Part shown: one piece after another, positions 1 through 27,431 of the stretch
How the letters are laid out: each line of letters starts with the position of its first letter
How positions within the stretch are numbered: the stretch's first letter is position 1
From: Halovenus sp.
GTDB taxonomy: Archaea; Halobacteriota; Halobacteria; Halobacteriales; Haloarculaceae
Direction of reading: 5' to 3'
NCBI GenBank assembly: GCA_028275145.1
Contig: JAQCNG010000309.1
Location: forward strand, 1-27,431
Length of the DNA stretch: 27,431 bases
The notes under the pieces: generated by a model
Database searches by the model: none
Seen by the model: only the letters and a program-made list of their open reading frames with translations
Told to the model about the DNA's origin: nothing
Translations under genes and position numbers: made by a program

Positions 1-1004
1 ATCTCGCTCGCCTTTTTCGAACCTGGCGCGACAATCATCTCCGTCGAGAGGTCGATACTCCGGCCCTCCAGCATCTTCGCGGCCGGCAGGATGTCCTCGT
101 AGGCACCGTTCGTACAGGAGCCGATGATGACCTGGTCGACCTCGGTGCCGGCGGCCTCCCGGACCGGAACGACGTTGTCGGGCATCGACGGCTTCGCGAC
201 GAGCGGCTCCAGTTCGGAGAGGTCGACTGTCAGCGAGTCGTGATAGTCGGCGTCGTCGTCGGGCTGGAGTTCGACAAACTCCTCGCCCCGCCCAACGCGC
301 TCCAGGTACTCCCGGGTTCGCTCGTCAGTCGGGAACAGGCTCGTCGTCGCACCCAGTTCCGTTCCCATGTTCGTGATGGTCATGCGCTCGGGCGCGCTCA
401 GCGTCTCCACACCCGGACCGCTGTACTCGAATATCTTGCCGACACCACCCTTTACCGAGAGCCGGCGGAGCATCTCGAGGATAATATCTTTCGCCGTCGC
501 CCAGCCGGGGAGTTCACCCTCCAGACGGACCTGGACAATCTCGGGCATCTCGATGTAGTAGGCACCGCCGCCCATCGCGACGGCGACGTCGAGTCCGCCC
601 GAACCGATTGCGAGTTCGCCGATACCGCCCGGCGTCGGGGTGTGCGAGTCCGACCCCAGCAGCGTCTTGCCCGGCGCGGCAAAGTTCTCCCGGTGGACGT
701 TGTGACAGATACCGTTACCCGGTCGGGAAAAGTACGCCCCGTAGGTCCCCGCCGCGGAGCGCAGAAACCGGTGGTCGTCGGTGTTCTTGAAGTCGAACTG
801 GTAGGTCTGGTGGTCGCAGTACTGCGCAGCGAGTTCGGACTGGACCTCGTCGAGACCGAGTGCCTCGAACTGGAGCCAGACCAGCGTTCCGGTGGTGTCC
901 TGTGTGAGCACCTGGTCGATCTCGATACCGATCTCCTCGCCGGGCTCGAGGTCACCCTCGACGAGGTGGTCGTCGAGAATCTTCTCGGTGAGTGTCTTTC
1001 CCAT
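1..1004 (-). CDS. acn: Aconitate hydratase, N-terminal part (partial)
   Basis: Aconitase interconverts citrate and isocitrate in the cytoplasmic TCA cycle using a [4Fe-4S] cluster. The 334 codons visible begin MGKTLTEKIL and contain family landmarks: the GSDSHTPTPGG segment (residues 117-127), the GGAYY/EMPE region near 147-155, and GSCTNG (295-300), whose Cys297 is the first cluster-ligand position of the family. The C-terminal part, with the remaining ligands and the swivel domain, lies beyond the left edge, so this is a window truncation and not damage. ATG at 1004-1002 is the start: the family N-terminus begins there and a TATA-like box lies about 30 nt upstream. The protein resembles the archaeal/mitochondrial-type aconitase; homoaconitase/isopropylmalate isomerase relatives are less likely given the TCA-type N-terminal sequence. 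Confidence is high. Confidence 0.93.
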   Translation of the reverse strand, partial: MGKTLTEKILDDHLVEGDLEPGEEIGIEIDQVLTQDTTGTLVWLQFEALGLDEVQSELAAQYCDHQTYQFDFKNTDDHRFLRSAAGTYGAYFSRPGNGICHNVHRENFAAPGKTLLGSDSHTPTPGGIGELAIGSGGLDVAVAMGGGAYYIEMPEIVQVRLEGELPGWATAKDIILEMLRRLSVKGGVGKIFEYSGPGVETLSAPERMTITNMGTELGATTSLFPTDERTREYLERVGRGEEFVELQPDDDADYHDSLTVDLSELEPLVAKPSMPDNVVPVREAAGTEVDQVIIGSCTNGAYEDILPAAKMLEGRSIDLSTEMIVAPGSKKASE

Positions 1005-1030
1005 AGCGGTTCAGTATCGGCCGCCTGAGG

Positions 1031-1040
1031 GGATAAATCA
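1031..1040 (-). promoter_or_regulatory. TATA-like box of the aconitase gene
   Basis: On the minus strand this reads TGATTTATCC, centred about 31 nt upstream of the aconitase ATG. That spacing is typical of haloarchaeal leaderless or near-leaderless transcripts. The call rests on sequence and spacing only. Confidence 0.5.
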
Positions 1041-1104
1041 TGTTATCCGCTCGGGGACAGGTGCGACGAGTCACGGTCCGGAGCCGGTGGGGATACAGTA
1101 CATA

Positions 1105-2457
1105 TCAGGTAGGCTGTATCACTTCGACGGGAACTGGGGTGAAACAGAGCACAGCCAGCACGAAGGTGATGACCCCGAGGGCGATGCGTGGGCGGTCGAG
1201 CGGGCTGTCGTCGACGGGTGTCGCCGGGCCGGCGTAGGCGAGTCCGAGCGCGAACAGCCCCCAGAGGGTCCAGATGAGCACCGAGTCGATGCCACGGAAC
1301 AGAAACAGGTAGCCCGCGAGGCCGAACAGGAGCGCCGGGAAGCTTCGGGCGATGAGTTGCTGTCTCTCGCCGAGGATGGCCCGCAGGATGTGCCCGCCGT
1401 CGAGCTGTCCCACCGGGAGCATGTTCAACAGCGTCACCAGCATCCCGACCCAGCCACCAAAGACAACCGGGTGGACGGGCCCACCGTCGAGTCGGCCGCC
1501 CGTGCCGGTGGCCTGTGCGATGAACTCCAGCAACGGTGGGTAGTTGAAGCGCACGCCACCCTCCTCGGATATCTGCCCGGCGGCGGCCTCCTGTGCCGGC
1601 AGCGGGTCGAGTTGCAGACCAATGACCGTCACGAACACCGTCGCGACCAGCCCCGCGAGCGGCCCGGCCACGCCGATGTCGAACAGCGCCTTGCGGTCGG
1701 GGATGCGCCCCTCCATCTTGATAACCGCGCCCAGTGACCCGATGTACGTCGGTACGGGGATGAAATACGGCAGCGACGCCTGCACGCCGTGATACCGGCT
1801 CAGCACGTAGTGCCCGAGTTCGTGGACACCGAGCACGCCCATGATGGCCACGGTAAAGGGCCAGGCCTCGACCATGCGCCAGGGTGCCTCGAACACCGGA
1901 ATCTGGTACCAGAAGAACGCGCCCGCGAACAGCGTCGAGAGGATGGTCCCGGCGAACAGGCCGACGTTCAGCCAGGGAACCCCCTCGATACCGACCGAGT
2001 GTGGCTCCGCGACCAGCACGTGCTCGCCGCGGGAGATCGGGACGTCTCCGCCGGTGTACCCGCGCTGCAGACTGACATCGTACCCGCGGTCGCGGAACAT
2101 GCCCCAGAGGTCTGCCTCTAGGCGCTTCCGCGAGGCGCGTGGGTCGCCGATGTACAGCACCGTCTCGCCGTCACGGCGCACGTCGTAGACCTCGAACAGC
2201 GAGACGAGCTCCACCGGGTCCGGCGGGTCCTCCGGGTTCCTGCTGGTCGGGCCCCCACGGTCTCCTCCGGCGGAGCCGCCGACCTCTCGGGACGACGTCT
2301 CCCCGGGAGGAACCGAGGCGACCGGCACCTCGTCGCCCGTGGCAGGGTCGCCCTCCGCGGAGCCTGTGGGGTCGTCGTAGCCGTCTCCCGGGGAGTTTGA
2401 CGGCACGTTCCGTGCTGTCTCGTCGGAGGAACTGTCCGTGTCGTCACGGTTACCCAT
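1105..2457 (-). CDS. Site-2 protease-type membrane metalloprotease
   Basis: Predicted intramembrane zinc protease of the S2P (M50) family, which cleaves membrane-anchored substrates such as anti-sigma or regulatory proteins; the substrate here is unknown. The 450-residue protein has the zinc motif HELGH at 212-216 and the second metal motif LDGGH at 352-356 inside an NMLPVGQLDGGH segment. Several hydrophobic segments span about residues 163-450. The first 80 residues are an acidic, Gly/Ser/Pro-rich low-complexity tail, followed by a soluble domain (about 83-160) that precedes the membrane part, as in other haloarchaeal S2P proteins. The open frame extends 27 codons upstream to 2538, but ATG 2457 is preferred because a TATA-like box sits about 29 nt before it and the extension overlaps the end of the neighbouring gene. 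The two genes lie in tandem but this one probably has its own promoter. Confidence 0.9.
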   Translation of the reverse strand: MGNRDDTDSSSDETARNVPSNSPGDGYDDPTGSAEGDPATGDEVPVASVPPGETSSREVGGSAGGDRGGPTSRNPEDPPDPVELVSLFEVYDVRRDGETVLYIGDPRASRKRLEADLWGMFRDRGYDVSLQRGYTGGDVPISRGEHVLVAEPHSVGIEGVPWLNVGLFAGTILSTLFAGAFFWYQIPVFEAPWRMVEAWPFTVAIMGVLGVHELGHYVLSRYHGVQASLPYFIPVPTYIGSLGAVIKMEGRIPDRKALFDIGVAGPLAGLVATVFVTVIGLQLDPLPAQEAAAGQISEEGGVRFNYPPLLEFIAQATGTGGRLDGGPVHPVVFGGWVGMLVTLLNMLPVGQLDGGHILRAILGERQQLIARSFPALLFGLAGYLFLFRGIDSVLIWTLWGLFALGLAYAGPATPVDDSPLDRPRIALGVITFVLAVLCFTPVPVEVIQPT

Positions 2458-2482
2458 CACTGTGATGTACGTTCCGCGGCCG

Positions 2483-2490
2483 AATAAATC
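2483..2490 (-). promoter_or_regulatory. TATA-like box of the S2P gene
   Basis: The minus-strand sequence GATTTATTCG lies about 29 nt upstream of ATG 2457, in the short gap after the amidohydrolase stop. It supports leaderless transcription and the shorter start choice. Confidence 0.5.
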
Positions 2491-2506
2491 CCCTGAGACA
2501 GCGCAG

Positions 2507-4063
2507 TTACGTTCGCTCGTCGTGGACCACGTCGCCACCGACGAGGGTCATCGTGACGTCGATATCGGCGATATCATCGGCCCCCCAGGGCGACTCCTCG
2601 AGCACGACCAGGTCGGCACAGTTTCCGGCGGTGACGGTGCCCATGCGGTCCTCGTCGAACCCTGCACGGGCCGCGCCGTGGGTGTACGCACGCAGTGCCT
2701 CGAACACCGACAGTTCCTGCTGGGGTGCCGGTGCGTCGACAGCCTGTGCGATGCCGAACAGCGGGTCCATCGGCATACAGTCGCTCCCGAAGGCGAGTTC
2801 GACACCGCTGTCTGCGAGCGTCCGGAACCGGTTCGAGTCGCGACGGCGCTCGTCCCCGAGTCGCTCGGCGTACAGCCCATCCGCCCGCGCCCACTTCAGG
2901 AAGTTCGGCTGTGCCGAGACGACCACGTTGCTCGCGGCGAGTCGCTCGACTAGTTCGTCAGTCAGCACCTCGACGTGCTCGATGCGGTGGCGCGCCCCGT
3001 CCGTGTCCTCGTAGGCATCGAGCGTCGCCGCGATTGCCGCGTCACCGATTGCGTGGGTGGTCATCTGGAGACCGGCGTCGTCGACGCGCTCGACCAACAC
3101 CCCGAGTTCCGCCGGCGGAACCACCCACTCGCCTCTGTGCTCGCTCTCGCCGGTTGTGTCGGACTCGTCGGTATCGGCGTACGGCTCGGAGAGACGGGCG
3201 GTGCGGCCGCCGATACTGCCGTCGGTGTAGGTCTTGATAGCCCCCGTGCGTACCCGGTCGCTCCCGTGGCCCGAGCGCAGTCCGGTTTCGAGGACGGCAT
3301 CGAGGTGGTCCGACCAGTAGTTGATGCGCACGCGCAGGTCCAACTCGCCCGCGGCGTCGAGTTCGCGATACACCCGCGGTGCGTGGGAGTTCCGGACCAT
3401 GTCGTGGACGGCGGTGACACCCCGGCGGTTCGCGGTTGCCTGTGCCGCCCGCAGGTACTCGCGTGTCCGCTCCGGGTCTGCGCCGATGGCCGCCCAGACC
3501 GCATCGAGCGCGTCCTCGACGAGCACGCCCGTCTGTTCGCCCCCCTCCCGGCGGACGTCGCGGTCGGGGAACTCGGAGCCGTAGCGGTCGAACACGACGC
3601 TGTTGACAGAGGCGAGATGCAGGTCCTCGCGAAACGCCGCGACCGGTCGGTCCGTGCTCACCGCGTCCAGGTCCGACCGGGTGAGATACCGCGACTCCGC
3701 CCAGGTGCTCTCGTCGTAGGCAAAGCCCAGCACCCAGCCGTCGGTCTCGTCCCGGCGCTCGCGCAGGCGCTCGACACACCCGGCCGGACCGGCCACGTCG
3801 CCCAGGTCAGCCTCGCGGGCGCGTCTGCCGACCATCTCCATGTGGGTGTGTGCGTCGACGAACCCCGGCAGCACCGTCCGGCCGTCGAGGTCGACGACAC
3901 GTGTCTCTGCGCTCTCGAGAAACTCGACCTCGTACGCCGAGTCGACCCTGACGATTCGCCCGTCGCGGACCCCGACCGCCTCGGCGTCGGGCGCTGTCCC
4001 GTCGTGGTTGCGTTCGAGGGTGTGGACCCGTGCGTTCGTGAGAATCAGGTCGGCGGCGGTCAT
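2507..4063 (-). CDS. Amidohydrolase family protein (YtcJ-like, Amidohydro_3)
   Basis: A 518-residue metal-dependent amidohydrolase of the YtcJ/NfdA-like branch. The metal-site motif VDAHTHME follows the N-terminal beta-domain, and later motifs include TYTDGSIGGRTA, TTHAIGDAA, HRIEHVEV and FGSDCMP, which together supply the barrel ligands in this family. The C-terminus (AGNCADLVVLE, then GGDVVHD) is the usual return strand of the beta-sandwich. Members hydrolyse amide bonds of small compounds, but the substrate cannot be told from sequence; cytoplasmic location is expected because no signal peptide is seen. ATG 4063 was chosen because MTAADLILTNARV matches the standard N-terminus and a TATA-like box lies 28 nt upstream; the longer open frame to 5023 runs antisense through the neighbouring HEAT gene and is not real. 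Confidence 0.88.
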   Translation of the reverse strand: MTAADLILTNARVHTLERNHDGTAPDAEAVGVRDGRIVRVDSAYEVEFLESAETRVVDLDGRTVLPGFVDAHTHMEMVGRRAREADLGDVAGPAGCVERLRERRDETDGWVLGFAYDESTWAESRYLTRSDLDAVSTDRPVAAFREDLHLASVNSVVFDRYGSEFPDRDVRREGGEQTGVLVEDALDAVWAAIGADPERTREYLRAAQATANRRGVTAVHDMVRNSHAPRVYRELDAAGELDLRVRINYWSDHLDAVLETGLRSGHGSDRVRTGAIKTYTDGSIGGRTARLSEPYADTDESDTTGESEHRGEWVVPPAELGVLVERVDDAGLQMTTHAIGDAAIAATLDAYEDTDGARHRIEHVEVLTDELVERLAASNVVVSAQPNFLKWARADGLYAERLGDERRRDSNRFRTLADSGVELAFGSDCMPMDPLFGIAQAVDAPAPQQELSVFEALRAYTHGAARAGFDEDRMGTVTAGNCADLVVLEESPWGADDIADIDVTMTLVGGDVVHDERT

Positions 4064-4086
4064 GGCGCAGACATCGGTCGGAATCC

Positions 4087-4095
4087 GAATAACGG
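4087..4095 (-). promoter_or_regulatory. TATA-like box of the amidohydrolase gene
   Basis: Minus-strand CCGTTATTC, centred 28 nt before ATG 4063. Together with the plus-strand box at 4118-4126 it makes the 84-bp gap a compact divergent promoter. Confidence 0.4.
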
Positions 4096-4117
4096 TTTTG
4101 GAGTGCGAAGGAAAACG

Positions 4118-4126
4118 CCTTTTGCC
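4118..4126 (+). promoter_or_regulatory. TATA-like box of the HEAT-repeat gene
   Basis: CCTTTTGCC lies about 26 nt upstream of ATG 4148 and is preceded by a purine-rich BRE-like stretch (CGAAGGAAAACG). The spacing predicts a leaderless mRNA. Confidence 0.45.
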
Positions 4127-4147
4127 GGAACCGCCACAGACAGACGT

Positions 4148-5422
4148 ATGAGCAGCGAGGACCCGGAGACGCCCGACGACAGCGGCGACGAGGGCCCGGA
4201 CGACGGCGAGACCACCGTCCCCCCGGCGGCTTTCGAGGAGCGACTGGACGAGGCCGCCGCCGCAATCGAGGCCGCCGAGACCGAGGCCGCCCTCGACGAC
4301 ACCGGGGCGACGCTGGACGGAATCGAGGCGGACCTCGCGGACGCCACCCTCGCAGCCACCGCCGGGCAGGACGGAGACGGGGACGACCCCGAGACGGCTC
4401 TGCGTGACCGCATCGACGAACTCCGGGAGAGCGTCGAGAGCAAGCGCGGCCCGTACGTCGAGACGGTCATCGACGAACTCGACAGCGCGCGGGAGACCAT
4501 AACCACCACCGAGTGGACCGACGAGGGACTCGGAGACGTCGGGGCCGCCGCCCAGCGGTTCGTCGAGACAGCCGGCGAGACACTCGGCGAGCCGTGTACC
4601 GTCGACACGGGCAACGCCGAGACAATCACCACCGGGCTCTCCGACGTGTCGGCGGTCATCGAGGATGCGGGTCTCCACCCCGACGAGGACGAGGCGGCGA
4701 TTGCGACGCTGCTCTCGGGGGCCGAGAGCCTCACCGACGCACTGGACGACGCGCAGGTGTTCGGTGACCTCGAGATTCGCGAGCAGTTGAGCCGAATGGG
4801 GTTTTACGACGTGCTCACGCCGCGCAACCGAACGGACTTTCCGCCGGAGTGGAACGCAATCAAGCTCTACGAGTCCCGTGGCGAGGCCGAGCCGATTCTG
4901 ACCGCGCTGGAGAAACTCGACTCGGAGTTCATGCAGGACAACATCCTGGACGCGCTGGAGCACTTTGCCCCCGAGGCGGCCTTCGAGGACGTGCAGGCGC
5001 TCGCGAAGCGGCGCAACAAGCAACCGGTCCGGATACTCGGGCGCATCGGGGACGAGCGGGCCTGCGAGATGCTGGAGGGTTTCCTGGGTGGCGGCGATGT
5101 CGAACTCGAGAAGACAGCACTGTGGGCGCTTGGCTGTATCGGCGGTGAGCGGTCGACCGAACCGGTTGCACAGCGACTGGTCGCGGACAGCGCCGAGGTG
5201 CGCTCGGCGGCCGCCCGGTCGCTGGGCCTGCTGGGTGACACGCGGGCAATCGACCCGCTCGCGGACCGCCTCGCCGCCGACGACGACGAGCGCGTCCGGG
5301 CCAGTGCCGCCTGGTCGCTCACCCAGATTGGCACAGCACGGGCGCTCGACGCTGTCGCCGAGTACGCCGACGACCGCTCCTATCTCGTCCAGACAGAGGC
5401 CGAACAGGCGACCGGCGCCTGA
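4148..5422 (+). CDS. HEAT-repeat protein
   Basis: A 424-residue, strongly acidic protein. Residues 1-80 are low complexity and acidic with Ala/Glu-rich helices. The middle (about 85-210) looks helical without a recognised domain. The C-terminal half (about 245-420) is made of alpha-helical HEAT/PBS-lyase-type repeats; units such as ALWALGCIGGERSTEPV, AARSLGLLGDTRAIDPL and AAWSLTQIGTARALDAV are clear. Such repeats form protein-binding scaffolds, and in archaea they often accompany complexes or cofactor-attachment enzymes; no enzymatic motif is visible. The start at ATG 4148 fits the promoter spacing; the longer in-frame extension to 2975 lies antisense to the amidohydrolase. It is convergent with the PhzF-like gene, with only 24 bp between the two stops. 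The partner is unknown. Confidence 0.85.
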   Translation: MSSEDPETPDDSGDEGPDDGETTVPPAAFEERLDEAAAAIEAAETEAALDDTGATLDGIEADLADATLAATAGQDGDGDDPETALRDRIDELRESVESKRGPYVETVIDELDSARETITTTEWTDEGLGDVGAAAQRFVETAGETLGEPCTVDTGNAETITTGLSDVSAVIEDAGLHPDEDEAAIATLLSGAESLTDALDDAQVFGDLEIREQLSRMGFYDVLTPRNRTDFPPEWNAIKLYESRGEAEPILTALEKLDSEFMQDNILDALEHFAPEAAFEDVQALAKRRNKQPVRILGRIGDERACEMLEGFLGGGDVELEKTALWALGCIGGERSTEPVAQRLVADSAEVRSAAARSLGLLGDTRAIDPLADRLAADDDERVRASAAWSLTQIGTARALDAVAEYADDRSYLVQTEAEQATGA

Positions 5423-5446
5423 GTGGGTTCGCCCCCCGGCGTGCCA

Positions 5447-6325
5447 TCACACGAGCGTGCCACTGGCCACGGGCACCACACGACCACCAACCTCGACTGC
5501 GATGTCCTCGCCGGTGTCCTCGGCGGCGAGATGCAGACGCGACGGGCGACCCATCTCGTAGCCCTGTTCGACCCGGGCGTCGACCGAGGCGGAGCCGAGA
5601 TACCCGTGGCGGGCCAGATACGCCGCCAGACAGCCGTTCGCAGAGCCGGTGGCGGGGTCCTCCGGCACCCCGTAGTACGGTGAGAACATCCGCACAGCCA
5701 GGTCGTTGTCGGCCCCGCGCGGGTCCGGACAGACCGCGTGGACGAGTTTCGCCTCGCGTTCGCCGACGAGGCTGTCGTAGGCGTCCCTGTCGAGGTCGAT
5801 TGCGGTCAGCGCCGCCCGGTCGGTCAGCGGCACGATTATCGTCGGGAGTCCCGTCGAGACGACCTGCACCGGCCAGTCGTGGTCGAGTCGGTCGGTGGGG
5901 AGTCCGAGGACAGCGGCGGGCTGGTCACGGGAGAGGGTGTCTCCGAACTCGGGTGACTGCTGGCGCATCCACAGCGTCTCGGCGCCGTCTCTCTCTCGCA
6001 CCCCGACCGGAATCTCGCCGACCTGCAGGGACAGCGCCACCGTGTCGGGGGGTCCGTCGGCGAGTTGCCGGCGGATGACCGACGCGGTCCCGAGCGTGGG
6101 ATGGCCCGCAAAGGGAACCTCCTCGGCGGGTGTGAAGATGCGGACCGGCCACGCGCCGTTCTCGGGTGGGCCGGTGACGAACGTCGTCTCCGAGAAGTCC
6201 ATCTCGGCGGCGATTGCCTGCATCTCCCCGCCCGAGAGGTCGCCCGCGCCGGTGACCACCGCGAGCTGGTTGCCCGCGTACCGCTCCTGTGCGAACACGT
6301 CGACGATGTGGAACTGGTGGGCCAC
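5447..6325 (-). CDS. PhzF family isomerase/epimerase-like protein
   Basis: A 292-residue member of the PhzF/diaminopimelate epimerase-fold family. It carries the family's acidic catalytic position in MDFSETTFV (Glu46), the FAGHPTLGTA motif around residue 75, and DPATGSANGC near the second-domain equivalent site. PhzF itself isomerises a phenazine precursor, but no other phenazine genes are here, so the real substrate is unknown and most relatives are uncharacterised. GTG 6325 is taken as the start: the family N-terminus (HQFHIVDVFA) begins two residues after it and a TATA-like box lies about 26 nt upstream. The open frame continues to an ATG at 6409, but that 28-residue extension does not resemble the family. 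Confidence 0.88.
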   Translation of the reverse strand: MAHQFHIVDVFAQERYAGNQLAVVTGAGDLSGGEMQAIAAEMDFSETTFVTGPPENGAWPVRIFTPAEEVPFAGHPTLGTASVIRRQLADGPPDTVALSLQVGEIPVGVRERDGAETLWMRQQSPEFGDTLSRDQPAAVLGLPTDRLDHDWPVQVVSTGLPTIIVPLTDRAALTAIDLDRDAYDSLVGEREAKLVHAVCPDPRGADNDLAVRMFSPYYGVPEDPATGSANGCLAAYLARHGYLGSASVDARVEQGYEMGRPSRLHLAAEDTGEDIAVEVGGRVVPVASGTLV

Positions 6326-6345
6326 GGTGTGGGTTGTAGCCCGGT

Positions 6346-6357
6346 GGGCAAAAGTGC
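6346..6357 (-). promoter_or_regulatory. TATA-like element of the PhzF-like gene
   Basis: Minus-strand GCACTTTTGCCC is centred about 26 nt from the GTG start at 6325. It supports that start rather than ATG 6409, which would lie upstream of the promoter. Confidence 0.4.
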
Positions 6358-6540
6358 ATCCGCTGGTTCCGCGGGCCTGCGCCCGTCCGGTGGGCTGGCT
6401 CGCCGACACGCGGCTCTGTGGCGGGCGCGTCGGTGTCCCCTCCGTGACCGCGCCGCTCGACTGTCGAACTGTGTCGAGGGGAGAGAGGTGGGATACGCCC
6501 GTCTCGACAGGTTGATGAAACTGCTCGCCTAACCTGTGAC

Positions 6541-8385
6541 ATGGAGCTAGTTCCGGATACGAGCGTCGTCATCGACGGTCGGATATCCGACCGTGTCGAG
6601 GACGGCGAGTTCGCCGGCGCGACCGTGCTGGTGCCGGAGACTGTTGTGAGTGAACTCGAAGGACAGGCAAACAACGGCCGGGAGACCGGATGGGAGGGAC
6701 TCTCCGAGCTACAGCGGTTGCTCGACCTCGAGGAGGCCGGTGACGTGGCGCTCAGTTACATCGGCGAGCGACCGGGCGGACACTCCGGAACCGAGGCCGA
6801 GCGGGAGATGGACCTGGATGCGGTCATCCGGGAGGCCGCCGCCGACCGGGGGGCGACACTCGTGACCAGCGACGAGGTGCAGGCCGAGACCGCACGCGCA
6901 AAAGGAATCGACGTTGTCTCGCTGGAGCCGATCTCCCGCGAGGTGAGCACTCTCGCCATCGAGGAGTTCTTCGACGAGACGACGATGAGTCTCCACCTCA
7001 AGACCGACGTCCAGCCGATGGCAAAGCGCGGTGACGTCGGTGAGATGCGCTACAAGCCAATCGGGGACGAGACCCTCGACCAGAGTACGCTCCGCGAGTA
7101 CGCGGCCGACGTTGTCGAGGGGGCGAGCACACACCCCGACGGGTTCGTCGAACTCGACGAGCCGGGTATGACAATCGTCCAGTTCCGGGAGTACCGCATC
7201 GCGATTGCCCGGCCCCCGTTCAGCGACGGGCTCGAGATAACCGCGGTCCGGCCAATCGTCAAGACCGCGCTGGACGACTACGCACACGCGGACGCGCTCC
7301 GCGACCGGTTGAGCGAGCGCCAGCGTGGCGTGCTCATCGCGGGGTCGCCCGGCGCGGGCAAGTCCACGTTCGCGCAGGCGGTCGCGGAGTACCTGCAGGG
7401 CGAGGGTGTCGTCGTCAAGACGATGGAGAAACCCCGGGACCTGCAGGTCGGACCGGAGATTACCCAGTACACCGAACTGGGTGGGCAGATGGAGAAGACG
7501 GCCGACTCGCTGTTGATGGTCCGGCCGGACTACACCATCTACGACGAGGTCAGAAAGACCGACGACTTCGAGGTGTTCTCGGATATGCGTCTCGCGGGCG
7601 TCGGGATGATCGGTGTCGTCCACGCGACGCGAGCGATCGACTCGCTCCAGCGACTCATCGGGCGGGTCGAACTCGGACTCATCCCGCAGGTCGTCGACAC
7701 CGTCGTGTTCATCGAGGCCGGCGAGGTCACGACGGTGTACGACGTGAGCACGGAGGTCAAACTCCCGGAGGGCCTGCAGGAGGCCGACCTGACGCGGCCG
7801 GTCGTGATGGTCCGGGACTTCGAGACCGGCGAGCCACAGTTCGAGATATACACGTTCAACCGCCAGGTCGTCACTGTCCCGATAAACGACAGCGAGGACT
7901 CGGGCGTCGAGCAGGTCGCGAAACAGGAGATAGAGCGCGAGATTCGCGCAATCGCGCAGGGCCACGTCGAGGTGGAACTCCAGGGGCCAAACACCGCGGT
8001 CGTCTGGGTGGCGGAGCACGACATCTCGGCGGTCATCGGAAAGGGCGGTGGTCGCATCTCCGAGGTGGAACAGCGCCTGGGTATCGACATCGACGTGCGG
8101 ACACACGACGAGCGACCGGACGGCGGCAACACCGGCGGTGGGGCAAGCGGTATCGAAACCGGCGCAGGCGGCAGTCGGACGGTCGCGCCGGAGGTCACCA
8201 GCCAGCACGTCGTCATCCCGGTTGACGGCGCGGGCGGGGAGACCGTCGAAATAGAGGCAGACGGGGAGTACCTGTTCACCGCGACTGTCTCCCGGGGTGG
8301 CGAGATTCAGGTCTCCCGGGGCAGTGCAATCGCCGAGGAACTCGAGAAGGCAATCGACCACGGCCGCGCAATCACGGTTTCCTGA
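6541..8385 (+). CDS. PIN domain - PilT-like ATPase - KH domain protein
   Basis: A 614-residue archaeal three-domain protein. An N-terminal PIN domain (about 1-135) has the ribonuclease acidic residues Asp6 (PDTSVVIDG), Glu38 region (VSELEGQ) and Asp111 (VTSDEVQA). A PilT/VirB11-type ATPase follows, with Walker A GSPGAGKST at 268-276 and a Walker B-like YTIYDEVRK near 331-339. Near the C-terminus a KH motif VIGKGGGRI (498-506) indicates RNA binding, then a Gly-rich linker and a small beta-rich tail. The combination suggests an ATP-driven, RNA-binding nuclease, cytoplasmic and probably hexameric; its RNA target is not known. Its TGA overlaps the ATG of the archease gene by one base, implying translational coupling. 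Upstream, 6410-6540 shows only a weak TATA-like stretch (GTTGATGAAA, 6511-6520). Confidence 0.93.
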   Translation: MELVPDTSVVIDGRISDRVEDGEFAGATVLVPETVVSELEGQANNGRETGWEGLSELQRLLDLEEAGDVALSYIGERPGGHSGTEAEREMDLDAVIREAAADRGATLVTSDEVQAETARAKGIDVVSLEPISREVSTLAIEEFFDETTMSLHLKTDVQPMAKRGDVGEMRYKPIGDETLDQSTLREYAADVVEGASTHPDGFVELDEPGMTIVQFREYRIAIARPPFSDGLEITAVRPIVKTALDDYAHADALRDRLSERQRGVLIAGSPGAGKSTFAQAVAEYLQGEGVVVKTMEKPRDLQVGPEITQYTELGGQMEKTADSLLMVRPDYTIYDEVRKTDDFEVFSDMRLAGVGMIGVVHATRAIDSLQRLIGRVELGLIPQVVDTVVFIEAGEVTTVYDVSTEVKLPEGLQEADLTRPVVMVRDFETGEPQFEIYTFNRQVVTVPINDSEDSGVEQVAKQEIEREIRAIAQGHVEVELQGPNTAVVWVAEHDISAVIGKGGGRISEVEQRLGIDIDVRTHDERPDGGNTGGGASGIETGAGGSRTVAPEVTSQHVVIPVDGAGGETVEIEADGEYLFTATVSRGGEIQVSRGSAIAEELEKAIDHGRAITVS

Positions 8386-8843
8386 TGGGCTACGAACTCC
8401 GCCAGCACACGGCCGACGTGGCGGTGGAGGCCACCGGTGAGGGTCTCGGCGCGACGTTCGGTGCTGTCGCGGACGGGATGGCCGCCGCGATGTGCGCCGA
8501 CTGGCCCGATGCCGGCGACCGCCACGAGATTACCGTGACCGCAGAGTCCCGCGAGGCCCTGCTGTTCGACTACCTCGACGAACTCATCTACGAGCGCGAC
8601 ATCCGGTCGGTACTGCCGGTCGACAACGCCGGCCGTGTCGGGCGTGCGCCCGTGCCGGCAACCCCGGAGAGTGTGGGCAACCGGGTGGAGGGCGACGGGG
8701 CGCGCTGGCGGGTCGACGGGGAGTACCGGGGTGTCCCGCTCGACCGGGTCGACGCCCGGGACCTGAAGGCGGTCACCTACTCGGAGATGGCAGTTGAGGA
8801 GACAGCCGACGGCTGGCGGGCGTACGTCGTCTTCGACGTGTGA
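8385..8843 (+). CDS. Archease (tRNA ligase cofactor)
   Basis: A 152-residue archease, the small protein that activates the RtcB tRNA-splicing ligase by helping its guanylation cycle. The sequence shows the family opening YELRQHTADVAVEATG, with the acidic HTAD metal-site residues, the LLFDYLDELIYERD segment, and the C-terminal KAVTYSEMAVEE. Length fits the family. The start overlaps the stop of the PIN-ATPase-KH gene (TGATG), so the two are probably co-translated. No rtcB is present in the window. The gene ends 51 bp before the convergent VWA gene. Confidence 0.92.
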   Translation: MGYELRQHTADVAVEATGEGLGATFGAVADGMAAAMCADWPDAGDRHEITVTAESREALLFDYLDELIYERDIRSVLPVDNAGRVGRAPVPATPESVGNRVEGDGARWRVDGEYRGVPLDRVDARDLKAVTYSEMAVEETADGWRAYVVFDV

Positions 8844-8894
8844 TGGCGAGCGGCGGTCCGACGGTTCAGTCGCGGTTGAACGCGAACACGAGCC

Positions 8895-10910
8895 TCAGTC
8901 GACAATCTCCACCTGTGTCTCCGGACCCCGACTGGACAGCGCGTCCAGCAGGTCAATCTCCCGCTGCAGTCTCCGGGTGGCCGTTTGCTCCATCTCGTCC
9001 TCGAGATAGGCCCGGAGTCGCTCGAACCGGCGGTCCTGCTGTGTCGAGACGGCCAGGGGAACCCCCTGGACCCTGTGTCGGACTGACCCTCCGGGGTCTG
9101 TCTCTGTGCGTTTACGCTGGTCGGCGGCCCAGGAGCGCAGTTCGCGGCCGTACCGGGACAGGGCAACCGCCGTCCGGATGCCGTCGTCGGTGAACCGCCC
9201 GGTGTCCTCGGGGATACCGACGGGAATGCACTCGGTGTGTTCGCCCCCGCCACGCTCGGTCCACGAGACACGCACCTCCGGCTCCGGTTCCGGGTTGCTG
9301 TTCGTTCCTGTTACCCGTACGAGCACGGGCCCGCTGTGTACCACGTCATCGCTGACCAAGGGGAACAGCGTTCCGGCGTGGACGAGTCGGTCTGTCACAA
9401 CCGTGGCCGGCGGACGACCGTGGACCGTCGCTATCTCGTACCCGTCCGCGTCGAGTTCGACCGTCAGGTCGTAGCCCACCGGGGTGAGCAGGCGGTAGAG
9501 CGCCCCGTCGAGTCGGGGCTCGAACCCCGGTGAGACAAAACAGTAGTTCGCGCCACGAACCTCCGCCAGTCTCGCCGCGAGCTCCGCGTTCGCGTCGAGA
9601 CCGACCCCGAGGGCTGTCGCGTGGATGCCGCGTGTCGACGCGTCGGCGAACGTGGCCACGAGGTCGTCCGCAGCCGTTGTTCCGGTGTTGGCCAGCAGGT
9701 CACTCAGGAGCATCACCCGACGCTCGCGCCGGCCATCGTGGTCCCGGGAGGGGAACATCCCGAGGGCCGTCTCGCAGCCCTCGCTCAGGCTCGTCGCTCC
9801 GCCGGCGTCCACGTCCCGGGCAGGGCCGACCACCGCGTTCAGGTCTACGTCCCCGACAACCCGGAGCGGCCTGGCGACGTGTGCCCGCTGGTTGCAGAGA
9901 ACGACACCGAGCCGGTCGTCCTCACCGAGTTGTCTCGCGAGCGCACCGAGCGCCTCCGATGCGCGCTCGAGTTTCGTTGTTCTGTCCCGGGCCGAGTCCT
10001 GTGAGTAGCTGTCGACCGGCCGCTCCATCGACCCCGAGATATCGAGTACCACCACCATGTCCAGTCGTGGACGCACGAACGCGGGGCCCTCGAGAGTCGC
10101 GTCGAGACCGACCGACAGGTAGCGCTCGGTCTCGCCGGTGATCGGGTGTTCGGACACGCCCGCACCCACACTGGGAGAGAGCATCCCGTCGGAGTCCGTC
10201 CGGTCACCGGCCGCGATGTGGTGCTCGCAGAACAGCGCGCAGTCCCGGATTGCCGCCGGCTGTGGCGTGTACCCGCTCGCGACGTTCGCCCGGAAGCCGG
10301 TTGTGGTCGGCTCCTCGTCGGCGGCCGGCGGTTCTCCCTCCACGTCCATCGGTTCGACCTGCGACGGTGTGTCCCGCTGGCTCGCCCCCGGACGGTCGGT
10401 CGCATCCGCGACGCGCTGGGGACACGAGGGACAGAACATCTCGAGTCGACCCATCGAGTCGTCCGCGTGCATCGGCATCCAGTTGTCGACCGATGTGACC
10501 GCCGCCGGCGAGTCCCGCAGACACGCCCTGCCGTCGAAGATACCGAACGGCTCCGTCAGACCGAGCTGTGTCGCCGCCTCGCTGACACCGGAGTCGGCCG
10601 CGTCGAGAACCCGCTCCGGCCGAACCGGTGTTCCGCACGCGGGACAGTCAACCCCGTTGTCAATTGCACCGCCTGGTCCTGCGGGGTCAGCGCCGAGCAA
10701 CCCGTACAGGTGGTAGGTCTCGCCGGCTCTCAGCCCCACCGGGCTGCTGCTATCAGGCGTCGTGAGCACCGCGAACTGGGTGTTGCACCTGTCGGTGAAC
10801 AGCAACCGATGGACCGAGTTCTCTCCCCGACGGACGATCCGTCGAGTGACGAACTCCGCGGTGATGTCGAAGCGTCCCCCCTCGTTGATGTCGGCGTGTG
10901 TCGTGTTCAT
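8895..10910 (-). CDS. VWA domain protein with Cys-x2-Cys pairs
   Basis: A 671-residue protein with one von Willebrand factor A domain at about 283-460. The metal-ion adhesion site is complete: DISGS at 290-294, a Thr at 373 in GGATSL, and Asp404 in LLSDLLAN. N-terminal to it lie about 70 residues of beta-rich sequence and two CxxC pairs, Cys89/Cys92 (CPACG) and Cys160/Cys163 (CPSC), with further Cys at 224 and 228, so a zinc-binding module is likely. The C-terminal portion (about 470-670) is beta-rich followed by a charged helical end. No signal peptide or transmembrane segment is visible, so a cytoplasmic role is likely, probably scaffolding of a metal-dependent complex; no AAA-ATPase partner is nearby. 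The function is unknown. Confidence 0.85.
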   Translation of the reverse strand: MNTTHADINEGGRFDITAEFVTRRIVRRGENSVHRLLFTDRCNTQFAVLTTPDSSSPVGLRAGETYHLYGLLGADPAGPGGAIDNGVDCPACGTPVRPERVLDAADSGVSEAATQLGLTEPFGIFDGRACLRDSPAAVTSVDNWMPMHADDSMGRLEMFCPSCPQRVADATDRPGASQRDTPSQVEPMDVEGEPPAADEEPTTTGFRANVASGYTPQPAAIRDCALFCEHHIAAGDRTDSDGMLSPSVGAGVSEHPITGETERYLSVGLDATLEGPAFVRPRLDMVVVLDISGSMERPVDSYSQDSARDRTTKLERASEALGALARQLGEDDRLGVVLCNQRAHVARPLRVVGDVDLNAVVGPARDVDAGGATSLSEGCETALGMFPSRDHDGRRERRVMLLSDLLANTGTTAADDLVATFADASTRGIHATALGVGLDANAELAARLAEVRGANYCFVSPGFEPRLDGALYRLLTPVGYDLTVELDADGYEIATVHGRPPATVVTDRLVHAGTLFPLVSDDVVHSGPVLVRVTGTNSNPEPEPEVRVSWTERGGGEHTECIPVGIPEDTGRFTDDGIRTAVALSRYGRELRSWAADQRKRTETDPGGSVRHRVQGVPLAVSTQQDRRFERLRAYLEDEMEQTATRRLQREIDLLDALSSRGPETQVEIVD

Positions 10911-11363
10911 GTGTTCGAGTCGCGTGTCGTCTCAGAGACTGGCGATAGATGAGCGATGTCAATGCAAACACTCGCCCGAAACGGTATCTGTGCGCAACCG
11001 ACACAGTGAAATCCTTACCTCCCAATTTCGTGTACGAGTCTCGACGTATTAAAGTCTTTTTCAAATATCATTCTAAATATTTATATAAATATGATATAAA
11101 CGTCATGATGTTCGTTACCTTCCTCGATAGCGCTCCGCGCTCCGTTTTTGAGTACTCGCTGCACGGACAGGCGTCGTCGGGCTGACGAGTAGCGAGGCGA
11201 GATAGCCGTGTCAGGAGATTCGAGACTCACGAGACACTGTGGTCGACCATCTCGGCGGCGGTATCGTCCAACCGCCCTCCCGGCTGTCCCTGTCAGCGCG
11301 GTGTCTGTCCGCACTGCCGGCGTAATCGACAGGTGTTAGTCGGGCAGGTGGCTACTATCTGGT
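10911..11363. other. Non-coding gap with an AT-rich island
   Basis: No convincing gene is seen in these 453 bp. The segment 11045-11105 is extremely AT-rich compared with the rest of the window and contains overlapping TATA-like runs that read similarly on both strands (TTTATATAAAT near 11080-11090). A short hairpin with a T-run follows at 11129-11149. Open frames of 77-78 codons exist here on both strands, but their codon use does not look like the neighbouring genes. The region presumably includes promoters for the VWA gene (minus) and the Cys-cluster gene (plus). Confidence 0.5.
11129..11149 (+). terminator. Hairpin followed by T-run
   Basis: AGCGC-TCC-GCGCT forms a 5-bp stem with a three-base loop and is followed three bases later by TTTTT. 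It resembles a terminator for a transcript starting at the AT-rich island about 25-40 bp upstream. No gene is visible between them. Confidence 0.3.
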
Positions 11364-11819
11364 GTGGCAGTTACCGACAAAATCTACGTGAAGAACCACC
11401 GGCAACTCGCCTCCCAACTCGAGCGGTCGTTCCCGAAGGGCGCGTTCAGCGGGGCGACGATGGACATCCTCTATCAGGGTGAGGGACTGGAGAAACTCGA
11501 CGAGGCGACCCGCGACCGGGTGCTCGACTTTGCCGTAGATTTCATGGACTGTGACTGTGAGGCCAACCCCCACTGTGGCTGCCCGGAGCGGAAGTTCGTC
11601 CGATACCTGCTGGAACTCCGCGAACAGGGGCTCGGCCCGCAGGCAGTTATCGACGTGATGAGCGACGACTACATGCTGTACGCCTACCCCGGCGACATCC
11701 TCTCCTTTCTGGACGACTCGGTCCGGACGCTCGAGGCGGCCGAGCACCTGGCAGAGGTGGACAACAGGCCCGAACCGGCCGACCGGATGCGAACGCTCCG
11801 GGAGAACCTCGTCCGGTAG
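11364..11819 (+). CDS. Small conserved haloarchaeal protein with Cys cluster (DUF5814-like)
   Basis: A 151-residue protein starting at GTG 11364 (VAVTDKIYVKNHRQ). I recall this sequence type as the haloarchaeal DUF5814 domain, which elsewhere is linked with DEAD/DEAH helicases, but this cannot be checked here. It has a tight cysteine cluster Cys63-x-Cys65-x5-Cys71-x-Cys73 (CDCEANPHCGC) that could bind zinc or a metal cluster. The rest is mostly alpha-helical and acidic, with no membrane segment. Function is unknown; a nucleic-acid or helicase accessory role is inference only. The GTG start fits the family N-terminus. Confidence 0.8.
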   Translation: MAVTDKIYVKNHRQLASQLERSFPKGAFSGATMDILYQGEGLEKLDEATRDRVLDFAVDFMDCDCEANPHCGCPERKFVRYLLELREQGLGPQAVIDVMSDDYMLYAYPGDILSFLDDSVRTLEAAEHLAEVDNRPEPADRMRTLRENLVR

Positions 11820-11840
11820 GGTATCCGAGCGGAACACCGG

Positions 11841-11848
11841 TTCATACT
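11841..11848 (+). promoter_or_regulatory. TATA-like box before the 68-residue ORF
   Basis: TTCATACT lies about 28 nt upstream of the GTG at 11873 and is compatible with leaderless expression of that small gene. The element is weak. Confidence 0.3.
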
Positions 11849-11872
11849 GTCGGCTGTGCGTTCGACGGCGGC

Positions 11873-12079
11873 GTGGTCGACGTGGACGTGACCATGGAGA
11901 CGAGCGTCGACGACGCCTACGCCACCGGGGCGATGGTCCGGGCAGAGGAGTGGCAGGCGGTCATCTCCGCGGGCGACGGCGCGGCGGCGGCGCTGAACAT
12001 CCTCACGAGAGAGCGCGGCGAGCACTTCCACGACTTCGACGTGCCGGCCGACGCGGAGGCCACCTTCGGCGACGACTGA
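11873..12079 (+). CDS. Small hypothetical protein (68 residues)
   Basis: A 68-residue acidic protein read from GTG 11873. I do not recognise its family. It has regular haloarchaeal codon use, an Ala-rich middle likely to be helical (EEWQAVISAGDGAAAALNILTRE), a HFHDFDV segment and an acidic end. No cysteines or membrane segments are present. Alternative starts are in frame at GTG 11882, GTG 11888 and ATG 11894; 11873 is favoured by a TATA-like box at the right distance. It follows the Cys-cluster gene by 53 bp on the same strand and may be cotranscribed. It is probably a real gene because the frame is clean and flanked by gene-like spacing. Confidence 0.6.
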   Translation: MVDVDVTMETSVDDAYATGAMVRAEEWQAVISAGDGAAAALNILTRERGEHFHDFDVPADAEATFGDD

Positions 12080-12119
12080 CCCGCGTGTGACCCCGGCGGT
12101 TGCGCCCGAACCGACGGGG

Positions 12120-12449
12120 TCAGCCCTGTTTCTCGTCGCCGGTTTCGGTGTCGCCACCGGAGCCCTCGTCGGGCTCTGACACCCAGGAGACGTCGTCGGC
12201 CCGGGACTTGTGGACTTTGAACGGGCCGTCGACGAACATCTCCTCGCGGTCGTTGTCAGGGTCGGGTTTGCGCTCGTCACGCTCGAAGATGTAGGCAAAG
12301 AACCCAAACAGCGGGACAAAAAACGAGATTGCGGCCCACTTTGTCGGGTTCATGTCGTACTCGGGTGCATCGAGATAGGCGTAGCCCGCCATCGCGAACA
12401 GCGTCAACAGTATCAGCGCGGCGTTGAGAACGACGACTGGCCTGACCAT
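12120..12449 (-). CDS. Small membrane protein, two transmembrane segments
   Basis: A 109-residue protein with two hydrophobic segments, about residues 5-27 (VVLNAALILLTLFAMAGYAY) and 39-55 (AAISFFVPLFGFFAYIF), followed by a charged, soluble tail of about 55 residues (ERDERKPDPDNDREE). No catalytic motif is seen and the family is not recognised with certainty; such two-helix proteins are common haloarchaeal hypotheticals. ATG 12449 has a TATA-like box about 27 nt upstream. It lies convergent with the 68-residue gene, 40 bp apart. Confidence 0.75.
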   Translation of the reverse strand: MVRPVVVLNAALILLTLFAMAGYAYLDAPEYDMNPTKWAAISFFVPLFGFFAYIFERDERKPDPDNDREEMFVDGPFKVHKSRADDVSWVSEPDEGSGGDTETGDEKQG

Positions 12450-12471
12450 ACCAGCGGTTCGGGGCCACAGC

Positions 12472-12480
12472 GTAAAAACC
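12472..12480 (-). promoter_or_regulatory. TATA-like box of the two-helix membrane protein
   Basis: Minus-strand GGTTTTTAC is centred about 27 nt from ATG 12449. It lies just upstream of the next gene's stop, so the two minus-strand genes need not share a transcript. Confidence 0.4.
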
Positions 12481-12488
12481 CCTGCCGG

Positions 12489-13010
12489 TCACTCGTCGTC
12501 GTCGGACTCGAGTCGCTGGATGAGATAGCCGAAGGCTGGCATCCCGACGATAAACGCGCCGAGGAGCCCGAGGAGCAGAATGCCGCCCTGCGCGCTCAGG
12601 TCGTTCGCGGTTGTTCCGGTCGCGGTCCCCTCGAACTGGCCGTCTAGTTTCACCGACTCCTGATCGAGTTCGACATCGGTGATGGTCCCGGTGGCGTTGC
12701 CGTCGATTGCCCCACTGATATCACCCTCGAATGTGGCGTCGGTCAGACTCCCGTTCTCGGCGGTGCCCTCGATAGTTCCGTCCAGATTCGCCTCGATGTC
12801 GCCGCTGTAACTCCCGTCGAACGCGAGCGACACCGCACCGTCCGAGATTTCTCCCTCGTAGGTGCCGTCGATGCTGCCGTTGAGCGGCCTGTCGTCGACG
12901 GTCACCTCGTCGCCAAACGCGGTGCTGAGGACCGCAAGCGCGAGGACGAAGGTTGCCACGACCGCAACCGTGATACCGACCTGCACGACGAGGTCCCGCT
13001 CGATTTCCAT
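12489..13010 (-). CDS. Membrane-anchored protein with Gly/Asp beta-repeat region
   Basis: A 173-residue protein with a transmembrane helix near each end (about 8-32 and 142-165). Between them lies a stretch (about 44-130) of short recurring units rich in Gly, Asp and Thr, such as GSIDGTYEGEISDG, FDGSYSGDIEAN and GTIEGTAENGS, each about 8-11 residues. This pattern suggests a regular beta-solenoid or beta-hairpin stack, somewhat like bactofilin-type or adhesin repeats, displayed outside the membrane. No family is recognised. ATG 13010 is chosen over the in-frame upstream start at 13082 because MEIERDLVVQVGITVAVV places the helix near the N-terminus, and a TATA-like CCCTTTTGAC (minus strand, about 13036-13045) lies about 30 nt upstream. 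Confidence 0.75.
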   Translation of the reverse strand: MEIERDLVVQVGITVAVVATFVLALAVLSTAFGDEVTVDDRPLNGSIDGTYEGEISDGAVSLAFDGSYSGDIEANLDGTIEGTAENGSLTDATFEGDISGAIDGNATGTITDVELDQESVKLDGQFEGTATGTTANDLSAQGGILLLGLLGAFIVGMPAFGYLIQRLESDDDE

Positions 13011-13162
13011 ATCCGCGGATTTCACAGGGACGGTCAAAAGGGTTGCGTACTGGCCGTCAGCGGCCGGCAACCCCTCCGACACACACCCATCGAATCAGTT
13101 AGGTGGCTGGAGTTCCTATCAACGCACTGAACGCGACGATAACTCGACCGCGTTCGAGACCA

Positions 13163-13786
13163 ATGAGCCAGGCACCACCCCCCGCGACCGACGACCTGGT
13201 CGCACTCGCACCCGACCCGGGCACGCTCTCGGAGCGTGGCCTGCGCGCCTGGACCGAGCGCATGGCCGTCCGCTCGCTGGGTGAGACCTACGTGGTCGAG
13301 AGTCAGAGCGGCGCGCACTACGTCGTCGACCCGACAGAGGGAAGCTGTAGTTGTCCGGACGCACGCATGCGCGGTGAGACCTGCAAGCACCTCCGCCGGG
13401 TGGCACTGGAGATCACGACCGGTCGTGTGCCGCCGCCGGGCGAACACCCCATCTGCCGGTCCTGTGGTGCGGAGACGGGGCCTGCCGACGAGCCACCGGT
13501 GCTCTGTTCGGCCTGTGCCATCGACCCCGGCGACATTGTTCTCGACCGCGAGACGGGTGACCGCCTGGTGGTCCTCAGGGTCTCGCCCCGGCGTGCCGAC
13601 GAGACCGAGATTGCCGCAACAGGGACAACCGTCGCGGCCCACCCCTCGAACAGTGGGTATCCGCCCGGGGACCCCGTTGTCGAGGTCGTCTACGCCAGCG
13701 ATGTCGCCCGCCGGGACGACCCCCGACGGTACGCGTTCCCCCGTGCTCGACTGGAATCCGCCGACGATGCCGCCGTCGTCGTGTGA
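13163..13786 (+). CDS. SWIM zinc-finger protein
   Basis: A 207-residue protein with a SWIM-type zinc finger: Cys62-x-Cys64 (CSC) followed by Cys74-x-His76 (CKH), preceded by the usual beta-strands (TYVVESQSGAHYVVD). SWIM fingers bind DNA or proteins and often accompany helicases, MuDR-type transposases or recombination mediators. A second possible zinc site is Cys98/Cys101 with Cys115/Cys118. The C-terminal half is beta-rich, with a PGD-type motif (CAIDPGDIVLDRETGDRLVVL), perhaps a small RNA- or DNA-binding barrel. ATG 13163 (MSQAPPPATDDL) is preferred to the in-frame upstream ATG at 13103, whose 20-residue extension is basic and unlike the protein. The target is unknown. Confidence 0.85.
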   Translation: MSQAPPPATDDLVALAPDPGTLSERGLRAWTERMAVRSLGETYVVESQSGAHYVVDPTEGSCSCPDARMRGETCKHLRRVALEITTGRVPPPGEHPICRSCGAETGPADEPPVLCSACAIDPGDIVLDRETGDRLVVLRVSPRRADETEIAATGTTVAAHPSNSGYPPGDPVVEVVYASDVARRDDPRRYAFPRARLESADDAAVVV

Positions 13787-13887
13787 TCTCGCTCGTCGGA
13801 GGCTGTTGTGACCGTCCGCGCGAGATTCATGTCGGATAACGGAATATCACGGCCTCTCGCCGGCCTCACGAAACCGATTCGACAACA

Positions 13888-13895
13888 GTTTTAGG
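13888..13895 (+). promoter_or_regulatory. TATA-like box of the S1/OB/RecJ-like gene
   Basis: GTTTTAGG is centred about 26 nt before ATG 13918, which predicts a leaderless mRNA and supports that start over the ATG at 13906. Confidence 0.45.
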
Positions 13896-13917
13896 CCGGG
13901 TACACTTGTTGCATACA

Positions 13918-15969
13918 ATGGCTTCGTGCATCATCTGTGGCACATCTACCGACGGTCGTGTCTGTTCGCTTCACGAGGAGGATGTCGTCTTCGAGTTCCG
14001 TGGGACGGACCCGGACGAGTTGACGCCGAACCGGTACTACCGCGGAGCGGTCGACGGGTTCGCGGACTTCGGTATCTTCGTGGATATCGGCGATTCGGTG
14101 ACAGGTCTGCTTCACCGGAGCGAACTCGACAGCCGTCTCGAGAGCATCGACCTCGACCCGGGCGAGACGGTGTACGTCCAGGTAAACAACGTCAGGGACA
14201 ACGGGAACATCGACCTGAGCTGGTCCATCCGGCAGGACCGCTCCCGGTTCCGTGGGGCACTCGTCGACGACCCCGACGCCGACGAGGACCAACTTCTCGA
14301 ACCCGAGGAAACCGAGAGCGAGAGCGAGGGCGTCGTCAAGACGACGGTTTCCGCGGACGACGGGAGCAGTAGCGAGAGCGCGGACACCTCCGACAGGTCG
14401 AGCAACGACACCGCCGAGGCGACGACATCCGAGCCCGGCGACACGGACGGGAGCGCCGAGCGCGAGGAGCGAGGCGAACCGACGCCCGTGGCGGTATCGG
14501 AACTCGAGGGGTCCGTTGGCGAGCGGGTCCGTCTGGAGGGGGAGATTGTCGAGGCCCACCAGACCAGCGGACCGACCGTGTTCACCCTGCGAGACGAGAC
14601 AGACAGCATCGAGTGTGCGGCCTTCGAGGAGGCTGGCGTGCGCGCCTACCCCGAGGTGGGCGAGGGCGATGTCGTTCGTCTGGAGGGCGAACCCGAGAAC
14701 CACCGGGGCTCGTTACAGGTCGAAACCGAGGCGCTCGACACGCTTGACCTGGAGGAGGCCGACACGGTGACCGAGCGTATGCAGGAGGCACTGGTCGAGC
14801 GTGCCCGGCCCGACACTGTCGAGACACTCGCCGAGGACCCCGCCGTAGAGGGACTCACCGAGGAGATAGCGGACGTGGCGACGGCAATCCGCCAGGCAGT
14901 CATCGAGGGACAGCCGGTGGTGGTCCGTCACGCCGGCACCGTCGATGGCTACGTGGCGGGGGCCGCAATCGAGCGGGCGACGCTCCCGCTCGTCCGGGAC
15001 CACCACGGCGAGGGTGACGCCGAGTACCACATGTTCGAGCGCCGCCCGCTGGAGGGGTCGGTGTACGACATGGACGACGCCACCCGGGACGTGACGACGA
15101 TGCTCTCCGCCGAACAGCGCCACGACGAACCGGTGCCGCTGTTCGTGTTCGTCGGTGCCGGGTCGCCTGAATCCGTCGACGCGCTCGACCTGCTCGGGGT
15201 CTACGGTGCCCAGCGGGTCGTTGTCGACGACCGACCCATCGAGGCCGCTGTCAGCGACGTTGCCGACGTGACGCTCGCACCCGAGGAACCGACGTTCTCG
15301 ACCGCACTGGCCGGGGCCGTCGCCGCCACGGTCAACCCCGACGTTCACGACGAACTCCGGCATCTGCCGGCGGTGGGTGCCTGGAGCGAGGCGTCGGACG
15401 CCTACACCGACCTCGCGGCGTCGGCCGGCTACGATACCGAGGATAGCCGGGTGGTACGCGAGGCGCTCGCACTCGTGGCCCACTACCAGGCCTACGAGGA
15501 CAAGCGCGAACTCGTCGCGGACCTCCTGTTCGCCGACGATGCCGACGTGGGGCTCGCCGAGCAGGTCAGCGAGCAGTACCGGACCCGCATGGAGTCGGCA
15601 ATCGATACGGCACAGGCGAATCTGGAACGCCACTCACTGAACAGCAGGACGGTGCTCCTGCTCGACACGGAGGCCTACACTCACCAGTACGAGTTCCCCC
15701 CGACAGCGCTGTTGCTCGACGAACTGGGTCGGCGCGAGGACGCGGCCGCACTGGTCGGACTCGACACGGACGAGTGTCTCGTGCGTGGCGCCGAGGACCT
15801 GGACGTCGACGATGTCGCCGCGGCCGCTCGTGAGCGCGCACCCGAAGCCGCGCTCGACGCACGCGGGGCCCGCGACGGCCGAATCGAGTTCCTCGCCGGC
15901 GAGCGTGAGACGGCCAGAAAGGCGCTACTCGACGCGCTCGCGACGGAACTCTCCGCTGCGGCTCCCTGA
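13918..15969 (+). CDS. S1 and OB-fold protein with degenerate RecJ/DHH domain
   Basis: A 683-residue nucleic-acid-binding protein. It begins with a small Cys/His motif (Cys4, Cys7, Cys16, His19), then an S1 RNA-binding domain (about 36-105, YRGAVDGFADFGIFVDIGDSVTGLLHRSEL), an acidic Ser-rich linker (about 118-188), an OB-fold (about 190-275, resembling RPA/nuclease OB domains) and a RecJ-like DHH-superfamily region (about 330-680). The catalytic motifs look lost: the HxDxDG motif reads RHAGTVDG (337-344), the DHH motif reads VVVDDRP (434-440), and the GGGH motif of DHHA1 is replaced around 645-654. It is therefore more likely a binding or scaffold protein than a nuclease, in the manner of Cdc45. 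ATG 13918 is chosen because of the promoter spacing; four extra codons upstream are possible. Confidence 0.85.
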   Translation: MASCIICGTSTDGRVCSLHEEDVVFEFRGTDPDELTPNRYYRGAVDGFADFGIFVDIGDSVTGLLHRSELDSRLESIDLDPGETVYVQVNNVRDNGNIDLSWSIRQDRSRFRGALVDDPDADEDQLLEPEETESESEGVVKTTVSADDGSSSESADTSDRSSNDTAEATTSEPGDTDGSAEREERGEPTPVAVSELEGSVGERVRLEGEIVEAHQTSGPTVFTLRDETDSIECAAFEEAGVRAYPEVGEGDVVRLEGEPENHRGSLQVETEALDTLDLEEADTVTERMQEALVERARPDTVETLAEDPAVEGLTEEIADVATAIRQAVIEGQPVVVRHAGTVDGYVAGAAIERATLPLVRDHHGEGDAEYHMFERRPLEGSVYDMDDATRDVTTMLSAEQRHDEPVPLFVFVGAGSPESVDALDLLGVYGAQRVVVDDRPIEAAVSDVADVTLAPEEPTFSTALAGAVAATVNPDVHDELRHLPAVGAWSEASDAYTDLAASAGYDTEDSRVVREALALVAHYQAYEDKRELVADLLFADDADVGLAEQVSEQYRTRMESAIDTAQANLERHSLNSRTVLLLDTEAYTHQYEFPPTALLLDELGRREDAAALVGLDTDECLVRGAEDLDVDDVAAAARERAPEAALDARGARDGRIEFLAGERETARKALLDALATELSAAAP

Positions 15970-16014
15970 CAGGGCGTTCAGTTTCTCTCCGGACGGCTGT
16001 TCACCCGCTGCGCG

Positions 16015-16035
16015 CCCGGGTCTCGTCGACCCGGG
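16015..16035. terminator. Strong hairpin after the RecJ-like gene
   Basis: CCCGGGTC and GACCCGGG form a perfect 8-bp inverted repeat with a 5-base loop (TCGTC), 45 bp after the stop at 15969 and before the convergent histone-fold gene. No T-run follows, so it may be a transcript-end or processing structure rather than a canonical terminator. Confidence 0.35.
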
Positions 16036-16137
16036 TCACATCGCGGTGCTGGAACCGAAACACACTCAGATACCTGTGGCTCAGCGGCCACTGGTGTTCC
16101 GGAAAACACAGACCTCAGCAGGCCTGTCTGGGTGGAG

Positions 16138-16305
16138 CTACAGGTCGCGGGGCTGGACGGTCTTCCGGTCGTTGTCCTCCGCTCGGCGGGCAGCATCGGC
16201 CAGCAGCCTCTCCACCTCGTCGTCGAGCGCGGCATAGAAGTCAGACGAGACGTTCATCTCCTTGAGCTCTTCTTTTACAGCGGCTTTGACAATCAGGTCT
16301 GCCAT
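16138..16305 (-). CDS. Histone-fold protein, 55 residues (DUF1931-like)
   Basis: A very short gene encoding 55 residues, MADLIVKAAVKEELKEMN onward and ending RKTVQPRDL. It has a histone-fold pattern: a short helix 1, a long helix 2 (SDFYAALDDEVERLLADAARRAE) and the RKTVxPRDL loop that in histones precedes helix 3. Helix 3 itself is missing because the stop follows the PRDL. I recall this length and ending as usual for the haloarchaeal DUF1931 type, so it is probably not truncated. It likely dimerises and binds DNA. The start ATG 16305 has a TATA-like box (minus-strand AAGCTTATGA, 16331-16340) about 30 nt upstream. Confidence 0.82.
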   Translation of the reverse strand: MADLIVKAAVKEELKEMNVSSDFYAALDDEVERLLADAARRAEDNDRKTVQPRDL

Positions 16306-16330
16306 ACAACGCGTGATATCCCGAGCCGAT

Positions 16331-16340
16331 TCATAAGCTT
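16331..16340 (-). promoter_or_regulatory. TATA-like box of the histone-fold gene
   Basis: Minus-strand AAGCTTATGA, preceded by GGGA, lies about 30 nt upstream of ATG 16305. The remaining 16341-16470 holds no gene that I can see. Confidence 0.45.
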
Positions 16341-16470
16341 TCCCGTTCGAGGCCGCCTCTAACCGGTGTGTACGCTGCCGAGCGGCCCTGTCGCGGCGAT
16401 TCTATGCTGTGTGTTGCCTGACCGCACGTCCCGTACCGGCTACGGGTACTGCGCGTGGGCAATCCGTGCG

Positions 16471-16478
16471 TTTATTAT
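16471..16478 (+). promoter_or_regulatory. TATA box of tRNA-Arg
   Basis: TTTATTAT lies about 29 nt before the mature tRNA 5' end at 16504, consistent with a short leader or none. Confidence 0.55.
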
Positions 16479-16503
16479 TGGTGCCCATGCAATCACGTGT
16501 ACA

Positions 16504-16578
16504 GGGCGCTTAGCTCAGCTTGGACAGAGCACTTGGCTTCGGACCAAGATGTCGCGGGTTCAAATCCTGCAGCGCCCA
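16504..16578 (+). tRNA. tRNA-Arg, anticodon TCG
   Basis: A complete 75-nt cloverleaf. The acceptor stem GGGCGCT (16504-16510) pairs with AGCGCCC (16571-16577) and discriminator A is at 16578. The D arm contains TTAGCTCAG...GAGC, the anticodon arm is CTTGG-CTTCGGA-CCAAG with anticodon TCG (reads CGA and probably other CGN), and the T arm is GCGGG-TTCAAAT-CCTGC. No CCA is encoded and there is no intron. Its own TATA box lies upstream. Confidence 0.96.
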
Positions 16579-16622
16579 TCACTGCAGTTCTCGGATAGGA
16601 TTGACCACACGGCAGAGGGGTG

Positions 16623-16632
16623 TTTATATATT
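16623..16632 (+). promoter_or_regulatory. TATA box of the candidate hairpin RNA
   Basis: TTTATATATT is the best TATA match near the tRNA. It lies about 26 nt before the 5' end of the outer stem of the folded element (16657), where transcription would be expected to begin. It is 44 bp after the tRNA end and there is no open reading frame with coding character downstream that would explain it. Confidence 0.55.
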
Positions 16633-16653
16633 CACAGAATTTCGAGGCGGATG

Positions 16654-16810
16654 CCACGGGGTCGTACGGAAATCTCCGATTTCCGTGATGAACGTTGGAC
16701 AACGTCCAACGAACCTGCGAGCGGGCGATGCCCGCGAGCAGCTGACGAGAGACGAAGTCTCTCGAACCACGTGACCCCGAGGCAGTTGACTCTACCGGCA
16801 CTACATTTTT
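16654..16810 (+). ncRNA. Candidate structured RNA with four perfect triloop hairpins
   Basis: No known family is recognised. An outer stem, CGGGGTC (16657-16663) with GACCCCG (16773-16779), encloses four hairpins in a row. HP1: 9 bp, 16666-16674 with 16678-16686, loop TCC. HP2: 8 bp, 16693-16700 with 16704-16711, loop AAC. HP3: 6 bp, 16721-16726 with 16730-16735, loop GAT, extended by symmetrical GA/GA (16719-16720, 16736-16737) and a further 4 bp (16715-16718 with 16738-16741). HP4: 8 bp, 16746-16753 with 16757-16764, loop GAA. All stems are perfect and all loops have three bases, giving a five-way junction of about 123 nt. A TATA box (16623-16632) lies at the expected distance and TTTTT (16806-16810) could end the transcript. 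Ends are approximate. A cruciform-forming DNA element or decayed mobile repeat is an alternative. Confidence 0.6.
16806..16810 (+). terminator. T-run after the hairpin RNA
   Basis: TTTTT, followed by GTTG and further T-rich sequence, about 27 nt after the outer stem closes. Archaeal terminators are often simple T-runs, so this could end the candidate RNA. Confidence 0.35.
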
Positions 16811-16879
16811 GTTGTATCTTGATTGTATTAATCCACCGATCGTCGTCAGTGCGTGGGTTCCGGCTGTCGTACCGACGGA

Positions 16880-17255
16880 TGAGAGTCCGGCAGGTGGTCC
16901 CCCGAACGATAACAAGGAGTCCAGCGGGTCCTGCAGGTCGTCCCGGGGGGACAGCACCGACTCGTAGCGCTCGGCTTTCTCGGTCGCAAGCGCCCGCAAC
17001 ACCCACGCGAGCGCCGCCGGGGTAATATCTCCACGGTGGTCCCACGGGTCACCCACGTCGACCACACCGAACACGACATCGACACCGTCGTCACGGAACA
17101 CGCGACCTGCGCGGGTTGTCACCGACCGACCGCGCCGAGCGCCTCGTCGACTGTGCGACCCCGGCGTTCCGGTCCCAGCTCCGCGGCTATCTTGAGGACG
17201 CCCGCAGGGAGAGGACAGGTTCCGTACGACCCCGAGGCCGCGCTCGACTGATGGC
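16880..17255 (-). pseudogene. Frameshifted remnant of an unidentified gene
   Basis: The minus strand has coding-like codon use in two adjacent frames. One frame reads LPAGVLKIAAELGPERRGRTVDEALGAVGR and then meets a TGA. The neighbouring frame takes over as SVTTRAGRVFRDDGVDVVFGV and continues through VGDPWDHRGDITPAALAWVLRALATEKAERY to about 16900. The switch falls in the repeated ACCGACCGACCG tract (17121-17132), a plausible slippage site. The family is not recognised and no reliable start is seen; downstream, coding character fades before the candidate RNA. The 751-bp gap between tRNA-Arg and the next gene therefore holds the candidate RNA and this remnant, and nothing else I can support. Confidence 0.35.
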
Positions 17256-17297
17256 GCTGACACCCACATGGCAGCCCCAGGGCTCTGTGGTCGAAAG

Positions 17298-17306
17298 GCT
17301 TGAAAC
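17298..17306 (+). promoter_or_regulatory. TATA-like box with BRE, before the 153-residue gene
   Basis: GCTTGAAAC, preceded directly by CGAAAG (17292-17297, BRE-like), lies about 28 nt before ATG 17330 and fits a leaderless transcript. Confidence 0.45.
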
Positions 17307-17329
17307 TGTCTCACCCGTGCAACAACGTG

Positions 17330-17791
17330 ATGACCGATGACGAGGCAGTCGGATGGAAAAAAACACTCGCCGAACTCGACAGACTGACCACGGAGTATCG
17401 GGCCGAGGGCTGGGATACGGTAGCGGTCCAGGCTGGTCACACGGCCACCCTGGCGCCGAGCGAGGGTGAGTTCGAAACCCCCGAACTCGTCTACACGGTT
17501 CCCGACGACAGCGCGGATGAGCTACACACGATGTTCAGTGCGGGCGAACCGACCCGGTTCACCGTCTACCTCGACGAGACACAGTCACCACGGTACCACA
17601 TCCTGGAACTCGCCGACCCGGAGCAGTCACTCGTCGCACTGGTCGCCAGCGCTGTCGACCAGAGCCAGGTCGGCGGCTTCGGAGAGACAGCACGCGAGGC
17701 TGGCAGAGTCTACACGCGGCTCAGACGGCTCGACGGAACGGGGGTCGGGGTGTTCCGACACGACGACCCGACGGTGTTCTTTCCGGACTGA
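17330..17791 (+). CDS. Hypothetical acidic haloarchaeal protein
   Basis: A 153-residue soluble acidic protein starting MTDDEAVGWKKTLAELDRL. It has a helical N-terminus, a beta-rich middle (DTVAVQAGHTATLAP, ELVYTVPDDSADEL, RFTVYLDETQ) and a C-terminal part with VGGFGETAREAGRVYTRLRRLDG ending in HDDPTVFFPD. No catalytic motif, cysteine or membrane segment is present. I take it for a conserved haloarchaeal family of unknown function; no family name is asserted. ATG 17330 is used instead of 17300 because the promoter lies between the two. The downstream 181 bp to the ABC operon's last stop has no gene that I can see. Confidence 0.75.
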   Translation: MTDDEAVGWKKTLAELDRLTTEYRAEGWDTVAVQAGHTATLAPSEGEFETPELVYTVPDDSADELHTMFSAGEPTRFTVYLDETQSPRYHILELADPEQSLVALVASAVDQSQVGGFGETAREAGRVYTRLRRLDGTGVGVFRHDDPTVFFPD

Positions 17792-17972
17792 CGGTATCAC
17801 GACACGTAGGACACGGGCCCAGCGCGACCGGCGGTACCAGTCTCGGTTAAACAGTCGGCGAGTCAGTCGAGTCGCGCGGACACCCGCGCCGGGCGAATCG
17901 TCTCTCTCGTTTCACTGGTCATGTGTGTGCGCCGGGAGGACATGGAACTATCGACCCCGTCTCTCGCTGTCG

Positions 17973-19292
17973 TCAGGTGTCTCCCGGGGACGCGTGTTCG
18001 GCACGGTGCCTGATACACCGACTCCTTCGGCCCGTCTCGTCGACCTCGTGTTCTGCTGGTGACTCGCGGTCACACACGGAGTTGAACTCCTCGTTTACTG
18101 TCGCTAGGGCTTCCTCGGGGTCGAGTTCAGCCGCTTCTGTCGCCTGGTCGAGTACGTCCTGTGCTTTCGGGGACAGATCGATGTTCTTGAACAGCTCACC
18201 GACTATCGCCTCTACCGACCGTCCGTCACCCCTAATTCCGAGCCGGCGTTTGAGCTGGCTGGACAACCCGGTTTCGCGCCGGGACCGGTCGCGGAGAACG
18301 TCGCGAAACGCCTCAATCGCGTCGAACGCCTCGTCGGACAGCCCCTCGTACTCCGCCGGCTTGATTTTCCCCGGGCATCGGGTCGCAAACGGACAGCCTG
18401 CCGGCGGGTGACGAGGGTTCGGTGGTGTTCCTCTGAGTGTAATCCGTTCGAGGTTGTCTGGGGCCGGTGTCGACGACCCGGGAATCGCCGACAGCAGCGA
18501 CCGCGTGTACGGGTTCGCGGGGCTGTCGAACACACGTTCTGTCGGGCCAACCTCCATCAGATTCCCCAGATACATCACCGCAACACGGTCGGCGATATGC
18601 CTGATAACCGAGAGATCGTGCGCGATGAACAGGTACGTGAGCCCGAGTTCCTCCTGAAGCTGTTCCAGTAGGTTGATGACCCGTGCTTGCACCGAGACAT
18701 CAAGCGCAGACACGGGCTCGTCGAGAATCAGAAACTCTGGCTCGAGTGCGAGGGCCCTGGCGATACCGATCCGCTGGCGCTGTCCACCGGAGAACTGGTG
18801 GGGATACCGGTAGAAATGCTCCTCTCTCAACCCGACCTGGTCGAGAAGCGTGAAGACTCGTTCCTCGCGCTTTGCCGGTGTCTTCCAGTCGTGTGTCTCG
18901 AGTGGTCCGTTGATGACCTCACCGATCGTCTGCCGGTCGTTGAGACTCTCCTGCGGGTCCTGAAACACCATTCCGATCCGTTGTTGCCACTCCCGAAGTC
19001 CACTCCCCGATAGCTCGGTGATATCCGTCCCGTCAACGGCGATGGTGCCGTCTGTTGCAGACTCGAGTCCGACGAGAGTCCGGCCCAGTGTGCTCTTACC
19101 ACACCCGGACTCACCGACGAGCCCGAGGGTCTCACCACGGGCAATCTCGAGTGAGATTCCGTCGACGGCCCTGACTGGTGGCTCGCCACCGATCAGTGAC
19201 CCGTCGGTGTAGTACGTCTTGAGGTCACGGATCTCGAGTAGCGTGTCTCCGCGCTCGGAACCGGTGTCGGCACCCTGTGTGGGTGAACTCAC
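17973..19292 (-). CDS. Dipeptide/oligopeptide ABC transporter ATPase (OppF/DppF-like)
   Basis: A 439-residue ATPase, the second of the pair powering the importer. It has Walker A GESGCGKS (60-67), the signature FSGGQ (167-171) within YPHQFSGGQRQRIGIARA, Walker B LILDEP (188-193) and the switch His225 (IAHD). The C-terminal oligopeptide domain follows, starting PPAGCPFATRCPG (Cys300, Cys306). Instead of closing soon after, it carries a helical insertion of roughly 100 residues before the last cysteines (SVCDRES, SRCIRH). I recall such inserts from archaeal homologues. The ATG overlaps the end of the upstream ATPase gene by 4 nt (ATGA), so they are translationally coupled. It is the last gene of the operon. 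Confidence 0.93.
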   Translation of the reverse strand: MSSPTQGADTGSERGDTLLEIRDLKTYYTDGSLIGGEPPVRAVDGISLEIARGETLGLVGESGCGKSTLGRTLVGLESATDGTIAVDGTDITELSGSGLREWQQRIGMVFQDPQESLNDRQTIGEVINGPLETHDWKTPAKREERVFTLLDQVGLREEHFYRYPHQFSGGQRQRIGIARALALEPEFLILDEPVSALDVSVQARVINLLEQLQEELGLTYLFIAHDLSVIRHIADRVAVMYLGNLMEVGPTERVFDSPANPYTRSLLSAIPGSSTPAPDNLERITLRGTPPNPRHPPAGCPFATRCPGKIKPAEYEGLSDEAFDAIEAFRDVLRDRSRRETGLSSQLKRRLGIRGDGRSVEAIVGELFKNIDLSPKAQDVLDQATEAAELDPEEALATVNEEFNSVCDRESPAEHEVDETGRRSRCIRHRAEHASPGDT

Positions 19293-20317
19293 AGCTCCTC
19301 ACCCCGGTTACCGTACTCCTCACCAGCAAAGATACACGCTGCCGAGTGCTCGACCCTGTCATCGACCGAGACCGTGTCGGGAACCTTCTCCCGGCACTCG
19401 TCGACAGCCAGCGGACACCGCGGGGCGAAGCGGCAGGCCTCGGACGGTCCGTTCGGTGTCGGTACCTCTCCCTCGATGGTGGGGAGTTGCTCGTCGGGCG
19501 GGGTTCTCCCGGGGATACTCTCGAGCAGTGCGGTCGTGTACGGGTGCTCCGGGTCCGAGAACAGGAGCTCTGTCGGAGCGCTCTCGACTATCTCACCGGC
19601 GTAGATAACGTTCACCCTGTCGGCTGTTTCTTCGATAACACCCATATCGTGTGTGATAAACAGGATTGCGAGATCCTCTTTTTGCTGGAGGTCGGTCAAC
19701 AGATCGAGAATCTGTGCCTGAATCGTCACGTCGAGCGCGGTTGTGGGCTCGTCACACACCAGCAGATCTGGGTCGCAAGCGAGTGAGATGGCGATGACTG
19801 CTCGCTGTGCCATCCCGCCCGAGAACTGGTGTGGGTACTCGTCGACGCGCCGGGGGGCGTCCGGGATGCCAACAGCCTCTAATAACTCGATGGCGCGCTC
19901 TCGTGCCGCTGCTCCGGTCAGCCCCTGGTGGATGTTCAGTGCCTCTCGAATCTGGTTTCCGATGGTGTAGACCGGGTTCAGCGCGTTCGAGGGGTCCTGG
20001 AAGATGATCGCGATCTCGCCGCGGCGGTCGTCCCAGCCCTCCTTGACGAGCTCTGTGTTCTTGAACCGAATCTCGCCGTTCTCTATCGCTCCGGGTTCGT
20101 CGACGAGTCCGAGGATCGAACGGGCCGTCACCGACTTGCCCGACCCCGACTCGCCGACGAGCCCGACGGTCTCGCCGGGGTAGATATCGAACGAGATTCC
20201 GTCGACGGCGTGGATCGTTTCCTTGTCGGTGTAGAACACGGTCCGGAGGTCACGAACCGAGAGGAGGGGTTCGTCACCGCGGGTCGCCCGTCGGTCCGTT
20301 GGTGCGGGACGGCTCAC
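19289..20317 (-). CDS. Dipeptide/oligopeptide ABC transporter ATPase (OppD/DppD-like)
   Basis: A 342-residue ATPase with Walker A GESGSGKS (55-62), signature FSGGM (165-169), Walker B LLVCDEP (185-191) and the switch His in FITHDMG. The C-terminal extension ends with the typical Cys-rich oligopeptide motif, CRFAPRCPLAVDEC, and SAACIF. It would pair with the OppF-like subunit at the cytoplasmic face of the two permeases. Its start overlaps the DppC-like stop by 4 nt and its stop overlaps the next start by 4 nt. Substrate type (dipeptide, oligopeptide, nickel or glycan) cannot be told from the ATPases alone. Confidence 0.94.
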   Translation of the reverse strand: MSRPAPTDRRATRGDEPLLSVRDLRTVFYTDKETIHAVDGISFDIYPGETVGLVGESGSGKSVTARSILGLVDEPGAIENGEIRFKNTELVKEGWDDRRGEIAIIFQDPSNALNPVYTIGNQIREALNIHQGLTGAAARERAIELLEAVGIPDAPRRVDEYPHQFSGGMAQRAVIAISLACDPDLLVCDEPTTALDVTIQAQILDLLTDLQQKEDLAILFITHDMGVIEETADRVNVIYAGEIVESAPTELLFSDPEHPYTTALLESIPGRTPPDEQLPTIEGEVPTPNGPSEACRFAPRCPLAVDECREKVPDTVSVDDRVEHSAACIFAGEEYGNRGEEL

Positions 20318-21774
20318 GCCCCACCCCCGCGCCCTGCTGCTGCGCTCTCGCTGTCTGACTGCGGGTCGACGGCATCACGGATACCGTCACCCAGCGCGTT
20401 GAACCCCGTCACGACGAGCGTAATCAACGCTCCCGGGATCAGTGAGATGTGCCACGAACCCGTGTCGACGTAGTCCTGGCCGAGGTTGATCGCTCGCCCC
20501 CACTCGGGTGTCGGCGGTGCGATACCGAGTCCCAGAAACGAGAGCCCCGAGATAGCGATAATCGCCCCTCCGAGCGTCATCGAGCCGTACACGAGGACGT
20601 ACCCGATGATGTACGGCAGCATGTGTTTGCGCATAATCGTTCGGGGGCGCTGGCCGAAACTGCGCGCAGCGTCGATCCAGGCACGCTCGGAAACCTGGAG
20701 TGCCGGACCGCGAATCGACCGCCACATGTAGGTCCACCCGGTGAACGCGAAGATGAGCGCGAGCACGAACCCGCCGCTGTACACGTTACCGACCCACGAC
20801 TCCGACAGAACGGTGGTGAGCAGAATCAACAACAGCAACTGCGGCATCGCCATCACGCCGTCGGAGATGAGCACCGTACCCAGGTCGACACGGCCCTTGT
20901 AGTAGGCGGCGACCAGTGCGAGTGAGACCGCGAGGAGTGCACTGACACCGACGGAGAGCAGCCCGATAACGAGTGAGATCCGCGACCCGGCCGCGATAAA
21001 TGTAAACAGGTCACGCCCGTTCGGCATCGTTCCGAAGGGGTGAAACCGGCCGTACTCGTCGTATGTCATCGGCATGACCCGAGACAGGTCACCCCGTGAC
21101 TGGGAGTTGAGGTTCGCCTCGCCGACCAGAATCTGTTCGACTGTCTGTGTCTGGTCGTTCCAGTAGCTTATTTCGAAGGCGTAGGAGTTTCGCATGTTCT
21201 GTTCTACGGTCGTCGGGCCGAGCGTCGGTGCGAACACGGCCATCACCACGAAAAAGAACACGATAGCCGCACCGAACAGCCCCCACTTGTGCGAGAGAAA
21301 CCGGTCGATCATATCGTCACGGGGTGTCCAGTCGGCGACACGTATCTCTCGCCGGTAGTATCGGTAGCCGAACACAGCCCACGCGACCCAGGTGAGCGAG
21401 TAGAGATAGACGAGGCCGACGCGGATAGCCCACGAAACCGCTGGTGACAGTCCGAGGAACGTGCCGACCCACTCCTCGCCGTTCCAGTAGCCACCGTTTG
21501 GAACCACGTCACGTGACAGCAGCGTCGGGACTGACCGCGACTGCCGCTGGAGTGATTCGAACAGCTCGGTCACCGATGCGAGCAGCGAGCCAGATGCGTC
21601 TGCCGTTGGAAGAATACCGACGAAGTCCGCGATCAGTCCAGTAAAGAACGTTCCAACGGCACCGGCCTGGAGGAGAAACAGGACAACCCCGACTGCGAAC
21701 CACGCAGACAGCGTCGTATCGAGATTGCTGGTCAGACCGACAACCCGCTCGCGGCGGGACATTGCGTCGGACAT
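20314..21774 (-). CDS. ABC transporter permease (DppC/OppC-like)
   Basis: A 486-residue inner-membrane permease, longer than the usual 280-330 residues because of an N-terminal part with extra hydrophobic segments (about 22-50 and 118-140) before the standard core. The core has an N-terminal transmembrane helix (KWGLFGAAIVFFFVVMAVFAP), an extracytoplasmic loop, then five helices with the EAA-type coupling loop RAWIDAARSFGQRPRTIMRKHMLPY, which contacts the ATPase. An alternative start is MSRRERVVGL at 21762, four codons in; the upstream ATG was kept because it overlaps the DppB stop by one base (TAATG). It ends in an acidic, Gly-rich tail. Confidence 0.93.
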   Translation of the reverse strand: MSDAMSRRERVVGLTSNLDTTLSAWFAVGVVLFLLQAGAVGTFFTGLIADFVGILPTADASGSLLASVTELFESLQRQSRSVPTLLSRDVVPNGGYWNGEEWVGTFLGLSPAVSWAIRVGLVYLYSLTWVAWAVFGYRYYRREIRVADWTPRDDMIDRFLSHKWGLFGAAIVFFFVVMAVFAPTLGPTTVEQNMRNSYAFEISYWNDQTQTVEQILVGEANLNSQSRGDLSRVMPMTYDEYGRFHPFGTMPNGRDLFTFIAAGSRISLVIGLLSVGVSALLAVSLALVAAYYKGRVDLGTVLISDGVMAMPQLLLLILLTTVLSESWVGNVYSGGFVLALIFAFTGWTYMWRSIRGPALQVSERAWIDAARSFGQRPRTIMRKHMLPYIIGYVLVYGSMTLGGAIIAISGLSFLGLGIAPPTPEWGRAINLGQDYVDTGSWHISLIPGALITLVVTGFNALGDGIRDAVDPQSDSESAAAGRGGGA

Positions 21775-22799
21775 TACGATCCCTCCAGACCGACTCGTGG
21801 GTCGATGATTGTGTACAGCATGTCTTGAGCGAGATTGATTCCGACGGTGATGAGAATAAAGATGTACATCAACGTTCCAACCAGTGGGAGGTCACCCTGT
21901 ATAGCCGCCTGGTAGAACAGCCACCCGACTCCGTTGATACCGAAGACAGTCTCGACCAGTACCGACCCACCGATGAGGAGAAACGCCTCGCTGGTAATAA
22001 TCGGGATGAGTGGGATCAGTGCGTTCCGGAAGATGTGTTTCCAGACCAGTGCGCGGTCGGAGACACCTTTTGCCCTCGCAAAGTCGATGTACTTCTCGTT
22101 GCGAACCTCGAGCATCGCCGTTCGTCCGATTCGCATCTCGTTGCCCATCGACGCCGACCCCAGCACAACCGCCGCTGGCAGCACCTTCTTTGTTGCCTCG
22201 AGGAACCCGTCGACCGTCCAGATTCGAGACATATCTGGACTCCCCGAGATGGAGTCGATCTCGATAAACAGCGTCTCCCAGTTCAACTGGAACCCAAAGA
22301 CCTGGGGTGAGATACTCAACACAGCCAACAGCATAATCGCGAGCCAGAAGTTCGGCATCGCACGCCAGACGATACCGCCGAACGATGCAAAGTAATCCGA
22401 CATCGTGTTCGAGTGAAGACCCGCGTAAAACCCCAGTGGCACCCCGATCAGAATCGCAATCACGACCGACCAGAACCCGAGCAGGAGCGTTCGGGGCAGA
22501 AAATCGAGAATGAGTGAGTTCACGTTCGAACCCTCGTACAGCAGCCACGTTTGGCCGAGGTCGAACGTGACGAGACTCGTCATCCAGTCGAGGTAGTGTT
22601 CGAGTGGTTGCTGGTCGAGCCCGAGCTGTGTCTGGGCGGCCTCGTAGGCGGCCGGGTTCCGCGTCTGTCCCTGACTCAGCAGTCGACTCGCCGGGTCGAT
22701 CGGACCCATGTATATCGCAGCCCACGTGATGGTCGTCCCGAGCCAGATGACCGGGATCGTCATCAGGACCCGCTTGAACAGGTACGTGAGCCGACTCAT
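21774..22799 (-). CDS. ABC transporter permease (DppB/OppB-like)
   Basis: A 341-residue permease of the DppB type. It opens with the family motif LTYLFKRVLMTIPVIWLGTTITW, has six predicted transmembrane helices, and the EAA loop is EKYIDFARAKGVSDRALVWKHIFRNALIPLI, which docks on the ATPase. It would form a heterodimer with the DppC-like subunit. The gene is separated from the upstream solute-binding protein gene by 97 bp, unlike the tight overlaps downstream; a small hairpin (CGTCG-TGGA-CGACG, 22808-22821) sits just before its start, which might lower permease expression relative to the binding protein. Confidence 0.94.
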   Translation of the reverse strand: MSRLTYLFKRVLMTIPVIWLGTTITWAAIYMGPIDPASRLLSQGQTRNPAAYEAAQTQLGLDQQPLEHYLDWMTSLVTFDLGQTWLLYEGSNVNSLILDFLPRTLLLGFWSVVIAILIGVPLGFYAGLHSNTMSDYFASFGGIVWRAMPNFWLAIMLLAVLSISPQVFGFQLNWETLFIEIDSISGSPDMSRIWTVDGFLEATKKVLPAAVVLGSASMGNEMRIGRTAMLEVRNEKYIDFARAKGVSDRALVWKHIFRNALIPLIPIITSEAFLLIGGSVLVETVFGINGVGWLFYQAAIQGDLPLVGTLMYIFILITVGINLAQDMLYTIIDPRVGLEGS

Positions 22800-22896
22800 C
22801 TATGATTCGTCGTGGACGACGGCTGTTGAGTCTGTTTCGACATTCGTTCGAGCTTCGACGGTCTATCTCACCTCTACAGATACTCGCACAAGTAAG

Positions 22897-24813
22897 TTAC
22901 CGTGTGATGGTCGTGTCGTCGAACGCCTGGTTCTCCATCACACCGTACATGGTAACGTCGACGTCGTTCTGCCAGAGACGCTGGTTGATCGGGTGCACGA
23001 TCGGTAGCTCCTGCATCGACTGCCAGTTGGTCTCTTCGATCGTCTGGAACGCCTCGGCCTGGTCGTCTGCGGTCACACCCTCGGCGGCGTAGTTGTTCTC
23101 CCAGGCGTCTATCGAGGTCTGCCGGAGCTCCCCGTCGTGGAAGCTTCCCTCGGCACCCCACCGGGTGAACTGACCTGACGGGTCCGCACCGTAGAGAAAC
23201 CGGAGGAAGTTCTGTGGCCCGGGGTACTCCATGCCGTCACCGAGTGCGAACACCTCCATGTCGCCGCTGATTGCACGGCTGATGATCGTCCCGAAGTCCG
23301 CCTGCTCGATGCTCATGCTGATGTACGCCTGCCGGAGCTTGGACTGCAGTCTGGTCAGCACGTCACTGTACGCGGTGCTGCCGGAGATTGTCGTGGCGGT
23401 GATGCTGAACTGGTTGTCGTCGTTGTAGCCGGCAGCCTCCATCGTGGCTGTGGCCTCGCCGAGCTGTGTCTCGTCGTACCCGTACGGGTAACCGTCGGCG
23501 CCAAAGTCGAGGTTGGACTGGTATCCGGTCTCGGCGTGTCGGTCGTAGGAGTCCTCGCCGGACTGGCCCTCCTCGAAGGTCGGGTACGCGGCCGGCGGCA
23601 CGATGTGGTAGGCGGGTTTTGCCGTTCCTTTGTAGACGTTTGCGGCGATGTCGTGTTGATTCATCGCGTACGCGAACGCCCGTCGAACCGGGAGCGGGAC
23701 CTCGAGCGTGTTGAAGACGAGATACTCGGTGGTGAGTGAGGGGATCTGACCGTAGTTGACCTCGGAGCCGTTGAGGCTGTATGTTCCGATCGAACGCTCT
23801 CCCTCTTGGGTCTCGATAGAGACGTTCGACGGGTTGAACGACGCCGTCGGGATACCCTCGAGAATGTCTGCGTTTCCGTTCTCGAAGCGCGACAGACGCG
23901 TGTTCGCGTCCCCGACGACGGTGTACACTATCTCGTCGAGATTCGCCTCGCCGCCGTAGTAATCCGCGAACGAACTCAGGGTCAACTGGCTGCCCTTGCT
24001 CCAGTTCTCGACCTGGAACGGCCCGGCAGCGGCGTACGTCGGGCCGGACCCCTGCGTGCTGAAGAACTCGTTGTAGCCGAACTGACCGTCGTACCCCTCG
24101 ATGTCACCGACGGCGTTCTCCGGGAGAACGGAGAACGCACCGCCAGCAATCTGGTAGAGGGTGAACTCGAACGGCTGCCTGAGCCGCATCTCGACTGTGC
24201 GTTCGTCCACCGCCTCGATACCCAGGCTCCCCGGAACTACATCTGCGAGTGTCTCCTCGTCGGTTGGCTCCGAGAGCGTCGCGTCTTTCTCGTGTTCGAG
24301 TATCAGCGTGTCGCCGACGATGTCGTCTCTGTTTCGGGAGTTCTCCGACTCGGCGAGTCGTCGGTAGGAGTATACGACGTCCTGTGCGGTCACGTTGCTT
24401 CCGTCGTGGAACGTGGCGTCGTCGCGGAGCGTGAAGGTGTACGTGAGCCCGTCTCCGGAGACCTCGTACTCCTCTGCGAGTGCCGCTTCCGGAGGCTCTT
24501 GCCCGTCCGGAAAGTACAGTAGCTGTTGGTTGTACTGGTTGTACCCTGCGCCCGACCCCTTTGCGTTGATCGGGTCGAGCGTCTGAATCGCTCCTGTCGC
24601 CATCATCTGGAGCGTCCCGCCCGACTGCTCGTCGGTGTTTCCTGTGTCGTCGTCTCCGTTGGTGTTGTCGTTTCCGTTGGTGTTGTCAGTATCCCCGTTT
24701 CCTGAGCCGTCGTCAGAGCTTGAGTCGTCGCCCCCGAGACAGCCTGCGATAGCCGCTATTGTCCCTGTTCCTGCCGCCGTCAGGAAGCGCCGCCGAGTTG
24801 AATCCTCAGGCAT
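22897..24813 (-). CDS. Solute-binding lipoprotein of the peptide ABC importer (SBP family 5)
   Basis: A 638-residue extracytoplasmic solute-binding protein. The N-terminus has a twin-arginine signal (TRRRFLTAAG) and a lipobox IAGC with Cys25, so it is exported folded by Tat and lipid-anchored, as usual in haloarchaea. An Asp/Asn/Gly-rich linker (about 29-63) tethers the domain to the surface. The family-5 pattern follows: LDPINAKGSGAGY, LAEEYEVSGDGLTYTFTLRDDATFHDGSNVTAQDVVYSYRRL, and VRRAFAYAMNQHDIA. The substrate is probably a peptide, but sugars or other solutes are possible in this family. It is the first gene of the operon, with TATA-like boxes upstream (24849-24866). Confidence 0.94.
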   Translation of the reverse strand: MPEDSTRRRFLTAAGTGTIAAIAGCLGGDDSSSDDGSGNGDTDNTNGNDNTNGDDDTGNTDEQSGGTLQMMATGAIQTLDPINAKGSGAGYNQYNQQLLYFPDGQEPPEAALAEEYEVSGDGLTYTFTLRDDATFHDGSNVTAQDVVYSYRRLAESENSRNRDDIVGDTLILEHEKDATLSEPTDEETLADVVPGSLGIEAVDERTVEMRLRQPFEFTLYQIAGGAFSVLPENAVGDIEGYDGQFGYNEFFSTQGSGPTYAAAGPFQVENWSKGSQLTLSSFADYYGGEANLDEIVYTVVGDANTRLSRFENGNADILEGIPTASFNPSNVSIETQEGERSIGTYSLNGSEVNYGQIPSLTTEYLVFNTLEVPLPVRRAFAYAMNQHDIAANVYKGTAKPAYHIVPPAAYPTFEEGQSGEDSYDRHAETGYQSNLDFGADGYPYGYDETQLGEATATMEAAGYNDDNQFSITATTISGSTAYSDVLTRLQSKLRQAYISMSIEQADFGTIISRAISGDMEVFALGDGMEYPGPQNFLRFLYGADPSGQFTRWGAEGSFHDGELRQTSIDAWENNYAAEGVTADDQAEAFQTIEETNWQSMQELPIVHPINQRLWQNDVDVTMYGVMENQAFDDTTITR

Positions 24814-24848
24814 CAGTAAATCGTCTCTCGTGGACTCTGATGAACGTT

Positions 24849-24866
24849 GATAATAGCTCTATATGG
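24849..24866 (-). promoter_or_regulatory. TATA-like boxes of the ABC operon
   Basis: On the minus strand, CCATATAG and then CTATTATC lie within 53 to 36 nt upstream of ATG 24813. Another AT-rich match, GGTATATAGC, is a little further upstream (about 24886-24896). Which one is used cannot be told by eye. Confidence 0.4.
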
Positions 24867-25126
24867 GTTTTCTATCAAGGAATACCGCTATATACCTATA
24901 CGTAGAGAACCCGGAGCAGTTCCGACGGGTTTTTACCCTGATTCGTGTAGTTTTTAGTATCGATGCCCCCAACGAAACGATCAGTCGCCAGTGTCAGAGA
25001 CACCGGCGTAGCTGCTTCGAGAGAGCCGAGAGACGCCAGTTCTCGCGGCTGTCTGCGGGAGTTTAATCTCAGTTTATCGACGGTGTCGTGTAGTCGCGCG
25101 CGTGTGGCTCTACTCGCCGCCGGACA

Positions 25127-25158
25127 CACCACGGCCTCGCGAGGGCCGGTCCGTGGTG
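25127..25158 (+). repeat. Inverted repeat in the phosphoesterase leader
   Basis: CACCACGG (25127-25134) and CCGTGGTG (25151-25158) form a perfect 8-bp stem around a GC-rich interior that contains CCTC...GAGG. It lies within the likely 5' leader of the phosphoesterase, about 70 bp before its ATG, and could be a leader structure or a protein-binding site. Confidence 0.35.
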
Positions 25159-25215
25159 ACGACTCGCCGAACAGCCACCGAGACCCGTCGAGTCACAGCC
25201 CCATCCACAGTCCGG

Positions 25216-25220
25216 GGAGG
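25216..25220 (+). promoter_or_regulatory. Shine-Dalgarno site before the phosphoesterase
   Basis: GGAGG, five bases before ATG 25226. This is unusual in a window dominated by leaderless genes, and it fits a transcript with a leader starting near 25100. Confidence 0.5.
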
Positions 25221-25225
25221 AACTG

Positions 25226-26173
25226 ATGAGCACAGACAGGGCGGGACGGCTGATGGTACAGACTTCTGCGTTGACCGCCCCGGACCCGGTCCGGTTAGCC
25301 GTTATCGCCGACCCACACGTCGGGACACGAGCGACGGGCAGTTCCAAGCTGTTCGAACACTCGCTCGAACACTTCGAGGCCGCCGTTGCCGATATCGGGG
25401 ACCGTGATGTCGACGCCGTTCTCTCGCCGGGGGACCTCACGAAAGACGGGGAGGACTGGAACGTCGAGGCCGTCGAGACGGCGATCGCCGACCTCGACGT
25501 TCCGTTTCTCGCTGTGCCCGGGAACCACGATGTGCCGAAGACGGGTGACGAACACGACGTGATGGGTGTCGAGGAGTTCGCCGACCGGTTCGGCCCCGGT
25601 TCGTACCCGTTCCACGAACAGATTCGGGGACTCGACGTGCTCGGAATCAACTCTGCCGGAACGGCCGACCGGCTGTTCGAGACACACGACGGCCGTGTCG
25701 ACACCGAACAGCTCGAGTGGCTTCGTTCGAAGCTCGCGACGACCCAGAACCCACTCGTTCTCGTCCACCACAACCTCGAGTCCGTAACCGCACAGATCGA
25801 GGCCCACCGTGACAACGTCGTCGACGAGATGGCAATCCCGCCGACGATGCGGGAACTCGACCGGTTTATCGAGACACTGGCCCAGGGAGACGACCCGGTA
25901 GTCCTCACCGGACACCTCCACCTGCCGTTGACCGGTGTCGACCAGGGTGTTCGTGAGATTGCCGCACCGACAACCTGCTCGTTTCCACAGTCGTACCTGC
26001 TCTTCGTCGTCACACCCTCGGGTACGGAGGTCCGACTCGTTCCAGTTACCGATATGGACGGGCTCGAACTCGCCCACGACCGACGGGCACGGGACTCTCT
26101 CACGGCACGCGGACTCACCTCAATCGGAGCCGCTCGTGTGGCGTCGCTGCCACTGGCTGTCGACTCGGAGTGA
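25226..26173 (+). CDS. Calcineurin-like metallophosphoesterase
   Basis: A 315-residue metallophosphoesterase. The five metal-site motifs are complete: ADPH (Asp29, His31), GDLTKDG (Asp70), GNHD (Asn100, His101), the VHHN motif (His181 region) and GHLHLP (His230, His232). These bind a dinuclear metal centre that hydrolyses phosphomonoesters or phosphodiesters, such as cyclic nucleotides or glycerophosphodiesters; the substrate is not determined. No signal peptide or membrane segment is seen, so it is likely cytoplasmic. The start at ATG 25226 has an SD site; an internal ATG at 25253 is less likely. It is divergent from the peptide importer operon, and its stop overlaps a GTG that opens a small following reading frame. 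Confidence 0.9.
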   Translation: MSTDRAGRLMVQTSALTAPDPVRLAVIADPHVGTRATGSSKLFEHSLEHFEAAVADIGDRDVDAVLSPGDLTKDGEDWNVEAVETAIADLDVPFLAVPGNHDVPKTGDEHDVMGVEEFADRFGPGSYPFHEQIRGLDVLGINSAGTADRLFETHDGRVDTEQLEWLRSKLATTQNPLVLVHHNLESVTAQIEAHRDNVVDEMAIPPTMRELDRFIETLAQGDDPVVLTGHLHLPLTGVDQGVREIAAPTTCSFPQSYLLFVVTPSGTEVRLVPVTDMDGLELAHDRRARDSLTARGLTSIGAARVASLPLAVDSE

Positions 26174-26552
26174 CACTCCTCGGCTGTCTTCGACACGGCC
26201 ACACCCGGTTTGACGACCCGAGACGGGCTACAGTTACTAGTCCCGGTATCACTGTCACCGACCCGCCCCTCTGCGGGCCGGACCTCGTAAAGCAGCTCCA
26301 ACAGACCGACACCTACCGGGTGGACGCGTTCTTTCTGACACAGTTTCACCGTGACCACGCCGACGGGCTGCTCGAACTGCTCCAGACTCTCCGGTCCGGA
26401 ACACGGACGGCGTGGAACAACGCGGGGGACAGACACTCAGGCTCCTGTGTGGCGCGGTGAGTTCACACGGCCCGAACAGAGTAACAGAACACTGGCAGGT
26501 CTCCTCGACCGATGGACGTGGTGGTATCGGGAGTGGGTCGAGACAACCTGAC
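26170..26552 (+). pseudogene. Broken fragment with a metallo-beta-lactamase-like motif
   Basis: The frame starting GTG 26170, overlapping the phosphoesterase stop, encodes 96 residues and includes YRVDAFFLTQFHRDHADGLLE. FHRDHADG resembles the metallo-beta-lactamase (T-H-x-H-x-D-H) motif, but the first His is replaced by Gln. After 26460 the neighbouring frame carries on with coding-like sequence (GEFTRPEQSNRTLAGLLDRW...WVETT) to a stop at about 26551. The two pieces together look like one frameshifted or decayed gene. The family assignment is weak and is my inference. The rest of 26174-26585 has no other gene that I can support. Confidence 0.3.
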
Positions 26553-26585
26553 TGACAGCCACCGATAGGGGTCGGTCGCCGCAGG

Positions 26586-27431
26586 TCACCCGCCGTGGCG
26601 TTCGGTCTCGAGCACTTCCCCATCGCCGTCGAGGGTCAGCGCCAGGCGCTCGCCTCCGAGCTCCAGTTCGACCCGGGTTCGCGGGGGGTCCTCGGAGGTG
26701 ACTCTCTCGGTGGCGCTCTCGACCTCGACGCAGCTGCGCTCACGGACATCGACACCGTGGTCGTGGTGGAAGGCCACTACCGCGGGGTGGTCCAGAACGA
26801 CCCCTGCGGCGTTGCTACTGAACGTCAGCCCACAGCGGTCACAGTCAAAGCGGGCGGGTACCGCGTCCTCGTCCTCGGTCTGCTGAGTGTCCCGGGGCAG
26901 TGTGTCGGCGGGCAGAGTCGTCTCGACGTCGCCGTAACACTCCGGGCAGACCCCGTCGACGGCGTCCTCGACGGTGCGCCGGATGTCTCGCTCGGCTACA
27001 GCGGCGACAGTTTCGATATCGCGCCCGACGACCGCTGCCGGGGGGACGGTGTTGCCGAAGAGATAGCCGTCCTCGGGGCAGAGAATCGAGAGGTAGCCGT
27101 CGTCGTAGTGGCCCCTGAGGGTGGCTCCACAGATATGACAGTCGTGGTCGAGTCGTCCCTCGACCGGGCCGACCTCGGACCCGGCGTGGCTCCCCGCGAG
27201 CACCGCCGCGGAGACCTCGTATCCGGCCGGCGTAAGCGTGTACCCCTCGCTGGTCTGCTCGACGTACGAGCCGACCAACTCGCTCAGGTGGTAGTTGAAC
27301 CGTCCGGAGTCCGCCACACCGACCGCGGCGCGGAGGTCGGCAAAAGACACCGGCTCCGGTTGCCAGGCACTGGCGCGTTGGCGGGCTGCCAGCTCTTCGA
27401 CCACCGCCAGCCGGAGTTCGTGACCGAGTGT
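26586..27431 (-). CDS. Winged-helix regulator with zinc-binding domain (partial at N-terminus)
   Basis: At least 281 residues are visible, and the frame continues through the right edge, so the start is outside the window (reading LGHELRLAVVEELAARQ at the edge, typical of ArsR-type winged helix proteins). The HTH region (FADLRAAVGVADSGRFNYHLSELVGSYVEQ) is followed by a Cys-rich domain with two zinc sites: Cys-x2-Cys in DCHICGATL and a later Cys (LSILCPEDG), then CPECYGD and CDRCGLTF. This is a common haloarchaeal transcription-regulator layout (HTH followed by zinc ribbons). It would bind DNA in the cytoplasm; target genes are unknown. A start near 27404 is a GTG that is internal to the domain and is not the true start. 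Confidence 0.85.
   Translation of the reverse strand, partial: TLGHELRLAVVEELAARQRASAWQPEPVSFADLRAAVGVADSGRFNYHLSELVGSYVEQTSEGYTLTPAGYEVSAAVLAGSHAGSEVGPVEGRLDHDCHICGATLRGHYDDGYLSILCPEDGYLFGNTVPPAAVVGRDIETVAAVAERDIRRTVEDAVDGVCPECYGDVETTLPADTLPRDTQQTEDEDAVPARFDCDRCGLTFSSNAAGVVLDHPAVVAFHHDHGVDVRERSCVEVESATERVTSEDPPRTRVELELGGERLALTLDGDGEVLETERHGG

Follow-up and report, generated by a model that had tools for sequence, protein, structure and literature searches.

A cluster of triloop hairpins in the 27,431-nucleotide stretch of Halovenus sp. DNA that we analysed (the window) is very probably a terminal-only relic of an IS200/IS605-type transposon, in which the left end has become fused to the right end and the genes have been lost. 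The initial annotation had seen in this feature a new class of structured RNA. That lead was false, and its place is taken by a transposon end that is widespread among haloarchaea. The features of the window copy and its surroundings are collected in Table 1.

Table 1. Features of the window copy and its flanks (window positions).
Feature	Position	Strand	Remarks
tRNA-Arg (TCG)	16504..16578	+	Neighbour by chance
TATA-like stretch	16623..16632	+	Left flank; resident DNA, not part of the element
Left target site TTCAC	16631..16635	+	Outside the element, in the 5' flank; fits guide GGA by the family rule
Probable terminal-only IS200/IS605-type element, 155 bp	16636..16790	+	Boundaries by comparison of copies
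Left guide trimer GGA	16649..16651	+	Element +14 to +16; pairs with target -3 and -4
Outer stem, 5' arm	16654..16663	+	Fold and covarying copies
Hairpin 1	16666..16686	+	9 bp stem, three-base loop; in two- and four-hairpin forms
Hairpin 2	16693..16711	+	8 bp stem, three-base loop; four-hairpin form only
Hairpin 3	16715..16741	+	GA/GA internal loop, three-base loop; four-hairpin form only
Hairpin 4	16746..16764	+	8 bp stem, three-base loop; in two- and four-hairpin forms
Outer stem, 3' arm	16773..16782	+	A.A mismatch 16656/16780, as expected of a left/right chimera
Right cleavage site TTGAC	16786..16790	+	TTCAC in most copies seen
Right flank	16791..16810	+	Would be the omega-RNA guide if the copy is transcribed

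Triloop hairpins cluster within a closed outer stem

We confirmed, position by position, the four perfect triloop hairpins and the enclosing outer stem that had been described for the window. In hairpin 3, a 6 bp stem (16721-16735) is followed across the GA/GA loop by a further 4 bp (16715-16718 with 16738-16741). The core of the outer stem (16657-16663 with 16773-16779) extends outward to 16654/16782 through a single A.A mismatch.

As RNA, positions 16640-16820 fold at -81.2 kcal/mol (z -6.1), and as DNA, positions 16636-16790 give a z of -6.8; in neither case was any of 200 dinucleotide shuffles as good. The plus strand of the window contains 18 perfect triloop hairpins with stems of at least 6 bp, a total that is not unusual (mean 11.6 and maximum 19 in shuffles). 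Four of these 18 lie together in a 99-bp part of the element, and they include the longest triloop stems in the window (9, 8 and 8 bp), with one other 8-bp stem elsewhere. The fold energy alone is unexceptional, at -74.3 here against a mean of -56.9 (s.d. 9.5) over 728 segments of 150 bases, the best eight of which fold at -77.8 or lower. It is thus the clustering of the hairpins that is remarkable, and not the energy in so GC-rich a window. Mechanically called open reading frames cross the hairpin region on both strands. By eye, TCAC at the right end has a possible partner in a GTGA of the junction, which would give a pseudoknot.

The module is dispersed among haloarchaea and its stems covary

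A search of the host genome with the hairpin region returned the window copy, seven near-full or long matches and many partial ones. In six genomes, the matches at E 0.001 or better numbered between 3 and 36 per genome. The dispersed copies have different flanks. Many of the partial matches are a left piece joined directly to a right piece, giving a short form without hairpins 2 and 3. When at most 16 candidates were scored per genome, a covariance model of the long form matched 119 of 195 genomes of the order at E 1e-4 or better; many of these matches have the length of the short form. Related sequences also occur in Halorhabdus salina and H. amylolytica records and in eleven haloarchaeal plasmid records, and a Natribaculum plasmid carries a four-hairpin copy whose hairpins 2 and 3 differ. 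The proportions of long and short forms are biased, because the copies were gathered with the four-hairpin window sequence or its model. The presence of copies across the host genome and its relatives makes the feature a dispersed repeat and contradicts the single-locus RNA of the initial annotation. A phage or virus origin was dropped, as searches of viral_contigs (one exact pattern) and of phage records gave no match.

The fold is conserved among the copies. In an alignment of 39 distinct long copies, made mostly of fused copies (defined below) and scored against the structure of the window row, 91.5% of cells pair and 15 of the 45 pairs have changed on both sides (80 cells), with compensatory pairs in all five helices (the outer stem and hairpins 1-4). 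No shuffle out of 500 attained any of the covariation measures, and pairing fell to 28-44% when the partners were shifted by 1 to 3 columns. The pairing is imperfect, the first pair of hairpin 1 being unpaired in 21 of the 39 rows. RNAalifold gave a weaker consensus for alignment A1; it has 24 pairs and does not show hairpins 1 and 2 in the form drawn here, probably owing to gaps in hairpin 1. Covariation of this kind cannot separate RNA from single-stranded DNA. In Rfam, no family came near its gathering score, the sole match (E 6.7) reaching 12.1 bits against a cut-off of 39.8.

Genome G015, which like G003 belongs to the same genus as the window's genome, contains a four-hairpin copy (L085:1478-1625) in which hairpin 2 is replaced by sequence of the hairpin-4 type; this suggests gene conversion or duplication among the hairpins. 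In hairpins 1 and 4 of alignment A1, inspected by eye, the triloops are often reverse complements between copies (GAA/TTC, TCC/GGA) with unchanged stems, as if the tips of the hairpins had become inverted. On the minus strand of the window, some 430 bp away from the element, 19 bases (17220-17238) match the left arm of the module (95% to the window copy, 100% to L116) and are perhaps a truncated remnant. In Natronorubrum bangense (L157:2593-2641), the TTCAC end of one element is directly the start of another short element-like stretch, which ends in TTCAC as well; these may be nested or tandem copies. Locus L075 (G000:C17) has, at about position 2001, a different right-end-like sequence ending GGGGTAGTTCAC; it has the hairpin-3 sequence CGAGCGGGCGATGCCCGCGAG too, and the codons before the right-end-like sequence read, by eye, KRVVESGSP.

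The module forms the ends of tnpB elements

All three of the tested frames that adjoin the module carry OrfB_IS605 and Cas12f1-like TNB domains (PF01385, PF07282), which we take to be hallmarks of TnpB. At loci L069, L104 and L115, the tnpB frame runs into the right module and another module precedes the gene. At L260 and L261, a tnpB-type frame (PF07282) is followed by the module, and a Y1 tnpA (PF01797) is oriented divergently from this frame. In a scan of 28 loci around tnpA with the model (L136-L141, L222, L223 and L248-L267, L138 being the same place as L222), these two loci scored 70.7 and 62.9 bits, respectively, with the right geometry. L253 scored 37.3 bits about 1.4 kb from tnpA, and the remaining loci gave less than 28 bits or no match. 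That the module sits at the ends of tnpB elements, two of them also with tnpA, identifies it as an IS200/IS605 end. The host genome contains both TnpA and TnpB domains; its two tnpA loci, one of which lies at a contig end, have no such module, and two TnpB queries gave no match near the window copy.

The copies fall into three classes. Left-full copies combine the left terminus with an internal right side, right-full copies combine a tnpB side with the right terminus, and fused copies, to which the window copy belongs, have both termini and no gene. One tnpB element of G015 (L081:1679-3250) has a four-hairpin left module and a right module collapsed to outer-stem remnants (CCCCAGAGCTTGACCCCGGGG).

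From this arrangement we infer a parent element in which tnpB, sometimes with tnpA, would lie between two ends that each carry the same folded module, composed of a guide trimer, an outer stem and two or four triloop hairpins. Such elements would move as single strands, with the Y1 TnpA binding the folded ends and the guide bases setting the cleavage and target sites by base pairing.

Guide trimers match target and cleavage sites

IS608 inserts precisely on the 3' side of TTAC; guide bases located 5' of the hairpin foot pair with this target, +16 with -3 and +17 with -4 (PMC5934647). In the module, the corresponding pairs are +15 with -3 and +16 with -4. Five target variants (TCTAC, TTTAC, TGTAC, TTCAC and TCTGC) coexist in this one family, and the targets occur with matching guides: TCTAC with GAG, TTTAC with GAA, TGTAC with GAC and TTCAC with GGA. 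Among the 57 left ends listed, from which rows without a plausible left target are excluded, 54 match at both positions, compared with at most 37 in shuffled pairings; with the omitted L131 (TCGAC/GAG, a miss) the count becomes 54 of 58. Further genomes yielded 60 copies, 39 of them with a TNNAC target, of which 35 match (shuffle mean 33.2, maximum 36); this adds little, because the targets show almost no variety.

The three classes were compared in 105 rows parsed by text pattern from 138 sequences, leaving out 10 rows that belong to none of them. The left target is matched in 19 of 19 left-full rows (18 of 18 without one spurious parse), and the right site in 20 of 20 right-full rows, a result attained in 8 of 20,000 shuffles (mean 14.7). 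The right-end pairs are GGA or TGA with TTCA (17 rows), GAA with TTTAC (2) and ACA with TTGAC (1), so the test depends on the three sites other than TTCA. Among the 56 fused rows, 51 match the left target and none the right site (51 of 55 and 0 of 55 without a spurious row). The spurious rows are the second of the two given by each of L093 and L189. Sequences that did not parse, among them L156, L112, L199 and L212, were excluded; by eye, the right ends of L112, L199 and L212 fit the guide rule. An AG following the trimer was the main criterion for internal left sides, and L209, which adjoins tnpB and is the same place as L260, entered by its trimer. Some copies are duplicates by descent, L116/L118 and L117/L122 each sharing a flank. 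Without L209, L118 and L122, the counts are 19 of 19 for left-full rows, 19 of 19 for right-full rows, and 49 of 54 (left) and 0 of 54 (right) for fused rows. The left rule is broken by four real fused copies (L094, L123, L171 and L210) and, by eye, by the Natribaculum copy L156.

Because the target stays behind when an element moves, common descent does not readily explain the left matches. The guide bases of left-full and right-full rows are complementary to the cleavage or target site, as in IS200/IS605 elements, and the family provides a natural-variation test of target choice by base pairing, with several targets each accompanied by a matching guide. In the window copy, the left guide GGA fits TTCAC and the right site TTGAC has no fitting guide; the trimer ACA, the partner of TTGAC in tnpB-side right ends (L216, L199), is absent.

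Origin and mobility of the fused copies

Empty counterparts were found for two fused sister copies in genome G052. L106 interrupts a reading frame that, when joined at TCTAC, aligns ungapped to three relatives (identities 36/47, 29/39 and 30/42), showing insertion without target duplication. The joined peptide has matches in 22 of 57 genomes of the family, including two partial matches in G052 itself. Among six genomes of its genus, the joined DNA aligns across the junction (query base 110) in G241, while G052 gives two separate pieces. The second copy, L107, is embedded in a repeat of about 80 bp (query 311-393, junction at 370), dozens of matches to which occur in G020 and G246, both of the genus of G052; copies there align across the junction. 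For the window's own site, the loci compared gave no alignable empty counterpart, the relatives aligning over the tRNA only and L014 up to 16619.

The outer stem of fused copies has features of a chimera. At the position of 16656/16780, 37 of 39 full-end rows have a Watson-Crick pair, compared with 39 of 56 fused rows (Fisher p 0.003, counting the spurious rows). In rows with an A in the left arm, full ends pair in 4 of 4 (three loci) and fused copies in 0 of 8 (one spurious, the window included), as expected if the left half of one module had been linked to the other module's right half. Such a mismatch can also come from plain decay.

We propose that the parent of the window copy inserted 3' of TTCAC and that its left and right modules, being direct repeats, later recombined with loss of the genes. 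This deletion would have left the left guide and target together with the right terminus, while the right guide was lost. In Haloquadratum, terminal-only IS605-type elements have likewise been ascribed to repeat-mediated deletion of the core (PMC3119063). Among the loci compared, we found no allelic pair, in which one genome would carry the full element and another genome a fused copy at the corresponding site. L078 and L095 were rejected as such a pair, as only their right flank is common and the place of the left end in L095 is an assembly gap.

The fused copies might instead be active miniature elements, the 155-bp unit being mobilised as it is by TnpA acting in trans. Outside hairpins 2-3, the window copy hardly differs from L068, yet the two occupy different sites, as do the similar fused copies L105, L106, L107 and L114, a pattern that transposition of the fused form would explain as well. 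In Haloquadratum, moreover, one element has six strain-specific insertions that are all terminal-only, and the authors suggest that they may be mobilisable (PMC3119063). We nevertheless consider this explanation unlikely, because a guide that fits the right cleavage site is present in every right-full row and in no fused row. In addition, a fused copy retains one outer structure, whereas IS608 TnpA binds one palindrome per end (PMC5934647). We infer that fused copies are unable to position the right end for excision and are relics, comparable to solo LTRs; the window copy, having lost its right guide, has probably also lost the ability to excise. Possession of the left guide alone would then be the rule that marks fused relics, and it predicts that they cannot excise.

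Flanking signals and a possible guide RNA

The TATA box and T-run that had been read as transcription signals of the feature both exist, the latter at 16806-16810, but the box is flanking DNA, because relatives have it without the element. A TATA-like box (TTTATAAA- or CTTATAAA-like) follows the same tRNA-Arg, without the element, at 5 of 21 loci of relatives, L016 and L024 being the most alike, with others at L015, L032 and L034, 30-50 bp after the tRNA. The box after tRNA-Arg(TCG) is perhaps the promoter of something else in several haloarchaea. In the set of 36 copies with both flanks, a TATA-like hexamer within the 40 bases upstream of the target is unique to the window copy, and TTTTT within the first 30 bases of the right flank is shared by the window copy and L084 alone. 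The 20-base stretch that follows the element has no second match (at most 3 mismatches) in 18 genomes of the genus. The position downstream of a tRNA-Arg is true of the window but is not conserved; a tRNA is present at only 3 of 49 other loci (Arg, Pro and Lys), which rules out a tRNA-associated element.

A single-locus structured RNA gene tied to the tRNA-Arg would account for the strong fold, the TATA box and the T-run, but it is hardly credible in the face of the dispersed copies, the transposon-end identity, the lack of a tRNA link and the occurrence of the TATA box elsewhere without the element. What survives of the undescribed structured RNA is its architecture, its covariation and the lack of an Rfam family; the single-locus gene with its own promoter does not. 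Any RNA made from the window copy would most likely be a scaffold of the TnpB guide RNA (omega RNA), a known kind. As RNA, the right-end module would occupy the position of the omega-RNA scaffold, and at right ends with tnpB it lies directly before the flank that would supply the guide, a likeness to the published omega RNA in position only (PMC8612924). For IS608 and ISDra2, TnpB together with the right-end omega RNA has been proposed to protect the donor site (PMC5934647, PMC8612924).

This raises the possibility that fused copies are stand-alone omega-RNA genes, which would be kept because TnpB supplied from elsewhere would load their transcript and cut chromosome copies free of the insertion. 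TnpB guides lie in the flank next to the right end (PMC8612924), 13 TnpB-domain matches occur in the host genome, and the fold is conserved in an alignment made mostly of fused copies. The window copy also has a resident TATA box upstream and a T-run 20 bases into its flank, yet both look accidental when set against the other copies, and the covariation may simply reflect constraint on the parents. We regard this explanation as improbable. The wider idea that gene-less fused copies form a reservoir of omega-RNA genes that serve TnpB in trans, each guarding its own site, is a speculation to which we attach quite a low probability. Were it true, relics unable to jump would still be kept, and the window copy, with its resident TATA box and a T-run at the close of its 20-base flank, would be a case in point.

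Comparison with known systems

As a probable terminal-only transposon relic, the window element closely resembles the PATEs of Haloquadratum walsbyi (Dyall-Smith et al. 2011, PMC3119063). Like them, it is short and has no transposase gene, its 155 bp being too short to encode one. It shares with IS605-type transposons the near-terminal palindromes that relate PATEs to these elements, the terminal-only versions of PATEs are attributed to repeat-mediated core deletion, the route proposed here, and PATEs insert without target duplication, as seen here for L106. In the parts of that paper compared here, the terminal-only form measures 52 bp, compared with 155 bp for the window element (about 100 bp for the two-hairpin form), which has a branched two- or four-hairpin fold. 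Loss of the right guide is not mentioned for PATEs in those parts.

As in IS608 and ISDra2, the target 5' of the left end stays in the flank, and the guide lies 5' of the foot of the structure and pairs at -3 and -4 (PMC5934647, PMC8612924). The guide positions are +16 and +17 in IS608 and +15 and +16 in the module (PMC5934647), and the subterminal imperfect palindrome of IS608, with a small second hairpin at the left end, contrasts with the multibranched junction of the module. Like the TnpB omega RNA (reRNA), the right-end module lies over or just after the 3' end of tnpB, next to the flank that would be the guide (PMC8612924). The sotRNAs of H. salinarum (PMC12558985) resemble it by position, and Rfam has no match for the module.

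A search of the open literature in general terms found no description of the four-hairpin module or of the missing right guide. PATEs and omega RNAs are already known; what appears to be new here is the four-hairpin form and the missing right guide. Branched modules of two or four hairpins would be unusual scaffolds for TnpB guide RNAs.
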